From: Clostridia bacterium
Lineage (GTDB): Bacteria > Bacillota > Clostridia > Oscillospirales > Acutalibacteraceae
Assembly: GCA_017521425.1 (NCBI GenBank)
Contig: JAFXCQ010000033.1
Span: 1 to 64,000, forward strand
Length of the DNA: 64,000 nt
Direction: 5' to 3'
How positions within the stretch are numbered: the stretch's first letter is position 1; each line of letters opens with the position of its first letter. The notes under the pieces are model-generated. The model did not search any database. It was not told the origin of the DNA and saw nothing but the letters and a program-made list of their open reading frames with translations. Both the position numbers and the translations under genes were made by a program. This document shows, piece after piece, positions 1-64,000 of the stretch.

Positions 1-1161
1 CCTAATTCTTAATTCTTCATTCATTTTACGCTGACGCTCTTCGCAAATCTCTGCCCAGGTCGGCATTGTTTTTAAGAGTTCTGAAAGATTTTCTAATTCT
101 TTCGGAACTGATATTTTTTGTGGGCAATTAGCTTCACATAAACCACAACCAATACAGGCAGTAGATTGTTTTTCTTCAGGTAATCCATCAAGTCTCATTC
201 TTACACTAATAGCCTTCTGGATTTTCAATTCATTATAAATTGAAAGCATAAAGGGAATATTAAGACCTTGAGGACAGTCTTTAAGGCAATAACCACAACC
301 TGTACAAGGAACCGAATCTTTCATTTCTTCTGCAATTTCTAAAAGTGTATTTACTTCATTATCGTTTAGCGGATTGTAGTTTTTAAAAATCTCTATATTT
401 TCTTTTACCTGACTGAATTCAGACATACCACTTAAAATCATTTTAATGTTTGGTAAATCAAGAAGAAAACTGAATGCCCACTCTACGGGTTTTGCATTTT
501 TTCTTAAAACAGACAATTTTGTTTTTTGACTTTCAGAGAGTGTTGCTAACTTACCACCTCTTAAAGGCTCCATAATATAAATTGGTATATTTCTTTCTGT
601 CAATAACTCATACTTTGCTTTACCATCCTGCAAAGTCCAGTCGAGGTAATTGAGCTGAATCTGGCAGAACTCCATACTGTCACCACAGTAATCTAAAAAC
701 TCTTTTAAAAGTTCAACAGAACAATGACAAGAGAAACCTAAACATTTAATTTTGCCAAGTCTTTTCTGCTCTTTGAAATAATCTAAAATCCCCCACTTTT
801 CATCCATATAAACTTTTACAGAATTTTCATTTATATTGTGGAGTAAATAGTAATCGAAATAGTCCACCTGACATCTTTCTAACTGTTCTTTGAACGTTTC
901 TTCCGGTGTATATATATCACAAATCTGATGCCCCGGGTATTTATCTGCAAGTAAAAAACTGTTGCGTGGATATTTTTTGAGAATATCACCTAAAACTATT
1001 TCGGATTTACCTGCGTGATAAACATAAGCAGTATCAAAATAATTAACACCATTTTTTATTGCGTAATCAATCATTTTTTCGGTTTCTTCATAGTTTACAC
1101 TATCATCCGAATTCACAGGAAAACGCATACAACCGAACCCAAATCTTTTCAATTCGTTCAC
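1..1161 (-). CDS. Aldo/keto reductase with C-terminal 2x[4Fe-4S] ferredoxin domain (3' end beyond window)
   Basis: Read from a GTG at 1161 with AGGTGA six bases upstream; the frame stays open to position 1, so the C-terminus is missing. The N-terminus (MRFPVN..., then FDTAYVYHAGKSE) carries the aldo/keto reductase Asp and Tyr motif. Near residues 290-300 and 335-347 are two ferredoxin-type clusters, CTGCGYCLKDCP and CIGCGLCEANCP. This architecture is typical of the anaerobe 'oxidoreductase of aldo/keto reductase family' that couples NAD(P)H chemistry to Fe-S electron transfer; the substrate is not known. The start lies 2 bases past the stop of the WYL regulator, so the two are co-transcribed. 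The last visible codons (AGAATTAAGAATTAGG) resemble the AGGAATT-type dispersed repeats seen elsewhere in the window, so the C-terminus may run into such a repeat. Confidence 0.9.
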   Translation of the reverse strand, partial: MNELKRFGFGCMRFPVNSDDSVNYEETEKMIDYAIKNGVNYFDTAYVYHAGKSEIVLGDILKKYPRNSFLLADKYPGHQICDIYTPEETFKEQLERCQVDYFDYYLLHNINENSVKVYMDEKWGILDYFKEQKRLGKIKCLGFSCHCSVELLKEFLDYCGDSMEFCQIQLNYLDWTLQDGKAKYELLTERNIPIYIMEPLRGGKLATLSESQKTKLSVLRKNAKPVEWAFSFLLDLPNIKMILSGMSEFSQVKENIEIFKNYNPLNDNEVNTLLEIAEEMKDSVPCTGCGYCLKDCPQGLNIPFMLSIYNELKIQKAISVRMRLDGLPEEKQSTACIGCGLCEANCPQKISVPKELENLSELLKTMPTWAEICEERQRKMNEELRIR

Positions 1162-1162
1162 T

Positions 1163-2344
1163 TTAATCACCTAAATACATTTTACTGATTTGTCTTGCGC
1201 GCTCTTTTATATCATGTCTTAAAAACTCCGGTGAAATGACCTCTACCCTGTCACTGTAATGCAATGCCCAGTTAATCATTTCACTCGGCGAACATTCAAC
1301 CGTCACAAACTCGTCACCAGACTTTGTTTCTCTGTAAGTATATCGACTACCAAATGTATCAAAAAGGAAAGTGTGTGAATATTTATCACTTCTTGAAATA
1401 TCATCCACACGGGGTAACTCAAGTAATTTTAACGTTACTTCTACAGGTGCATCACTTGCCATATTAAGATGCGAAAAATGGAAATCGTCAGACCATTTCA
1501 AAGGAAGATTCTGCACTTCTTCTTTTTTAGTTGCTTTTTCGCTTTCTTTGTCTGATGAATTTGTGTAAATTCTCACTTCAGTCATTAAATCTACTCTCCA
1601 GAGAGACATAACCTTTTTGTAGTTTTTACCCATAAAGCTATCTTTACAAGCAACTACATAGTATTTACCTTTATTCGCAACAAGATAATACGGACTTATA
1701 ATTTCCTTTGAAAGACTTTCTCGTTCTAATTTTTTCTCATTATCAATTCCGTTATAATAAAAAGTGATTTTTACATTTTTCTCAATGGCTTCTTCAATTG
1801 TTTTTATATTTTTGCGATAATACTCTGAATCAACAATCATTTCCGGTTCAATTTTTGAAATACCAGATGATTTTTCTTCATAAAAAACAGTACCTAATTC
1901 TTCTTTAATTTTCTTTATAAGCTTCTTTGCAGTTTTATTGTCAAGAGTATCTGAAAGAGAAATACACTCAATAATTTTATCTAACTCCTCGTATGAAAAC
2001 TCCTGATTATAATAAAGGTTTCTTATTGGCAATTTTTCAATATTAGTGTACTCAACATCTGCACTTTTCTTTTTCTTACTACCGTGTACTTCGGTAAATG
2101 CATCAAATATAACTTTCCAGTCTTTTTCCTTTGCTAATGCACCATCTTCACCGCTGTTAAGGGCGAGTGCAATCTGATTTATATAACTGTTAGATGTTTC
2201 TTTAGCACCAAGAAAATCTACAACACTATTATCTTTACGCATTGCTGCTTGTGTTGTAGGATGGTCTTTGTCTGTATTCTTTTTTAAATATTCTGCTATT
2301 TTGTAACAACTTTCAAAAATTGGTACTTGTTTTCTTTCGGCCAT
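1163..2344 (-). CDS. WYL-domain transcriptional regulator
   Basis: About 393 residues. I chose the ATG at 2344 because AAAGGTGA sits at ideal spacing before it; an in-frame ATG at 2362 has no ribosome site. The middle and C-terminal part matches the WYL sensor family, with ISPYYLVANKGKYYVVACKD in place of the classical PYxLV...GxYYL segment, followed by the WCX-like C-terminal extension. The N-terminal ~120 residues are a poorly conserved presumed DNA-binding region. WYL proteins bind nucleic acid or nucleotide ligands and regulate stress or defence genes. The partner here is the adjacent aldo/keto reductase, which it probably autoregulates with itself as a two-gene operon. Confidence 0.8.
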   Translation of the reverse strand: MAERKQVPIFESCYKIAEYLKKNTDKDHPTTQAAMRKDNSVVDFLGAKETSNSYINQIALALNSGEDGALAKEKDWKVIFDAFTEVHGSKKKKSADVEYTNIEKLPIRNLYYNQEFSYEELDKIIECISLSDTLDNKTAKKLIKKIKEELGTVFYEEKSSGISKIEPEMIVDSEYYRKNIKTIEEAIEKNVKITFYYNGIDNEKKLERESLSKEIISPYYLVANKGKYYVVACKDSFMGKNYKKVMSLWRVDLMTEVRIYTNSSDKESEKATKKEEVQNLPLKWSDDFHFSHLNMASDAPVEVTLKLLELPRVDDISRSDKYSHTFLFDTFGSRYTYRETKSGDEFVTVECSPSEMINWALHYSDRVEVISPEFLRHDIKERARQISKMYLGD

Positions 2345-2373
2345 AAAATCACCTTTATTCATAAGATAGGTTT

Positions 2374-2402
2374 ATTTTACCATACTTGATTTGTTTTTTC
2401 AA
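2374..2402 (-). promoter_or_regulatory. Sigma-A promoter of the WYL regulator operon
   Basis: On the minus strand TTGAAA (2397-2402) and TAAAAT (2374-2379) are separated by exactly 17 bases. This puts the transcription start about 20 bases upstream of the ATG chosen at 2344. Confidence 0.7.
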
Positions 2403-2411
2403 TGCTTTCAG

Positions 2412-2453
2412 AAAAAGTGATGAATGCCGTAAATAAGCACTCATCACTTTTTT
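2412..2453 (-). terminator. Rho-independent terminator after spoIVB
   Basis: An 11-base stem (2417-2427 with 2437-2447, one mismatch) is followed on the minus strand by T-rich sequence, directly after the spoIVB stop codon. It separates spoIVB from the WYL operon promoter. Confidence 0.7.
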
Positions 2454-2454
2454 A

Positions 2455-3630
2455 TTAAGATGCTAATTTCAATTCATTCAATCCATCCGCTACATCGAGC
2501 ATTGTTTCTGCAAATATACCATAACCACCTGTCGGGTCATTTAAAAAGACGTGAGTTACTGCACCTATCAATTTACCATTCTGTATAATAGGACTACCAC
2601 TCATTCCCTGAATAATACCACCTGTTTTTGCAATTAAATTTTCATCTACCACTTTAATTATAAGGTTTTTATTTTCATCTGAAATATAGTCAATTCTCTC
2701 TATTTCAATATTAAATGCTTCTTGTTTTCCCTCTTCTACTGTTGTTACAATCTGAGCCGCACCCATTTTAATTTCATTCTTTCTGCATAATGGATAAAGT
2801 GTTTTTGTTGTATCTACTTTATTAAAAACACCATAAATACCTTTATTTTCATTCACCATAATTTTACCTGTAGCTTTACTTTCTAACATACCGCAAAGCT
2901 CACCCGCGGCACCTGATTTTCCTTTATAGCAACCTGTAATTTTTGCATCAGTTGTTTCACCTGAAGAAATTGGTAACCTTTCACCTGTATCCACATCACA
3001 AACCGCGTGACCTAAAGAAGCAAATTCACCATCTTGAGTATAAAATGTTACAGTACCAATACCAGCAGAGCTGTCTCTTATCCAAAGACCAGCTTTATAA
3101 CCACCTGAAACAGTTGAATAAACAGAAGAAAAGACAACATTTTTAATTTCACCATTTCGTGAAATTTGCATTTTTAATTCTCTACCGTTACTTTCTTCGA
3201 TTATTTTTGAAACCTCGCTGTTTGTTGTGACTTTTACACCATCTATTGATTTAATTATATCTCCTTTTAAAATACCTGCTTTTTGTGCAGGATTAAGAAA
3301 TGCCCCTGATGTTTCTACATTCTGTGTATCTACAACTACTACACCATCACAGTAAAGCTTAATACCAATTGGAAATCCGCCTAAATAAACTAAAGTTTCT
3401 GCATTATTTTGATTTTTTGTGACAGAATTATTATCAGAAGGTTCTTCGTTACCATTTTTGAAATAACTTTCAATTAAACTAAAACTAAAATCAGAAAGCT
3501 TACCCTTTACATCTGCTTCAACAGAACTACTTGTATCCACTTGTGAAACAGAGCCATTTCCTACTATTGTTATTAAAATCAAAAATGATGAAAAAATTGC
3601 AACAAATGATTTAAAAACTTTTTTTGCCAT
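2455..3630 (-). CDS. spoIVB: SpoIVB serine peptidase (stage IV sporulation protein B)
   Basis: A 391-residue protein with an N-terminal membrane anchor or signal (FKSFVAIFSSFLILITIVG), a PDZ domain around residues 105-160 (AFLNPAQKAGILKGDIIKSI) and a C-terminal S55-family peptidase domain. The catalytic-serine signature GMSGSPIIQNGKLIGAVTHV is intact. In spore formers SpoIVB is made in the forespore, secreted to the intermembrane space and triggers pro-sigma-K processing. The start has a strong GGGGGTGA site. In Bacillus and many clostridia spo0A follows spoIVB; here a terminator and an unrelated regulator follow instead. No clear sigma-G or sigma-F promoter could be picked out by eye. Confidence 0.93.
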   Translation of the reverse strand: MAKKVFKSFVAIFSSFLILITIVGNGSVSQVDTSSSVEADVKGKLSDFSFSLIESYFKNGNEEPSDNNSVTKNQNNAETLVYLGGFPIGIKLYCDGVVVVDTQNVETSGAFLNPAQKAGILKGDIIKSIDGVKVTTNSEVSKIIEESNGRELKMQISRNGEIKNVVFSSVYSTVSGGYKAGLWIRDSSAGIGTVTFYTQDGEFASLGHAVCDVDTGERLPISSGETTDAKITGCYKGKSGAAGELCGMLESKATGKIMVNENKGIYGVFNKVDTTKTLYPLCRKNEIKMGAAQIVTTVEEGKQEAFNIEIERIDYISDENKNLIIKVVDENLIAKTGGIIQGMSGSPIIQNGKLIGAVTHVFLNDPTGGYGIFAETMLDVADGLNELKLAS

Positions 3631-3717
3631 ATTTTCACCCCCGAAAACAAATTGCAGATTTAAAAAAATCTACAATATTACTTTTCCTTTTATTTCGGGA
3701 AATATGTTATGAAAAAT

Positions 3718-3761
3718 GAGACCATATCAAAAAAATTTTAGAATTTCTTTGATATGGTCTC
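3718..3761. repeat. Perfect 14-bp inverted repeat between pfkA and spoIVB
   Basis: GAGACCATATCAAA (3718-3731) and its exact complement (3748-3761) flank a 16-base loop. On the minus strand it is followed by ATTTTTC, so it can act as a second terminator behind pfkA. Its position upstream of spoIVB also allows an operator role. Confidence 0.55.
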
Positions 3762-3796
3762 AAAAAAAGAAAATCCTGAAAAACTTCCAGGATTTT
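3762..3796 (-). terminator. Terminator of pfkA
   Basis: A 9-base stem (3770-3778 with 3788-3796) is followed on the minus strand by CTTTTTTTG. It begins just after the pfkA stop codon. Confidence 0.75.
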
Positions 3797-3803
3797 CAAA
3801 ATT

Positions 3804-4772
3804 TTATATTGAAATTGCGTTTGCGATTTTGTAAAGTTCAGGGTCGATTGTCTTTTTCATATTGAGTGCCTCAATAATATCGTAATCAACAATCTCTGCA
3901 TGGTCAATAGCAACAACTCTGTTACCAATATCTTGTTTAAGAAGTTGAACTGCGTGATAACCCATTTTACTTGCAAGAACTCTGTCACGAACTGATGGTG
4001 AACCACCGCGTTGAACGTGACCTAAAACTGTCGCACGGCTTTCAACACCTGTTTTTTCTTCAATATATTTTGCAAGTGAACTAACTTCAATACCTTTAAC
4101 GCCTTCGGCAACAATTATAATAAAGTGGTGTTTACCTGTTGTCATTGTGCGTTTCATTCTTTCAATTATGTAAGAATCAATATCATAATCAATTTCCGGA
4201 ACAAGAATACAAGTCGCACCAACTGCAATACCTGCATTAAGTGCAAGAAAACCTGCGTTTCTACCCATAACTTCAATTACAGAGCAACGGTCGTGTGATT
4301 CTGTTGTATCACGAACACGGTCAACCATATCCATAATAGTATTAAGAGCTGTATCGTAACCGATAGTGTGTGAGGTAGATGCAATATCGTTATCAATTGT
4401 ACCCGGAATACCAATACAAGGAACGCCTTTAAGAGTTAAAGCGCGTGCACCCATAAATGTACCGTCACCGCCGATAGTAACAATACCATCAAGACCAAAT
4501 TCTTTACAAACTTCAACTGCCTTATCCTGAACATCTGACTGACTGAACTCAGGGCAACGAGCAGAGTAAAGCATTGTACCGCCTCTGTGAATAATATCTG
4601 AAACAGAACGAAGATTCATTTCATACATATCGCCTTCAATAAGACCTTTATAGCCACGACGAATACCCATAACCTTCATACCTGATTCGCAACCTGTTCT
4701 AACAACTGCACGGATTGCAGCGTTCATACCTGGCGCGTCACCGCCACTTGTTAATACACCGATAGTTTTCAT
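3804..4772 (-). CDS. pfkA: ATP-dependent 6-phosphofructokinase
   Basis: A 322-residue protein of normal length for bacterial PfkA. It shows the nucleotide-binding N-terminus (GVLTSGGDAPGMNAAIR), GGDGTFMGA, the catalytic PGTIDNDI loop and GRNAGFLAL. It also has the fructose-6-phosphate region LGHVQRGGSPS. It commits fructose-6-phosphate to glycolysis in the cytoplasm. GGDGT, with Gly rather than Asp at the diagnostic position, indicates ATP rather than pyrophosphate as phosphoryl donor. A TTTGGAGG ribosome site precedes the ATG, and it has its own promoter and terminator, so it is a single-gene unit downstream of dnaE. Confidence 0.96.
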   Translation of the reverse strand: MKTIGVLTSGGDAPGMNAAIRAVVRTGCESGMKVMGIRRGYKGLIEGDMYEMNLRSVSDIIHRGGTMLYSARCPEFSQSDVQDKAVEVCKEFGLDGIVTIGGDGTFMGARALTLKGVPCIGIPGTIDNDIASTSHTIGYDTALNTIMDMVDRVRDTTESHDRCSVIEVMGRNAGFLALNAGIAVGATCILVPEIDYDIDSYIIERMKRTMTTGKHHFIIIVAEGVKGIEVSSLAKYIEEKTGVESRATVLGHVQRGGSPSVRDRVLASKMGYHAVQLLKQDIGNRVVAIDHAEIVDYDIIEALNMKKTIDPELYKIANAISI

Positions 4773-4810
4773 AATATAAGAACCTCCAAATTCTTAATAG
4801 ACAATTAGGT

Positions 4811-4839
4811 AGTATAACATAAATTTTTCCAACTTACAA
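4811..4839 (-). promoter_or_regulatory. Sigma-A promoter of pfkA
   Basis: Minus strand TTGTAA (4834-4839), 17-base spacer, TATACT (4811-4816). The start codon lies about 40 bases downstream of the -10. Confidence 0.65.
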
Positions 4840-4873
4840 TAGAAATTTGTCTGAAAAAAGCGAATTTATGACT

Positions 4874-7800
4874 TTAATTTTGTACAACTACATTATCTTT
4901 GCCTAAAATCCCTGCTAATTCGCTCTTTAAAGGGTCGTTTATCCATATTAAGTTATCTGTCCCTAAAAATTCATATTCTTTGCTTTCTTCGTGATACAAA
5001 TAAACCGGCATATCACCCTGAAAGATTGACAAAAGATTTTTAATACGTTCTATTTCCACTTCATTTTCTTTTGAAATTTTTAAAAACAATCCTCGTTTTT
5101 TCTTCTTACCTGTTGTAGATGTACTTTTAGTAACAGATGGAGTAACACTCTGAAGTTTTTCTTTATCTGCAACTTCTATTGAGTCAGGAATAAGCTTTAT
5201 TTGCTCATCTTTTGTAGAAATTCTACCTTTTACAAAAACAACTTTACCAACCGAAAGAATATCTAAATACTTTTCAAGTGTTTTTGGAAATACAATCATT
5301 TCAAGTGAGCCGTATAAATCTTCAAGTTCGACAAAAACCATAACAGTATCACTTTTGGTAACCTTCTTTTTCATATATGAAATAATACCTAAAAACTGTA
5401 CAGACATTGAGTCAATTTCTTTTTCAAGACCTGTTTCAAGTTTTTCGTAAAGTTCATTTGTTTTAACACACTTAATACTTTCACTTATTTCTCTGTATTC
5501 TTCTAACGGATGACCCGAAAAGTAAAGACCTGAAACTTCTTTTTCAAAGCCTAATTGTTCGCTTTTTGAAAAATCTTCACATTTTTTTAAATCAGGCTCT
5601 GAAGATAAATCACTATCTGTGCCAAGTGATGAAAACAAATCTAACTGACCTCCGGAATACAAGTCACTTTCTTTAGATGCACAAGCCATCACGGTATCTA
5701 TATTCACAAGCATCTCACGACGGTTAAGACCTAAACCATCTAAAGCACCTGCCTTAATAAGACATTCTAATGCACGACGATTGAGCTCTGTACTATAAAC
5801 GCGTTTACAGAAATCCCAATAGCTTTTAAATGCACCATTTTCGTTTCGTTCATTCTGTATTCTACGAATTAAACCTCTACCTATATTTTTGATACCTAAA
5901 AGAGAGAACACAACGCTATTTTCTGTAACAGTATAGCTTTCACTACTCTTATTAACGTGTGGTGGTATTACAGGTATATTAAGTCGATTACATTCATTAA
6001 CATAAATGTTAGTTTTACCTTCTTCACCAATTACACTTGTAAGAATTGCCGCCATAAATTCTTTAGGGTATTTTACTTTCAAATATGCAGTTCTGTATGC
6101 TACAAGACCATACGCAGCAGTATGACTTTTGTTAAAGCCATAAGAAGCAAAAGAAGTCATATCCTGAAAAATATCGTTTGCAACTTCTTTAGTAAGTCCC
6201 CTTTTAACTGCACCTTCTATAATGGTGTTACCATTTTCATCAGTTAAACCATTTATGAAAATAGCACGTTCATTCTCCATTACATCATGCTTCTTTTTAC
6301 TCATAGCACGTCTTACAATATCCGCTCTGCCATAAGAGTAACCAGCAAGAGTTCTGAACACCTGCATTACCTGTTCCTGATAAACCATACAACCGTTTGT
6401 TTCATCAAGAATATCCTTTAATAATGGTGACTTATATTGTACCAAATCGGGATTTTTTCTATTTCTTAAATAATCATCAATAAAGAACATTGGTCCCGGA
6501 CGGTAAAGTGCAATTGCAGTGGCGATATCAAAAAATCGTTCAGGCTGCATTTTTTCTATTAAACTTGTCATACCCGCAGACTCGCATTGGAATACACCGA
6601 CAGTATTACCTTTGCACATTTCTGTATACACAGCTATGTCATCAAGTGGTATTTTCGAAACCTCAAAATCCGGGTGCGATTTTCTTACAAGTTTTTCACA
6701 ATCACTTATAACTGTTAAGGTACGAAGTCCTAAAAAGTCCATTTTTAAAAGACCTAATTGCTCAATTTCGGTCATAGTGAACTGTGTTACAGTCTGGTCG
6801 CCATTTTTGGCAAGTGGTACATAGTTTGAAACATCTTCTCTTGTAATAACTACACCTGCCGCGTGAGTTGATGCGTGTCGTGGCATACCCTCTATTTTTA
6901 AAGCGGTATCTAAAAGAGTTTTTATATCCTTGTCACTTTCATACATTTTTTTGAGTTCATTGTTTTTTGAAAGTGCAGTTTTTATATCAGGAAAATCGCG
7001 TGTAATCTGTTTTGCAACAACATCGCCTGTGCTATAAGGAAGTCCTAATGCTCTTGCAACATCACGAATTGCCGCCTTTGCCTGTAAAGTACCAAAAGTT
7101 ACTATTTGCGCAACCTTATTTACACCATATTTTTTTATAACATAGTCAATAACCTCGCCACGACGTTCATAGCAGAAGTCAATATCTATATCGGGCATAC
7201 TAACTCTTTCGGGGTTTAAAAATCTTTCAAAGAGTAGCTTGTTTCTTATAGGGTCAATACCCGTAATTCCTAATGCAAATGCGGCGAGACTACCAGCCGC
7301 AGAACCACGACCAGGGCCTACAGGAATACCATTTTTTATTGCAAACGAAATAAAGTCTGAAACGATTAAGAAATAATCGTCGAAGCCCATTTCGTGAATT
7401 ACCGAAAGCTCATATAAAAGACGTTCTTCGTATTCTTCTGGAATTGTTCCAAAAAGCTCTTGTAACCCTTTAAGACATTGATTCTTTAAATATAACGCGT
7501 GGTCACTTTCCGGAACATCGAAAAGCGGTAATTTTGATACACCAAATTCAAAATCAAAATTACATTGGTCTGCAATAATCTGTGTATTTGTGATTGCTTC
7601 TTCACAGAAAGAGAATGCTTCACGCATTTCTTCTTCGTTTTTTAAATAAAATTCATCATTCGGGAAAGAAAGTGCATTTTCTTCATTAATTGTTTTGTTT
7701 GTACCAATAGCAATTAACACTCGCTGAATATCGGCGTCTTCTTTTCTTGTGTAGTGAACATCGTTAGTAGCAACAACGGGTATATTTAACTTCTGACTGA

Positions 7801-8371
7801 TTTTCATTACACCGTTTATTACTTCACGTTCTTCTACCATATCGTGATTTTGCATCTCTAAATAGTAGTTGCCGTCACCGAATGTATTTTTATACCAGAG
7901 AGCTGTTTTTTCTGCATTTTCAAAATCACGAGCGAGTATTGACTTTGCAACCTCACCAAAAAGACAACCTGAAAGTGCAATTAACCCCTCTGAATATTGT
8001 TTTAAAATTTCGTGGTCAACACGTGGCTTTGTGTAAAAACCATCTGTCCACGCAAGTGACACAAGCTTAATAAGATTTTTATAACCAGTTTCATTTTTAC
8101 AAAGTAATATTAAGTGACTTCGTTCACTGTCTAAAGCATGGTTTTTGTCAAAACGGGAACGGGGCGCGACATAAACTTCGCACCCTATAATTGGTTTTAT
8201 ACCTTTTTCTTTTGCTTTTTTGTAAAATTCAACCGCACCAAACATAACACCATGGTCAGTTATAGCAAGGCTTTTCATACCCTGTTCACTTGCAAAATCT
8301 AAAACATCATTTATTCTGCAAGCACCGTCAAGAAGACTATATTCGGTATGAACGTGAAGATGTGTGAACGT
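4874..8371 (-). CDS. dnaE: DNA polymerase III subunit alpha (DnaE), unusual start codon
   Basis: The replicative polymerase alpha subunit, about 1165 residues. The PHP domain begins with FTHLHVHTEYSLLDG and continues through LAITDHGVMFGAVEFY. The catalytic core carries GPGRGSAAGSLAAFALG and the metal-binding PDIDIDF. SYGFNKSHTAAYG, a helix-hairpin-helix segment and a C-terminal OB fold follow. The first in-frame ATG (8278) would delete the PHP histidine motif, so the real start is upstream. Yet the frame from the upstream stop (8471-8473) to 8278 has no ATG, GTG or TTG. The promoter (8405-8433) and an AGGAG at 8383-8387 place the start below 8383. ACG at 8369-8371 gives the family-typical N-terminus, with an 11-base spacing from AGGAG. 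Confidence 0.9.
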   Translation of the reverse strand, partial: TFTHLHVHTEYSLLDGACRINDVLDFASEQGMKSLAITDHGVMFGAVEFYKKAKEKGIKPIIGCEVYVAPRSRFDKNHALDSERSHLILLCKNETGYKNLIKLVSLAWTDGFYTKPRVDHEILKQYSEGLIALSGCLFGEVAKSILARDFENAEKTALWYKNTFGDGNYYLEMQNHDMVEEREVINGVMKISQKLNIPVVATNDVHYTRKEDADIQRVLIAIGTNKTINEENALSFPNDEFYLKNEEEMREAFSFCEEAITNTQIIADQCNFDFEFGVSKLPLFDVPESDHALYLKNQCLKGLQELFGTIPEEYEERLLYELSVIHEMGFDDYFLIVSDFISFAIKNGIPVGPGRGSAAGSLAAFALGITGIDPIRNKLLFERFLNPERVSMPDIDIDFCYERRGEVIDYVIKKYGVNKVAQIVTFGTLQAKAAIRDVARALGLPYSTGDVVAKQITRDFPDIKTALSKNNELKKMYESDKDIKTLLDTALKIEGMPRHASTHAAGVVITREDVSNYVPLAKNGDQTVTQFTMTEIEQLGLLKMDFLGLRTLTVISDCEKLVRKSHPDFEVSKIPLDDIAVYTEMCKGNTVGVFQCESAGMTSLIEKMQPERFFDIATAIALYRPGPMFFIDDYLRNRKNPDLVQYKSPLLKDILDETNGCMVYQEQVMQVFRTLAGYSYGRADIVRRAMSKKKHDVMENERAIFINGLTDENGNTIIEGAVKRGLTKEVANDIFQDMTSFASYGFNKSHTAAYGLVAYRTAYLKVKYPKEFMAAILTSVIGEEGKTNIYVNECNRLNIPVIPPHVNKSSESYTVTENSVVFSLLGIKNIGRGLIRRIQNERNENGAFKSYWDFCKRVYSTELNRRALECLIKAGALDGLGLNRREMLVNIDTVMACASKESDLYSGGQLDLFSSLGTDSDLSSEPDLKKCEDFSKSEQLGFEKEVSGLYFSGHPLEEYREISESIKCVKTNELYEKLETGLEKEIDSMSVQFLGIISYMKKKVTKSDTVMVFVELEDLYGSLEMIVFPKTLEKYLDILSVGKVVFVKGRISTKDEQIKLIPDSIEVADKEKLQSVTPSVTKSTSTTGKKKKRGLFLKISKENEVEIERIKNLLSIFQGDMPVYLYHEESKEYEFLGTDNLIWINDPLKSELAGILGKDNVVVQN

Positions 8372-8404
8372 AGTAAATTCAACTCCTATTTTTGCTTTTA
8401 AGTA

Positions 8405-8433
8405 ATTATATATTAAAAATATTTGGGTGTCAA
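8405..8433 (-). promoter_or_regulatory. Consensus sigma-A promoter of dnaE
   Basis: Minus strand TTGACA (8428-8433), 17 bases, TATAAT (8405-8410): a perfect consensus. The predicted transcript starts near 8398, only about 10 bases before the AGGAG site, which limits where dnaE translation can begin. Confidence 0.85.
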
Positions 8434-8520
8434 TAAATTCAGTTGCAAGAGTGCAAATAGATGTAAGATATTACTCACTGAACTGAAAATGTTAAACAAA
8501 TATTATTTTCTCAAAAACTA

Positions 8521-8549
8521 ATGACAAACAAGGAAATTTGTGGTATTAT
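8521..8549 (+). promoter_or_regulatory. Promoter of the lipoprotein-phosphoesterase pair
   Basis: ATGACA (8521-8526), 17 bases, TATTAT (8544-8549). It lies inside a spurious upstream extension of the lipoprotein frame, which supports starting translation at 8593. Confidence 0.65.
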
Positions 8550-8592
8550 AGTTTGGTATATGATTTTAAACACAATTTATGGAGAGAAAGAC

Positions 8593-9561
8593 ATGAAAAA
8601 ATACACTAATTTTTTAAGATTAACTGCTCTTTTAGTTATGGTTATCGTAACTTGTTCTGGTTGTGGGCTTCTTAATATTGCAGGCACACTCAACAATGGT
8701 ACTGTAGTGCCTACTAACCCTCCTGCTGGTGATGTATATTACACAGAACCTTATTATGGAGAAGATTTTACATATTCTGCAGTTATTTCAAACCCTGACA
8801 ACACAACAACTACTGTAGTTAATACACCGACTACACAAAACAGCAATCAGACTCAATCCTCAGAAGTTGCTACTACAAGTGACAGTTCACCTGTAAATCC
8901 TACTACTGCACCGACTGAAACAACTACAATAAACACATTTGAAGATGGCGATTATTTAGCAAATGTTCAGGATGTACTTTTCAATACACAAGATGAATCT
9001 ACTGCAAGAAAAATTCTTGTAGCGGCAGGTTTTGACTATGACCCTGTACAAGATGTATATTTCACTCAATTGGATTCATGGCAAAGAAACTTTGGTTTTA
9101 ACAGTGTTTACGATACCGCCGCACCAATGGTTGGTATGATTTACTCAACTGCTAAAATTTACTTTACTTACGATGACAAAGACTGGATGATGGAAATTTG
9201 GAAAGGTCAGTACGGTATAACAGCAGGTGGAGAAATTGGTTTTTATAACAAGCCTACTGACAGGGTTATGAAACACTTTGACTGTGTTACTGACGAAGAA
9301 ATGCTCGAAGTATCTTTCGACTTTTATAATATGGATGAACTCGTATTTACCCGTGGACCAGAGAAACACTGGTGGCTCACAGGATTCAAGTTCTTACATG
9401 TTGGTATTCCTTCATTTATTACACTTGATATGACAATTGAGTTCCCTAACAGAAAAATGGCAAATGCTTTTGAAAAAGGCTTAAAAGACGAACAAAAGAA
9501 ACAAATCACCGACCCAATTAAATACACAAGAAGCGGTGACACATTTAACATAGAGTGGTAA
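8593..9561 (+). CDS. Secreted lipoprotein of unknown function
   Basis: About 322 residues, started at the ATG at 8593 behind GGAGAG. The N-terminus is a lipoprotein signal peptide (MKKYTNFLRLTALLVMV) ending in CSGC, the presumed lipidated cysteine at residue 23. A low-complexity Thr/Ser/Pro/Asn linker follows (about residues 65-120, e.g. TTAPTETTT), then a compact C-terminal domain of about 200 residues rich in aromatics. I do not recognise that domain. The layout suggests an extracellular domain held off the membrane by a wall-spanning linker. The next gene starts at its stop codon, so the two are translationally linked, but no functional link is evident. Confidence 0.8.
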   Translation: MKKYTNFLRLTALLVMVIVTCSGCGLLNIAGTLNNGTVVPTNPPAGDVYYTEPYYGEDFTYSAVISNPDNTTTTVVNTPTTQNSNQTQSSEVATTSDSSPVNPTTAPTETTTINTFEDGDYLANVQDVLFNTQDESTARKILVAAGFDYDPVQDVYFTQLDSWQRNFGFNSVYDTAAPMVGMIYSTAKIYFTYDDKDWMMEIWKGQYGITAGGEIGFYNKPTDRVMKHFDCVTDEEMLEVSFDFYNMDELVFTRGPEKHWWLTGFKFLHVGIPSFITLDMTIEFPNRKMANAFEKGLKDEQKKQITDPIKYTRSGDTFNIEW

Positions 9562-9566
9562 AAAAT

Positions 9567-10982
9567 ATGAATAATCATGTTAAATTTGCAATTATAGCAG
9601 ACCCGCATTACTATTCAGAAAAGTTGGGCAATTCAGGTATTGCTTATACTTTAAGAGCGAACTCTGACCAGAAGATGCTCGCTCATTCCAAAGGTGTAAT
9701 TTCGGCTGCACTTGAGAAAATAAAAAATTCAGATGCAGAATTTTTGCTTATTGCAGGTGACCTTTCTAATGACGGTGAGCGTGTTTCCCACGAGGAAATG
9801 CGCCACTTACTTTATGAGTTCAAAAAAAGCAAACCAGTTTATGTAGTTACCGCTACTCATGACTGGTGTTGTGATGGTAACCCAAGAAGATTTGAAGGAG
9901 CAAAAGTTTACCACGATGTAGAAACTTTAAAACCCGAAGAACTTCGTGATTTTTATAAAGATTTTGGTCCAGAAGAAGCAGTAAGCGAATATTTTACACA
10001 TCAGAAGAAATCTTCTTATGTTGTAAGACCAGCAGAAGGACTTTCTGTTTTTTGTTTAGATGACGACCAAGATGGTAATGGTGGTTCTGGTTATAGCGAA
10101 GAACATTTTGAGTGGATAAAAAATGAAGTTGAAAAAGCAAAAGTGCGTGGCGATGTAATTTTCGGTATGCAACACCACCACGTTTTTCTTACCGAGTTTG
10201 ACAGAGCAATAAATGGTAAAGGTGCTGTAGAAAGAAAAGAAAAAATGTGCCGTAATTTTGCAGATATTGGTCTTTCTATAATGTTTACAGGTCACTCACA
10301 TATGCACCACATAAAAAAACTCGAAAATAAAAACGGTAACCATTTTTACGAATTCAATTTAGGGTCAATTGGTGGCTACCCCGCTCCGATTGTTTACTGT
10401 ACTATTACAAATGAAGGTATTGACACCAAAACAGAACTTTTAGAACAATATGAATACAACGGTAAAACATACACAAATGATTATTTAAAAAACCACGCTA
10501 CATTTCTTTTTAAAAATGTATTTGATGCCGCAAGAGAAAACAGAAAATTAGAGTTTGTTACACTTCTCGTTTCAATTGGTATTTCAAATAAGAAAGCAAA
10601 AAATCTTTGGTTGTTTTTAGGTGAATTACTTAAAATAATTTCTGAAATTTCTGTTTACAGAGCAGCTTTTATAATAAACCTTTTAACATTTGGTAAAGCA
10701 ATCCCTAAAAAAGATGCAAAGCAATTAAAAAATGTTCAGTTAACTGATATGATTTTCTCCGCTTTCCACTCCATTTTAGATGGTTCAATGGAAAAACACG
10801 AAGTTGGTTCACCTTACTACAATGTTTTTACTGCCGCTCTTTCTTTACCATTAAGAATCGTTAATAAGTTACGAATCAAGAATAAAAACATTTTAAGAAT
10901 TCTTACACATATAAGTAATGCTTCGCATGAAATTATGACCGGTGGAGAGATTGATGCACATAATGCATTTCTTGAGTTTTAA
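9567..10982 (+). CDS. Calcineurin-like metallophosphoesterase
   Basis: About 471 residues. The binuclear metal-site motifs appear in order: IIADPHYY (D-x-H), AGDLSNDGE, ATHDWCC (in place of the usual GNHD), GMQHHHVF and GHSHMHH. The C-terminal ~170 residues are a helical extension that I do not recognise. No signal peptide is visible, so it is probably cytoplasmic. The substrate could be a phosphodiester or phosphomonoester and cannot be told from sequence. An alternative GTG start at 9555 overlaps the preceding stop. Asn replaced by Thr in the GNH motif may tune or reduce activity. Confidence 0.85.
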   Translation: MNNHVKFAIIADPHYYSEKLGNSGIAYTLRANSDQKMLAHSKGVISAALEKIKNSDAEFLLIAGDLSNDGERVSHEEMRHLLYEFKKSKPVYVVTATHDWCCDGNPRRFEGAKVYHDVETLKPEELRDFYKDFGPEEAVSEYFTHQKKSSYVVRPAEGLSVFCLDDDQDGNGGSGYSEEHFEWIKNEVEKAKVRGDVIFGMQHHHVFLTEFDRAINGKGAVERKEKMCRNFADIGLSIMFTGHSHMHHIKKLENKNGNHFYEFNLGSIGGYPAPIVYCTITNEGIDTKTELLEQYEYNGKTYTNDYLKNHATFLFKNVFDAARENRKLEFVTLLVSIGISNKKAKNLWLFLGELLKIISEISVYRAAFIINLLTFGKAIPKKDAKQLKNVQLTDMIFSAFHSILDGSMEKHEVGSPYYNVFTAALSLPLRIVNKLRIKNKNILRILTHISNASHEIMTGGEIDAHNAFLEF

Positions 10983-10983
10983 T

Positions 10984-11020
10984 AAAAAATGACACCCGAA
11001 AAATTCGGGTGTCATTTTTT
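10984..11020. terminator. Bidirectional terminator between the phosphoesterase and aro operon
   Basis: A perfect 17-bp stem (10984-11000 with 11004-11020) with a 3-base loop and A/T tails on both sides. It terminates the plus-strand phosphoesterase and the minus-strand aro operon; the DAHP synthase stop codon overlaps its edge. Confidence 0.9.
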
Positions 11021-12048
11021 TATAAGCTTTCTGCAATATCGTAAATAAGTCTTTCTGTTTTTTCCCAACCAAGACAAGGGTCTGTGATTGATTTACCATA
11101 GATGTTTTCACCGATTTTCTGTGCACCATCTTCAATATAGCTTTCTATCATAAGACCTTTGACAAGTTTTTTGATATCATTATTATGATTGATGCTATAA
11201 AGAATATCCTTTGAAATTCTTATTTGCTCAAGATATTTTTTACCGGAGTTTGCGTGGTTTACATCTATGATAGCTGAAGGATTCGTAAGTCCTGAAGCAG
11301 CATATAAATCGCTTAACCTCTGTAAATCTTCATAGTGGTAATTTGAAATTGAGTGACCATCTCTGTCAACAAATCCACGCATAATTGCGTGTGCATAAGG
11401 GTTACCATCGCTTGTTACTTCCCAACCGCGATAAATAAATGTGTGGCTATGTTGTGCGGCAGTAATTGCATTCATCATAATTGATAAATCACCGCTTGTC
11501 GGATTTTTCATACCAACCGGTACTTCAAGACCACTTGCAGCAAGTCTGTGTTGTTGGTTTTCAACACTTCTCGCACCAATTGCAACATAAGAGAGAATAT
11601 CAGAAAGATAACGATAATTGTCAGGGTAAAGCATTTCATCAGCACAAGAAAATCCTGTTTCTTTTAAAGCAGACATATGAATATCACGGATTGCAACAAT
11701 ACCTTCATACATATCAGGTTCTTTGTCAGGGTTGGGCTGGTGTACCATCCCCTTGTAGCCATCGCCTGTTGTTCTCGGTTTGTTTGTATAAATTCTTGGT
11801 ACAATAAAAATTTTATCCTGTACCTTTTCCTGCACCTTACGGAGACGATGTATGTAATCTAAAACTGCATCCTTATAGTCTGCAGAGCAAGGACCGATAA
11901 CAAGCAAAAATTTATCGGACTCACCAGAAAAAATCTTTTTGATTTCTGCATCATTTCTTGCTTTTTGTTCTGTCATTTCTTTTGTTAAAGGGAATCTCTC
12001 TTTAACCTCTTTCGGAATTGGTAATTTTCCTTTGAAATTCATACTCAT
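11020..12048 (-). CDS. aroF: 3-deoxy-7-phosphoheptulonate (DAHP) synthase, type I AroFGH class
   Basis: A 342-residue class I-alpha DAHP synthase, condensing phosphoenolpyruvate with erythrose-4-phosphate to enter the shikimate pathway. Visible motifs include LLVIGPCSADYKDA, the substrate-binding KPRTTGDGYKGMV, ARSVENQQHR and GMKNPTSGD. The metal ligands fit CxD at SCADEMLYPDNYR and DVNHANSGKK. It is the last gene of the aromatic operon, though it catalyses the first step. Its ATG overlaps the aroA stop (ATGA), implying translational coupling. No extra chorismate-mutase or ACT domain is present, so any feedback control acts on the barrel itself or through the attenuator upstream of the operon. 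Confidence 0.95.
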   Translation of the reverse strand: MSMNFKGKLPIPKEVKERFPLTKEMTEQKARNDAEIKKIFSGESDKFLLVIGPCSADYKDAVLDYIHRLRKVQEKVQDKIFIVPRIYTNKPRTTGDGYKGMVHQPNPDKEPDMYEGIVAIRDIHMSALKETGFSCADEMLYPDNYRYLSDILSYVAIGARSVENQQHRLAASGLEVPVGMKNPTSGDLSIMMNAITAAQHSHTFIYRGWEVTSDGNPYAHAIMRGFVDRDGHSISNYHYEDLQRLSDLYAASGLTNPSAIIDVNHANSGKKYLEQIRISKDILYSINHNNDIKKLVKGLMIESYIEDGAQKIGENIYGKSITDPCLGWEKTERLIYDIAESL

Positions 12049-13268
12049 TTTAAAACACTTCCATTTTTAAAGATTTTTATACCAAGTTGCTCGCAATCTT
12101 TAAAAAATAACGGGTAACTTTTATTAACACATTCTGCATTTTCGATTTTGCCACCAAATACACTTGAAATAACTGCAAGTGACATTGCAATTCTGTGGTC
12201 GTTATTTCCACAAAGAATTTCATCTGGTGGTGTTAAATCGGATTTTTTTATTATAATTTCATTCTCGAGAACAGTAATATCAGCAGAGAATTTTGAAAGC
12301 TCTTTTTTCATTACTTCCCCACGGTCGCTCTCTTTGATTTTCAAACGACTTGTTCCTTTTAACATAGCACCATTAAGCATCGAAGCCAAAGTCATTAAAA
12401 TTGGTGCTAAGTCGGGACAATCGGTTATATCTAATGTTGGTGAACCTTGTTTTAAAAGTTCAAAATATTCTTCATATATTTTGTCGCCCTGTCTACTGTT
12501 TTTATTAAGACCTGTAACCTTAACACTACCGCCGATTAAATTAAACGCATCTAAAAATGCTGCGTTTGACCAGTCACCTTCACAATAAAGATTGGTTGGT
12601 TTAAATTTCTGGTTACCTTCAATTTTAAAAGTTCTTTCGTCAGGTCTTTGTATATTAACACCAAACTCATTAAGAATTTCTAATGTTAAATCAATATAAG
12701 GCGAGCTTTGTAAATCGGTAGTAAGCCTAATTTCACTATCTTCATTTAATAGTGGCAAGGTAAATAAAAGCCCTGTTAAAAACTGACTGCTTATATCACC
12801 TTTAAATTTGAACAAACCACCTTTTAAATCACCGCCGACAGTTATTTTTTCATTTTCTCGATTTATAAAGCAATTTTTATCTGGTAAAATATCCTCATAA
12901 ACTGTTTGCGGTCTTTCTAAAAGTCTTTTGCTACCAGTAAATTCGATATTATTACCAAAAAGTAATGAAACCGGAATTAGAAATCGTAAGGTGCTACCAC
13001 TTTCATTTGCAAAAAGCTTAATTTTTTTAAATTTATCTTTCTGCTTTATACCTTTTATTTTTACACTATCTTCGTAAAAAGTAAATTCTGCACCTAACTG
13101 TTTTAAACATTCAACCGTTGCGGTAATATCCTCTGAATCAGCAATATTTTTTATTACTGTTTCTCCGTCACAAAGTGCGGCGCCTATTAAAGCTCGGTGC
13201 ATATAACTTTTTGAGCCTCTTGCTTTTATTTCGCCATTAGCAGTGCTTTTTAAAACCTCAACTACCAT
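12045..13268 (-). CDS. aroA: 3-phosphoshikimate 1-carboxyvinyltransferase (EPSP synthase)
   Basis: A 407-residue enzyme joining shikimate-3-phosphate and phosphoenolpyruvate to make EPSP. It carries the N-terminal KSYMHRALIGAAL loop (K-S-x-x-R), NESGSTLRFLIP, SQFLTGLLF, and the C-terminal IKESDRGE and NDHRIAMSLAV motifs. The start abuts the aroQ stop codon with no gap. The equivalent of the glyphosate-contact region reads NESGSTLRF rather than the NAGT form, as in class II-like enzymes, so reduced glyphosate sensitivity is possible but unproven. Confidence 0.95.
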   Translation of the reverse strand: MVVEVLKSTANGEIKARGSKSYMHRALIGAALCDGETVIKNIADSEDITATVECLKQLGAEFTFYEDSVKIKGIKQKDKFKKIKLFANESGSTLRFLIPVSLLFGNNIEFTGSKRLLERPQTVYEDILPDKNCFINRENEKITVGGDLKGGLFKFKGDISSQFLTGLLFTLPLLNEDSEIRLTTDLQSSPYIDLTLEILNEFGVNIQRPDERTFKIEGNQKFKPTNLYCEGDWSNAAFLDAFNLIGGSVKVTGLNKNSRQGDKIYEEYFELLKQGSPTLDITDCPDLAPILMTLASMLNGAMLKGTSRLKIKESDRGEVMKKELSKFSADITVLENEIIIKKSDLTPPDEILCGNNDHRIAMSLAVISSVFGGKIENAECVNKSYPLFFKDCEQLGIKIFKNGSVLK

Positions 13269-13700
13269 TTAACGCACCTTCTCAAGCAGAGCATCTATTG
13301 CTTCTAAATAACCATCAGTACCGTGACCTGTAATAGTTTTAAAAGCATATTCACGAACAAAGCTTATTTGTCTGAAGCTTTCGCGCTCTGAAACCTCTGA
13401 AATATGCACTTCTACTGTCGGTATACCTACCGATTTCAAAGCATCTAAAATAGCAACACTTGTGTGGGTGTAGGCTGCGGGGTTAATTACAATACCATCA
13501 AAGTTTTTATATGCTTTCTGTATTTCATCTACAATATCACCCTCGTGGTTTGACTGAAAGCACTTTACCTCTACCCAATTTTCCTTTGCATATTTCGCAA
13601 TTTTCTCAACTAAATTTATGTATGTTTCTTGACCATAAATTTCAGGCTCACGAATACCTAACATATTTATATTTGGTCCGTTCACTACAAGAATTTTCAT
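13269..13700 (-). CDS. aroQ: Type II 3-dehydroquinate dehydratase
   Basis: A 143-residue dodecameric-type dehydroquinase making 3-dehydroshikimate. It has LVVNGPNINMLGIREPEIYG with the catalytic Tyr, NHEGDIVDEIQ, INPAAYTHTSVAI and VEVHISEVSERESFR with the catalytic His. The first four bases overlap the aroE-aroK stop. Confidence 0.96.
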   Translation of the reverse strand: MKILVVNGPNINMLGIREPEIYGQETYINLVEKIAKYAKENWVEVKCFQSNHEGDIVDEIQKAYKNFDGIVINPAAYTHTSVAILDALKSVGIPTVEVHISEVSERESFRQISFVREYAFKTITGHGTDGYLEAIDALLEKVR

Positions 13701-14932
13701 TCTGTCACCTTCATAATCTGATTAACTGTTTCTTCTATACTACCACTTGCATCAATTACAAAATCTGCATATTCTCTGTAAAGATTATAGCGCTCATTGT
13801 AACGCTTTTCTAAAGCTTCACGATTTGAAGAAAGTGGTCTGTCAGAAGTAGTTATAAGCTTTTCTAATGGTCTATCCAAAAAGAAAACCTTACCATTTTC
13901 TTTTAATAAATCTATATTCTTTTTATTAAGAATAACACCGCCACCAGTTGAAATAACTGAAGAATTATTTTTACTGAGTGTAAATATTGCTTCTGTTTCT
14001 TTATTTCTGAAATATTCTTCTCCTCTGTTTTTGAATATTTCTGGAATTGTTGTTTTTTCAGTTACTTCTATAAGTATGTCACTATCAAAAAATTCACGAT
14101 TTAATTTTTCTGCAACAATAGTACCAACTGTTGTTTTGCCACAGGATGGCATACCAATTAAAACAATATTCTCTTTACTTTTAAAAAGTGAATTATAAAC
14201 ACTTTCAATATCTTTTCTGCTTACAGTCTTTTCTATAAATCTTTCTACCGCTGCAGCCGCTTGTGCTACGAGCATATAAAGACCACCAACTGCTTTAATA
14301 TCTAAGCTTAAAGCATCAAAAACAAGCTTTGAGCGAAGTGGATTATATACTGCATCTACTACACCTGAAAGGTTTTTAAACCTTTTAACATCTACCGCCG
14401 AATTATAAATATTGGGATACATACCAACTGGTGTTGTATTTATAATAATATCTATATTATCACTTATATTATAAAGCTCATCGTATGAAATAAAATCGTC
14501 CTGGGCATTTCTTGACACTTTATAAACTGCCCTTGCGCCAAGAGAATTTACAACCGCATTTGCAGTTTTAGATGTACCACCACTACCTAAAATTGCAACC
14601 GTTTTATTTTTTATTTCTATATCTGCTTTTTCAATAAGCATTTTCATACCGTAAAAATCGGTATTGTATCCATATAACACACCATTTTTATTTACTATTG
14701 TATTAACTGCACCTATTGTCTTTGCTTCATCTGAAATAAAATCAAGATACGGAATTACCCTTTCTTTATAAGGAATAGTGACATTTATCGCTTTAAAGTC
14801 ACTTTGTTTCATAAATTCAGCAATTCCCTCTTCAGGTATTTCGCAAAGTTCATAGGTGTAATCGGTTAAAGCATTGTGTATTTCCTTTGAAAAGCTATGC
14901 CCTAACTTTTTACCGATACAACCATACTCCAT
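13697..14932 (-). CDS. aroE-aroK: Shikimate dehydrogenase-shikimate kinase fusion (AroE-AroK)
   Basis: One 411-residue frame carries two consecutive shikimate-pathway steps. Residues 1-245 are shikimate dehydrogenase: shikimate-binding GHSFS (11-15), catalytic Lys in NVTIPYK (50-56), NTD (90-92), the NADP loop GSGGTSKTA (116-124) and the C-terminal GGLYMLVAQA. Residues 255-411 are shikimate kinase: P-loop GMPSCGKTT (260-268), FDSD (282-285), FRNKE (308-312), STGGGV (328-333) and the lid SDRPL. All key residues are present, so both activities are expected. Reducing dehydroshikimate and then phosphorylating shikimate in one protein could channel the intermediate. It overlaps both neighbours by a few bases. 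Fusions of pathway steps are common in fungi (AROM) but this two-domain order is less usual. Confidence 0.94.
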   Translation of the reverse strand: MEYGCIGKKLGHSFSKEIHNALTDYTYELCEIPEEGIAEFMKQSDFKAINVTIPYKERVIPYLDFISDEAKTIGAVNTIVNKNGVLYGYNTDFYGMKMLIEKADIEIKNKTVAILGSGGTSKTANAVVNSLGARAVYKVSRNAQDDFISYDELYNISDNIDIIINTTPVGMYPNIYNSAVDVKRFKNLSGVVDAVYNPLRSKLVFDALSLDIKAVGGLYMLVAQAAAAVERFIEKTVSRKDIESVYNSLFKSKENIVLIGMPSCGKTTVGTIVAEKLNREFFDSDILIEVTEKTTIPEIFKNRGEEYFRNKETEAIFTLSKNNSSVISTGGGVILNKKNIDLLKENGKVFFLDRPLEKLITTSDRPLSSNREALEKRYNERYNLYREYADFVIDASGSIEETVNQIMKVTE

Positions 14933-16020
14933 TATTTTTCACCGAGCCAATCTGTACCGAATTTCTGTGAAAGTAAGTCACAAAGTGCTATTGCGGTTAT
15001 GCTATCTACAACAACTCTTGCTCTGTGAACAATGCAAGGGTCGTGTCTGCCGTGGATTTCTGTTTTAATATTTTCATTTGTAATGAAATTCACTGTATCC
15101 TGCTCTTTGCTAATTGTAGGTGTCGGCTTAACCGCACATTTGAATATAACTGGCATTCCATTTGTTATACCACCGTTTATACCACCGTTATTATTTGTTT
15201 TAGTTTTAATAACACCATTGTCTACAAAAAAGGCATCATTCATCTGACTACCAAGCATATCGCTACACTCAAAGCCACAACCAAATTCAACACCCTTAAT
15301 TGCAGGAATAGAGAAAAGCGCATGAGAAATTACACTTTCGAGAGAATCAAACCACGGTTCGCCTACACCCACCGGAATACCTGTAACAACTGTTTCGAGT
15401 ACCCCACCAACACTATCTTTCTCTTTTGCTACATTTTCTATGTTCTTTATCATTTCTTCGCCCTTTTTATTGTTTAAAACAGCAAAGATTTTTGAATTAA
15501 GATTTTTAATTTCGTTTTCGTAATCTGTAAAGGAGTTATCTTCAACACCAGCGCATTTTTTAATGTGAGTACCGATTAAGATACCTTTATTCTTTAAAGT
15601 TTCAATTGCAATAGCACCACCTGCAACAATGCCAGCGGTTATTCTCCCGCTGAAATGACCTCCACCACGATAATCTTCATTACCTTTAAATTTCATAAAG
15701 CCTGTAAAATCTGCGTGCCCCGGTCGTGCTACCCCGTAATTGTAATCCTTTGATTTTGTATTTTCATTAGGGATTGTGATACAAATTGGTGTACCTGTTG
15801 TTTTACCATTATAAACACCACTTTGTATTGTGAATTTATCAGTTTCTTGTCTGGGGGTAGAAATTTTACCGTAAGGTCTTCTTAAATCAAGCTGATGACA
15901 GATAAATTCTTCGCTTACTTCAACTCCTGATGGTAAACCATCAATAACCACACCAACAGAATTACCGTGACTTTCGCCAAAAACAGTAATTGAAACATTG
16001 TTGCCGAATGTGTTTTTCAT
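14932..16020 (-). CDS. aroC: Chorismate synthase
   Basis: A 362-residue FMN-dependent enzyme converting EPSP to chorismate, the last common step. Signatures seen are GESHGNSVGVVIDGLPSG, RPGHADFTGFMKF, YRGGGHFSGRITAG and HDPCIVHRARVV. Its stop shares a base with the aroE-aroK start, and its own start overlaps the aroB stop by four bases. Confidence 0.96.
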   Translation of the reverse strand: MKNTFGNNVSITVFGESHGNSVGVVIDGLPSGVEVSEEFICHQLDLRRPYGKISTPRQETDKFTIQSGVYNGKTTGTPICITIPNENTKSKDYNYGVARPGHADFTGFMKFKGNEDYRGGGHFSGRITAGIVAGGAIAIETLKNKGILIGTHIKKCAGVEDNSFTDYENEIKNLNSKIFAVLNNKKGEEMIKNIENVAKEKDSVGGVLETVVTGIPVGVGEPWFDSLESVISHALFSIPAIKGVEFGCGFECSDMLGSQMNDAFFVDNGVIKTKTNNNGGINGGITNGMPVIFKCAVKPTPTISKEQDTVNFITNENIKTEIHGRHDPCIVHRARVVVDSITAIALCDLLSQKFGTDWLGEK

Positions 16021-17027
16021 ATTTCTTCCCCTTTCAATATATTTTCTATTTTTTGATATTTCATAAACTCAAATCTGAAGCTACCAACACTATCTACTAC
16101 CACAACATTTACACCGTCACCTACAGATTTTTTATCGTGGCGTAAAACTTCAAAAACTTTTTCACAATCAAAATCAAATTTTATTGGTAAATTATTTTTA
16201 GAGAGTAAATTCTTTATTTGTTCTTTCGCTTTACCTGTTGACATAAACATCATACCGAGTGCAACACATTCACCGTGATAAAGTGTGTCAAGCCCTGTTA
16301 CGCTCTCAATTGCGTGACCAACTGTATGACCAAAATTAAGCACCTTACGAAGTCCTGTTTCTTTTTCGTCTTCTTCGACTACTGCTTTTTTTATAAGAAG
16401 TGATTTTTCGATTACTACATCAATGATATCTTTTGCATCATTGTTTTCTAAAAGCTCGAATAAATCACTATCAGATGTAGCCGACATTTTAATAACCTCT
16501 GCAAGACCGTTATTAAACTGCCGGTCAGTTAATGTATCTAACACATCAGGGTCAATAATTACCGCTTTGGGTTGATAAAATGCTCCAACTAAATTTTTGT
16601 AGCCTGCAAAATCAATTGCGGTTTTACCACCGATTGAAGAATCAACCTGAGAAAGAAGTGTTGTGGGTATATTGTAAAAATCAATACCACGCATATAGGT
16701 AGCGGCAGTAAAGCCTGCCATATCACCAGTAACGCCACCGCCAACCGCAATAACACAGTCTTTACGGTCAAACTTATTTTCTGCAAGAGTTTTTAAAAGT
16801 GCTGAATAAGTTTCAAAATTCTTGCTTTTCTCACCTTGTGGGAACGTATAAACAATACTGTTTTCAATCTGGTTTTTAACTATTTCTACATATATTCCCG
16901 GAACTCCGCTATCGGTTACAATTAAAGCCTTACCCTTGATATCTAAAATTTTATTAACTTCATTAAGTGCATTTCTTTTAAGAGTGATATTATAACTACC
17001 ACCCGATGTTTTAACATTTATAATCAT
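16017..17027 (-). CDS. aroB: 3-dehydroquinate synthase
   Basis: A 336-residue NAD- and metal-dependent enzyme that cyclises DAHP to 3-dehydroquinate. It has the NAD-binding GGGVTGDMAGF, the PTTLLSQVDSSIGGKTAID block, GLAEVIKM and the metal ligands in NFGHTVGHAIE and YHGECVALGM. Seven bases separate it from pheA. Confidence 0.96.
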   Translation of the reverse strand: MIINVKTSGGSYNITLKRNALNEVNKILDIKGKALIVTDSGVPGIYVEIVKNQIENSIVYTFPQGEKSKNFETYSALLKTLAENKFDRKDCVIAVGGGVTGDMAGFTAATYMRGIDFYNIPTTLLSQVDSSIGGKTAIDFAGYKNLVGAFYQPKAVIIDPDVLDTLTDRQFNNGLAEVIKMSATSDSDLFELLENNDAKDIIDVVIEKSLLIKKAVVEEDEKETGLRKVLNFGHTVGHAIESVTGLDTLYHGECVALGMMFMSTGKAKEQIKNLLSKNNLPIKFDFDCEKVFEVLRHDKKSVGDGVNVVVVDSVGSFRFEFMKYQKIENILKGEEI

Positions 17028-17034
17028 AAAATAA

Positions 17035-18135
17035 TCAGATTCTCATTTCTTTACTGAATTTACCAACAAGTCTTACATTGGTACACACATCTGAAAGCGA
17101 TGTAATTAGTTCGTCCTCAGCTTCTTTTGTGAGTTTACCTTCACCTTCAACAAAGAAGTAATAATTCCATATAACATCTTTTGAAGGTCGGCTTTTAAGT
17201 GTTTTCAAGTTATAGCCAGACTCACCAAAAACAGAAATTGCTTTACCAAGCGAACCTGCCTCATCTTTAACTGTAAACAAGAGTATAAAGTTTGTGTCAC
17301 TCTTTGGTGAAACATCACGTTGAACTCTTGAAAATACTGCAAAACGAGTTGTATTTGTACTGTTTTTATTAATTTTTCTGTCGAGCAATTTAAGACCGTA
17401 CTCGTCACCCGCTTCAATACTACAAATAACCGCCTGGGTTTTGTCATTCATTTCAAATACTTTTTTAGCGGCAACTGCAGTATTAACTTCTTCAACAGTT
17501 TCAAAACCATGTTCGTTTATATATTCTGCACATTGACCTAAAGCTTGTTTATGACTTATTACAGTTTTTATTTCTTTAATATCGGCATCTTTTGTACCAA
17601 AAAGATTTTGCTCAACTGGTAAATCAAAAATTCCGTTGATATAAAGTGAACCGAAATATGTTAAGTCCATAACCTGACCAACATCACCTTCGTAACTGTT
17701 TTCAATAGGTAAAACTGCACAGTCACATTCACCATTTTCAACTGCCTTATATGCCGCTTTGAAGTTTTTGTAAGAAACTCTTTCAGCATAAGGGAAAATT
17801 CTTTTTACCGCAATATCTGCAAAAGCACCTTTTACTCCCGAAAATGCAACTTTCATACCATCTAAAAGTCTTCTCTGATATGCTTTTGAAAGTTCCATTG
17901 TATTGTTCATAAAACCAATATAATAAGTTTTAAGGTCTTCATTTTCTATGTAATCAAGCATTTTTTCAACTAATGCTTTTTCACGGTCTTTGTCTTCAAC
18001 AGGAAGTCCATTTTTCTTTTTGTAATCAGCAACCATTTTTGCGGCATTCATTCGTTTTTCAAATAATACTGCAATCTGCTTGTCAACTTCATTTATAATC
18101 TCTCTTGCCTGTTGTAATTCGTTTTTGTTGCTCAT
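17035..18135 (-). CDS. pheA: Bifunctional chorismate mutase / prephenate dehydratase
   Basis: A 366-residue P-protein. Residues 1-90 are an AroQ-type chorismate mutase (INEVDKQIAVLFEKRMNAA). Residues ~95-275 are prephenate dehydratase with the substrate motif NTTRFAVF, and ~285-360 an ACT regulatory domain. It makes phenylpyruvate from chorismate. The ACT domain normally carries GAL and ESRP motifs for phenylalanine feedback. Here they read GSL and KSRP, so allosteric inhibition may be weaker; that is inference. Its stop overlaps the aroB region by none, and its start shares a base with the aminotransferase stop. Confidence 0.94.
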   Translation of the reverse strand: MSNKNELQQAREIINEVDKQIAVLFEKRMNAAKMVADYKKKNGLPVEDKDREKALVEKMLDYIENEDLKTYYIGFMNNTMELSKAYQRRLLDGMKVAFSGVKGAFADIAVKRIFPYAERVSYKNFKAAYKAVENGECDCAVLPIENSYEGDVGQVMDLTYFGSLYINGIFDLPVEQNLFGTKDADIKEIKTVISHKQALGQCAEYINEHGFETVEEVNTAVAAKKVFEMNDKTQAVICSIEAGDEYGLKLLDRKINKNSTNTTRFAVFSRVQRDVSPKSDTNFILLFTVKDEAGSLGKAISVFGESGYNLKTLKSRPSKDVIWNYYFFVEGEGKLTKEAEDELITSLSDVCTNVRLVGKFSKEMRI

Positions 18136-19319
18136 TATTTATATTCCTCTATAAGTTTCTTAAATGCCGGTAATGAATTTTTAATTTGTTCAGGTGAAAC
18201 ACAGTAAGAAATTCTTACAAAGCCTTTAACACCGAAATCATCACTTGGAACTAATAATAATTCGTATTTTTTTGCAGTTTCACAGAATTTATTTGCATCT
18301 TCTTCAGGTGATTTTACAAACATATAAAACGCACCATCAGGTTTTATTACTGTGTAACCATACTCTGTAAGTGCATCGTAAAGCACTTTTCTGTTTTTTT
18401 CATAAATGGAAACATCTGCGGTTTTGTCAAGACATTTTGCAATAGTGTACTGCATAAGACTTGGTGCACAAACATAACCTAATGCTCTACCCGCACCGCA
18501 TACTGCAGCGAAAACATCACTACAATCCTTTAATTCTGGTGAAACGAAAATATAACCGATTCTTTCACCAGGTAATGAAAGCGCTTTACTGTACGAATAA
18601 CAAACAATTGTATTCTTGTAATATTTTGGGATATATGGAACTTCTTCGCCAGTGAAAACAAGCTCTCTGTATGGTTCATCTGCTAAAAGATAAATATCTG
18701 TGCCATATTCATTTTGTTTGCTATTTAAAAGCTCAGCGAGTTTTATAATATCACATTCAGGAATAATTACACCTGAAGGATTATTTGGTGAATTTACAAT
18801 AATTGCTTTCGTTTTATTTGTTATTGCTTTTTTTAATTCGCAGAAATCAATCTGTAAATCTTCAGTTTTACAAGGCACTACCTTTAAAGTTGCACCCGCT
18901 TGCTCTGCAAACACTCTGTATTCAGGAAAAAATGGTGCTAAAGCAATAACCTCATCACCTGAATTTACAAGCGCATTTAATGATATTGTAAGTGAAGCGG
19001 CTGCACCGCAAGTCATATAAATAAGGTTAGGTGTAGCTTCAACATTAAATTTATTTTTTATGTAGGCTGCAATTTCAGTTCTTACACCAATATCACCAGG
19101 GCCAGAAGTGTAACCATGAAGTACCTCTGCAGGTACAGTTTCTAAAAATTCTTTCATAATTTCTGTAACTTCTTTCGGTGCAGGAACACTCGGGTTACCT
19201 AAACTGAAATCAAATACATTTTCTGCTCCAATTTCTGCTTTTCTTTTTTTTCCGTACTCAAAAATCTCTCTGATTACTGAGCTTTTTTTGCCAAGACCCA
19301 TCATTTTTTCTGAAATCAT
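18135..19319 (-). CDS. PLP-dependent class I aminotransferase (probable aromatic/aspartate)
   Basis: About 394 residues, fold-type I. Signatures include FSLGNPSVPAPKEV, VNSPNNPSGVI, LLADEPYRELVF and the PLP-lysine segment YSYSKALSLPGERIGY. As first gene of the aromatic operon it most likely transaminates phenylpyruvate and/or hydroxyphenylpyruvate to Phe and Tyr. The family also contains aspartate and alanine transaminases, so specificity is inferred from context. I chose the ATG at 19319, eight bases from AGGAG; the ATG at 19325 is only two bases from it. It is the first gene past the attenuator. Confidence 0.85.
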   Translation of the reverse strand: MISEKMMGLGKKSSVIREIFEYGKKRKAEIGAENVFDFSLGNPSVPAPKEVTEIMKEFLETVPAEVLHGYTSGPGDIGVRTEIAAYIKNKFNVEATPNLIYMTCGAAASLTISLNALVNSGDEVIALAPFFPEYRVFAEQAGATLKVVPCKTEDLQIDFCELKKAITNKTKAIIVNSPNNPSGVIIPECDIIKLAELLNSKQNEYGTDIYLLADEPYRELVFTGEEVPYIPKYYKNTIVCYSYSKALSLPGERIGYIFVSPELKDCSDVFAAVCGAGRALGYVCAPSLMQYTIAKCLDKTADVSIYEKNRKVLYDALTEYGYTVIKPDGAFYMFVKSPEEDANKFCETAKKYELLLVPSDDFGVKGFVRISYCVSPEQIKNSLPAFKKLIEEYK

Positions 19320-19340
19320 ATTCATATCTCCTAAAAATTA

Positions 19341-19400
19341 TTTATAAAATAAAAAGTCTGCACACCTACTATGAAAAAACACACAGCAGAAATGCAGACT
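19341..19400 (-). terminator. Attenuator terminator of the aromatic operon
   Basis: On the minus strand AGTCTGCA (19393-19400) pairs with TGCAGACT (19355-19362). An inner CTGCT/AGTAG stem extends the helix with a short internal loop, and TTTTTATTTT follows. It lies between the leader peptide and the first structural gene. Its 5' arm can alternatively pair with GCGGATTG inside the leader-peptide coding region (plus-strand 19444-19451): eight pairs, two of them G-U, forming an antiterminator. Confidence 0.88.
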
Positions 19401-19427
19401 GACTATATACTCGAAAAGCAAAAGTTT

Positions 19428-19493
19428 TTACTCAGCACATAGACAATCCGCGTTTATAAAGTAAAAAAATCGATAAGAAAAATTACGAATCAT
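19428..19493 (-). CDS. Phe/Tyr-rich attenuation leader peptide (21 aa)
   Basis: A short frame too small for normal gene calling: ATG at 19491-19493, TAA at 19428-19430. It has a perfect AGGAGGT ribosome site seven bases upstream (19501-19507) and a perfect promoter above that. The peptide contains the run NFSYRFFYFI, with four Phe and two Tyr codons within residues 5-12, and ends in ADCLCAE. It encodes a sensor rather than a functional protein. Ribosomes stalling on Phe or Tyr codons should leave 19444-19451 free to form the antiterminator; ribosomes reaching the stop should cover it and let the terminator fold. The downstream operon makes phenylalanine and chorismate, matching the codons sensed. 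Confidence 0.9.
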   Translation of the reverse strand: MIRNFSYRFFYFINADCLCAE

Positions 19494-19523
19494 CTATATT
19501 ACCTCCTAAAAAATTATGTAAGA

Positions 19524-19552
19524 ATTATATACCTACAAAAAAAGTTTGTCAA
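19524..19552 (-). promoter_or_regulatory. Perfect sigma-A promoter of the aromatic amino-acid operon
   Basis: Minus strand TTGACA (19547-19552), 17 bases, TATAAT (19524-19529). It begins within ten bases of the Hpt gene's stop codon. Transcription would start near 19517, giving a leader RNA of about 200 bases before the aminotransferase. Confidence 0.92.
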
Positions 19553-19560
19553 GTACTTTA

Positions 19561-19902
19561 TTATATAAATTGACTAAAATATTCCTTTTGCTTTAAAAGT
19601 TCATAGTATTTAACCATCACGCCATCTAAACTACCAATTCTTAAAGGCTCAACTATATCGCATACAGTTTCAAAAAGTGGGGTTAAACCCATATTGCCTA
19701 TTATACCCTTCAATGTATGAGCATATTCAAATGCATCGCTTATTCTACGTTCTTCTAAAGCAAGACCTAATTTACCGAATGCTTCGTCATTTAAAAGCTC
19801 GCCATAAAATTGCTCATATAATTCTTCATCATCAAGGAAACGAGCTAACGCTCCCTCAACATCACATTCAGCTTCCTTAAGCTTTACGAATAACTCCTTC
19901 AT
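19561..19902 (-). CDS. Stand-alone histidine phosphotransfer (Hpt) domain protein
   Basis: A 113-residue, mostly helical and acidic protein. AHTLKGIIGNMGL (His62) is the canonical Hpt phosphorylation motif H-x-L-K-G-x-x-x-N-x-G. Hpt proteins relay phosphoryl groups between hybrid kinases and response regulators. No kinase or regulator lies in the window, so it is an orphan. It is the last gene of a four-gene set (HAD hydrolase, lipoprotein, membrane protein, Hpt), and no terminator separates it from the aromatic promoter. Read-through would meet the attenuator. Confidence 0.8.
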   Translation of the reverse strand: MKELFVKLKEAECDVEGALARFLDDEELYEQFYGELLNDEAFGKLGLALEERRISDAFEYAHTLKGIIGNMGLTPLFETVCDIVEPLRIGSLDGVMVKYYELLKQKEYFSQFI

Positions 19903-19919
19903 TTTTCAACCCCCAAAAT

Positions 19920-20252
19920 TTATTTTTCGTGTTTTTCAACTATTTCTGCAAAACCGTAAATTAAAGCAGAGATAAGTCTTGCTATAATCACAAAAATTGC
20001 TACTACAGAAATAATCGGAACTGCAAGTAATGCCACAATTTGTACTCCGTAGTATGCACTCAAAACGAATGCACCTACTACAACACCAATTACAATAAAG
20101 AACAAGTTAATTACAAACATCGCAAGGGAAAGTTTTTTTAATGTAGCAGAGCAATTTTTAAAGAATTTAAAAGATTCTGCTTCTTCTTTTAAAGACATTT
20201 GTTTTTCTGTTGTTACAGGAGCTTCTTCAATAATTTTAATTTCTTCTGACAT
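19920..20252 (-). CDS. Small membrane protein, two predicted TM helices
   Basis: About 110 residues from the ATG at 20252, chosen for GAGGTAAGAAT just upstream. An acidic N-terminal tail (SEEIKIIEEAPVTTEKQ) precedes two hydrophobic helices, roughly residues 45-70 and 75-100, and a short charged end. I recognise no family. It is spaced tightly between the lipoprotein and the Hpt gene and may act with them at the membrane. Confidence 0.65.
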   Translation of the reverse strand: MSEEIKIIEEAPVTTEKQMSLKEEAESFKFFKNCSATLKKLSLAMFVINLFFIVIGVVVGAFVLSAYYGVQIVALLAVPIISVVAIFVIIARLISALIYGFAEIVEKHEK

Positions 20253-20263
20253 ATTCTTACCTC

Positions 20264-21016
20264 TTAATACCATTCATTTTCATAAAGGTCTGGTGAATAA
20301 TTAACACCATTGCCAGTACCAGAACCGCTACCAGATGGAGTTGTTATTTCTGGTTGTGGTGTAATAATATTTGGTGCAGTAGTATCTTTTACTGTATTAT
20401 TGTTGTTCTTTGTAGTTTCAGGTTCTCTTGAAGCAGTTGAATCTGAGCTTGTTGAACCAAGAATTGTATTTGTAACTGTTTCCGGCAATTCATTTTTAGT
20501 TGCTACCTTTTTAAGCTCGCCATTAACCCATTCGTAAATCACATAAGATGTATTATCTCCATTTTTCTCATTAACAACAACCTGCTTATTTACTGAATCT
20601 AAAGACATAGATGTAAAGCCTGAAAGTGTTTCATTATAAACGAACTCACCTTTTGTACTGTCGAAAATCCAGCAGCAATAATTAAACACACCATTGTTTG
20701 CAGAAATTGTAAGACAGATGTCGTCATTACCATCAAAGTTCATATCCTGAAAAGCAATATGATTTTGTGCAAAGCCTAAAACGAAAACATCCATTTTATT
20801 TGCAGGATAAGTAAGCTCCTGAACAAAAACATCGTCCTTATAAACCTTTAATGAAGCAGATGTAACCTCTGCAGAATAGCCATAACGGATAGCATCTGTT
20901 GTAATAATATTGTCAGTTGTTGGTTCTTCGTTTTTGTTATCTTTACAAGCAGTAAAGCATAACAACACCGAAGTAACAGTAAATAATGAGACAAATAATG
21001 TAATAATTTTTTTCAT
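20264..21016 (-). CDS. Lipoprotein with FG-GAP/VCBS-like repeat sequence
   Basis: A 250-residue protein with a signal peptide and lipobox CFTAC, followed by a Thr/Asn-rich stretch. The central part (DMNFDGNDDICLTIS) resembles a calcium-binding VCBS/FG-GAP blade, as in XAC2610-related domains. The C-terminus has a second low-complexity linker (SGSGSGTGNG) and ends in YENEWY. It is probably anchored outside the membrane; its function is unknown. Fifteen bases separate it from the HAD gene. Confidence 0.7.
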   Translation of the reverse strand: MKKIITLFVSLFTVTSVLLCFTACKDNKNEEPTTDNIITTDAIRYGYSAEVTSASLKVYKDDVFVQELTYPANKMDVFVLGFAQNHIAFQDMNFDGNDDICLTISANNGVFNYCCWIFDSTKGEFVYNETLSGFTSMSLDSVNKQVVVNEKNGDNTSYVIYEWVNGELKKVATKNELPETVTNTILGSTSSDSTASREPETTKNNNNTVKDTTAPNIITPQPEITTPSGSGSGTGNGVNYSPDLYENEWY

Positions 21017-21031
21017 AAGTAGTACCCCTTT

Positions 21032-21643
21032 TTAAATATTAACACCGGCTTCTCTCAAAGCCATTTTTAACGAATCTGTATCTGGTGCAGAAAAAACGAA
21101 GCCACTCATTCCGTACTCCTTTGCACCTTTTATATTTGCTTCTAAATCATCAATAAAGAAACATTCCCGAGGTTCTAATGAAAACTTGTTGCAAAAAGCT
21201 TCATAAATCTCTCTATTGGGTTTTAAAAGCCTGTAACACGACGAAATAAAAAAGCCATCGAAAAACTCAAATGCAGGAACATCTAAATATCTGTCAAAAA
21301 AACGTGGTGTAGCATTCGAAAGAAGATATATTGGATACCCGTTATTCTTCAACTCTTTTATGAGCTCATAAGTCTCCTTAAATGGTGGCATATAGTCGTA
21401 AAAATCGGTTACCATATCAGTAATTTTTTCATGTATTTCTTCAGGTAGCTTTTCTAATATACCAGGAATAACCTGGTCAAAGGTATAAATACCCTCATCA
21501 AGCAATTTCCAAACACTGTTTTCCCCAAACACATGCTCATATATAACATCGTGATACTGGGGGCTAAATTCTGCTTCAACCGTTTTCTTCAAATTAAAGT
21601 CTAAAATAACTCCACCCATATCAAAAACGATATTTTTAATCAT
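21032..21643 (-). CDS. HAD-superfamily hydrolase (YihX-like)
   Basis: A 203-residue HAD subfamily IA protein. It has the nucleophile motif IVFDMGGVILDF (Asp8), motif II LLSNATPR, a conserved Lys in LLKPNREIYE and motif IV FFIDDLEANIKGA. The helical cap lies between residues 15 and 90. Members dephosphorylate small phosphometabolites; the closest described ones act on sugar phosphates such as glucose-1-phosphate. First gene of a minus-strand set with its own promoter. Confidence 0.85.
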   Translation of the reverse strand: MIKNIVFDMGGVILDFNLKKTVEAEFSPQYHDVIYEHVFGENSVWKLLDEGIYTFDQVIPGILEKLPEEIHEKITDMVTDFYDYMPPFKETYELIKELKNNGYPIYLLSNATPRFFDRYLDVPAFEFFDGFFISSCYRLLKPNREIYEAFCNKFSLEPRECFFIDDLEANIKGAKEYGMSGFVFSAPDTDSLKMALREAGVNI

Positions 21644-21677
21644 TGTAACACCTCAAAATGAACACATTATCTCTAAT

Positions 21678-21705
21678 ATTATAACATTTTATTAAAATTT
21701 TTCAA
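21678..21705 (-). promoter_or_regulatory. Promoter of the HAD-lipoprotein-Hpt gene set
   Basis: Minus strand TTGAAA (21700-21705), 16 bases, TATAAT (21678-21683). Confidence 0.6.
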
Positions 21706-21756
21706 TATTTCTTTTAAAAAAACCAAAAATCCCCTTTTATTATTTATTTTTTGTGG

Positions 21757-21762
21757 TATAAT
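21757..21762 (+). promoter_or_regulatory. Extended -10 promoter of nagB
   Basis: TGG directly precedes TATAAT (21757-21762), giving a TGn-extended -10. No good -35 is seen at the expected distance. Confidence 0.5.
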
Positions 21763-21794
21763 TTTTATGTAAAACTTAAAAAAGGGTGATATAT

Positions 21795-22523
21795 ATGGAA
21801 ATTAAGATTTTTAAAACTGCTGAAGAAATCGGCGTAGAGGCAGCTAAAATTTTTACTGACACAGTAAAAGCAAATCCAAGCGCAGTTCTTGGTCTTGCTA
21901 CCGGTGCATCTCCGATTCCTACTTACAAAAACATTATAAAAACTTATAATGATGGTGGTATTTCATTCAAAGATGTAAAAACTTACAATCTTGATGAATA
22001 CTGTGATTTACCAAAAAATGACAAAAACAGCTACTATACATTTATGCACGAGCAGCTCTTTAACTCAATAGACATTAAAGAGGAAAATGTTCACTTCCTT
22101 GATGGCAATGCAGAAGATACTGAAAAGGAATGTGCAAGATACGATGCAGAAATCAACAACGCCGGCGGAATTGATGTTCAGCTTTTAGGTATCGGTAATA
22201 ATGCTCACATTGGTTTTAACGAACCTGCAGATGAATTTACAGTTGGTTCATTTAAGGTTAAGCTTACAGATAGCACAATAAATGCTAACAAAATTTATTT
22301 TGATGAAGGTGCAATGCCTCACTATGCTCTTACAATGGGTATTGAACAAATTATGAGAGCTAAGAAGATTGTGCTTATCGCAACCGGTGAGAAAAAAGCA
22401 GAAGCAATCAAAAATATGGTTGAAGGCGAAGTTACACCTCAGGTACCTGCTTCTATTTTGCAGAACCACAAAGATGTTGTTATATTCCTCGATGAAGCAG
22501 CTGCATCTCTCTTAAAAAAATAA
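21795..22523 (+). CDS. nagB: Glucosamine-6-phosphate deaminase
   Basis: A 242-residue isomerase/deaminase turning glucosamine-6-phosphate into fructose-6-phosphate and ammonia. It shows LGLATGASPIPTY, FNLDEY-type TYNLDEYCDLP with the catalytic Asp, LLGIGNNAHIGFNEPAD and an aspartate/histidine pair typical of the family. The ATG at 21795 follows AAAGGGTG; a GTG at 21786 overlaps that site. It stands alone without nagA or a transporter and feeds amino sugars from wall or mucin turnover into glycolysis. Confidence 0.95.
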   Translation: MEIKIFKTAEEIGVEAAKIFTDTVKANPSAVLGLATGASPIPTYKNIIKTYNDGGISFKDVKTYNLDEYCDLPKNDKNSYYTFMHEQLFNSIDIKEENVHFLDGNAEDTEKECARYDAEINNAGGIDVQLLGIGNNAHIGFNEPADEFTVGSFKVKLTDSTINANKIYFDEGAMPHYALTMGIEQIMRAKKIVLIATGEKKAEAIKNMVEGEVTPQVPASILQNHKDVVIFLDEAAASLLKK

Positions 22524-22532
22524 TTTGACATA

Positions 22533-22570
22533 AAAATAAACTTCTGACATTCAAGTCAGAAGTTTTTATT
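22533..22570. terminator. Bidirectional terminator between nagB and the GGDEF gene
   Basis: An 11-bp perfect stem (22538-22548 with 22555-22565) and a 6-base loop, with T-rich tails on both strands between convergent genes. Confidence 0.85.
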
Positions 22571-22574
22571 TTTT

Positions 22575-23783
22575 TTATTCTTCTTCGTAGTAGTTACCAC
22601 CATATAACGAAGATTTACTCATTTTAGAAAATCTTTTAGCAACTTTACGAATTTTTCTCATATCTTTTTCTGCTTCGTTTATAAGCAAGTCAACATCTTC
22701 CATACTGTTGATTGTTTCTGCACCTGCAAGACCAATTGAAACATTAAGATCATACGCTTTAAAATCCTGTTTCCCTAATTCTTCAAACTTTTTAGCGTAA
22801 GTTGTTCTTGTTATATCTGCCGCAGGTTCACTTGGACGCTGTGCCACAATAACAAAACGGTCAGTACCAATTCTGCAAAGAAAATCGTGTGAACCTGAAA
22901 CAATCTTTTTAAGTCTTGTTGCCGCTTCAACTACAGCTTCATTACCCGCTTCTCTGCCATAAGACCTTACTATTGAACGATAATTGTCAATATCTACAAA
23001 CATAACAAAAAGCATCATTTGAGGAGAGAGTGTTTTACCAATTCTTTCCAAGTATCTGTTAAGTTGCCATTTATTATTAGTGATTGTAAGCGGGTCGATT
23101 GAAATGAGTCTGTTTTGTGCTTCATTATAAACTATAAGTGATGATACAACTAAAGAAATTGCAAGAACTTCCATTCCATAGAAAAGAATCTGAACTACAC
23201 CGGCAATCAAAGGTAAGACAGAGAATGATGCAAGATATAAAAACTCCGGTTTTTTAGTTAAGTTAATTTGCTTTTTAGATGTCATAAATGTTGTTACAGC
23301 CGAATAAATCAGATACGCAAACAATATAACAAAAGGAATTGAGAAAAGAGGCCCACGAACATATTTACCATTAACAATATCAAAATATGTACCCGAGAAC
23401 ACGCTTAATAATGAAACAACCGTATTCAGAATTGCAGGAATCATAAATACATATTTTTTTGTTCTTGAAACTTGATTTTCGGGAGACATTCTGCATTCGC
23501 AATAGAAAACATAAAACATACCGATAGAAGGTAAAACCATACTATAAACAAAAGAAAATATTCTGTTAAGAAAAATAACAAACGGTGCTTCTGAACATTC
23601 GCAGAACCAAAGCATTGAACCAACAAACAAGAAAATCGCTATTGAAATAAGTGTATTGTCAAAATACATTTTTTCAGAATTCTTCAAAGAAACGTTTCTT
23701 CTGCTGATTACCATAATAATTATAATTGCTATACCCATAAAATTAGGCATTGCATAAAGTAAAGCCCTCTCTAATGCTTCCAT
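22575..23783 (-). CDS. Membrane protein with degenerate GGDEF domain
   Basis: About 402 residues from the ATG at 23783, seven bases from AGGAG. The N-terminal ~215 residues hold about seven hydrophobic helices (a 7TM sensor). The C-terminus is a diguanylate-cyclase fold (FVMFVDIDNYRSIVRSYGREAGNEAV). The signature GGDEF is replaced by GTDRF in CRIGTDRFVIV, so the catalytic Asp-Glu pair is altered and cyclase activity is unlikely. The domain may bind GTP or cyclic dinucleotides, or act as a structural sensor. It has its own promoter. Confidence 0.82.
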   Translation of the reverse strand: MEALERALLYAMPNFMGIAIIIIMVISRRNVSLKNSEKMYFDNTLISIAIFLFVGSMLWFCECSEAPFVIFLNRIFSFVYSMVLPSIGMFYVFYCECRMSPENQVSRTKKYVFMIPAILNTVVSLLSVFSGTYFDIVNGKYVRGPLFSIPFVILFAYLIYSAVTTFMTSKKQINLTKKPEFLYLASFSVLPLIAGVVQILFYGMEVLAISLVVSSLIVYNEAQNRLISIDPLTITNNKWQLNRYLERIGKTLSPQMMLFVMFVDIDNYRSIVRSYGREAGNEAVVEAATRLKKIVSGSHDFLCRIGTDRFVIVAQRPSEPAADITRTTYAKKFEELGKQDFKAYDLNVSIGLAGAETINSMEDVDLLINEAEKDMRKIRKVAKRFSKMSKSSLYGGNYYEEE

Positions 23784-23832
23784 AATCATGCTCCTTTTCC
23801 CGCAGAGTGAGTACATTCACACATTTTTAACA

Positions 23833-23861
23833 ATTATAACATATTTATTTTTATTTTTCAA
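23833..23861 (-). promoter_or_regulatory. Promoter of the GGDEF gene
   Basis: Minus strand TTGAAA (23856-23861), 17 bases, TATAAT (23833-23838). Confidence 0.7.
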
Positions 23862-23869
23862 TAAAAATA

Positions 23870-23924
23870 AAAAATAAAAAAGTTAAAACACACAAACAAC
23901 AATAACCGTTTTTTGTGTTTTAAC
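23870..23924 (-). terminator. Terminator of the acpS-nnrD-lipoprotein operon
   Basis: GTTAAAACACA (23882-23892) pairs with 23914-23924 and is followed on the minus strand by a long T/A tract. It lies directly after the lipoprotein stop. Confidence 0.75.
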
Positions 23925-24431
23925 TCATTTTATTTCTATCATATAGCTCTGCGATAATTCATCGAGTGAAACACTGACTGTAAATACAACAGTTTTTCCA
24001 AACACAGTTTTTTCTAAAAAAAATGAATTATCCGCACTATTAAATTTGAATTGTTCGTTTTCAAAATCTGTCCCGAGCAAAAATTTATATATTATAATCG
24101 GTAAAAATTCATTATTAAAATTATTGATACTGGTAGAATAGTTAATATCATCACTTTTCAACTCGCAGACATCGCCAAAAATCTTAACATTCATATTAAG
24201 AAGTGTAACGGGTGCTTCTTCGAGAAAACTTATATTGACACACCCGTTTTCGTTTTTTGATAAAAGAATATTGAAAACTTCATCTTTTGTTACTAATTGA
24301 ACCTTTTGAACTTCACTGAAATCTATCGTCTTAAGCTTGTCGTTTTTTAAAAGTTCTGCTTTACAGGAAAAAAATGTAAGAGAAAACAAAATGCACAACA
24401 AAAGAAGTGAAATTCGTTTTACAATACTCAC
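23925..24431 (-). CDS. Small lipoprotein of unknown function
   Basis: A 168-residue protein with a hydrophobic signal peptide (ISLLLLCILFSLTFF) ending in a lipobox FFSC at about residue 23. The mature part is rich in Phe, Asn and Asp without a recognised domain. Its first four bases overlap the nnrD stop, so it is translated with nnrD, but that proximity gives no obvious functional clue. Confidence 0.65.
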   Translation of the reverse strand: MSIVKRISLLLLCILFSLTFFSCKAELLKNDKLKTIDFSEVQKVQLVTKDEVFNILLSKNENGCVNISFLEEAPVTLLNMNVKIFGDVCELKSDDINYSTSINNFNNEFLPIIIYKFLLGTDFENEQFKFNSADNSFFLEKTVFGKTVVFTVSVSLDELSQSYMIEIK

Positions 24432-25318
24432 TCACTTTCAATGATAGCTTTAATTATATAACCTATATTATCTGCGCAATCACTTGGCAATGTTGAATAC
24501 TCTGAAAATCTGCTACTTGCAAGCTCGGCAGTTAAACCGTGAATATAAGCACCAAGACATGCTGCCTGATATAAATCACCATTTAGAGCCGGGGTAAAGC
24601 CTGCAATAATACCTGAAAGCAAATCGCCAGACCCACCCTTTGCAAGCCCAGTATTACCAGATTTATTTTCGCAGAGTAATGTGCCATCATCTTTACAGAT
24701 AAGTGTATTATGACCTTTTAATAACACATTAACATTATACTGTTTAGAAAATGCAGTTATAACCTTTTCTCTGTTATTTTCAATAAAGCTAATATCTTTT
24801 TTTATAAGTCTTGACATCTCGCCAGGATGTGGTGTAAGTAAAATTTTACACTTCGCAAATTTCAAGACTTCTGTATTATCTGCCAACGCATTAAGTCCAT
24901 CTGCATCTAAAATCAAAGGTTTGTTGCATTTAAGCACTAATCTCGCAACCAACTCGCGTATATCATCGCTTATACCAACACCGCACCCGAATACAACAGT
25001 ATCACACTTTTTGATTTCATTCAGTATCACTGGGAGTGCCTCGATAGAAATCTTACCGTTTTTAGAAGGTAGTGGTAAAAATGTATTTTCTGTAAGTCGT
25101 GAAGCTAATGGTACATAAATGCAATCCGGAAAAGCAAGAGTTACTAACCCCGCACCACATCTTAATGCACCTTTTACTGCTAAATCACAGCAACCAATCA
25201 TTTTTGCACTACCGGCAATTATTAACACTCTGCCAAAAGTACCTTTATTACCGTCTACTGGTCGCTTAGGTAATAAATCTTTTGCTTTTGGATAATCAAG
25301 AATAAATCGTGTTCCCAT
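24428..25318 (-). CDS. nnrD: ADP-dependent NAD(P)H-hydrate dehydratase
   Basis: A 296-residue ribokinase-like carbohydrate-kinase fold repairing damaged NAD(P)H hydrates. Signatures are GNKGTFGRVLIIAGSA, AALRCGAGL-type KGALRCGAGLVTLAF, ILTPHPGEMSRL and the active-site KGGSGDLLSGIIAGF. Most clostridial versions are fused to the NnrE epimerase (YjeF N-terminal domain). That domain is absent here, so the epimerase, if present, is encoded elsewhere. It sits 11 bases from acpS, a neighbour pairing that is common in Firmicutes. Confidence 0.92.
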   Translation of the reverse strand: MGTRFILDYPKAKDLLPKRPVDGNKGTFGRVLIIAGSAKMIGCCDLAVKGALRCGAGLVTLAFPDCIYVPLASRLTENTFLPLPSKNGKISIEALPVILNEIKKCDTVVFGCGVGISDDIRELVARLVLKCNKPLILDADGLNALADNTEVLKFAKCKILLTPHPGEMSRLIKKDISFIENNREKVITAFSKQYNVNVLLKGHNTLICKDDGTLLCENKSGNTGLAKGGSGDLLSGIIAGFTPALNGDLYQAACLGAYIHGLTAELASSRFSEYSTLPSDCADNIGYIIKAIIESE

Positions 25319-25329
25319 TTCAACACCAC

Positions 25330-25686
25330 CTAAAAAGCAATAACAATAACTGTTGCAAGTAAATCTGTGTGAGTAACACTCACATCAAACGAAAGTCCTT
25401 TTTCATTAACAATTGATAAAGCATTCCCCGAAAACTTTAAATATGGCTTACCGTTTTCAAGATGAAGCAAAGAAATCTCTTTTAATTTAAAACCTGAAAT
25501 ACCCGTACCGAGTGCTTTTGAAAATGCTTCTTTACCGGCAAATGCCGCCGCAATATGTTCTGGCTTATTATTCCTTAAGGTAAACTCTTTAATTTCATCC
25601 TCTGAAAACACACGTTCTAAAAAACGTTCTTTATTTATTAACTCTTTTATACGCTTTATTTCAACTGAATCTATTCCGACTGTCAT
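25330..25686 (-). CDS. acpS: Holo-[acyl-carrier-protein] synthase
   Basis: A 118-residue phosphopantetheinyl transferase that activates acyl carrier protein for fatty-acid synthesis. It has the metal-binding GIDSVEIKRI and the FAGKEAFSKALGTGISG motif with catalytic Glu and Lys. First gene of the acpS-nnrD-lipoprotein operon. Confidence 0.95.
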   Translation of the reverse strand: MTVGIDSVEIKRIKELINKERFLERVFSEDEIKEFTLRNNKPEHIAAAFAGKEAFSKALGTGISGFKLKEISLLHLENGKPYLKFSGNALSIVNEKGLSFDVSVTHTDLLATVIVIAF

Positions 25687-25747
25687 TTATAACACCTGCT
25701 CAAAAAAAGTGTACTCGGATTTAGCATCCGATATCTATCTAAGATAA

Positions 25748-25776
25748 ATTGTATAACTATTGATGGTGTTAGTCAA
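25748..25776 (-). promoter_or_regulatory. Promoter of the acpS operon
   Basis: Minus strand TTGACT (25771-25776), 17 bases, TACAAT (25748-25753). A small hairpin (TCGGAT/ATCCGA, 25712-25728) lies just inside the transcript, about 30 bases before the start codon. Confidence 0.78.
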
Positions 25777-25809
25777 CTCTTTTTATTATTTTTATTTACT
25801 TTATGTTAT

Positions 25810-26073
25810 TTAACCAACGTTTTCGAGCAAGTACTCATAGTGAGCCTCTGAATCATCATTTGGTTTTAATTCAATGATGTTATTAACAGTTGTTTCTCTT
25901 TTTGCTTTTTGGGTTTCGCGCATTTCTTCAGCGATTATTCTTTTAGCGCGTTTTAAAAAGCGGATTGCTTTTCTTTCAAAACGGTTAATATCCTCTTCGT
26001 GATAAATGCAGTAACCGATTGCTAAAACTGCAAGTGTCTCTAAAACGAATCTTAAAAATGTTATACCTGTCAT
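25810..26073 (-). CDS. Small single-TM protein with LexA-like operator sites
   Basis: An 87-residue protein from the ATG at 26073, which follows a perfect AGGAGGT. It has an N-terminal transmembrane helix (FLRFVLETLAVLAIGYCIY), then a strongly basic helix (ERKAIRFLKRAKR) and an acidic tail. I recognise no family. Its size and topology (short, N-terminal anchor) match SOS-induced division inhibitors such as YneA or SidA in outline only; no LysM domain is seen. Boxes resembling the clostridial LexA site bracket its promoter. The SOS assignment is inference. Confidence 0.6.
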   Translation of the reverse strand: MTGITFLRFVLETLAVLAIGYCIYHEEDINRFERKAIRFLKRAKRIIAEEMRETQKAKRETTVNNIIELKPNDDSEAHYEYLLENVG

Positions 26074-26098
26074 AAAAATTACCTCCTGAAAATCAAAC

Positions 26099-26121
26099 GA
26101 ACATTCAACGAACATTTGTTT
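26099..26121 (-). promoter_or_regulatory. GAACA direct repeats and LexA-like box at the small-TM gene start
   Basis: Two GAACA copies on the plus strand (26099-26103, 26110-26114) are spaced 11 bases. The second is part of GAACATTTGTTT (26110-26121), matching the GAAC-N4-GTTT pattern described for clostridial LexA. It lies at the predicted transcription start. Confidence 0.5.
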
Positions 26122-26129
26122 ATGATTCA

Positions 26130-26157
26130 ATTATATCATCTTTTCGACAAATGTCAA
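26130..26157 (-). promoter_or_regulatory. Promoter of the small-TM gene with an embedded Spo0A-type box
   Basis: Minus strand TTGACA (26152-26157), 16 bases, TATAAT (26130-26135). The spacer contains TGTCGAA (plus-strand 26143-26149), matching the core Spo0A box TGNCGAA. A second LexA-like half (GAACATTTGTGT, 26157-26168) abuts the -35. Confidence 0.6.
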
Positions 26158-26258
26158 CACAAATGTTCTTTGTTTTTTCTTCTTTGTGTACTTTAAATAG
26201 TACTTTAACCACAAAAAACGCAAAAATTCGATAAAAAACTTTGTTTTTTTACTCAAAA

Positions 26259-26285
26259 TGTTCTTTTTCTGTTCGTATAATGTTC
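26259..26285 (+). repeat. Three TGTTC direct repeats at exact 11-bp spacing upstream of obgE
   Basis: TGTTC at 26259, 26270 and 26281, each 11 bases apart, plus a looser TGTTT at 26296. They form an array about 75 bases upstream of the obgE -10. This covers most of the 331-base gene-free stretch 26074-26404. Confidence 0.6.
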
Positions 26286-26359
26286 GCTCACAAAATGTTT
26301 TTGCGTTTTTAAATTTATATTTTTTCAGAAAAACTATTTATATTTTTATAATATTATAG

Positions 26360-26365
26360 TATAAT
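26360..26365 (+). promoter_or_regulatory. Probable -10 element of the obgE operon
   Basis: TATAAT at 26360-26365, about 40 bases upstream of the obgE ATG. The -35 (TTTATA near 26337) is poor, which would fit an activated promoter. Confidence 0.45.
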
Positions 26366-26404
26366 AGTCGATGTATGTATTAAAAAACAAAAGGAAGAAA
26401 TACT

Positions 26405-27679
26405 ATGTTTGTAGATAAAGCGAAAATTAAAATAATCGCAGGCAATGGGGGTAATGGTGCTGTTGCCTTTCATAGAGAGAAATTCGTAAATGCTGGCGGC
26501 CCTGACGGTGGCGACGGTGGTAAGGGTGGTAACATTGTCTTTCAGGTTGATGACAACCTCTCTACCCTCTCTGACTTCCGTTACAAAAGAAAATACAAAG
26601 CACAAAGTGGCGAAAATGGTCGCGGTGGCAGATGTAGCGGTAAGCGTGGTCAGGATTTAATAATTAAAGTTCCAAGGGGAACAGTAATAAGAGAAGAGTC
26701 AACTGGTGCTGTTATGGCAGATATGAGTAAAGATGAAACCTTTATTGCTGCTAAAGGTGGTAATGGTGGTTGGGGTAACTCTCACTTTGCCACACCAACA
26801 AGACAGGTTCCGCGTTTTGCAAAAGACGGTATGCCCGGCGAAGAATGGGATGTTACTCTTGAGCTTAAGCTTTTGGCAGATGTTGGTCTCATTGGTTTCC
26901 CTAATGTTGGTAAGAGTACACTTATATCTGTTGTAAGTGAAGCAAAGCCTATTATTGCAGACTACCACTTCACTACACTTATACCTGTTCCCGGTGTTGT
27001 AAGAATGGGACCTGAAAGCAGTTTTGTTATGGCTGATATTCCTGGCATTATAGAAGGTGCATCTGACGGTATCGGACTTGGACACGAATTTTTAAGACAC
27101 ATTGAAAGGTGTCGCGTACTTGTTCATGTTGTTGATGTTGCAGGTAGCGAAGGCAGAGATCCATTTACAGATTTTGAAACAATCAATGAAGAATTAAAAA
27201 AATATAACGAAGAGCTCGCAAATTACCCACAGATTGTTGCAGGTAATAAAATTGACCTTGCAACAGATGAGCAACGCGAAAACTTCAAAAAATTCATTGA
27301 AGATAAAGGTTATGAATATTTTGAGATTTGTGCACCAATTTTAGAAGGTACACAGGATTTAATAAATGCAATTGCGAAGAAGCTTTCTACCTTGCCACCT
27401 ATTAAAATTTACGAGCGCGAAGAAATTACTGTAAGTGATATTTATAAAAATGCTAACAAACGCGACTTTAAAATCCGTGTTGAAGATAATATTTATATTA
27501 TTGAAGCAGAATGGCTTGCAAAAATTCTTTCTAAAACTGATTTAGAAGATTATGAATCCTTACAATATTTCCAGAATGTTTTACAATCAAGTGGTATTAT
27601 TTCTGCACTGATTGAGCGTGGCATTACTGAAGGTGATACTGTAAGTATTTATGATTTGGAGTTTGACTATGTGCCTTAA
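26405..27679 (+). CDS. obgE: GTPase Obg (ObgE/CgtA)
   Basis: A 424-residue ribosome-assembly and stress GTPase. The N-terminal Obg domain (residues 1-158) is rich in glycine (GGPDGGDGGKGG). The G domain follows with GFPNVGKST (G1), DIPGII (G3) and NKIDL (G4). A C-terminal OCT domain spans about 345-424. AAAGGAAG precedes the ATG. It heads a plus-strand operon with mrnC, a YitT protein and lepA. In most Firmicutes obgE follows rplU-rpmA; here a divergent regulatory region with repeats precedes it. Confidence 0.96.
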   Translation: MFVDKAKIKIIAGNGGNGAVAFHREKFVNAGGPDGGDGGKGGNIVFQVDDNLSTLSDFRYKRKYKAQSGENGRGGRCSGKRGQDLIIKVPRGTVIREESTGAVMADMSKDETFIAAKGGNGGWGNSHFATPTRQVPRFAKDGMPGEEWDVTLELKLLADVGLIGFPNVGKSTLISVVSEAKPIIADYHFTTLIPVPGVVRMGPESSFVMADIPGIIEGASDGIGLGHEFLRHIERCRVLVHVVDVAGSEGRDPFTDFETINEELKKYNEELANYPQIVAGNKIDLATDEQRENFKKFIEDKGYEYFEICAPILEGTQDLINAIAKKLSTLPPIKIYEREEITVSDIYKNANKRDFKIRVEDNIYIIEAEWLAKILSKTDLEDYESLQYFQNVLQSSGIISALIERGITEGDTVSIYDLEFDYVP

Positions 27680-28130
27680 TGAAAAAGAACTTTTAAATTC
27701 CACTTTATTTTCTTCATCACCACTTACAAAAACTGAAGCAAAACAATTTAGTCCCTTAACTCTCGCCTTTTTAGGTGACGCAGTTTACAGTCTTTTAGTC
27801 CGTGAAATGCTTGTAAAAGCCGCTAACAGACCAACAAACGCACTTCATAAAGAGTCTATAAAATTAGTTAATGCCAATTGTCAGGCAGAAATGATAAAAA
27901 AAGTGTTAAACGAACTGACAGAAGACGAAGAAGCAATTTTTAAACGTGGCAGAAATGCTCACAGTGGGCACGTACCAAAAAACCAGAGTGACAGTGATTA
28001 CCGCTACGCAACAGGGCTTGAAGCTCTTTACGGATACCTTTACTTAATTGGTGATTTTAAAAGAATTCTGTACATATTCAATATAAGTACAGGTGAAGAG
28101 TATCTTGAAAAATCAACAAATATGGAATAA
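27669..28130 (+). CDS. mrnC: Mini-ribonuclease 3
   Basis: About 153 residues; a ribonuclease III catalytic domain without the double-stranded RNA-binding domain. LAFLGDAVYSLLVRE holds the catalytic Asp, and ATGLEALYGYLYLIG carries the conserved Glu. It matures 23S rRNA. The ATG at 27669 (GGAG seven bases upstream) overlaps the end of obgE by 11 bases. Confidence 0.93.
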   Translation: MCLNEKELLNSTLFSSSPLTKTEAKQFSPLTLAFLGDAVYSLLVREMLVKAANRPTNALHKESIKLVNANCQAEMIKKVLNELTEDEEAIFKRGRNAHSGHVPKNQSDSDYRYATGLEALYGYLYLIGDFKRILYIFNISTGEEYLEKSTNME

Positions 28131-28974
28131 TATTAAACAAACTATTATTGATTACATTGTAATAGCTATTGGTGCTTTAATTTTTTCGCTTGGAATAGTA
28201 ATGTTCTCTGCACCGAATAACATAGCACCCGGTGGCGTGTCTGGTATAGGCACAATGTTAAACCATCTTTTTAACATACCAATAGGTAGTGTTATTATAG
28301 CTTTTAACATTCCATTATTTATTTTTTCATTCAAAAAATTTGGCAAAAAGTTTTTTTACAAATCACTTTACGCCACTTTTCTTACATCAACTTTAATTGA
28401 TATTTTGCCTTTTATTTTAGAAAAGCATTATATTTACTCCCCGCTCTTAGCCTCAATTTTTGGTGGAGTTTCTATTGGTGTAGGTGTGGGAATTATATTT
28501 CTACGTGGTGGCACTACCGGTGGTGCAGATATTTTAGCAAAGCTTATAAAGCTTAAGCACCCACATCTTTCTTTAGGTACACTTGTTTTTATAATAGATG
28601 CAGTTATTGTTGTCTCTACCCTTTTTGTCTATAGAAGCATTGAAGCACTTCTTTATTCAACCATTCTGTTTTTTGTAACATCAAGAGCAGTTGATGCTAT
28701 TATTTTTGGTGCGGCAAGAAGTAAAATGCTTTTAATTATAACCTCACACCCCCAAGAAATTTCAAAAAGAATTATGGATGAAATTGGTCATGGTGTTACA
28801 CTTATCCCCGCTTCCGGTGGCTACACAGATAGTGAAAAAACGATTATACTTTCAGTTGTAAGACCCAACGAGGTTGCTGAAATCAATAAATTTGTAAAAG
28901 AAATTGACCGAGGTGCTTTTACTGTTATTACAGAATCGAATGAAGTATTAGGCTACGGTTTTCAAAATAATTAA
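28093..28974 (+). CDS. YitT family membrane protein (DUF161/DUF2179)
   Basis: About 293 residues from a GTG at 28093; a TTG at 28105 has better spacing to AGGTGA and may be the real start. Five or six TM helices fill the first ~200 residues, with the family motif LRGGTTGGADILAKLI. A soluble DUF2179 domain (TLIPASGGYTDSEKTIIL) forms the C-terminus. The YitT family may transport or regulate small ligands; no substrate is established. It overlaps mrnC by 38 bases. Confidence 0.85.
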   Translation: MKSILKNQQIWNNIKQTIIDYIVIAIGALIFSLGIVMFSAPNNIAPGGVSGIGTMLNHLFNIPIGSVIIAFNIPLFIFSFKKFGKKFFYKSLYATFLTSTLIDILPFILEKHYIYSPLLASIFGGVSIGVGVGIIFLRGGTTGGADILAKLIKLKHPHLSLGTLVFIIDAVIVVSTLFVYRSIEALLYSTILFFVTSRAVDAIIFGAARSKMLLIITSHPQEISKRIMDEIGHGVTLIPASGGYTDSEKTIILSVVRPNEVAEINKFVKEIDRGAFTVITESNEVLGYGFQNN

Positions 28975-29005
28975 TATAAAATCATTTTAGGAAAGGAACA
29001 AAAAT

Positions 29006-30820
29006 ATGTCCCTTGTAACAAAAGAAAATATAAGAAACTTTTCAATTATTGCCCATATCGACCACGGCAAATCCACCCTTGCAGACAGACTTTTAGAGTT
29101 AACTCAGTCTGTTGCAAAAAGAGATATGTCTGCGCAATTACTTGACGATATGGACCTTGAGCGGGAAAGAGGAATTACAATTAAGGCTCACGCAGTTAAA
29201 CTTGATTACAAAGCAAATGATGGCAAAACCTACCAATTAAACTTAATTGACACTCCTGGTCACGTTGACTTTAACTACGAGGTTTCGCGTTCACTCGCTG
29301 CTTGTGAAGGCGCAATTTTAATAATTGATGCTTCACAAGGTATTGAGGCTCAGACACTGGGCAATACATATTTAGCCCTTGACCACAACCTTGAGTTAGT
29401 GCCTGTTATAAATAAAATTGACTTACCTTCTGCAGACCCTGAAAGAGTAAGTTTGGAAGTTGAAGATATTATTGGCCTCCCTTGTGAGGATGCACCAAGA
29501 GTATCTGCTAAAACAGGTCAGAATGTAGAACAGGTTTTAGAAAGAATTGTAAAAGATATTCCAGCGCCACAAGGTGATGACGATGCACCTTTAAGAGCAC
29601 TCATTTTTGACTCAGTTTACGATAACTACAAAGGTGTTATTGTTTACACAAGAATTGTTGACGGTACAATTAAGCCCGGTGACACAATGAGAATGATGGC
29701 AACTGGTGCAGAATTTACTGTTGTTGAAACAGGTTATATGAGAGCGACATCACTTGAGCCAAGAGATAAACTCTGTGCGGGTGAAGTTGGTTATATTACT
29801 GCTTCAATAAAAACTGTAAGTGATGCCCGTGTTGGTGATACTGTTACTTTGGCTTCTAATCCGGCAAAAGAAGCATTACCCGGTTACAGACAAGCAACAC
29901 CAATGGTTTACTGCGGTATTTACCCAGCAGACGGTGCAGACTACGAAAATCTTCACGAAGCACTTGAAAAATTACAACTTAATGACGCGGCACTTTCTTA
30001 CGAGCCTGAAACCTCAGGTGCGTTAGGTTTTGGTTTCAGATGTGGTTTCTTAGGTCTTTTACATCTCGAAATTATTCAGGAAAGACTCGAAAGAGAATAC
30101 AATTTAGACCTTGTTACAACAATTCCGAGTGTTGTTTATAAAATCCACTTAACAAACGGTGATGTAATAGAAATTGACAACCCTACCCACTACCCTGACC
30201 CTGCAACAATTGATTTTTCGGAAGAGCCTGTTGCAGATGCACATATCTATTCACCACCTGAATATGTTGGTGCGATAATGGATTTATGCCAGGAAAGACG
30301 TGGTACCTTTAAAAATATGGACTACATTTCTTCTGACAGGGTTGAATTAAAATACGATTTACCGCTTAATGAAATTATTTACGACTTCTTTGATGCGTTA
30401 AAATCAAGAACTCGTGGTTACGCTTCACTTGACTATGAAATCTCTGAATACAGAAAGTCAAATCTTGTAAAACTTGACGTCCTTCTTAATGGTAATATAG
30501 TCGATGCTCTTTCATTTATGGTACACTCTGACAAAGCTTATGGCAGAGCAAGAAAGATTGCTGAAAAGCTTAAGGACAATATTCCAAGACAGATGTTTGA
30601 AATACCGATTCAGATTGCTATCGGTGGCAAGGTTATAGCAAGAGAAACTGTTAAGGCTATGCGCAAAGACGTTCTTGCGAAGTGTTACGGTGGTGACATT
30701 ACCAGAAAGAAAAAACTTCTTGAAAAGCAAAAAGAAGGTAAAAAGAGAATGCGTTCATTCGGTACAGTTGAAGTACCACAAGAAGCATTTATGTCGATAC
30801 TTAAACTTGATGAAGATTGA
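29006..30820 (+). CDS. lepA: Elongation factor 4 (LepA)
   Basis: A 604-residue translational GTPase of the usual length. The G domain shows [16 protein letters not shown] (G1), [10 protein letters not shown] (switch), [14 protein letters not shown] (G3) and [11 protein letters not shown] (G4). EF-G-like domains II, III and V and the LepA-specific C-terminal domain (ending [15 protein letters not shown]) follow. It back-translocates or stabilises ribosomes under stress. AGGAAAGGAAC precedes the ATG. Last gene of the obgE operon. Confidence 0.96.
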
Positions 30821-31000
30821 TGAAAACGCTGAAGCGTTTTCATCAGCGATATAAATCCTTACGGATTTGCGATATATTTCTAAAGAAATGCGATATATCT
30901 TCGATGCGATATGCCTTCGGCACAACTTGAGAATTTATATCATATCGCAACTGTGTTTATGCAGTTATATCGCGTTTTCGTAAGCAAACACATCGCAATA
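30820..31000. repeat. GCGATAT modular multi-hairpin repeat element
   Basis: Starts at the lepA stop with a perfect 11-bp palindrome (30820-30843). Four GCGATAT copies follow (30846, 30869, 30890, 30906), then two exact inverted copies ATATCGC (30942, 30967) and a degenerate third (30990). Between the copies are small hairpins, such as AAATCC-TTAC-GGATTT (30853-30868) and GCCTTCGGC (30913-30921). The 338-base gap 30821-31158 has no plausible gene. It resembles a dispersed palindromic repeat array. Confidence 0.7.
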
Positions 31001-31021
31001 TTAAAACTATAAAAGCAGAAA

Positions 31022-31074
31022 AAGTTCTATCATTTTCAGTTCACGAAAACTTTAAATGATAGAACTTGTTATTT
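31022..31074. terminator. Bidirectional terminator between lepA and engB
   Basis: Perfect 14-bp arms (31022-31035 with 31054-31067). T-rich tails occur on both sides: GTTATTTTATT on plus and TTTTTC on minus. Confidence 0.8.
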
Positions 31075-31091
31075 TATTGACTGACAATTAC

Positions 31092-31140
31092 AATCAAGTC
31101 CGCAGGACTTCCGAAATTTTCAATTCTCAATTTTCAATTA
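31092..31140 (-). repeat. Copy of the TTGAAAATTGA dispersed repeat behind engB
   Basis: Reading in the engB direction: TTGAAAATTGAGAATTG, AAAATTTCGG, then a short hairpin AGTCC-GCA-GGACT region. Highly similar copies follow the methionine-gamma-lyase-like and MATE genes. Confidence 0.7.
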
Positions 31141-31158
31141 TAATCATGAAATTCTGCA

Positions 31159-31743
31159 TTACTCTGCGTACTTCTCAAGCACAGCTTTGAGTTCATCAAG
31201 CCCGTCACCTTTTTCAGATGAAAACGGAATGATTGTAAGGTCTTCTCCGAATTCCTTAAGTTCCTCACGAAGTCCCTCTACGCGTTCTTTGTACTGTGTT
31301 TTATTGAGCTTGTCGCTTTTTGTTGCGGCAACAATGAATGGAATTTCACAATCCTGTAAGAATTGCATCATAATATAATCATCTTCAGATGGTTTGTGAC
31401 GCATATCCACAAGCTGAACAACGAGTTTTAAATTTCGTTCATTCTGAAAGTAGCCCTCCATCATTTCTGCCCAACGGCGTTTTTCGCCTTTTGCAACTTT
31501 AGCGTAGCCATAACCCGGTAAATCAACAATTCTTACATCTTCTGTTCTGTAAAAGTTAATTGTAATAGTTTTACCCGGTACAGAAGAAACACGTGCTAAA
31601 TTCTTTCTGTTAAAGAGTTTATTAAGCATTGATGATTTACCAACATTCGACCTGCCGGCAAATGCAATTTCTGTTACAGTTGATTCGGGAATTTGTGAAA
31701 GCGTACCGAATGCCGCTTCAAATTCTACCTTATTAAAATTCAC
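31159..31743 (-). CDS. engB: Ribosome biogenesis GTP-binding protein (EngB/YsxC)
   Basis: A 194-residue single-domain GTPase for 50S assembly. It has FAGRSNVGKSSMLNKL (G1), the KTITINFYR switch region, VDLPGYGYAKV (G3) and ATKSDKL (G4). It is the last gene of the tig-clpP-clpX-lon-engB cluster, 14 bases after lon, the classic Firmicutes order. Confidence 0.95.
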   Translation of the reverse strand: MNFNKVEFEAAFGTLSQIPESTVTEIAFAGRSNVGKSSMLNKLFNRKNLARVSSVPGKTITINFYRTEDVRIVDLPGYGYAKVAKGEKRRWAEMMEGYFQNERNLKLVVQLVDMRHKPSEDDYIMMQFLQDCEIPFIVAATKSDKLNKTQYKERVEGLREELKEFGEDLTIIPFSSEKGDGLDELKAVLEKYAE

Positions 31744-31757
31744 TTAAAAATCCCCTT

Positions 31758-34172
31758 TCAACAACAAACTGTAGTCTGTGATTCTTCGCTTGTTTCCTGA
31801 ATTTTCACGGTAGTTTTTTTACTCTGTTGTGATTTCTTAGGTTTAGTCAACGCTAAATTCAAAACCTCATCAAGAGTAGAAACCGCAATGAATTCAATAT
31901 TTTCTTTAACGACATCGTCAACCTTTTCTAAATCAGGAAGATTGTCTTTTGGAATTAAAACCGTTTTCATTTTGTTTTTATATGCCGCCATTGATTTTTC
32001 TTTTAAACCACCAATTGCGAGAACATTACCACGTAATGAAATTTCACCAGTCATTGCAACATCCGGCTTTACAGGGCGATTTGTGAGTGCAGAAACAAGT
32101 GCAGTTGTCATTGTAACACCTGCAGATGGGCCATCTTTTGGCACTGCACCCTCCGGTGCGTGAATATGAATATCTTTAGTCTTATAGAAGTCAGGGTCAA
32201 TACCTAATTCATTTGCTCTGCTTCTTACAAAGCTAACCGCAATTTTTGCAGACTCTTTCATAACATCGCCTAAAGAACCCGTAAGCTCAATTTTACCTGT
32301 TCCTTCTAAAATTGATGCTTCAATCTGCATAATTTCGCCACCGACTTTAGTCCACGCAAGACCATTTACTGCACCAATCATATTTTCGAGTGAAAGGTCG
32401 GTGTCTTTATATTTTCTTGCACCTAAAAATTCTTCTAAATTGTCAGGTGTAACTGTGATTTTACCACTGAAACCATCAGCAAATTTAACCGCAGCTTTTC
32501 TTAAAATTTTAGTTATAACTCTTTCTAATGTTCTGACACCTGCTTCTTTTGTGTAACCGTCTATTATAAGACGCAAAGCAGAATCTGTAATAGAGAGCAT
32601 TTTTGTAGTTATATTAAAGTTTTTAAGTTGTTTTGGTACAAGATGCTTTTTAGCAATCCTGAATTTTTCTTCAGCGGTGTAACTGTAAAGCTCGATAATT
32701 TCCATTCTGTCGTAAAGCGGACCAGGAATAGAAGAAGCATCGTTTGCAGTAGTAATGAACAACACTTTACTTAAATCAAACGGTACATCTAAATAATGGT
32801 CTTGGAATGTACTGTTCTGCTCACCGTCAAGCACCTCTAAAAGTGCAGAAGATGGGTCACCTTTATAATCGTTACCCAATTTGTCAATTTCATCGAGCAA
32901 AATGAGTGGATTAGTAGAACCCGCCTGTTCAACAGCAGAAATAATTCTACCCGGCATAGCACCTATATAAGTTCTTCTGTGACCACGAATTTCTGCTTCA
33001 TCGTGAACACCACCAAGAGAAATTCTTGCATAGTTTTTATTCATTGCTTTAGCAAGTGACTTTGCAATAGATGTTTTACCGACACCCGGAGGGCCTACAA
33101 GACAAAGGATTTGTGAATTAACATTTTCTGAAAGTTTTTTAACTGCAATAAGCTCTACAATTCTTTCTTTTACCTCAGTCAAACCGTAATGGTCTTTATC
33201 TAAAACTTTTCTCGCTTTATCAAGATGTAATGAATCTTTTGTTTCATTATTCCAAGGAAGTGCTAAAACTCTATCTAAATATGTACGGGTAACATTTGCT
33301 TCTGCACTACTGCTTGAAAGTTTTAAAAGACGGTCACTTTCATCAAGAAGCTTTTTCTTGTACTTGTCTTCGAGTGGCAAAGCATTTATTTGTGCTTTGT
33401 ATTTCTCGGATTCTTCTTCAGGCGACTCTTCATCATTGAGTTCTTGTGAAATAACCTTAAGTTGTTCACGAAGGAAATAGTCGCGTTGGTTTTTATCCAT
33501 CTTCTCGTGAACTTCCTCGTGAATACTATGTTGAAGCCCGAGAATTTCAGTTTCTTTTATTAAAACACTGCAAAGTCTTTCTGCCCTTTTTAACGGGTTT
33601 AATTCACTTAAAAGTGCTTGTTTGTCTTCGAACATTAAAAGAGTGTTACTTACAATGTAATCAGTTAATGTACCAATATTATCTTCAGTATAAACAGTCA
33701 TTTCAACATCCGGTGAAAGTCTTGGTAAAAGTTCTGCGTAATCATCAAACAAATCTCTTAATGTTCTGACTAACGCTTCGCTGTAAGGCGCATCAACTTT
33801 TCTTACAGCTTTTTGGAAAACTTCTGTAACAACTGCTTTTAAAATAGGTTTTGTTTTAATTGGTTCTGTTATAGTTGCTCTGTATTTACCTTCAACAACA
33901 ACTCTTAAAACTTCTGTATTTGGAAGTTTAATAACTTGTTTGACTTCTGCTACAACACCAATTTTATTCAAATCTTTGAATTCGGGATTTTCAACATCTG
34001 CATCTATTTGCGCAGTAAGGAAAATTTCACCCGTTGTATTTAAAGCGGCTCTTATTGCCGAAATTGATTTTTGTCTTCCCACATCAAAATGAAGTGTCAT
34101 TTGTGGGAAAACAACCACGCCTCTCATAGCAAGAACGGGAAGCGTAGTTGTAATTGCATTTTTCTTAATCAT
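31758..34172 (-). CDS. lon: ATP-dependent protease La (Lon)
   Basis: An 804-residue cytosolic AAA+ protease. The N-terminal substrate domain occupies about residues 1-200 and a coiled middle about 205-310. The Walker A is GPPGVGKTSIAKSLA, Walker B LILLDEIDKLG. The C-terminal serine-lysine protease domain carries PKDGPSAGVTMT (catalytic Ser) and GGLKEKSMAA (catalytic Lys). A short Lys/Ser/Thr-rich tail ending TTVCC extends past the protease domain. It degrades misfolded proteins. Confidence 0.96.
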   Translation of the reverse strand: MIKKNAITTTLPVLAMRGVVVFPQMTLHFDVGRQKSISAIRAALNTTGEIFLTAQIDADVENPEFKDLNKIGVVAEVKQVIKLPNTEVLRVVVEGKYRATITEPIKTKPILKAVVTEVFQKAVRKVDAPYSEALVRTLRDLFDDYAELLPRLSPDVEMTVYTEDNIGTLTDYIVSNTLLMFEDKQALLSELNPLKRAERLCSVLIKETEILGLQHSIHEEVHEKMDKNQRDYFLREQLKVISQELNDEESPEEESEKYKAQINALPLEDKYKKKLLDESDRLLKLSSSSAEANVTRTYLDRVLALPWNNETKDSLHLDKARKVLDKDHYGLTEVKERIVELIAVKKLSENVNSQILCLVGPPGVGKTSIAKSLAKAMNKNYARISLGGVHDEAEIRGHRRTYIGAMPGRIISAVEQAGSTNPLILLDEIDKLGNDYKGDPSSALLEVLDGEQNSTFQDHYLDVPFDLSKVLFITTANDASSIPGPLYDRMEIIELYSYTAEEKFRIAKKHLVPKQLKNFNITTKMLSITDSALRLIIDGYTKEAGVRTLERVITKILRKAAVKFADGFSGKITVTPDNLEEFLGARKYKDTDLSLENMIGAVNGLAWTKVGGEIMQIEASILEGTGKIELTGSLGDVMKESAKIAVSFVRSRANELGIDPDFYKTKDIHIHAPEGAVPKDGPSAGVTMTTALVSALTNRPVKPDVAMTGEISLRGNVLAIGGLKEKSMAAYKNKMKTVLIPKDNLPDLEKVDDVVKENIEFIAVSTLDEVLNLALTKPKKSQQSKKTTVKIQETSEESQTTVCC

Positions 34173-34183
34173 ATTATAATCCT

Positions 34184-35479
34184 TTATGATGCCTGATTTT
34201 TGCCTTTGGTTTTTCTTATAACAATTGGCTCTTCTTTACCGTCAACTACGTCAGCGGTAATTTTAACAACCTCTGCTGTTTCGTCTGATGGTACAGAGTA
34301 CATTACAGGAACTAATATTTTTTCCATCAATGCACGAAGACCTCTGGCACCTGTTTCTTTTTCAATGGTTAATTCTGCAACACGTTTTACTGCATCAGGA
34401 GTAAATTCAAGAGTTACATCATCCATTTTGAAAAGACTCTGATACTGTTTTAAAAGTGCATTTTTAGGTTCTGTAATAATTTTTATAAGGGCATCCACAT
34501 CTAAATCTTTTAATGAAGTAATAACAGGTATTCTGCCGACTAATTCAGGTATAAGTCCGAATTTTACAAGGTCTTGTGTTACAACCTTTGACATAATATC
34601 CATTTTCTTTAAGTCTGTTTTTGAACGTATTTCGCTACCGAAACCGAGTACATTTTTGCCAAGTCTTTCTTCAACCAACTTTTCGATTCCTGCAAAAGCA
34701 CCACCACAGATAAAGAGTATTTTTGAAGTATCTATCTGAATAAATTCCTGTTGAGGATGCTTTCTACCACCTTGTGGTGGAACATTTGCAACTGTACCCT
34801 CAATAATCTTTAAAAGTGCTTGTTGAACACCCTCACCACTTACATCACGGGTAATAGATGTGTTTTCACTTTTTCTTGTAATTTTGTCGATTTCGTCGAT
34901 ATAAATAATACCTTTTTCTGCTTTTTGGGTATCAAAATCTGCCGCCTGAATAAGTCTTAAAAGTATATTTTCAACATCTTCACCAACATAACCTGCTTCT
35001 GTTAAGGTGGTAGCATCTGCAATAGCAAATGGAACATCGAGAATTTTTGCAAGAGTTGAAGCAAGTAATGTTTTACCTACACCGGTAGGACCTAATAAAA
35101 GCACATTACTTTTTCCGATTTCAACATCATCAGTTTTTTCACAATAAACACGTTTATAGTGGTTATAAACTGCAACTGATAAAACCTTTTTTGCTTCTTC
35201 CTGACCAATTACATATTCATCGAGTTTTTCTTTGATTTCCATTGGTTTTGGAAGATTTGCCGCTTTCTCTGTTCCTCTTGTTGCTTCTTCTATTGCTCTC
35301 TCAACTTCTTCAGGGTCAATACCTTCCATTACCTGTAAACAGAGTTCAACACATTCATCACAAATATAAACTCCAGGACCTGCTACAAGACGGTGCACCG
35401 CTTCCTGTGGCTTACCACAAAAAGAGCAACGTGGTCCGTTTGGTTTTGAGTTATTTTTATTGTTATCTTCTCGTGCCAA
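34184..35479 (-). CDS. clpX: ClpX ATPase subunit of Clp protease
   Basis: About 431 residues. The N-terminal C4 zinc finger reads CSFCGKPQ...CDECVELC. The AAA+ core has [12 protein letters not shown] (Walker A), [10 protein letters not shown] (Walker B) and the IGF-equivalent ClpP-contact loop region. It unfolds substrates for ClpP. I chose the TTG at 35479, eight bases after GGAGG; a GTG at 35488 falls inside that site. It lies 42 bases after clpP, so the ATPase and peptidase are co-expressed. Confidence 0.95.
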
Positions 35480-35521
35480 AAAGAGCACCTCCGATTATTC
35501 GCTATTTAAAATCTATTATGA

Positions 35522-36103
35522 TTATCTCTTATCGAGAATTTTATCTACAATTCCGTACTGGAGAGCATCTTCTGCTGTAAGCCAGTTGTCGCGCTCTGTA
35601 TCAATTGCAACCTGTTCAATCGGTTTGCCTGTATTTTCAGAAAGAATTCTGTTTAATCTTTGTTTTGTTCTCTGAATGTGGTCTGCTGCAATAAGAATCT
35701 CTGTTGCCTGACCTTGTGCACCACCTGACGGCTGGTGAATCATAACTTCTGCATTAGGGAGAATGTAACGTTTACCCTTTGCACCTGATGAGAGAAGGAA
35801 TGCACCCATAGATGCAGCCATACCCATACAGATAGTTGAAACATCACATTTTATATATTGCATTGTATCGTAAATAGCAAGACCAGCTGAAACACTACCG
35901 CCAGGGCTGTTGATATAAAAACTGATATCTTTTTCAGGGTCCTGTGCTTCAAGGAAAAGAAGCTGAGCAACAACAACAGATGCAGTTGCGTCATTAACCT
36001 CGTCTGAAAGAACGATAATTCTGTCATTTAAAAGTCTTGAATAAATATCGTATGAGCGTTCTCCGCGATTTGTTTGTTCTACAACATAAGGAATAAGTGG
36101 CAT
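35522..36103 (-). CDS. clpP: ClpP proteolytic subunit
   Basis: A 193-residue tetradecameric serine peptidase. The Ser ([11 protein letters not shown]), His ([12 protein letters not shown]) and Asp (DTERDNWL) triad is complete, and [17 protein letters not shown] is conserved. A strong AGGAGG site precedes the ATG. Confidence 0.97.
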
Positions 36104-36197
36104 GATAATTTCCTCCTAAACTTAAGAATATATGAAAAATTATTGGATAGAAATAGCAGAAATATACAATTATTTACTATTCTATTATAAAACTCAA

Positions 36198-36240
36198 CCG
36201 CCACAGCACTCTAACGGACTGTGGCGGAAATAGGGTGAAG
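36198..36240 (-). terminator. Inverted repeat between tig and clpP
   Basis: Nine-base GC-rich arms (36198-36206 with 36219-36227) with a 12-base loop. The minus-strand tail is only mildly T-rich, so it may attenuate rather than stop read-through from tig into clpP. The rest of this ~220-base gap shows no gene. Confidence 0.5.
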
Positions 36241-36325
36241 GAAGGCTGTCGCCTTTCAAAACCGAAACACCGAAAAGACTTAAAAAGACTCGCTTTTAGG
36301 CAGATTCGGATGATTTATTTCACCC

Positions 36326-37756
36326 TTATTCAGCCTTAGCTTCTTCTGTCTTTTTCTTAGATGTTGTTTTCTTTGCAGCAGGTTTCTTTTCTGTAGCTGC
36401 TTTCTTTGTAGCAGTTTTCTTTGCAGTTTTTTCGTCTGCTGTTTCTTCTGCTTTTGGTTCAGCCTTTTTCTTTGCTGCGCCTGCTTTAGCATTGTCTTTA
36501 ACAACATCCATAGCTTTTCTGCAACCAAGGTCTGCTTTAACATCTTCAACTGGTACATACTTTTTAACTTCTTCAAGCTTCATACCATAAGAATCTGCAT
36601 ATGTTTTAAGTTCTGTTTCAACATCTTCGTCAGAAATTTCAATCTTTTCAAGCTCTATAATCTTTTCAAGAGCAAGTCGAAGTTTAACTTGTTTTTCTGC
36701 GCCTTCTTTGTAGTTAGCACGTAATGTAGCAATATCCATACCTGTGTATTGCATATACATATCAAGGCTCATGCCCTGCATCTGAAGTCTGTAATTGTAT
36801 TCGTTAATCTGATTGTCAATTTCTCTTTCAATCATAGCTTCCGGAATTTCAACTACTGTATTTTCAATAAGCTTTTCCATTATACCGCTTTCAAATACAC
36901 GGTCTGCTTCAGCTTCTTTTCTTGCTTTAATTTCTTCTTCAAGATTTTTTTCGTAATCTGCAATTGTGTCAAACTCACTAACATCTTTAACGAATTCATC
37001 GTCATATTTAGGAAGTTCTTTTTTCATAATTTTATTAAGTTTTACTTTGAATACTGCAGGTTTACCAGCAAGTTCCTCTGCACCATAAGCTTCAGGGAAT
37101 GTAACATTAACATCGAATTCATCGCCTGTTTTCTTACCAACAATCTGGTCTTCAAAACCATCAATAAACTGACCTGAACCAAGTTCAAGGTTGTGGTTTT
37201 CGCCTTTACCACCATCAAAAGCTTTACCATCCATAAAGCCTTCAAAGTCGATAACTGCTGTGTCACCTTTTTTAGCTGCTCTGTCTTCAACAGTAACCAT
37301 TTTAGCATCTCTTTCGAGTGCAGCATTAACAGCATCTTTAACTTCTGATTTTTTAACTGTTACTTTTTCTTTTTCTGCTGTAAGACCTTTATATTTTTTA
37401 ACCTCTGCTGAAGGCTTAACAACAACTTTAAGTTTTACTGTGAAACCATTTTCATCAAGTGAAACGATTTCATCATCAAAAGGAGCAGCAACTGGTGTAA
37501 TACCTGCTTCTTTTGCAGCCGCATCAAAAAGCTCAGGATATTCTGCATCAATAGCATCATACCAAAAAACTTCTTTACCATAATAAGTTTCAATAATGTG
37601 TTTTGGAGCTTTACCTTTACGGAAGCCTGGTACATTATATCTACCTTTGTTTTTGTTGTAAGCATTAGAAACTGCTTTTTTGAATTCTTCGCCCTCAAGA
37701 GCAATTTCAAGAGCGTAAACGTTTGTTTCTGCCTTTTCGCAAGACTTTAAACTCAT
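36326..37756 (-). CDS. tig: Trigger factor with Lys/Ala-rich tail
   Basis: About 476 residues. Ribosome-binding N-terminal domain (FRKGKAPKHIIETYYG), a PPIase domain (KKGDTAVIDFEGFMDGKAF) and the C-terminal chaperone arms. It folds nascent chains at the exit tunnel. The last ~50 residues are a low-complexity lysine, alanine, threonine and glutamate tail (KKTATKKAATEKKPAAKKT), absent from standard trigger factor and reminiscent of histone-H1-like tails. I chose the ATG at 37756, eight bases from AAAGGA. It heads the tig-clpP-clpX-lon-engB cluster. Confidence 0.94.
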   Translation of the reverse strand: MSLKSCEKAETNVYALEIALEGEEFKKAVSNAYNKNKGRYNVPGFRKGKAPKHIIETYYGKEVFWYDAIDAEYPELFDAAAKEAGITPVAAPFDDEIVSLDENGFTVKLKVVVKPSAEVKKYKGLTAEKEKVTVKKSEVKDAVNAALERDAKMVTVEDRAAKKGDTAVIDFEGFMDGKAFDGGKGENHNLELGSGQFIDGFEDQIVGKKTGDEFDVNVTFPEAYGAEELAGKPAVFKVKLNKIMKKELPKYDDEFVKDVSEFDTIADYEKNLEEEIKARKEAEADRVFESGIMEKLIENTVVEIPEAMIEREIDNQINEYNYRLQMQGMSLDMYMQYTGMDIATLRANYKEGAEKQVKLRLALEKIIELEKIEISDEDVETELKTYADSYGMKLEEVKKYVPVEDVKADLGCRKAMDVVKDNAKAGAAKKKAEPKAEETADEKTAKKTATKKAATEKKPAAKKTTSKKKTEEAKAE

Positions 37757-37800
37757 TTGAAACATCCTTTCTAAATGTATACCATTTATTAACTTGTAGA

Positions 37801-37806
37801 TTATAG
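37801..37806 (-). promoter_or_regulatory. Extended -10 promoter of tig
   Basis: On the minus strand TGC immediately precedes TATAAT (37801-37806), an extended -10. The expected -35 is poor. Confidence 0.5.
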
Positions 37807-37896
37807 CACAAGTTATAAATAATTTCTACTATTTTTTTACAATTTCTTTTATTTTAAGTAAAGATTTTGAAATTTTTACCTTTTTTATAAACTCTT

Positions 37897-38589
37897 TCAG
37901 ATTTTTTCGATAATTTTAGGACAAAAGTTCAATTTATCGGCTGAAACAAGTGTAAATTTCACACCCTCGTACTGGATATTGGTATTTTCTGGTGGCACAA
38001 ATCCGTGTAAGTGTCCAAAATAACAACGTTTTATATCATTCTCTAAAATGACATTTAAAATTTCATCACACTTCTGTGTAGCAGAAATTGGTGGGTAATG
38101 CAAGAAAACAATTACTTCACCGCCGAGTTTTTTCGCTTCATCAATTGAAATTTGTAACCTACCCGCTTCACGAAGCAGAACCTTTTTATCTGCTTCACAA
38201 GTATCATCGTAAAACCAGCCACGAGTTCCGGCAACAGCGAAATCACCGATTTTATAAGAATTATTGTGAAGAATTTTTATAGTATCAAATTTATTTTCCA
38301 ATAAAAATGAATTCATTTTAGTCATTGTATTCCACCAATAATCGTGGTTGCCTTTTGAAATAATTTTTGTGCCATTGAGATTATTTAAAAATTCGAAATC
38401 TTTTTTAGCAGCAGAAAGACCCATTGCCCAGGAAATATCACCGGGTACTACAACAGTATCATCTTCTGTTACAACACTGTTCCAGTTTTTCTCGAGTCTT
38501 GCAACATAATCGTCCCAGCCTTTAAAAATATCCATTGGTTTATCACATGAAAATGATAAATGTGGGTCACCGATTGCAAAAAGTGACAT
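37897..38589 (-). CDS. Calcineurin-like metallophosphoesterase, small form
   Basis: A 230-residue protein with all the metallophosphoesterase motifs: FAIGDPHLS, VVPGDISWAM, SKGNHDYWW, VFLHYPP and FGHLHG. It is likely a cytoplasmic phosphoesterase of unknown substrate. It starts two bases after thrC ends, so the pair is one operon. Confidence 0.88.
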   Translation of the reverse strand: MSLFAIGDPHLSFSCDKPMDIFKGWDDYVARLEKNWNSVVTEDDTVVVPGDISWAMGLSAAKKDFEFLNNLNGTKIISKGNHDYWWNTMTKMNSFLLENKFDTIKILHNNSYKIGDFAVAGTRGWFYDDTCEADKKVLLREAGRLQISIDEAKKLGGEVIVFLHYPPISATQKCDEILNVILENDIKRCYFGHLHGFVPPENTNIQYEGVKFTLVSADKLNFCPKIIEKI

Positions 38590-38591
38590 AA

Positions 38592-40088
38592 TTAAATACC
38601 TAACATATCGAATACAACCTTTGCCATATCATTTTTGTCAGCAGTAAGGTCGAAACGTACTTTTTTATTTTTAAGTTCCGCTAATTGTGATGGTGCCTGA
38701 GTTCCTGAAACATCTTCTAATGCACCTACAGTACTGAACTCGTCACTATACTCTTTACCACTTTCATCTACCGCAGAAAGAACCGCTTTTGAGAATTTGA
38801 ATGGTGAAGCAGTTGAAGCAATAACAACAGGTGTTTTGTCGCCGGTTGTTTTTATGTATTCATCGCATACACTTATAGCAACTGCAGTATGAGTATCTGA
38901 AAGATAGTTATATTTACTGAAGGTTTCTTTAATTGCAGCTTTAGTACCGCAATCGTCACAAGTACCCGCAGCGAAAAGTGATTGCACTTTGTTTTTTACC
39001 TCTTCTGAAACAGTATATTTACCATCTTTGTTAAGTGCAGAGAACCATTCGTTGATTGTGTCTGAATTTCTACCACAAAGAAGATATAAAAGTCTTTCCA
39101 AGTTACTTGAAATGAGAATATCCATTGATGGTGAATCTGTTGTGAAGAATTCGCGGTTTCTGTCATAAGTACCAGTAGTAATAAAGTCTGTAAGAACTTT
39201 ATTTTTGTTTGAAGCACAAATAAGCTTATTTACAGGAAGACCCATTTCTTTTGCAAAGTAAGCCGCTAAAATATTACCAAAGTTACCTGTTGGAACCACA
39301 ATATTTATTTCTTTACCAAATTCAACAGAGCCTTGATTTACCATATCGCAGTATGTAGAGAAATAGTAAACAATCTGTGGTGCTAAACGACCCCAGTTGA
39401 TTGAGTTAGCAGATGAGAAAACAAGGTTATTTTCTTCGAATTTCTTTAAAATTTCTGCATTTGTGAAGATTGACTTAACACCTGTTTGTGCATCATCAAA
39501 GTTACCATGAATAGCACAAACACCAACATTGTTACCTTCTTGTGTTGTCATTTGTAATTTTTGCATAGGGCTTACACCATCGTTTGGATAGAACACTAAA
39601 ATTTTAGTACCCTCAACATCCTTAAAGCCCTCAAGTGCTGCTTTACCTGTATCACCTGATGTAGCAACTAAAATGACAATTTCTTTATTTTCTAAATTCT
39701 TCTTTGCGGAAACTGTTAAAAGATAAGGCAAAATCTGTAAAGCCATATCTTTGAATGCACAAGTAGGACCTTTGAATAATTCAAGAATACTTACATTGTC
39801 GTGCAATTTAACTGTTGGTGCTGTATCTTTTGATGAGAATTTACCATCTTTGTAAGCACCTTCTACACAAGAGTCAAGCTCCTCTTTTGTAAAATCTGTA
39901 AGGTAAAGACCTAAAATTCTCTTTGCTCTTTCTTTGTAATCTACTGAACAGAGTGATTTTAATTCATCTAAAGAAACTGCAGGAATCTCAGTAGGGATAT
40001 ATAAACCACCATCTTTTGAAATACCATCTGTAATTGCTTTAGATGCAGTTACCTTAACACTGTTATCTCTTGTTGATGTGTAAAACAT
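38592..40088 (-). CDS. thrC: Threonine synthase
   Basis: A 498-residue PLP enzyme making threonine from O-phosphohomoserine. The PLP-lysine lies in GPTCAFKDMALQ, and the glycine loop in VATSGDTGKAALEGF. The longer ThrC class (about 500 residues) fits. It is transcribed from its own promoter with only a short untranslated leader, so no threonine or lysine riboswitch or T-box is apparent. Confidence 0.95.
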   Translation of the reverse strand: MFYTSTRDNSVKVTASKAITDGISKDGGLYIPTEIPAVSLDELKSLCSVDYKERAKRILGLYLTDFTKEELDSCVEGAYKDGKFSSKDTAPTVKLHDNVSILELFKGPTCAFKDMALQILPYLLTVSAKKNLENKEIVILVATSGDTGKAALEGFKDVEGTKILVFYPNDGVSPMQKLQMTTQEGNNVGVCAIHGNFDDAQTGVKSIFTNAEILKKFEENNLVFSSANSINWGRLAPQIVYYFSTYCDMVNQGSVEFGKEINIVVPTGNFGNILAAYFAKEMGLPVNKLICASNKNKVLTDFITTGTYDRNREFFTTDSPSMDILISSNLERLLYLLCGRNSDTINEWFSALNKDGKYTVSEEVKNKVQSLFAAGTCDDCGTKAAIKETFSKYNYLSDTHTAVAISVCDEYIKTTGDKTPVVIASTASPFKFSKAVLSAVDESGKEYSDEFSTVGALEDVSGTQAPSQLAELKNKKVRFDLTADKNDMAKVVFDMLGI

Positions 40089-40135
40089 TTTAACACTTCC
40101 TATTTATTTTAAAATAAAATTCCATAATCTAAAGT

Positions 40136-40164
40136 ATTGTATAACAAAACACTTATAAAATCAA
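40136..40164 (-). promoter_or_regulatory. Promoter of thrC
   Basis: Minus strand TTGATT (40159-40164), 17 bases, TACAAT (40136-40141). Confidence 0.72.
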
Positions 40165-40180
40165 GTATTATAAGCATTTT

Positions 40181-41416
40181 TTAACCAATTTTTTCACCAC
40201 AGGCTAAAAAGTTCAATATTCTTTTTAACGATGTACTGAAAGTAAGTTTTTTTACTTCATTTTTTGCTAAAAGTGGAAATTCGGCAACACATTCGCCTGC
40301 TAATGTGAATTTCACACTACCTAATTTCTGATTTTTGTCTACTGGTGACTGAACATTTTCTGTTAATGTAACAGTCTGCTCTAATTTTTCTGCATCGCCT
40401 TTTTTCAGTAAAATTGTTGTGTCACCTTTGATATAAGGCATAACAGATTTTGCTTCACCACCGATAACCTCAACATCCTTAAAGGCTATTTCATCTATTT
40501 TTAGTTCGACAACTGTAAAATTTGCAAAACCGTAATTAAGCATTGTTTTTGCAGTTTCAAAGCGTTCATTACTGTTGCCACTACCCATTACAACTGCAAC
40601 GAGGTGGAGATTGACGCGTTTTGCAGATGCAGAAACACAACACCCCGCTTTATTTGTTGTACCTGTTTTTATACCAGTAGTACCACTATAAAAACGGACG
40701 AGTTTATTTGTGTTTACAAGCTCTGTTTCACCGTTTCTCAAGGAATCCATCCAGACCGTTGTATAGTCAGTAATTAAATCGTGCTTCATAAGTTCTACTG
40801 ACATAATACCAATATCTCTTGCGGTAGTTAAATGTGTGTCAGTTGTATCATCAAGACCTGTTGCGTTTTCAAAATGGGTGTTATTCATTCCCAGCTCTTT
40901 TGCTCTTTCATTCATTAAAGAGATAAATGCTTCTTCACTACCTGAAATATATTCACCTAAAAGTGTGGCGGCATCATTAGCACTACCAATAGCGGTAGCT
41001 TTTAATAAATCATTAACTGTCATTTCTTCGCCTGGTTCAAGCCAGATTTGTGAACCGCCTTTTTTTGATGCATTTTCACTGCACACGACAACATCGGTAA
41101 GTGAAATTTTCCCCTCCTGAATTGCCTCAACAACAAGAAGCATTGTCATTATTTTTGTAACTGATGCGGGAAATAGTTTTTCATCGGCATTATATTCTAA
41201 CAGCACCTTACCTGTTGTAACATCCATTAAAATAGCTGATTTTGCCTTGATTTCTATTGGTAATTTTGGTTTCGTAGCATTTGTTTTTGAAGTGGTTGTT
41301 GCACTGAAAACAGGTGTAACATCTTCATTTTCTTTTGTCACGGTTTTTGCATTTGCGGTTATTATGAGTTGTAATATAAAAATTGTTGATAAAAATAAAG
41401 AAAAGCATTTTTTCAT
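40181..41416 (-). CDS. D-alanyl-D-alanine carboxypeptidase (DacF-like, PBP5 class)
   Basis: About 411 residues with an N-terminal signal peptide (FLSTIFILQLIITANA). The penicillin-binding triad is present: SxxK in FPASVTKIMTM, SxN in IGSANDAATL and KTG in GIKTGTTNKAG. The PBP5-type C-terminal beta domain follows. It trims peptidoglycan stem peptides at the membrane and resembles sporulation DacF in length. The ATG at 41416 is eight bases from AAAGGAG and lies in a hairpin with a near-copy of itself upstream. Confidence 0.9.
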   Translation of the reverse strand: MKKCFSLFLSTIFILQLIITANAKTVTKENEDVTPVFSATTTSKTNATKPKLPIEIKAKSAILMDVTTGKVLLEYNADEKLFPASVTKIMTMLLVVEAIQEGKISLTDVVVCSENASKKGGSQIWLEPGEEMTVNDLLKATAIGSANDAATLLGEYISGSEEAFISLMNERAKELGMNNTHFENATGLDDTTDTHLTTARDIGIMSVELMKHDLITDYTTVWMDSLRNGETELVNTNKLVRFYSGTTGIKTGTTNKAGCCVSASAKRVNLHLVAVVMGSGNSNERFETAKTMLNYGFANFTVVELKIDEIAFKDVEVIGGEAKSVMPYIKGDTTILLKKGDAEKLEQTVTLTENVQSPVDKNQKLGSVKFTLAGECVAEFPLLAKNEVKKLTFSTSLKRILNFLACGEKIG

Positions 41417-41457
41417 AAAGTTCACTCCTTTAGGTAAACTATATGAAAAATGCTTTT
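41402..41457 (-). promoter_or_regulatory. Inverted repeat sequestering the dacF-like start codon
   Basis: In the mRNA, AAAAGCATTTTTCAT (41443-41457) can pair with ATGAAAAAATGCTTTT (41401-41416), with one bulge. The AAAGGAG site sits in the 26-base loop and the AUG in the stem. Confidence 0.45.
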
Positions 41458-41474
41458 TGTTTATTCAATATTAA

Positions 41475-41505
41475 AGGAAACAGGAAGCAGGAAACAGAAA
41501 TTAGG
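41475..41505. repeat. AGGAAAC heptad repeat array
   Basis: Four 7-base units: AGGAAAC, AGGAAGC, AGGAAAC, AGAAATT. The same heptad recurs at 57497. The surrounding region 41440-41686 has no gene. Confidence 0.65.
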
Positions 41506-41570
41506 GCTTCGCTATCATTTTACGCATTACACTCGATTGGTTTTTTCTTTATAAAATCTGATTATCACTA

Positions 41571-41603
41571 CTACGGGCGACCAAAGGTCTGCCCCTACGA
41601 TTA
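41571..41603. repeat. GC-rich hairpin repeat (REP-like)
   Basis: CTACGGGCGACC and GGTCTGCCCCTACG form a GC-rich hairpin in AT-rich surroundings. It is bounded by short motifs such as TGAATTACGCATTACGCATT (41657-41676). It looks like a dispersed palindromic element. Confidence 0.55.
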
Positions 41604-41686
41604 TGGAAGTTAGTTTTCTGTTTCATTTTAAATGCCAATGCAGTTCCGACAATTCTGAATTACGCATTACGCATTCCGAATTAGTC

Positions 41687-42604
41687 TTATTTCATCACAA
41701 GACAATTCCAACCGTTTTGCTCAAAGCGTTCAACTATAGTAAATCCGTTGCCTTCAAGACAAGCAATTACTTCATCTGCTCTGGTGTCAATAATACCTGA
41801 AGCTATGAAAACTCCGTCGGGTGCCATATATTTTCGTACATTCGGTGCAAACATCATAATTACATCTGCGACTATATTTGCAACAACTACTGAATATTTG
41901 CCCTTAACATTTTCGTCAAGGTCGCCACACACGAATGTGAGTTCAGGCTCTTTAAAGTTATTCATAAGACCATTTTCTTTTGCGGTTTTAACTGCAAGTG
42001 GGTCAATATCTACACCAAAGGCAGTTTTAGCCCCTAAAAGAAGTGAGGATACTGCTAAAATACCGCTACCGCAACCCATATCTAAAACGGTGTCGCCGTC
42101 TTTGATTATTTTATCAAGTGTTTCAAGGCAAAGGCGGGTTGTGTCGTGTGCGCCTGTACCAAAAGCGGCACCAGGCTCAATATTTAAAACCACTCTGTTT
42201 TCTGCATCAAAATTTTCTTCCCATATAGGTCTTACAAAAAGTCGTTTACCTATTTTAATCGGTTTAAAATACTTTTTCCAGTTATTAAGCCAGTCTTCTT
42301 CCTTACAAGCAGAAGTATCTATTTCGTAAGGGATTTTTTCCGCATCCAATCTTGATGACACAAAAGAAACTGCTTCCTGTGGGTTATCGTTTTCGCCTAT
42401 GTAGATATGAATAATTGACTTTGTTCTGTCCTTTTGTAAAAGTTCTTCGTCAATTAAATCTATGTGAGCAATATCCCAAGCTTCTTGTTCTAATGTACTG
42501 TAATCTTCTGTATAAATCCCGTAAGGTACTGCCATTACTGCAATATTACTTGCTCTTTCGGTATCTTCTGAATTAACTGATATTTTTATTTCCTGCCATT
42601 CCAT
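41687..42604 (-). CDS. prmA: Ribosomal protein L11 methyltransferase
   Basis: A 305-residue SAM-dependent enzyme. It has an N-terminal substrate domain (about 1-90) and a Rossmann methyltransferase with VLDMGCGSGILAVSSLLLGA, GVDIDPLAVKTAKENG and VVANIVADVIM. It trimethylates L11. Third gene of tcdA-yhaM-prmA, 10 bases behind the nuclease. Confidence 0.93.
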   Translation of the reverse strand: MEWQEIKISVNSEDTERASNIAVMAVPYGIYTEDYSTLEQEAWDIAHIDLIDEELLQKDRTKSIIHIYIGENDNPQEAVSFVSSRLDAEKIPYEIDTSACKEEDWLNNWKKYFKPIKIGKRLFVRPIWEENFDAENRVVLNIEPGAAFGTGAHDTTRLCLETLDKIIKDGDTVLDMGCGSGILAVSSLLLGAKTAFGVDIDPLAVKTAKENGLMNNFKEPELTFVCGDLDENVKGKYSVVVANIVADVIMMFAPNVRKYMAPDGVFIASGIIDTRADEVIACLEGNGFTIVERFEQNGWNCLVMK

Positions 42605-42614
42605 ATATCAAAAA

Positions 42615-43589
42615 TCACCCTATTAAATCCGCTTTTGGTTCAACTACTTTTCTTCCGTGGTTAAACATTTTTCTATTGTCGAGCATCCAGAGTCTGCCTG
42701 TAAATTCTCCTGATTTAACACCGCCGACTGCTTCTGCCATTTCATACATATTAGCATCAAACAAGTCAAGCTGTGAAAGAATTTCTGCTTCAATAAATGA
42801 TGGTCTTACTGCAGCACCAAATTCCAATTTACCGTGGTGAGAAATAAGCATATGCTGAAGAAGAACTTTAGTTTCTTCTGAAATACCGAGTTCATCACAC
42901 TTTCTGCCGACTTCTTCGCTACCCATTACAAGATGACCTAAAAGCATACCGCTTACTGTGTGACCATCTACAAGACCTGTGTTATTTACTGTGTATTCTT
43001 TAAGCTTTGCGATATCGTGAAGAATTGCACCTGACAAAAGAAGCTCTTTATCTATTGACGGATAAACAGAGCATACACATTCTGCTAAACGGACAATTGA
43101 AAGTGTGTGATAAAGAAGCCCACCATTCATTGCGTGGTGAAGTTTTTCTGCCGCAGGGAAAAACACTAATTCTTCTTTATGTTCTTCTAAAATTGCAGTT
43201 ACTACTGTTTTTAAATCGGTGTCGGTAAATGTATTTACTAAAGACATAATAACACCATACATTTCTTCACCCGAAAAATCAGCAGATTTCACGAAATCTG
43301 AAACAGATACATTATCCCCTGCAACTGATGGTCTGATTCTTTGAATTATCAACTGGTCGTTACCATTGTACTGTTGTAAATTACCACGCACTTTCACTAC
43401 GGTATTAACTTCCGGCATTGGGGTTATATCTTCCTTAAAATCCCACATTTTTGCATAAATTTCGCTATCCTTATCAGCTAAAAGCATATCTAAATATGTA
43501 CTGCCATTTTTGGCACTTTTCTTATCGCAACTTTTTACAAGTGCAAAGCACTCAACTACGCCCGGTTTGTCACATTGTGTAAAATTCAT
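42615..43589 (-). CDS. 3'-5' exoribonuclease, YhaM family
   Basis: A 324-residue protein with an N-terminal OB fold (residues ~15-100) and an HD domain with LHHAMNGGLLYHTLS and LLSGAILHDIAKLKEY. YhaM trims RNA and single-stranded DNA 3' ends in Gram-positives. All HD metal ligands appear present. Confidence 0.9.
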   Translation of the reverse strand: MNFTQCDKPGVVECFALVKSCDKKSAKNGSTYLDMLLADKDSEIYAKMWDFKEDITPMPEVNTVVKVRGNLQQYNGNDQLIIQRIRPSVAGDNVSVSDFVKSADFSGEEMYGVIMSLVNTFTDTDLKTVVTAILEEHKEELVFFPAAEKLHHAMNGGLLYHTLSIVRLAECVCSVYPSIDKELLLSGAILHDIAKLKEYTVNNTGLVDGHTVSGMLLGHLVMGSEEVGRKCDELGISEETKVLLQHMLISHHGKLEFGAAVRPSFIEAEILSQLDLFDANMYEMAEAVGGVKSGEFTGRLWMLDNRKMFNHGRKVVEPKADLIG

Positions 43590-43612
43590 AACTTAAACTC
43601 CTAAATATATTA

Positions 43613-44302
43613 TTACTTAATTTCTAAAATATCCTGTACTACCTTTGTTGCTATTAAAACACCCGCAGTAATTGGCACAAAGGTTGAAGATGCAGGTGTT
43701 CTGTCACCATCAATATTTTGTGGCTCTTCTTTTGAGTAAACTACTGTTAAGTGATTTATCCCTTTATTTCGCAATTCTCTGCGAATTACCCTTGCAAGTG
43801 GGCAGACACTTGTTTTACTTATATCTGCAATTCCAAGCATTTCAGGGTGTATTTTATTACCTGTACCCATTGAAGAAATGATATTTACATTCTCTTCTTT
43901 TGCTCTTTTTATAAGCTCTAATTTTGCAGTTACATTGTCAATTGCATCTACGATATAATCATATTCTGAAAGATTTACTGCATCAGCAGTTTCGGGAAGA
44001 TAAAACAAATCGTATTTATTCAAATTTATTCGGGGATTTATTTCTAACATTCGCTTTTCACAAGCTTCTGTTTTTTTCATTCCCACAGTACTTTCAGTTG
44101 CTATAAGCTGACGATTGATATTTGTTATATCAACTATATCTTTATCTACTAACCCTAAAGTACCTACACCGCTTCGTGCAAGTGCTTCACACACTGCACC
44201 ACCGACACCACCTAAGCCAAAAACAAGGACTTTTGCGCTATTTAATTTTTCCTGGTTTTCTGTACCAAAAATTCTTGCAGAACGAGAAAAGCGTTCATCC
44301 AT
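43613..44302 (-). CDS. tcdA: tRNA threonylcarbamoyladenosine dehydratase
   Basis: A 229-residue E1-like ATPase. VFGLGGVGGAVCEALARSG is the ATP loop, DITNINRQLIA the conserved NRQ motif, and DAIDNVTAKLELI follows. It cyclises t6A to ct6A in tRNA. First gene of a three-gene minus set. Confidence 0.92.
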   Translation of the reverse strand: MDERFSRSARIFGTENQEKLNSAKVLVFGLGGVGGAVCEALARSGVGTLGLVDKDIVDITNINRQLIATESTVGMKKTEACEKRMLEINPRINLNKYDLFYLPETADAVNLSEYDYIVDAIDNVTAKLELIKRAKEENVNIISSMGTGNKIHPEMLGIADISKTSVCPLARVIRRELRNKGINHLTVVYSKEEPQNIDGDRTPASSTFVPITAGVLIATKVVQDILEIK

Positions 44303-44383
44303 TGTTTTTTGCTCCTTTCAAAAATATATATAATAATTATATAAAATTAAGATTTTTTGTCAACAATAAATCTTGGTGATAAA

Positions 44384-45982
44384 ATGAAAAAAAGAATTAT
44401 ATCTTTAACACTTATTTTGTTTCTTACTTTTTCGTCTTTAAGCCTGAGACTTTATTTATTAGGTGTAAAAAATATTTACTCTGTAAGCACTACTAACACA
44501 TTGAAAACGAATACAATTGCTAAAACGCGTGGTAATGTTTACGACAGAAATTTAAACAAAATAACAAATAGTGAAGAAAAATATATAGCATGTATTAAAC
44601 CTACCGCAAAAGGATTTTTAGAAAGCGAAAAACTCACAAATAGAAATACAATAAACGAAGAACTAAAAAAAGGACATTTAGTTACTACCCCTGTGCCCTC
44701 TTATAATTTTTTTGAAAAGTCAAATGATATTCTGACACTTACTACCTTTGAGCGATACGATAAAAATTCGCTTTGTCATATATTAGGTTATTGTAGTAAC
44801 GATAAAGGAATGTACGGAATTGAAAAATATTACAATGATATTTTAGAAAGAACGAGTGGCTCGCTTTCTTTAAGATATCATTGTGATGCTTTAGGCAGAG
44901 TGCTTAACGGTGAAGCTGTTGAAGTATATAATGATAATTACAATAACAAATCAGGAATTGTGCTTACGATTGACAAAGACATTCAGAAAATCGTTGAAAA
45001 TGCGTTGATAAATCACAATATAGACGTTGGGTGTAGCATTGTTTTAGATTCAAATACAAGTGAAATTTTAGCATGCGCATCAACACCTGTAATTGACAGA
45101 AGTAATTTAAATAATTCTTTACAAAATGAAAACTCGCCATTTATAAACAGAGCATTTTCTGGGTATGCTGCGGGGTCTGTTTTTAAAGTAGTTACCGCTA
45201 TTTCTGCCATTGAAAACAATAAAGATAATCTGATTTATGAATGCAAAGGAAACATCACAAAAAGCGATAATATTTTTAATTGCAGTAAAAAAGAGGGACA
45301 CGGTGAAATGGATTTAAAAAGTGCCACAACCTTTTCTTGCAACCCATATTTTATAGAATTGAGTTCTATTGTTGGTGCGGAAGATTTAGTGAAAACCGCA
45401 ACCGAATTGGGTTTTAATAAAGCTACTGATTTTGGTAACGGATATTTTACAGATAAAGGCAATTTACCCGATATAAAAGAACTCAACAGTAGTGCCGCTT
45501 TAGGGAATTTAGGCTTCGGTCAAGGTTCGCTACTTGCTACACCTCTACAGATGGCGAATTGTTACGCAGTAATTGCAAATGGTGGTTATTATAACGAGCC
45601 CACTTTAATTAAAGGCTATATTGATGAAAATGAAAAATTCACAAGCGGCAGTAAACAGACAAGTAAAAAGATACTGAAAACTGAAACCTGTGATATTTTA
45701 AAAGAATGTCTTCTTAATGTAGTTAAAGAAGGTACCGGTAAATCTGCTTTCACTTCACTTTTTCTTTCTTGTGGCAAAACCGCTACTGCCGAGAGTGGTC
45801 AATATGATAAAAATGGTGTAGAAATTAAACACTCGTGGTATGTCGGATTTTTTCCTTACGAAAACCCACAATATGTTATTTGTATAATGAAAGAAAATGG
45901 TATTTCAGGCGGAATTGATTGTGCACCGGCATTTAAAGAGGTTGCTGAGGGGATTTATATTCATAATAGAATAAAAAATTGA
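44384..45982 (+). CDS. Class B penicillin-binding protein (FtsI/SpoVD-like), no PASTA
   Basis: About 532 residues with an N-terminal membrane anchor (ISLTLILFLTFSSLSLRLY), a dimerisation domain and a transpeptidase domain. Catalytic motifs: SxxK in AAGSVFKVVTA, SxN at TFSCNPYF, and KTA at SCGKTATAESG. It cross-links peptidoglycan. It ends soon after the transpeptidase domain and lacks PASTA repeats. Short length and isolation from the mur-fts cluster suggest a dedicated role, possibly sporulation, but that is inference. Its stop codon falls in a TTGAAAAT-type repeat. Confidence 0.85.
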   Translation: MKKRIISLTLILFLTFSSLSLRLYLLGVKNIYSVSTTNTLKTNTIAKTRGNVYDRNLNKITNSEEKYIACIKPTAKGFLESEKLTNRNTINEELKKGHLVTTPVPSYNFFEKSNDILTLTTFERYDKNSLCHILGYCSNDKGMYGIEKYYNDILERTSGSLSLRYHCDALGRVLNGEAVEVYNDNYNNKSGIVLTIDKDIQKIVENALINHNIDVGCSIVLDSNTSEILACASTPVIDRSNLNNSLQNENSPFINRAFSGYAAGSVFKVVTAISAIENNKDNLIYECKGNITKSDNIFNCSKKEGHGEMDLKSATTFSCNPYFIELSSIVGAEDLVKTATELGFNKATDFGNGYFTDKGNLPDIKELNSSAALGNLGFGQGSLLATPLQMANCYAVIANGGYYNEPTLIKGYIDENEKFTSGSKQTSKKILKTETCDILKECLLNVVKEGTGKSAFTSLFLSCGKTATAESGQYDKNGVEIKHSWYVGFFPYENPQYVICIMKENGISGGIDCAPAFKEVAEGIYIHNRIKN

Positions 45983-46004
45983 AAATGGAGAATTGAGAAT
46001 TTCA
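45978..46004 (+). repeat. TTGAAAATGGAGAATTG dispersed repeat at the PBP stop
   Basis: AATTGAAAATGGAGAATTG, overlapping the stop codon (TGA at 45980-45982), is a diverged copy of the family behind engB, the methionine-gamma-lyase-like gene and MATE. Confidence 0.65.
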
Positions 46005-46044
46005 TCGGAAACGTTATGTGTTTAATTGTAATTGAATATGAATA

Positions 46045-46113
46045 AAAATAACTACATTCTATTATTTAAAGATTTTCCGTAAATCTAAAATAATTGAATG
46101 TAGTTTTTATTAT
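46045..46113. terminator. Long bidirectional terminator between the PBP and lyase genes
   Basis: AACTACATTC (46050-46059) pairs with 46097-46106, and the stem continues inward for about 19 pairs with one mismatch, plus an inner AGATTT/AAATCT stem. T-rich tails on both strands. Confidence 0.8.
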
Positions 46114-46126
46114 AACTTTTTAATTG

Positions 46127-46167
46127 CCGACCGCCGAAATTTTCAATTTTCAACTCTCAATTTTCAA
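46127..46167 (-). repeat. TTGAAAATTGAGAGTTGA repeat encoding the lyase C-terminus
   Basis: Reading in the gene direction the repeat supplies the last codons LKIES and the TGA stop of the methionine-gamma-lyase-like gene, then continues AAATTTCGGCGGTCGGC. Confidence 0.75.
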
Positions 46168-47406
46168 AACCCGTTCCGCTCCAAGCATTACGCCAATTTT
46201 TGCACTATGGAAGTTAAGACCACCCTGAAGCCACACTGCAAATGGTTCACGTAATGGTGCATCGGCAGAAAGCTCAATAGAAGAACCGTTTGTAAAAGCA
46301 CCTGCCGCCATAATAACATCACTGTCATAACCTGGCATTGCCCAAGGTTCAGGCACAACAAAACTATCTATTGCAGAGCCACTCTGAAGCCCTTGACAAA
46401 ACGCAATAAGCTTTTCAGGTGTCTGAAGCTTTATACTCTGAATTATATCTGCTCTTGTTTCGTCATATTCTGGTGATACTTTATAGCCCATTTCCTGGAA
46501 TAATGCAGCGGTGAAAACTGCAGTTTTAAGCGCTTCACCTGTTACGTGAGGGGCAGAAAAAAGTCCCATAAAAATATCACGTGTGTTACCGAGTGTAGCA
46601 CCCACTTCACGACCGATACCTGGTGTAGTCATTCTGTATGAGCAAAGCTCAATTAAATCTTTTCTACCCGCTATATAGCCACCGCTTTTTGCTATACCGC
46701 CACCAGGGTTTTTAATTAAAGAGCCTGCGAACACATCAACACCTATTTCACCCGGCATTACTTTTTCTGTGAATTCACCGTAGCAGTTATCGAGTACTGT
46801 AATTGCTTTACTGTTCTGTTTTGTGATATCAACAATTCTTTTTATTTCATTTGAAGTCAAAGTTGGTCTTAAAGAATAACCTCGTGAGCGTTGAATATAA
46901 ACAGCTTTATAGTTTTCTTGTTTTAACCTTTCTTTTAAACCATTGAAATCAACAGTACCATCTTCAAGCAAATCGAGAATTTCAAATTCAATACCGAAGT
47001 CTTTTAATGAGCCCATACCTTCGCCACTAAGACCTATTACAGAATGAATTGTATCGTAAGGCACACCAGTTGCAGAAAGCACCTTGTCTCCTGATCTTAA
47101 AACACCGAAAAGCATAACAGCAAGTGTATGAGTACCACTTGCAAAACTATGTCTTATAAGTGCATCTTCAGCACCAAAAATTTCAGCAGTTACTTCGTCT
47201 AAAACCTCACGACCTCTGTCACCATAACCATAACCGGTTGACGCAACAAAGTGAGATTCACAAACACCGTGATTTATAAATGCTTTTAACACTCTTTGCT
47301 GGTTATATTCTGTTATTTCATCAATAATTTCAAACTGTTGCTTTGCTTTCTTAAGCGCAATTTCTGAAAGTTCGTTTGTCTTTTCGTTAAACTCAAAAAA
47401 ACTCAT
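46150..47406 (-). CDS. Methionine gamma-lyase family (aluminium-resistance type) PLP protein
   Basis: A 418-residue fold-type I PLP enzyme of the YnbB / methionine-gamma-lyase-like family. Its lysine region is SLIKNPGGGIAKSGGYIAGR, and DNCYGEFTEKVMPGEIGVD is upstream. The biological reaction is not established; it is often annotated aluminium resistance. It is the last gene of the TVP38-galK-GNAT set. Its final residues come from a dispersed repeat, so the natural C-terminus may be altered. Confidence 0.85.
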   Translation of the reverse strand: MSFFEFNEKTNELSEIALKKAKQQFEIIDEITEYNQQRVLKAFINHGVCESHFVASTGYGYGDRGREVLDEVTAEIFGAEDALIRHSFASGTHTLAVMLFGVLRSGDKVLSATGVPYDTIHSVIGLSGEGMGSLKDFGIEFEILDLLEDGTVDFNGLKERLKQENYKAVYIQRSRGYSLRPTLTSNEIKRIVDITKQNSKAITVLDNCYGEFTEKVMPGEIGVDVFAGSLIKNPGGGIAKSGGYIAGRKDLIELCSYRMTTPGIGREVGATLGNTRDIFMGLFSAPHVTGEALKTAVFTAALFQEMGYKVSPEYDETRADIIQSIKLQTPEKLIAFCQGLQSGSAIDSFVVPEPWAMPGYDSDVIMAAGAFTNGSSIELSADAPLREPFAVWLQGGLNFHSAKIGVMLGAERVLKIES

Positions 47407-47407
47407 T

Positions 47408-48142
47408 TTATAACTCCATTTCTATATAGACTTTTCCTATTATTTTAAATCCTAATTTATTATAAAATTTTTCAAGGTGTTTTTCGCACCACAAATAAAT
47501 ATCTGTTATATTTTCTTTTTTTAATATTTCAACAAGTTTATAAATTGTCGCTTTTGAACAACCTTTATTTCTGTAACTTTCCAAAGTATAAACTCCAGAG
47601 ATTATTGCGGTGTTTTTGTAAATCATTGGTGCAGTAGCAATCGAAACTAATGTTTCTGATTGTTTTAAGCAGATTGCTTTTGCATCATTATTTACTATTT
47701 TCTTTGAAAAATCACAGTACCAAGAGTCAAAATCGTTAACGCTATCTGCAAAAAGCAACGAATAAAAATTTTTGTATTCATTCATAGTCGAATGTTTGCT
47801 TAAGCTCATAAACTCCTGTGCAATTTCTGTATCTTCATTTCCACAAAACTTAAAAAGTGCATAGCTTTTCGCAGATGAACTCAACGGCACATCTGAAACA
47901 ATAGAATTACAACCCATAAAACTTACAAATTCTTTTATTTCGCAGAAATCTGTATTTTCAGTTGTGACTAAAGTAAAATTGCCATCAACCGCCGACAACA
48001 ATGCTGTCATATTACCATTTTCATCAACTTGTTGCCAGGCATTATCACTACCCGATTTATACTTAAAAGCAGCAAAAATGCGAGAGAATAGCGGTGAAGA
48101 TTCACCGCTTATTTTCTCGAAATATTCAATTTCTTTAATCAT
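47408..48142 (-). CDS. GNAT family N-acetyltransferase
   Basis: About 244 residues from an ATG at 48142, one base after the galK stop (a GTG at 48160 is possible). The C-terminal half is a GNAT fold: the acetyl-CoA loop reads TLESYRNKGCSKATIYKLV, and the last strand motif LWCEKHLEKFYNKLGF is typical. The N-terminal half is a separate domain I do not recognise. The target amine is unknown. Confidence 0.8.
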   Translation of the reverse strand: MIKEIEYFEKISGESSPLFSRIFAAFKYKSGSDNAWQQVDENGNMTALLSAVDGNFTLVTTENTDFCEIKEFVSFMGCNSIVSDVPLSSSAKSYALFKFCGNEDTEIAQEFMSLSKHSTMNEYKNFYSLLFADSVNDFDSWYCDFSKKIVNNDAKAICLKQSETLVSIATAPMIYKNTAIISGVYTLESYRNKGCSKATIYKLVEILKKENITDIYLWCEKHLEKFYNKLGFKIIGKVYIEMEL

Positions 48143-48143
48143 A

Positions 48144-49403
48144 TTATATTTCGCAACCACCGTGGCTTCTTACTGAAAGAATATAGCAAGAATTTTCACC
48201 AAACACTTTTTTCATAGCGGTTGTATAATTTTCAATTTCTGATTTTGGTAAGAACACCTGAATTGTACCTGCAAATCCGCCACCGTGTACTCTGTAAGCC
48301 GCTTTACCCTTTAATAATTCTTCTGTTAAGCAAAGAGCGAGTGCAACTGGTTGACTTTCAGGATTTTTTACTGTAAAGCAGTTCTGGTTATACATATAAG
48401 AGGATTTACCACTTTCAATAATAGTTGATTTGAACTCGTCAAAATCTTTCTTATCTAAAGCGGCTGCAAGTCTTTCTACACGACTGTTTTCATTATAGAA
48501 GTGAATTGCTCTTTCTATTGCTCTGTCGCCTGTTTTCTTTCTGATTTCACCCATTTTTTCGAATACTTCAGAAGGTTCTACTTCTCTTAAAACAGATTTA
48601 CCCAAATACTCTGCAACAGAGTTCATTTCTAATCTTATAGCAGCATAATCATCTGTTAAATCTGCGTGGTTTCCGCCTGTATCCACAATGCAAAGAGCAT
48701 GGTCGAATTCGTCTAAATTGAAATCAACTTTATTTATAACAGGATTTTTAGTATCTTTAAAATCAATCTGAACAAATCCACCTACTGAGCAAGCAGTCTG
48801 ATCCATAAGTCCGCAAGGCTTTTTGAAGTAAACATTTTCAGCATATTGTGAAATACAAGCAATTTCTACTGCACTTATTTTACCATCGTTATATAAGTAG
48901 TTGAGAATTGTACCAATAAGTACTTCGTAAGCAGCAGATGAAGAAAGACCTGAACCTGAAAGAACTTCTGAAGTTATACTTGCATTAAAGCCACCGTAAT
49001 TGTAGCCGAGCTCTTTAAATCTTGCACAGATACCACGAATAAGTGCATTTGATTTACCTGCTTCTTCGTCTTTAATCTCAATGTCACCTGCATCTACTGT
49101 AAGTGGTGAATAACCTTGTGAATTTACATTGATTATTAAGTCATCTCTTTTTTCTGCTATTGCTACTGCATCAAGATTTATAGCGGCAGCTAAAACCTTA
49201 CCATTGTTATGGTCAGTATGGTTACCGCCCACTTCAGTTCTACCTGGTGCTGAGAAAAATCTTACATCGGCATTATCGCCAAAATCTTTTTTGAAACTTT
49301 CTGCAAGTGACAAATATCTTTCTTGCTGTCTTTCGGCATCAGTGCCATAAACAACCTCTAATCTTTTTAAAAATTCTTGAGTATTAATTTCCTGAATTTT
49401 CAT
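48144..49403 (-). CDS. galK: Galactokinase
   Basis: A 419-residue GHMP kinase phosphorylating galactose. Signature GRTEVGGNHTDHNNG (Asp, Glu and His contacts), SGSGLSSSAAYEVL ATP loop and VHGGGFAGTIQVFL. The usual GEHTDY is GNHTDH here, a divergent but recognisable form. No galT or galE sits beside it in this window, so the rest of the Leloir pathway must be elsewhere. Confidence 0.92.
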   Translation of the reverse strand: MKIQEINTQEFLKRLEVVYGTDAERQQERYLSLAESFKKDFGDNADVRFFSAPGRTEVGGNHTDHNNGKVLAAAINLDAVAIAEKRDDLIINVNSQGYSPLTVDAGDIEIKDEEAGKSNALIRGICARFKELGYNYGGFNASITSEVLSGSGLSSSAAYEVLIGTILNYLYNDGKISAVEIACISQYAENVYFKKPCGLMDQTACSVGGFVQIDFKDTKNPVINKVDFNLDEFDHALCIVDTGGNHADLTDDYAAIRLEMNSVAEYLGKSVLREVEPSEVFEKMGEIRKKTGDRAIERAIHFYNENSRVERLAAALDKKDFDEFKSTIIESGKSSYMYNQNCFTVKNPESQPVALALCLTEELLKGKAAYRVHGGGFAGTIQVFLPKSEIENYTTAMKKVFGENSCYILSVRSHGGCEI

Positions 49404-49407
49404 AATT

Positions 49408-50151
49408 TTAACTCTCTTTCTTTTTGTTTTTGTCTATATAATTTAACATTGTTCGTAATACCAAAACGGAAATTCCGCTTATTGTAAGAAGTATAATAAT
49501 AGGTGCCATAAAGCTTACTGTGAATGGGTCAGTAATATTTACACCGATAATACTCCACATAACAATTCTTGGTAAAAAGCCTAAAACTGAGAAAAGACAG
49601 AAGCGCCAATAGTCCATTGAGGTTGCGCCATAAATTCTGCTTACTGTGTTTATAGGAATAAATGGTACAAAACGTAAAATTACAAGCATCCACCAGTTAC
49701 CCTTGCCACCTAAATCCATAAAATCGTAAACAACCTCTGACTTTACTAAAACCTTGTGAGCACCACCACCACCGAGTTTTTTGCCCCAGCCATATTTTAT
49801 AGATACAAGTATAGCAAAGCCTAAAATGTTGATAAGTGCCGCTAATGGTGCGGAAAAAACAAGACCAGTGCTTATAAACAATACCGAAAGCGGTAAAAAC
49901 GGAATAACCCCTTTTACAGCAAAAAGTACCATAACTACCAAAAACGCACCGAGTTTGTTAAGACTGCCTATAAACAACTCTAATTTATTAAACCAATCCT
50001 CTATTTCTATAATGCGGGATTGTATTTGTGGTAAAGTTACAAAATAAGTTAAAGCAACAAGGAACAAAGCAACTGAAAAGCAAACTATACTCACTATTTT
50101 TAAAATTAGTGAACGTTTTTCTTCCTTGGTGCGTTTTTTGAATTTCTTCAA
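49408..50151 (-). CDS. TVP38/TMEM64 family membrane protein
   Basis: A 247-residue integral membrane protein with about five TM helices and the VTT-domain signature around WWMLVILRFVPFIPINTVSRIYG. Family members are polytopic proteins of the DedA/VTT type with proposed lipid or metabolite scramblase roles. It starts at a TTG (50151) seven bases from TAGG. First gene of the galK set. Confidence 0.85.
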   Translation of the reverse strand: MKKFKKRTKEEKRSLILKIVSIVCFSVALFLVALTYFVTLPQIQSRIIEIEDWFNKLELFIGSLNKLGAFLVVMVLFAVKGVIPFLPLSVLFISTGLVFSAPLAALINILGFAILVSIKYGWGKKLGGGGAHKVLVKSEVVYDFMDLGGKGNWWMLVILRFVPFIPINTVSRIYGATSMDYWRFCLFSVLGFLPRIVMWSIIGVNITDPFTVSFMAPIIILLTISGISVLVLRTMLNYIDKNKKKES

Positions 50152-50187
50152 GCAATTACCTACCTATCATTAGTACCAATCTCTAAT

Positions 50188-50216
50188 ATTTTATAACATT
50201 TTATGGTTTTGGTCAA
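50188..50216 (-). promoter_or_regulatory. Promoter of the TVP38-galK operon
   Basis: Minus strand TTGACC (50211-50216), 17 bases, TAAAAT (50188-50193). Confidence 0.65.
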
Positions 50217-50240
50217 GTACAATAACAAGAAATCATACTA

Positions 50241-50269
50241 TTGAAAAACATATATATTTTTGTTATTAT
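50241..50269 (+). promoter_or_regulatory. Promoter of the 2-hydroxyacid dehydrogenase
   Basis: TTGAAA (50241-50246), 17 bases, TATTAT (50264-50269), divergent to the galK-operon promoter. Confidence 0.7.
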
Positions 50270-50300
50270 ATCTTTTAGTACTAAAAAGTGAGTTGATATT

Positions 50301-51266
50301 ATGAATACTAAGTTAAATGCAGTTATTCTTGATGGGTACACAGAAAACCCCGGTGATTTAAACTGGGATTATCTTAAAAGTGTTTTTAATCTTACAGTTT
50401 TCGACAGAACACCACCCGAATTGGTTATAGAAAGAGCTAAGAATGCAGAGGTTGTTATTGTAAACAAGGTTGCAATTACAAGAGATATTTTAAAAGAATT
50501 ACCAAAATTACAATTTGTGGCAACTCTTGCAACAGGTTTTAATCAACTTGATACAGTGGCATTAAAGGAGAGAAACATTCCTGTTTCAAATATTCCTGCC
50601 TACTCAACAAATGCCGTAGCACAGACTGTATTTTCTTTTATACTTGAATTTACTAACAGAATTGGTCACTACACCGACTCGGTAAAAAGCGGTGAATGGT
50701 CAGAGTGTAAAGACTTCTGCTACTGGAACACTCCTCTTAATGAATTAAGTGGCAAAACATTAGGAATTATCGGGTTTGGTAAAATAGGCAGACGTGTTTC
50801 TGAAATCGCATTGGCATTTAATATGAACATTTTAGTTTACACACCATCCGGCAAAAAAGAGGCAGATGAAAGAGTTAAATTTACAACACTTGAAGAAGTG
50901 CAAAAAAATTCTGACTATATTACTCTGCATTGCCCGTTGACAGATAAAACAAATGAACTTGTAAACGAAGAATTTATAAGTAATATGAAAAATGGTGCCG
51001 CACTTATAAACACTGCAAGAGGTGCGGTTATAAATGAAAGAGATGTTGCTGACGCGTTAAACAGTGGTAAGCTTTCATATTTTGGTGCAGATGTGCTTTC
51101 AACTGAACCGCCAAAAAAAGATAACCCGCTTTTAAATAGCAAAAACACATTTATAACCCCACATATTGCGTGGGCAGCGTATGAAACAAGATTGAGACTT
51201 TTAGAAATTCTTAACGGTAATGTAAAAGCATTTTTAGAAGGTAAACCAATAAATGTTGTTAACTAA
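50301..51266 (+). CDS. D-2-hydroxyacid dehydrogenase (glycerate dehydrogenase-like)
   Basis: A 321-residue NAD-dependent reductase. The Rossmann loop is LGIIGFGKIGRRVSEIA, the catalytic Arg sits in INTARGAVINE, and the Glu and His in DVLSTEPP and TPHIAWAA. The form with these features reduces hydroxypyruvate or glyoxylate, but other 2-keto acids are possible. It has its own promoter and is immediately followed by a 277-base repeat element that starts at its stop codon. Confidence 0.9.
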   Translation: MNTKLNAVILDGYTENPGDLNWDYLKSVFNLTVFDRTPPELVIERAKNAEVVIVNKVAITRDILKELPKLQFVATLATGFNQLDTVALKERNIPVSNIPAYSTNAVAQTVFSFILEFTNRIGHYTDSVKSGEWSECKDFCYWNTPLNELSGKTLGIIGFGKIGRRVSEIALAFNMNILVYTPSGKKEADERVKFTTLEEVQKNSDYITLHCPLTDKTNELVNEEFISNMKNGAALINTARGAVINERDVADALNSGKLSYFGADVLSTEPPKKDNPLLNSKNTFITPHIAWAAYETRLRLLEILNGNVKAFLEGKPINVVN

Positions 51267-51541
51267 GGTAACGGTAGTCGAACACCGCACGGTTTTATTA
51301 AGATAAAAATCTCCACTAACATCGTCAAAACTTTTGAAATACAACAGTATTCCTGCAAGTTTTTCCTTGTTATTGAAAATTTTTCGTCTTATAAAACTGC
51401 AAGCACCTAAAATTGTAAAGATTTTGGTGCAGTAAGGTGTTTTTTTGGCGAAGTCATACTGGCGTATAACGAGACAAAAAACGGCTTAATGTGCCGAAAA
51501 ATTTAAATTTTAGGCGTACGGGGTTTAACTCTCGTTACCTT
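51265..51541. repeat. 277-bp element with imperfect terminal inverted repeats (MITE-like or structured RNA)
   Basis: AAGGTAACG (51265-51273) is repeated inverted at 51533-51541. Extending the arms gives 21 of 27 complementary positions. The interior is AT-rich and holds hairpins such as GCACCTAAAAT/ATTTTGGTGC (51403-51430) and CGGC/GCCG. I see no gene in it. It starts inside the dehydrogenase stop codon. Confidence 0.7.
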
Positions 51542-51557
51542 GTGTAAATTTACACAA
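51540..51557. promoter_or_regulatory. Palindromic operator upstream of gap (Rex-like)
   Basis: TTGTGTAAATTTACACAA is a perfect 18-bp palindrome about 80 bases upstream of the gap -35, overlapping the end of the 277-bp element. The TTGTG...CACAA outline matches the redox regulator Rex; an FNR/CRP-type site is an alternative. Confidence 0.5.
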
Positions 51558-51634
51558 AAAAGCAGTTTAATTTTTTGATTTTTTCGCATTTTGCTAAAAC
51601 TTGAAATTTTTTAGTTAAATTTATGTCAAAGTCC

Positions 51635-51662
51635 TTGCAATTATTCTGTTTTGTGGTAAAAT
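51635..51662 (+). promoter_or_regulatory. Promoter of gap
   Basis: TTGCAA (51635-51640), 16 bases, TAAAAT (51657-51662) with TGG just upstream, an extended -10. Confidence 0.6.
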
Positions 51663-51705
51663 ATTTACTGTTGAAAAAATTATAATATATTTGGAGGTTT
51701 TTCAA

Positions 51706-52740
51706 ATGTCAGTTAAAGTTGCAATTAACGGTTTCGGTCGTATCGGCCGTCTCGCATTCCGTCAAATGTTTGGTGCTGAAGGTTACGATGTAGTAGCAAT
51801 CAACGACCTTACAAAACCATCAATGCTCGCTCATCTTTTAAAGTATGATACAGCACAAGGTGGCTACTGTGGTAAAATGGGTGAAAATCTTCACACTGTT
51901 ACTGCTGATGATGAAGCAGGTACAATTACAGTTGACGGCAAAACACTTAAAATCTATGCTAAAGCAGATGCAAAAGAACTTCCTTGGGGCGAAATCGGTG
52001 TTGACGTAGTTCTCGAATGCACAGGTTTCTACTGTTCAAAAGATAAGAGCCAGGCTCACATTGATGCTGGTGCTAAAAAAGTTGTTATTTCTGCTCCTGC
52101 AGGTAACGACCTCAAAACAATCGTTTACAGCGTTAACGAAGATACTCTTACAGCTGATGATACAATCATCTCTGCTGCATCTTGCACAACAAACTGCCTT
52201 GCACCTATGGCAAAAGCTCTTAACGATTATGCTCCTATCCAGAGCGGTATCATGAGCACAATCCACGCTTACACAGGTGACCAGATGATTCTTGACGGCC
52301 CACACAGAAAGGGTGACTTAAGAAGAGCAAGAGCAGGTGCTGCTAACATCGTTCCTAACTCAACAGGTGCTGCTAAAGCTATTGGTCTTGTTATTCCAGA
52401 ACTTAACGGCAAACTTATCGGTTCTGCACAGAGAGTTCCTGTTCCAACAGGTTCAACAACAATCCTTACAGCTGTTGTTAAAGGCGCAGACGTAACTAAA
52501 GAAGGCATCAACGCTGCTATGAAAGCTGCTGCTTCTGAAAGCTACGGCTACAATGAAGACCAAATCGTTTCTTCAGACGTTATCGGTATGAAATACGGTT
52601 CACTCTTCGACGCAACACAAACAATGGTTTCAAAAATCTGTGATGACCTTTACGAAGTTCAGGTTGTTTCATGGTATGACAATGAAAACAGCTACACAAG
52701 CCAGATGGTTAGAACAATTAAATACTTCGCAGAACTTTAA
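51706..52740 (+). CDS. gap: Glyceraldehyde-3-phosphate dehydrogenase
   Basis: A 344-residue glycolytic NAD-dependent dehydrogenase. NAD loop [15 protein letters not shown], catalytic [17 protein letters not shown] (active Cys), [23 protein letters not shown] phosphate sites and [15 protein letters not shown]. The ATG at 51706 lies eight bases from GGAGG. Unlike its neighbours it uses highly biased codons (GCT, GTT, AAC, ATC), fitting heavy expression. It stands alone, without pgk and tpi next to it. Confidence 0.97.
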
Positions 52741-52747
52741 TTTTAAT

Positions 52748-52782
52748 AAAAAGCCTTGCAGTGAAAACTGCAAGGCTTTTTT
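52748..52782 (+). terminator. Terminator of gap
   Basis: A perfect 15-bp stem (52748-52762 with 52767-52781) with a GAAA tetraloop and T tail. A second inverted repeat (52803-52816 with 52827-52840) follows 20 bases later. Confidence 0.9.
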
Positions 52783-52867
52783 AGTTTTAAGTTGTAAGTA
52801 CGCAAGTTACAAGTATTTATAAAAATATACTTGTAACTTGCAACTTGCACACTATTAACCAACTTGT

Positions 52868-52894
52868 AACATTCCTAAAACTCCTTCATATACT
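52868..52894 (+). promoter_or_regulatory. Possible mother-cell (sigma-E/K type) promoter
   Basis: AAC (52868-52870), 16 bases, CATATACT (52887-52894) fits the sigma-K/sigma-E pattern (AC and CATANNNT). No sigma-A promoter is obvious. Confidence 0.4.
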
Positions 52895-52950
52895 GTTAAT
52901 GAAGTTTTGGGTGTAATCACCCCCTTCAAGCATATTAAGGAGGAAAATTT

Positions 52951-53808
52951 ATGGCTGATAACAACAGAAATTGTTGCACAGAAACAAACCTTAATCACAT
53001 CAAAGAAGCTATCTGCATTGATACTAACAGAGTTTATGATTCCTGTGCAGATAAGGAATGTCTTAAAGATTTAAGAGTTTACTTAACTGACCGTGGTCAA
53101 TGTATTCTTGACAATGCATCTTCTGTAAAATGCAGAGGCGCAGAAATTCTCAATTGTCTTGTAGAAGTTGAAAAAGTACCATTTAACAAGGGCTTTTATT
53201 CAGTAGATTTAACATTCTTTGTTAAGGTTACAGTTGACGCATACACCTGCCCTACTGCACAACCTAATTTACTTGAAGGTCTTGTTACTTTCTCTAAAAA
53301 ATGTATTCTTTATGGTAGTGACGGTAATGTAAAAATATTCTCATCTAACTACATTGAAAATGGTTTTGATGAACAAAATGCAATTTGTAACGCAAACCCA
53401 AGAGCAAAGGTACAAACAGTTGAGCCTATTTGCCTTGATGCAGCAATCTGCAGAGAATGTGACTGCTGTAACACAATTGCAGATTGCTGTGAGGGTAGCA
53501 TTCCAAAGCATATCTGCTGTTGCTTTGATGGTAGCTTCAATAATAACTGCAACTGCGAAAAAGCGCTTAAGGTTACTCTTGGTGTATTTACAATTATTCA
53601 ACTTGAACGTGATGTACAAATGCTTATTCCTGCTTATGACTTCTGCGTACCAACTAAAGAATGTCAATGCCAGACTGAAGACCCTTGTGATATTTTCAGA
53701 AAAATCTCATTCCCTGTTGATGAATTCTTCCCACCTAACCAAAAAGAGTGTAACCCTTGTAATGAGCAAATCCCTTACACAAAAGGTTCTTGCGGTTGCG
53801 GTAAATAA
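52951..53808 (+). CDS. Cysteine-rich coat-like protein of unknown function
   Basis: A 285-residue acidic protein with 31 cysteines (about 11%), many in CC, CxC and CCC clusters: RECDCCNTIADCCEGS, HICCCFDG, CGCGK at the end. No signal peptide. It is cytoplasmic unless released with the spore. The N-terminal half (about 1-150) has a beta-rich repeat with VPFNKGFYSVDLTFFVKV. Cys-rich proteins of this kind cross-link spore coats, and a sigma-E/K-like promoter precedes it. I do not recognise a named family. AAGGAGG precedes the ATG. Confidence 0.78.
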   Translation: MADNNRNCCTETNLNHIKEAICIDTNRVYDSCADKECLKDLRVYLTDRGQCILDNASSVKCRGAEILNCLVEVEKVPFNKGFYSVDLTFFVKVTVDAYTCPTAQPNLLEGLVTFSKKCILYGSDGNVKIFSSNYIENGFDEQNAICNANPRAKVQTVEPICLDAAICRECDCCNTIADCCEGSIPKHICCCFDGSFNNNCNCEKALKVTLGVFTIIQLERDVQMLIPAYDFCVPTKECQCQTEDPCDIFRKISFPVDEFFPPNQKECNPCNEQIPYTKGSCGCGK

Positions 53809-53815
53809 ACAAAAA

Positions 53816-53851
53816 GAGAGTCTATGTTTAAAAACATAGACTCTTTATTTT
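53816..53851. terminator. Bidirectional terminator between the Cys-rich and ABC genes
   Basis: AGAGTCTATGTTT (53817-53829) pairs with 53832-53844 around a short loop, and T-rich sequence follows on both strands. Confidence 0.8.
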
Positions 53852-54911
53852 ATCCTTCGTAAACTAATTTACTTTCAATCATTTCATCAATATTCTCTAA
53901 ATCGTACCATTTACCAAGAACTGGTACATTCTCCGCAACCTTTTCGCCCTCAATAGCTAAAATACATTGCTCAACTGCATCGTAACCAATTTTGTATGAA
54001 TCCTGTGCAACTGCACCAATAAGTTCAGGATTTTTATTAGATTTCATCCATTGGATTTGCTTTGTACCTGCATCAAATCCGCAGAATTTAATATCTTCAT
54101 ATTTACCTGTATTAGCGGCAATTGCGTCGCTCACCTGTTTTACAACACCCTCGTTTGACATAAACACAGCATCTACGTTCTTCTCAACAAGTGCATTAAG
54201 TGCATCAACATAAGCATTGTTACTGTCGCCATCTTTTACTTCTTTTATAATTTCGTACTTACCCTTTGTCATCATATCGCTATCGGCAAGAGAAATAAAC
54301 TCATCAATAAAGCCTTTTGTTCTATCCATACCAGTACCTGTCTGGTCATGTTGAATAATACCTACAACATACAAATCACCACTTGCGGCAATATCTGTTT
54401 TGATTGCGTTGAACAAGTTGCAGGCTGCAGTTGCTGCCGCGTTTGAATTTGAGGTTGAAACTGTTGAAACAATCGGGTTTTTACCTTTGTCATTCAATGC
54501 TTTAATATCTGCTTCCCAAATACCGCTATCAAACTGAATAACTGGTATTTTCTGGTCATAGGCTTGTTCTAACATATCGGTAAAGCCCTCGCCAATAGTA
54601 GCAATAACAAGACCTGAAACATTGTTTGAAAGTGCAGTCTGTACCATTTCTTTCTGTGATGGTAATTCTGATGCTGTTTCAGAAGTTGGTCCACGGAATG
54701 ATATTTTATATCCACCATATTTTTTAGCCGCATCCTCTGCACCACGTTTTACATTTTGCCAAAAAGCGTGTGACTCCCCTTTTGCAATAACTGCAATTGT
54801 TTTCATTTCATCGTTTCCGTCATTTTCGTCTGAAGTATCAGCACAACCGCTAAAGCTTAAAACTATCAATAAAGCCGAAAGCACAATAGCCAACATTTTT
54901 TTTAATTTCAC
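53850..54911 (-). CDS. Ribose-type ABC transporter substrate-binding lipoprotein
   Basis: A 353-residue type I periplasmic-binding protein. Signal and lipobox LSFSGC, then KTIAVIAKGESHAFWQNVKRGAEDAAKKY and FDAGTKQIQWMK. It delivers a sugar to the permease. The ligand could be ribose, xylose, galactose or an autoinducer-2-like compound; nothing in the sequence decides. Last gene of the ABC operon. Confidence 0.87.
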   Translation of the reverse strand: MKLKKMLAIVLSALLIVLSFSGCADTSDENDGNDEMKTIAVIAKGESHAFWQNVKRGAEDAAKKYGGYKISFRGPTSETASELPSQKEMVQTALSNNVSGLVIATIGEGFTDMLEQAYDQKIPVIQFDSGIWEADIKALNDKGKNPIVSTVSTSNSNAAATAACNLFNAIKTDIAASGDLYVVGIIQHDQTGTGMDRTKGFIDEFISLADSDMMTKGKYEIIKEVKDGDSNNAYVDALNALVEKNVDAVFMSNEGVVKQVSDAIAANTGKYEDIKFCGFDAGTKQIQWMKSNKNPELIGAVAQDSYKIGYDAVEQCILAIEGEKVAENVPVLGKWYDLENIDEMIESKLVYEG

Positions 54912-54951
54912 AATTAACGCCCCTTAAATTTAAACTATTATCTTTATTCTA

Positions 54952-55950
54952 CTATTTTATTTTGGAAATTTCAACCTTTTTAGCGATTTTGTCTTTTATT
55001 CTATCGAACAGAACTGCTAAAACCACTATAACACCCGTAAGAACATAGGTTACATAAGTTGAATTTACATTTACATTGAATAGTGCAAGAACGAAATTGA
55101 GACCCGACCGGATAACTACAAGCATTAATGCACCGGTAACAGAGCCACCGACAGATGCTACACCACCAGTAGCAGAAGTACCACCTATATAGACTCCTGC
55201 GATTGCGTCAAGCTCCATTCCGTTACCGGTTGCGGTAGCAACTGTTACAAAAGCGGCTGACCAGAAAATTGCGGCAATTCCCGCAAAGCAACCTGAAATA
55301 ATATAGGCAATTATTTTATATTTGTCAGTATCCACACCCGAAAGTCTTGTCGCCTCTTCATTTGAGCCAATTGCAAGAATATAACGACCTGTTTTATTTT
55401 TATACATAAGATACATACAAAAAATCATAAATATAAAAACCCACACGAGCCCTACAGGAAAGCCATTATAATTTGAAAATGCTTTATTAAACCATAAGCC
55501 TGTCGGGTAAAAGATATTTGGAACACCCGCTAAAATTGCAGATAATCCACGCGACACCATCATTGTGCCGAGTGTAGCAATAAATGCAGGCAGTTTGAAT
55601 TTTGCAATTAAAATACCATTTATCAACCCGAAAAATGTTCCGATAAGAATCATTACGGGAATTGTTGCCCACAGAGAAATTAAACCTATTGTATATAACT
55701 TACCCGCGACAACTGAAGAAGCAATACACACAGTACCTATTGATAAATCTATACCACCGGTTGCGATTGCAAAAGTTACACCAAGTCCCATAATCGCATA
55801 TGGTGTAAAACTTTGCGCCATACTTATGATATTGTATTTATTAAGAAAATTGGGATTTAAAACATAAAAAAGCAACACAAGAACAAATAGTGCGATAATT
55901 ATAATTGCATTCTGCCCGAATTTCTTATTTATATTTTTTAAAGTATTCAT
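54952..55950 (-). CDS. ABC sugar permease, RbsC-like
   Basis: A 332-residue inner-membrane protein with about eight to ten TM helices and the BPD_transp_2 signatures FAIATGGIDLSIGTV and AIAGVYIGGTSATGGVASV. It forms the channel with the ATPase. It overlaps the ATPase stop by four bases. Confidence 0.9.
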   Translation of the reverse strand: MNTLKNINKKFGQNAIIIIALFVLVLLFYVLNPNFLNKYNIISMAQSFTPYAIMGLGVTFAIATGGIDLSIGTVCIASSVVAGKLYTIGLISLWATIPVMILIGTFFGLINGILIAKFKLPAFIATLGTMMVSRGLSAILAGVPNIFYPTGLWFNKAFSNYNGFPVGLVWVFIFMIFCMYLMYKNKTGRYILAIGSNEEATRLSGVDTDKYKIIAYIISGCFAGIAAIFWSAAFVTVATATGNGMELDAIAGVYIGGTSATGGVASVGGSVTGALMLVVIRSGLNFVLALFNVNVNSTYVTYVLTGVIVVLAVLFDRIKDKIAKKVEISKIK

Positions 55951-57455
55951 AAATTTTCACTTCCACGCATCATAGCAAATTTCATTATATTTTCCTGATT
56001 AGCCTCCCCTATGGGAATTTCTTTTGTTATTCTCCCCTCGCACATTACTAAAATTCTGTCTGAAACGTGCAGAATCTCTGAAAGTTCAGAAGAAATTATA
56101 ATTACAGATTTACCTTTTTCTGACAGTTGTTCTATTAAATCATACATTTCGCTTTTTGCACCTATATCTATTCCTCGAGTAGGCTCATCAAATATAAAAA
56201 TTTCGCTATCCTTCAAAAGCCATCGTGCAATTATGACCTTTTGTTGATTGCCACCCGAAAGATTGTTTACACTCACACTTAAAGACGGTGCTTTTGTTTT
56301 TAATTTGTCGTTTTGTTCTTTTGCATCTTTATTTGCTTTTTTATCGTTTACAAAACCGTAGTTCGAATATTTTTCTAAAGAAGAAAGCAATGAATTTTCT
56401 AAGACAGATTTATTTAATAAAAGCCCATGGTGTTTTCTGTCTTCTGAAAGGTAACAAATTCCTTTTTTTACTGCATCGGCAGGATTTTTAATAGAAACCT
56501 TTTTTCCATTTATAAAAATCTCGCCTTTTGAGAAACTATCTGCACCCGAAATTACTCGGGCAAGCTCTGTGCGTCCTGCCCCCATAAGACCTGAAAGTCC
56601 AAGAATTTCACCTTTATAAAGACGAAAGCTTATATTCTTTAATTTTTCGCCATTATTAAGGTTTTTTACTTCTAATACAACCGGCGAATTATTTTTAACC
56701 CTACTTTTTTCCTTTTTAGTTGTTGTAATTTTACGACCAACCATCATTTTTACAATTTCTTCATCTGTTACTTCTTCAGTTTTTACTGTGCCTATATATT
56801 CCCCATCGCGCATTACTGTGACTCTGTCAGAAACTTTTTTGATTTCATCCATTCTGTGTGAAATGTAAATCATTCCAATACCTTTACTTTTAAGTTCTTT
56901 CATAATTTTAAAAAGTTCTTTTGTTTCAGGCTCGGTAAGTGCGGTAGTCGGTTCATCTAATATGAGTATTTTCGAATCAAAAGAAATGGCTTTTGCTATT
57001 TCTACCATTTGTTGCTGACCAACAGTAAGATTTGATATTTTTTCATTCGGATTTATATTTACACCAACATAATCTAAAAGTTTTTTAGATTCTATCTGCA
57101 TCTTTTTATCATCTATAAAACAACCAAATCTCAATTTTTCGCGGCCTAAAAATATGTTCTTTGCAACAGTCAAATCGTTCACCTGATTAAGTTCCTGATG
57201 AATAATTGATATTCCTAAAGCCTGACTATCCTTAACTGAATTAAAATCACATTTTTTATTAAAACAGATAATTTCACCACTATCTGCTTTATAAATCCCT
57301 GTAAGAATTTTCATTAAAGTAGATTTACCGGCACCATTTTCCCCCATTAAAGCATGTACTTCACCTGAACGCAAAGCGAAGTCCACACCCTTTAAAGCGT
57401 GAACACCCGAAAAGTGTTTTTCAATTTTTTTCATTTCTAAAATTGTTTTATTCAT
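55947..57455 (-). CDS. ABC sugar ATPase, RbsA-like (two nucleotide-binding domains)
   Basis: A 502-residue tandem ATPase. First domain: GENGAGKSTLMKIL, LTVGQQQMVEIAKAI, ILDEPTTALT. Second domain: LMGAGRTELARVISG (degenerate Walker A), LSGGNQQKVIIARWL, FDEPTRGIDIG. It powers import. No clear ribosome site precedes the ATG at 57455; a repeat array lies about 50 bases upstream. It heads an ATPase-permease-binding-protein operon. Confidence 0.92.
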   Translation of the reverse strand: MNKTILEMKKIEKHFSGVHALKGVDFALRSGEVHALMGENGAGKSTLMKILTGIYKADSGEIICFNKKCDFNSVKDSQALGISIIHQELNQVNDLTVAKNIFLGREKLRFGCFIDDKKMQIESKKLLDYVGVNINPNEKISNLTVGQQQMVEIAKAISFDSKILILDEPTTALTEPETKELFKIMKELKSKGIGMIYISHRMDEIKKVSDRVTVMRDGEYIGTVKTEEVTDEEIVKMMVGRKITTTKKEKSRVKNNSPVVLEVKNLNNGEKLKNISFRLYKGEILGLSGLMGAGRTELARVISGADSFSKGEIFINGKKVSIKNPADAVKKGICYLSEDRKHHGLLLNKSVLENSLLSSLEKYSNYGFVNDKKANKDAKEQNDKLKTKAPSLSVSVNNLSGGNQQKVIIARWLLKDSEIFIFDEPTRGIDIGAKSEMYDLIEQLSEKGKSVIIISSELSEILHVSDRILVMCEGRITKEIPIGEANQENIMKFAMMRGSENL

Positions 57456-57496
57456 AATGTTAGTAGTTTAACCGATTTTTTTCGTTTTATTTAGCA

Positions 57497-57547
57497 AGGA
57501 AGCAGGAAACAGGAAATAGGAAATAGGAAATAGGAATTAGGTATTAG
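57497..57547. repeat. AGGAAAT heptad repeat array
   Basis: Seven consecutive 7-base units (AGGAAGC, AGGAAAC, AGGAAAT x3, AGGAATT, AGGTATT). The region 57456-57728 contains this array, a terminator and a TTGAAAATTGA repeat, and no gene. Confidence 0.75.
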
Positions 57548-57554
57548 AACAAAG

Positions 57555-57597
57555 AAAAAACTCAGTTAACTGACCGAAATCAATTACCTGAGTTTTG
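57555..57597 (-). terminator. Terminator of the MATE gene
   Basis: CTGAGTTTT and AAAAAACTCAG arms (57555-57565 with 57588-57596), followed on the minus strand by a T-rich tail. Confidence 0.6.
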
Positions 57598-57695
57598 TTT
57601 GATTTTATTAAATTTTAAAGTAATACGAATTTCACTTCTTAACTATTCACTCTTACTTCTTACCTCAATTATCCGTCCTACTGTCTTAACTTCTA

Positions 57696-57750
57696 ATTGC
57701 CGACCGCAGGTCCCAAAATTTTCAATTTTCAACTTTCAATTTTCAATTTA
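57696..57750 (-). repeat. TTGAAAATTGAAAGTTGA repeat encoding the MATE C-terminus
   Basis: In the gene direction it gives KLKIES and a TGA stop, then TTGAAAATTTTGGGACCTG and a short CG-rich stretch. Same family as the copies at 31092, 45978 and 46127. Confidence 0.75.
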
Positions 57751-59066
57751 TTTACTACTTTTTTATAAAAAGTAAAAGATAGCACCACCGCTAAAAGCCA
57801 ACCAATTGGCCAGGATATCCAGATGCCAACAGCACCGAAGAAGTGCGAGAAAATAAATGCTAAAATTACTCTTAACACCAAATCGGCAAATGTAGCGGTC
57901 ATAAAATAATTCATATTGCCTGTACCACGAAGAACACCGTCGCACACAACTTTAAAACCTATTGCACACAAAAATGGTTCAACAATAATCAAAAACTGCT
58001 TACCAGTTGTGAGTGCCAATGTACTTTTGTCACCTTCCATAAAAAAGCCTATGAGCATTTCTGAAAACACGACATAGACAAATGTAAAAACACAAGCAGT
58101 TATTATAGAAAGTACCGCACCGCTTTTAAACCCCTCTTTTATTCTCTCGTATTTTTGGGCACCAACATTTTGTGCAGTAAAGCTTGAAACTGAATTACCA
58201 AAGGTAACAAGTGAATTAACTGCAAATGTGTTTAGCTTTATTGCGGCAGAGTAGCCCGCAATTACCGCAGAACCATAGCTATTGATTTCACCTTGTATGA
58301 AAACATTACCTACAGAAACAAAGCTTTGCTGCAACACACTCGGGATTGATATTTTTGAAATTCTTTTTAACATATCAAATGAAAAAATTTCAGATTTACC
58401 CTCAGTTTTCAATGATTTCAAATGATAAATCAGCGTAACTACTGATAAAACCCCTGCAACACCTTGTGCTATGAATGTTGCCCAGGCAACACCACCAACA
58501 CCCATATTGAATATTGCAACAAACACATAATCTAAAATCACATTTGCAACAGATGAGAATATCAAAAAATAAAGTGGAATTTTTGAATTACCTAATGACG
58601 CAAAAACGCCATTTGCAATATTATACAAAAATAAAAATATAAATCCCCCTATATATATTTCGAGATACAATGAAGAATCTCTGAATATATCATCTGGTGT
58701 ATTAATAAGTTTCATAAGAGTTGGTGTTAATAAAATTCCGCTTACTGTAAGTATTGCAGAAATTACAACTGAAGCTATAAGTGAAGTCGAAACCGCAGTT
58801 TTAACCTTTTTATATTTATTGGCACCAAAAAGTTGTGAAATGACAACACCACAACCAATATTGCAACCAACCGCAATAGCATTAAAAATATTAGTAATCG
58901 GGTAAGATGCACCAACTGCCGCTAAAGCCGCCTCACCTGCGAAGCGACCTGCAATTACACTGTCTGCAATGTTGTACATCTGTTGAAATACAACACTTAT
59001 AAACAGAGGAATACTGAAATTAATTATTACTTTACTTGTCTTTCCTTTTGTTAAGTCATTTACCAT
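57729..59066 (-). CDS. MATE family efflux transporter
   Basis: A 445-residue antiporter with twelve predicted TM helices in two repeats. GRFAGEAALAAVGASYPI and VGAQKYERIKEGFKSG are family-typical. It exports toxic cations or drugs by Na+ or H+ exchange. Its last five residues LKIES come from the dispersed repeat and are identical to the C-terminus of the unrelated methionine-gamma-lyase-like gene. Confidence 0.92.
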   Translation of the reverse strand: MVNDLTKGKTSKVIINFSIPLFISVVFQQMYNIADSVIAGRFAGEAALAAVGASYPITNIFNAIAVGCNIGCGVVISQLFGANKYKKVKTAVSTSLIASVVISAILTVSGILLTPTLMKLINTPDDIFRDSSLYLEIYIGGFIFLFLYNIANGVFASLGNSKIPLYFLIFSSVANVILDYVFVAIFNMGVGGVAWATFIAQGVAGVLSVVTLIYHLKSLKTEGKSEIFSFDMLKRISKISIPSVLQQSFVSVGNVFIQGEINSYGSAVIAGYSAAIKLNTFAVNSLVTFGNSVSSFTAQNVGAQKYERIKEGFKSGAVLSIITACVFTFVYVVFSEMLIGFFMEGDKSTLALTTGKQFLIIVEPFLCAIGFKVVCDGVLRGTGNMNYFMTATFADLVLRVILAFIFSHFFGAVGIWISWPIGWLLAVVLSFTFYKKVVNKLKIES

Positions 59067-59106
59067 TTTTTACACCTTGTTATATTAAGGATTTTAAAAC
59101 TATATA

Positions 59107-59135
59107 ATTATACAGCAACATTTTTCATTTTTCAA
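59107..59135 (-). promoter_or_regulatory. Promoter of the MATE gene
   Basis: Minus strand TTGAAA (59130-59135), 17 bases, TATAAT (59107-59112). It overlaps the ribosome-site region of the divergent symporter. Confidence 0.7.
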
Positions 59136-59146
59136 GGGTGATTAAA

Positions 59147-60487
59147 ATGAGTGGATTTATAGAGGCAGTCAGCGGTGTTATCTGGGGCGCTCCAATGCTT
59201 ACTTTTTTCTTATTTATTGGTATTTACTTCACTTTTAAAAGTGGCTTTTTCCAGATTCGGGGTATCAAAAAGATTTACAACACAACATTAAAAACAATCT
59301 TTAAAAACAATGAAGTGACAGAAAATGGTATTTCGCAATTTGGTGCTTTTTGCTCTGTTCTTGCTGCATGTATTGGTACAGGCAATATTGTAGGTGTTGC
59401 TACCGCTATTTACTCTGGCGGTCCAGGTAGTGTTTTCTGGATGTGTATCTCTGCATTTATTTCTATGATGACTGCATATAGTGAGAATTACCTTGGTATG
59501 AAATATCGCTTCCGTAATAAATATGGCAAAATCTCGGGTGGTGCTTTTCAGTACATTGAAAAAGGTGTAAAAATGAAAGGACTCGCTAAGATGTATGCGG
59601 TATTTTGTCTGTTATCTACTTTAGGTATGGGCAATATGGCTCAGGCTAACTCTGTTGGCACATCTATAAAAACAGGCTTTGATATACCGACTTTTATCAC
59701 AGGAATTATTGCGGTTATAATCTGCTTTTTCGTCATAAGAAAAGGTGTTAAAGGAATTTCAAAGTTAAGTGAATTTTTAGTACCGATAATGTCAATTTCA
59801 TATTTATTTTTATCATTCGGTGTTCTTTTCATTTTCAAAGACAGAATAATTCCTATGATAACTCTGATTTTTAAAGAAGCATTTTCTTTAAAATCATTGA
59901 ATGGGTTCGGGATGTTTAAATGTATGCGTTACGGAATTTCACGCGGAGTATTTTCTAACGAAGCAGGTCTTGGCTCATCTACCATTATTCACGCAGAAGC
60001 AGAAAACACAACCCCTGAAAAACAAGGTATGTGGGCAATGTTCGAGGTGTTTTTCGACACGGTATTTTTATGCACAATAATGGCTCTTGTTATATTAGTG
60101 AGTGGTTCCTTTATACCTGATGGTGGATTATATGGTGCAGAGCTTTCTGTTGCTTCTTACGGTGTTTTAGGTGAATTAGGTAAAAAAGGGATTGCTATTC
60201 TTACTGCAGTTTTTTCTTTTGCTTCTCTTATAAGCTGTTCCTTTTATGGAGAGAAAAGTGCTGAATATCTTTTTACACACAGAGCGATTAAACCATATAA
60301 AGCACTCTATTTAATTCTTGCTTTAATAGGATTCATAGCTTCACCACAAATAATATGGTCAATAGCAGATATTTTCAACGGGCTTATGGCAGTGCCGAAC
60401 TTATTTGCATTGTTTCTGTTGAGGAAGGAAGTTGAGTTTCCTGAAAATATATATCACAAAAAAAGAAATGCCTTGCCACTTTCGTGA
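59147..60487 (+). CDS. Alanine/glycine:cation symporter (AGCS family)
   Basis: About 446 residues and ten or eleven TM helices. The family signature ACIGTGNIVGVATAIYSGGPG and NEAGLGSSTIIHAEAE are intact. It takes up alanine or glycine with Na+. The ATG at 59147 is chosen; AAGGGTGA precedes it. Confidence 0.92.
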   Translation: MSGFIEAVSGVIWGAPMLTFFLFIGIYFTFKSGFFQIRGIKKIYNTTLKTIFKNNEVTENGISQFGAFCSVLAACIGTGNIVGVATAIYSGGPGSVFWMCISAFISMMTAYSENYLGMKYRFRNKYGKISGGAFQYIEKGVKMKGLAKMYAVFCLLSTLGMGNMAQANSVGTSIKTGFDIPTFITGIIAVIICFFVIRKGVKGISKLSEFLVPIMSISYLFLSFGVLFIFKDRIIPMITLIFKEAFSLKSLNGFGMFKCMRYGISRGVFSNEAGLGSSTIIHAEAENTTPEKQGMWAMFEVFFDTVFLCTIMALVILVSGSFIPDGGLYGAELSVASYGVLGELGKKGIAILTAVFSFASLISCSFYGEKSAEYLFTHRAIKPYKALYLILALIGFIASPQIIWSIADIFNGLMAVPNLFALFLLRKEVEFPENIYHKKRNALPLS

Positions 60488-60506
60488 CAAGGCAGGCAAA
60501 ATATTT
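60469..60506 (+). terminator. Probable terminator of the symporter
   Basis: TGCCTTG and CAAGGCA arms with CAC/GTG inside (60469-60494). The stop codon lies within it; the tail is only moderately T-rich. Confidence 0.5.
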
Positions 60507-60532
60507 TCATTAAATCAAATTTTATGTAAAAC

Positions 60533-60811
60533 TTATGCCTCTTCTTTCATTTTTGCAAAACATGCACTGCAATAAACAGGTCTGTCTTCGCGTGGCTTGA
60601 AAGGAACTTCTGCTTCGCCACCGCAAGCTGCACAAGTTGCTTTAAACTTTTCGCGTTCTCCCTTAATTGCTTGTTTACGAGCATCACGGCACTCTTTGCA
60701 ACGTTGTGGTTCGTTCACAAATCCTTTTTCAGCATAGAATTCTTGTTCGCCTGCTGTGAAAGTGAATTCTTTACCACATTCTTTGCAGATGAGAGTTTTG
60801 TCTTCGTACAT
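60533..60811 (-). CDS. Small zinc-ribbon protein
   Basis: A 92-residue basic protein with four CxxC knuckles (CKECGKEF, CKECRDARK, CAACGGEAE, CSACFAKMK), enough for two zinc ribbons. The CKEC...CRDARKQ region is typical of zinc-ribbon proteins found in clostridia and some phages. Probably nucleic-acid or protein binding; role unknown. It lies 114 bases behind sigH, and the intervening stretch holds a GGCGGTGCAATTCCGTC-type hairpin on the minus strand. Confidence 0.82.
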   Translation of the reverse strand: MYEDKTLICKECGKEFTFTAGEQEFYAEKGFVNEPQRCKECRDARKQAIKGEREKFKATCAACGGEAEVPFKPREDRPVYCSACFAKMKEEA

Positions 60812-60925
60812 TTTTAGCTTCCTCGCTTTTTATAATGATGTGTCCTCCGACGGAATTGCACCGCCACCTTTAAAATAACGCTCTCCTTTTTAAGCTAAAA
60901 GGACATATATAAATAGTGCTGAACA

Positions 60926-61492
60926 CTATTTTTCTGTGAATACACTTTTCAGTTTTTTTCTTGCTCGTTGAAGTGCATTGTCAACCTGTTTTGGTGTAAT
61001 ACCTAATTTTTCTGATGTTTCATTGTAAGAAAGACCACTCATCTGACAATAAACAACTGACTTTTCAATGTCTGAAAGAACATTTTCACAATGAACTAAA
61101 ACAGAAGATAAATTTTCACTTGCTACAATTGAATCAAGCGGATTTTTAAATTCTAAATTGACTTTTACAGGGTCAACATCGTGGTCTATTTGTAAATCAT
61201 CTTTAGTTTTTCTCACTGCAGAAAAAATACGATTATTCATACACACAGAAGCATACGCAGAAAAAGGAACCCCTTTTTCGCTATCATAAGTTCTTACGGC
61301 AGAAAGGAAGCTAATCATCCCCTCCTGAAGTAAATCGTCTGCATCTAAATAACCTGCAGAAGAAACTTTAGGTTTGCGTAACAAGAACCTACGAGTAAGA
61401 GTATCTAAAGCAAGACTGTTACCCTCTTGTGAAAGTTTTACTAATTCTTCATCGGTAAAACTATCGAAAGAAGATGTTAAATTCTCGCTCAA
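60926..61492 (-). CDS. sigH: RNA polymerase sigma-70 family factor, SigH-like
   Basis: A 188-residue sigma factor. Region 2: DADDLLQEGMISFLSAVRTYDSEKGVPFSAYASVCMNNRI. Region 4 HTH: GLSYNETSEKLGITPKQVDNAL. Short size and these regions fit sigma-H, the transition-state factor that starts sporulation in clostridia. It begins at a TTG (61492) behind GGGGTGG. A single gene with a strong promoter. Confidence 0.75.
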   Translation of the reverse strand: MSENLTSSFDSFTDEELVKLSQEGNSLALDTLTRRFLLRKPKVSSAGYLDADDLLQEGMISFLSAVRTYDSEKGVPFSAYASVCMNNRIFSAVRKTKDDLQIDHDVDPVKVNLEFKNPLDSIVASENLSSVLVHCENVLSDIEKSVVYCQMSGLSYNETSEKLGITPKQVDNALQRARKKLKSVFTEK

Positions 61493-61533
61493 AATACCAC
61501 CCCAATATAATGAAATATGAATTCACGTATATA

Positions 61534-61562
61534 ATAATATCACATTTATTTAAAATTGTCAA
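61534..61562 (-). promoter_or_regulatory. Promoter of sigH
   Basis: Minus strand TTGACA (61557-61562), 17 bases, TATTAT (61534-61539). Confidence 0.82.
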
Positions 61563-61628
61563 ATATTATTTTTTATACCAAGTTTTTTTGTGCAAAACCT
61601 AAAAAATGATAAATTTTGACAAAAAAAT

Positions 61629-61660
61629 AAAAGGCTGATTTTTCTAAAAATCAACCTTTA
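61629..61660 (-). terminator. Terminator after the zinc-ribbon membrane protein
   Basis: AAAAGGCTGATTTTT and its near-complement form a stem with the stop codon inside, followed on the minus strand by TTTTATTTTTTT. Confidence 0.75.
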
Positions 61661-62310
61661 GTTTTTTCAGTTAAATACCATTTACCACCAATACGGATTG
61701 CATAAATATCGTTATATATACTCTGATATTCGCCCAAATCCCCTTTTGCATCAATTGTAAAAGAAAGTTTTGCACCTTTATTTGCAGTTTTTTCATACAG
61801 ATAAGTTTCTGTAAGCAACTCGTTTATTTCCTCTAACTCATCATCTGTTATATATTGAACAGAATCAACGGTGTATTTCAGTTTAAATTCTTCACCACAA
61901 CGAAGCTTATAAAACTCGTTACTGCGTCGCATTGCGTGAGTCATCTCAGTCAGAACAACCTCATCATCAAAGTAAAGATATTCTCTGTTGTATGACTTTA
62001 TCTGCTCATCAAAAAGTGTAAAGAATAATTCTTCATCATTTGCTTCAATTGCGTGGGTAAATGTTTTTACAAGAGTGTCAGGCTTACTACCTGTAAGCAA
62101 ACCGGTAACAATTGCGGCAATACTTAAAACTATTGCTACAGTTATAAGGCTTAACACTCTGCTCTTCATAGTCGGCATTCTGTATGCCTTTATTTTGTTT
62201 ATCAAAGCATTTTCTCTATGCTCTTTTTTCTTTTTGTGGAAAGTAGCACCACAATAAGCGCAGTGCTTGAAATTTTCAGGACTTTGTTTATTACACTTTT
62301 CGCAGTACAT
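61651..62310 (-). CDS. Zinc-ribbon single-TM protein of unknown function
   Basis: A 219-residue protein. The first 25 residues form a zinc ribbon (CEKCNKQ...CAYCGATF). A TM helix follows near residues 53-72 (VLSLITVAIVLSIAAIVTGLL), then an extracellular domain of about 145 residues (FTHAIEANDEELFFTLFDEQ), which looks like a TcaA/DUF4878-type fold. A cytoplasmic zinc-ribbon plus outside domain is seen in proteins linked to envelope stress. GGAG precedes the ATG. Confidence 0.8.
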   Translation of the reverse strand: MYCEKCNKQSPENFKHCAYCGATFHKKKKEHRENALINKIKAYRMPTMKSRVLSLITVAIVLSIAAIVTGLLTGSKPDTLVKTFTHAIEANDEELFFTLFDEQIKSYNREYLYFDDEVVLTEMTHAMRRSNEFYKLRCGEEFKLKYTVDSVQYITDDELEEINELLTETYLYEKTANKGAKLSFTIDAKGDLGEYQSIYNDIYAIRIGGKWYLTEKTKG

Positions 62311-62333
62311 ACCTTTTCACTCCATTCTAATAA

Positions 62334-62372
62334 AATACTACCCGAAAAAGTGTTTTTTCGGGTAGTATTAAT
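62334..62372 (-). terminator. Terminator of ispH-rpsA
   Basis: AATACTACCCGAAAAA (62334-62349) pairs with 62353-62369. T-rich sequence follows on the minus strand. Confidence 0.85.
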
Positions 62373-62375
62373 TTT

Positions 62376-64000
62376 TTATTCTTCTGTTGTTTCAGTAGCT
62401 TCCTCTGCAACCTCTTCAACTGTTTCTTCTGCTGGTTCTTCAGGAAGAAGAGCACGAATTGAAAGACCAACTCTCTTAAGGTCAAAGTCAATTTCAGTAA
62501 TTTTTGCCTGAACAACTTCGCCTACCTTAAGTACATCTGCAGGATTTGCAATATGTTTATTTGCAATCTGTGAAATATGTATAAGTCCATCTACACCAGG
62601 GATAATCTGAGCAAATGCACCAAATGATGTAAAACTTACAATTTTAACATCTGCAACAGAATCTACTGGATAATCTCTTCTGAGAATTTCCCATGGATTG
62701 TCTTCAACTTTTTTAAAGCCTAAAGAGATTTTTCTCTTTTCAGTATCGAGAGCTTTGATTGTAACCTCTACCTGGTCGCCAACCTTTACAACTTCTGATG
62801 GATGTTTAATTCTGCTCCATGAAAGCTCAGAAATGTGAATCATACCATCAACGCCACCGATATCTACGAATGCACCATAGTTTGTAAGTGACTTAACTGT
62901 ACCTGTAACTGTTTCGCCTTCTTTAACTTCAGCCCAGAACTTATCTTCAGCTTCTTTTTTAGCACCCTTAAGTACAGCTTTGATTGAGCCAACTGCACGT
63001 TTTCTTTGTTTATTGATTTCAATAATTTTGAACTGAACAGTTGTCTTTAATAAATCTTCTAATTTTTCGTTACGATTCATTGTAGCAAGAGAAGCTGGAA
63101 TGAATACTTTAACATTTTCTGAAAGTACAAGAATACCGCCGCGAATAACATCTGTTACTACGCCTTCGAATACTTTGTCTGTACCTTCTGAAGCAAGAAC
63201 GTTATCCCATGCTTTAATAGCATCATAACGTTTTTTAGAAAGCATAATTACGCCTTCAGCATTGTTTGTTTTCATGATTATGAGGTCTAACTGGTCGCCA
63301 GGTTTTAACTCTGTCTGCGGATTAGCATTAGGGTCGTTGCTGTATTCACTATATGGAATAAAGCCGGTTTCTTTCCTGCCGATATCAACTTGTATCTCAT
63401 TAGACTTAACACTTATAACAGTACCCTTTACTTTCTGGTTGCTGTTAAGGTTGTTAAGTGATTCTTCTAATGCCTGAGCAAAATCAAAATCATCTGCTGA
63501 TACAGAGTCCAGCACTTTTTCCTCCTCAATCATTTTGTTTTCGTTTACAATTTCGGACATGGTTTGAAGTACCTCCTTTATAATACCGGCGGGAGTGGAT
63601 GCACCCGCAGTAAGACCGATTGAGTTAAAACCTGAAAGTGAGATACCATAAAGCTCACTTTTAGTTTCAACAAGAAATGACGGGCAATTCTTTTCACAGA
63701 CACTTTTTAATTTCTGGGTGTTAGAGCTATGCTTACCACCTACAATTACCATAGCATCATTCTTGAGTGAAAGAGAAACTGCTTCTTTCTGCCTTTCTTC
63801 AGTCGCACTACATATTGTATCAAATATTTTTGCATTTGTACATAGTAAATTTACTTTTTTTAAACTTTTTTGCCATTCTTTGACACTAAATGTGGTCTGT
63901 GCGACCAAAATTATTTCTTTTTTAGAAAATAAATTATTTTTTTGTAGAATTTCTTCTAATTCAGTTGAATCCTTCACGACATAAGACTCGCCCTTTGCAC
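62376..64000 (-). CDS. ispH: IspH-ribosomal protein S1 fusion (5' end beyond window)
   Basis: An open frame running off the right edge. The visible N-terminal part is the C-terminal half of IspH (HMBPP reductase, last MEP-pathway step): AQTTFS, DTICSATEERQ with a cluster-ligand Cys, GGKHSSNT and AGASTP. The first IspH Cys and His motifs lie outside the window. Residues from about 185 of the visible part form four S1 RNA-binding domains (KVKGTVISVKSNEIQVDIG; VFEGVVTDVIRGGILV; VTGTVKSLTNYGAFVDIG; VADVKIVSFTSFGAFAQI) and an acidic tail. This fusion is a known clostridial arrangement coupling an Fe-S isoprenoid enzyme with an S1-like translation protein. Confidence 0.93.
   Translation of the reverse strand, partial: AKGESYVVKDSTELEEILQKNNLFSKKEIILVAQTTFSVKEWQKSLKKVNLLCTNAKIFDTICSATEERQKEAVSLSLKNDAMVIVGGKHSSNTQKLKSVCEKNCPSFLVETKSELYGISLSGFNSIGLTAGASTPAGIIKEVLQTMSEIVNENKMIEEEKVLDSVSADDFDFAQALEESLNNLNSNQKVKGTVISVKSNEIQVDIGRKETGFIPYSEYSNDPNANPQTELKPGDQLDLIIMKTNNAEGVIMLSKKRYDAIKAWDNVLASEGTDKVFEGVVTDVIRGGILVLSENVKVFIPASLATMNRNEKLEDLLKTTVQFKIIEINKQRKRAVGSIKAVLKGAKKEAEDKFWAEVKEGETVTGTVKSLTNYGAFVDIGGVDGMIHISELSWSRIKHPSEVVKVGDQVEVTIKALDTEKRKISLGFKKVEDNPWEILRRDYPVDSVADVKIVSFTSFGAFAQIIPGVDGLIHISQIANKHIANPADVLKVGEVVQAKITEIDFDLKRVGLSIRALLPEEPAEETVEEVAEEATETTEE

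Follow-up and report, generated by a model that had tools for sequence, protein, structure and literature searches.

The aminotransferase-pheA-aro operon on the reverse strand of the window (the whole stretch of 64,000 nucleotides of Clostridia DNA analysed here) appears to be preceded by a ribosome-mediated transcription attenuator, a reading to which comparative sequence analysis and RNA modelling lead us to assign a probability of about 0.9. It is directly supported by the anatomy of the leader, its conservation, the covariation of both helices, the gene association and the computed position of the switch. A Phe/Tyr attenuator of this type had been claimed from the letters of the DNA by an earlier, sequence-only reading, and that claim is supported by conserved leaders, covarying stems and an aromatic gene next at 43 of 43 loci.

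In the mechanism that we propose, RNA polymerase would start just 3' of the promoter and a trailing ribosome would translate the leader peptide. With charged tRNA-Phe or tRNA-Tyr scarce, the ribosome would stall at codons 5-11 and leave the downstream codons GCGGATTGTCTATGTGC free to pair with GTATATAGTCAGTCTGC, a pairing that would keep AGTCTGC out of the terminator and permit read-through into the aminotransferase-pheA-aro operon. With both tRNAs charged, the ribosome would reach the stop codon (19430) and cover the 5' arm of the antiterminator, upon which AGTCTGCA would pair with TGCAGACT and transcription would end near 19345. Stalling on uncharged tRNA, termination in the cell, a kinetic advantage of the antiterminator and the sensing of charged tRNA-Phe and tRNA-Tyr are the parts of this scheme that we infer.

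Anatomy of the leader and its operon

Read directly on the reverse strand, a sigma-A type promoter with a consensus score of 12/12 (19524..19552; TTGACA at 19552-19547, a 17-nt spacer and TATAAT at 19529-19524) is followed by the Shine-Dalgarno sequence AGGAGGT (19501..19507), 7 nt before the ATG at 19493, and by the 21-codon leader peptide MIRNFSYRFFYFINADCLCAE (19428..19493; stop codon 19430-19428), which has Phe at codons 5, 9, 10 and 12 and Tyr at codons 7 and 11. A G-rich stretch resembling a Shine-Dalgarno sequence occupies the equivalent place in relatives (MAFFT alignment of 19 leaders). The final codons of the peptide contain the 5' arm of an antiterminator hairpin (strands 2:3; 19394..19451, reverse strand), identified by isolated folding, covariation and RNAalifold, which forms 24 pairs at -25.5 kcal/mol when 19451-19394 is folded alone. 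An intrinsic terminator hairpin (strands 3:4; 19355..19400, reverse strand), identified by folding and by covariation in 19 leaders, has the same energy of -25.5 kcal/mol when 19400-19355 is folded alone, and the two hairpins are mutually exclusive because one strand is common to both. The terminator arms AGTCTGCA (19400-19393) and TGCAGACT (19362-19355) and the T-rich tail (19345..19355), whose run begins at 19355 and which marks the expected 3' end of the attenuated RNA, were likewise read directly on this strand. The fold of 19450-19341 has a z-score of -6.58, and 0 of 200 shuffles were as low.

The perfect promoter, the AGGAGGT site, the 21-codon Phe/Tyr peptide and the terminator with its T tail that the sequence-only reading had listed are all confirmed by direct reading, and the eight-pair antiterminator that it had placed between 19451-19444 and 19401-19394 is present with correct coordinates, the helix being longer (24 pairs) in the isolated fold. 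On the sequence, the leader thus offers an ORF with a Shine-Dalgarno sequence and codons for the end product of the operon, and, by folding and covariation, two mutually exclusive hairpins of which the second is an intrinsic terminator, as expected of an attenuator. Promoter-like sites at the 9/12 level are not rare in the region (2 found, 3.9 expected from shuffles); a promoter is kept upstream of the leaders, with a best match of at least 10/12 in 51 of 55, compared with 4.4% of shuffled controls. A simple terminator scan of the region returned 0 sites, probably because the stem is imperfect.

The operon consists of eight genes, all on the reverse strand, that touch, overlap or lie at most 10 bases apart. 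The leading gene encodes a class I/II aminotransferase (18135..19325; Pfam PF00155), whose start, by comparison with relatives, is more likely at 19319 (MISEK, as in relatives) than at 19325. It is followed by pheA, encoding chorismate mutase, prephenate dehydratase and ACT domains (17035..18135; PF01817, PF00800, PF01842), aroB for 3-dehydroquinate synthase (16017..17027; PF01761), aroC for chorismate synthase (14932..16020; PF01264), an aroE-aroK fusion of shikimate dehydrogenase and shikimate kinase (13697..14932; PF08501, PF01202), aroQ for type II dehydroquinase (13269..13700; PF01220), aroA for EPSP synthase (12045..13268; PF00275) and the gene for a type I DAHP synthase (11020..12048; PF00793). 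The sequence-only reading had spoken of a nine-activity aro operon, a count to be corrected to ten shikimate/phenylalanine activities in eight genes on the Pfam matches. A tyrA gene (prephenate dehydrogenase match) lies elsewhere in the same genome, on a 5.3-kb contig, with a short 5' region and, by eye, its own promoter-like sequence ahead; upstream of it no leader was seen by eye and neither Rfam nor the leader models gave a match.

On the other side of the leader, the promoter is immediately preceded by the end of a small reverse-strand ORF (19561-19902), which matches the Hpt domain weakly (E 1e-5). At three related loci (L006, L007 and L015) the upstream stretch resembles, in place of this Hpt-like ORF, the end of the window ORF 19920-20273 (...YGFAEIVEK), for which no Pfam match was found.

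Conservation, covariation and distribution

In an alignment of 19 leaders that MAFFT built without structure, 90.2% of the cells in the 15-pair antiterminator core are paired, compared with 24-42% when slid, and the core has a covariation score of 0.337, compared with 0.203 +/- 0.019 for shuffled and 0.046-0.117 for slid controls. Seven of its pairs are changed on both sides, a number reached by 2 of 500 shuffles and also by one slid control (-3), so that this tally does not decide the matter by itself. For the terminator, 94.1% of cells in the same alignment are paired and both sides have changed in 5 of its 11 pairs (4 of 500 shuffles); further pair types are no more numerous than in shuffles (485 of 500). 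RNAalifold, unaided, predicted the antiterminator and, with it, the terminator stem in a shifted form. A larger alignment of 55 leaders was fitted to a covariance model, three reverse-strand partial matches (E 0.0018-0.0087) having been excluded by a stricter E-value. Across the antiterminator and the upper terminator stem in these 55 leaders, 18 of 20 pairs, and 118 cells, are changed on both sides (shuffled controls, 12 pairs and 48 cells; slid controls, at most 13 pairs and 21-47 cells); the base of the terminator stem was counted in the 19 leaders only.

The peptides of the 55 aligned leaders are 19-27 codons long and carry 4-11 F/Y codons; Phe and Tyr codons are both present in every one, Trp in none, and Phe and Tyr together make up 32% of the residues after the first. 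Between the start codon and the antiterminator arm, 355 F/Y codons fall in frame, compared with 104 and 108 in the other two frames and with 177 +/- 8 (maximum 196) in 300 dinucleotide shuffles. The sequence-only reading had looked to orthologous leaders for conserved Phe/Tyr codons and covarying stems, and both are found, the antiterminator covarying in the 19 and the 55 leaders and the terminator stem in the 19. The distance from start to arm leaves the same remainder modulo 3 in 52 of the 55 leaders, and the ORF ends 19-37 nt past the start of the antiterminator arm in all of them. Because two of the three frame exceptions (L077 and L089) change their C-terminal residues (RAAR, not GCP) yet keep the RNA arm, the sequences suggest that these residues are there for the RNA arm. 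The likeness of peptides among the hits is partly by construction, since F/Y content carries a small weight in the choice of ORF for the 55 leaders, and the sequence of the codon region enters the scores of the leader models as well.

When relatives were searched for the operon's first gene, 146 of 148 gave some match, mostly distant paralogues, and 30 loci were returned. At 19 of these 30 aminotransferase orthologue loci there is a leader ORF with a Phe/Tyr run; the 11 others lack a leader, 0 Rfam matches were found within about 1.5 kb on either side of them, and some of their genomes carry the leader at another place, for example G103 and G128 before pheA. A first covariance model, built from the 19 leaders and blind to neighbouring genes, matched at E 0.001 or better in at least 18 of 250 family genomes and at least 28 of 345 order genomes, in one place each. 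The two lists share three genomes and give 43 loci, 8 of them training sequences and 35 new. An aromatic gene is next, within about 285 nt, at all 43, namely the aminotransferase gene at 23, PheA at 9 and DAHP synthase at 11 (15, 9 and 11, respectively, among the 35 new loci). A second model (R2), built from the 55 leaders, matched at least 8 of 391 class genomes, five of them outside the window's order, where 4 of the 5 matches precede PheA or DAHP synthase. Across the phylum, at least 2 of 299 genomes gave a match, and these two belong to the same order as the window. Where a search covered more than 40 genomes, few candidates per genome are scored and the tally is a lower bound; at the search sensitivity used, the element looks confined to part of the Clostridia.

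The fifth match outside the order (L104, G854:C61:46573-46743; E 5e-4) is a leader MKRRFFYYYYYYFSPAVECCAANI of the same architecture, whose peptide MKRRFFYYYYYYF... lies upstream of an ABC_sub_bind protein (Pfam) and a permease-like frame (by reading); perhaps it marks a Phe/Tyr-controlled aromatic transporter. Within the genus of the window, the model search placed the element in 15 of 22 genomes, in one of which (G004) it stands ahead of pheA. Another genus member (L005/L048, G009:C3) has about 285 bases between terminator and aminotransferase gene, far above the other listed members. Carriers include metagenome assemblies named 'Oscillospiraceae bacterium' and 'uncultured Clostridia bacterium', the Oscillospiraceae being Clostridia of the Bacillota (NCBI). 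Of 13 further aminotransferase loci listed, two (L034 and L045) have the leader, and the other 11 (L035-L044 and L046) gave no match to the leader models. Aminotransferase relatives of 53-55% identity, without leader, occur in Ruminobacter, Succinivibrionaceae, Anaerovibrio and a Selenomonadaceae assembly (L036, L044, L039-L043); gene transfer is a guess. When weaker copies of the leader were sought within the window, the only one was 41373-41432, at E 0.57.

Computed switch position and competing explanations

To represent the ribosome, the RNA was masked as far as a fixed number of nucleotides beyond the A-site codon, and the pairing of the shared strand was computed. The main setting ended the transcript ahead of the terminator's 3' arm and used a shadow of 12 nt; shadows of 9 and 15 nt were also run. 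In the window, predicted pairing with the antiterminator arm is 1.0 with codons 4-10 in the A site and falls to 0.71 at Tyr11, 0.25 at Phe12 and 0.01 at codon 13. It rises again to 0.32 and 0.25 for codons 14 and 15, and from codon 16 onwards, the stop included, it is 0.0. These values count the arm only; if any upstream partner is counted, the shared strand pairs at 0.5-0.6 at codons 14-15, partly outside the arm. The 9-nt shadow moves the edge one codon later and the 15-nt shadow one codon earlier, in both cases within FFYF, so that the switch point predicted for the window falls inside the FFYF codons. With a shadow of 9 or 12 nt, every one of the 55 leaders has at least one permissive F/Y codon; with 15 nt, 54 of 55 do. 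The stop codon lies near or inside the antiterminator 5' arm in all 55, so that a finishing ribosome would block the arm, and with the ribosome there, pairing with the arm is below 0.5 in 55 of 55 (12-nt shadow, transcript cut before the 3' arm). Counting any upstream partner, about 12 of the 55 stay at or above 0.5 (43 or 44 fall below, the 43 having been counted on values rounded first).

With the full terminator transcribed, equilibrium folding of the window puts the terminator ahead wherever the ribosome stands, a stall at Phe9 giving 0.78 for the terminator and 0.20 for the antiterminator. Across the 55 full-length leaders, the antiterminator leads in 33 when the ribosome stalls on the first F/Y codon in the main run, in 20 when it stalls in the middle and in 1 when it stalls on the last; with the ribosome at the stop, the terminator leads in all 55. 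In these calculations a stall frees the antiterminator as long as the 3' arm is absent, and at full length it does so neither in the window nor, at the first F/Y codon, in 22 of the 55. Since equilibrium favours the terminator in the window, the switch there would need co-transcriptional kinetics; on this model the antiterminator must form first and persist until the polymerase is past the T tract. For Listeria Rli60, too, the terminator is reported to be stabler than the antiterminator (-17.1 vs -10.3 kcal/mol) (PMC5864092).

The advantage of the terminator at full-length equilibrium in the window would also suit a simple intrinsic terminator that is read through in part without regulation, with an ORF that senses nothing. 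A covarying competing helix and in-frame F/Y codons just ahead would, however, be purposeless in a fixed terminator, and we give this explanation hardly any credence. The same codons bear on control of the operon by a T-box or another tRNA- or metabolite-binding riboswitch, with the short ORF incidental. T-boxes are in use in this genome, where one of eight matches lies upstream of the Phe-tRNA synthetase alpha gene, but a scan of the window against Rfam gave nothing at gathering score, and the F/Y codons, which are kept in frame well above shuffles, are something that a riboswitch would not need, making such control most improbable. A known riboswitch or T-box identity was rejected after a search of all 4227 Rfam families, none of which matched the window or the leader at gathering score. 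At E values up to 10, the leader returned only the microRNA family mir-3012 (E 1.2). The T-box leader model RF00230 did not match either; as a positive control, it recovered all five T-box loci tried from this genome (5 of 5).

A nascent-peptide arrest switch, in which the peptide itself would sense a small molecule and stall the ribosome, in place of codon starvation, could account for the recurrence of the residues after the F/Y run (DCLC, GCP) in many leaders. These residues are, however, encoded by the covarying RNA arm, which L077 and L089 keep while reading RAAR, and the order of Phe and Tyr and the N-terminal residues vary among leaders; we consider arrest of this kind very unlikely.

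Relation to known leaders and to T-boxes

Leader-peptide switches such as the ribosome-mediated attenuator favoured here are best known from E. coli, whose pheL-pheA attenuator we take to be the Rfam family Phe_leader (RF01859); the covariance model of RF01859 matches neither the window nor the leader. Both systems have a short Phe-rich leader ORF, competing 2:3 and 3:4 hairpins and pheA downstream, and in the same masking calculation the switch of pheL also falls inside its Phe run. Unlike the Clostridia leaders, pheL has Phe but no Tyr, and it precedes pheA alone, tyrA and aroF lying on the other strand. With the full terminator, pheL holds the antiterminator at about 0.8 for stalls at codons 6-10, whereas the window reaches 0.20 (Phe9). 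With no ribosome and the terminator incomplete, 51 of the 55 leaders show upstream pairing of the shared strand at 0.5 or above (1.00 in the window), in contrast to 0.12-0.24 for pheL with its leader almost free (A-site codons 2-3); a protector pairing would explain the low value of pheL. If the no-ribosome pairing is real, the computed prediction is that an untranslated Clostridia leader would be ON by default. It is a tentative proposal, at somewhat less than even odds, that the Clostridia leaders form a family with joint Phe and Tyr sensing, no protector pairing and an untranslated leader that is ON by default. In the same proposal, translation to the stop codon would switch the shikimate pathway off, and the element would keep its place at the head of the operon while the first gene changes between aminotransferase, pheA and DAHP synthase, one genome having it before an ABC transporter.

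Upstream of Acholeplasma aroF, the uORFC-13-1 motif, for which a Phe-containing uORF has been proposed, is reported only for Acholeplasma and environmental sequences, with 24 representatives and at least one Phe codon (PMC8632094). It resembles the present leaders in placing a Phe uORF beside a terminator, ahead of a DAHP-synthase gene, and is set apart from them by their occurrence in Clostridia, their 4-11 F/Y codons and the covariation of both helices. Two further reports describe leader-peptide attenuation in Firmicutes for Listeria Rli60 and the S. aureus ilv-leu operon, where the principle is the same but the amino acids are branched-chain and the organisms Bacilli (PMC5864092, PMC5794164). 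Naville and Gautheret (2010) report a His leader peptide of Bacillus, at hisZ and hisS*, that likewise stands in place of a T-box in Firmicutes and differs in its His codons, its hisS-family genes and its occurrence in bacilli (PMC2965389). A survey of Actinobacteria reports no conserved RNA structure for phenylalanine operons there (PMC1262725).

Leader-peptide attenuation of a full aro operon in Firmicutes had been called notable in the sequence-only reading, a claim that needs tempering. The principle is not new, ilv and his cases in Firmicutes having been published and an Acholeplasma aroF uORF proposed; as far as our searches show, what is new is the family with both Phe and Tyr, the extent to which it occurs among Clostridia, and the presence of a Phe-tRNA synthetase T-box beside it in one genome. 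A search by title and abstract opening gave no Phe/Tyr leader in Clostridia, which is weak evidence of absence, subscription papers being mostly outside that search. In the searches made, a family of Phe and Tyr leaders in Clostridia, ahead of a whole shikimate operon and with no Rfam match, is undescribed.

T-boxes were present in at least 59 of 60 relatives searched, and of the 8 matches in the genome of the window the five loci examined were all confirmed by Rfam. The genes next to them encode a Phe-tRNA synthetase class II core (Pfam), with a pheT-like frame behind it (by reading), a Thr/Ala-type synthetase with a TGS domain (Pfam; thrS by reading), a LeuA_dimer/HMGL protein and a cupin/AMP-binding protein (Pfam). 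At one locus (L099, G000:C4:11600-15000), the T-box stands before an AMP-binding gene (phenylacetate-CoA-ligase-like by reading), which is followed by an ACT-pair protein. In the T-box of the Phe-tRNA synthetase (L095, G000:C4:25300-28800), the aligned specifier region reads UUC, a Phe codon. With a UUC T-box ahead of the synthetase gene and a leader peptide ahead of the pheA-aro operon, one cell probably has two ways of sensing Phe shortage: directly from the tRNA in the case of the synthetase, and by way of the ribosome in the case of the pathway.

A classical sensor like that of E. coli, backed by covariation, thus appears to govern the entire aromatic pathway in Clostridia that also bear T-boxes. 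The covariance model can be used to annotate the Phe/Tyr leader elsewhere, and the system allows testing whether joint sensing of Phe and Tyr sets the supply of chorismate while ignoring Trp.
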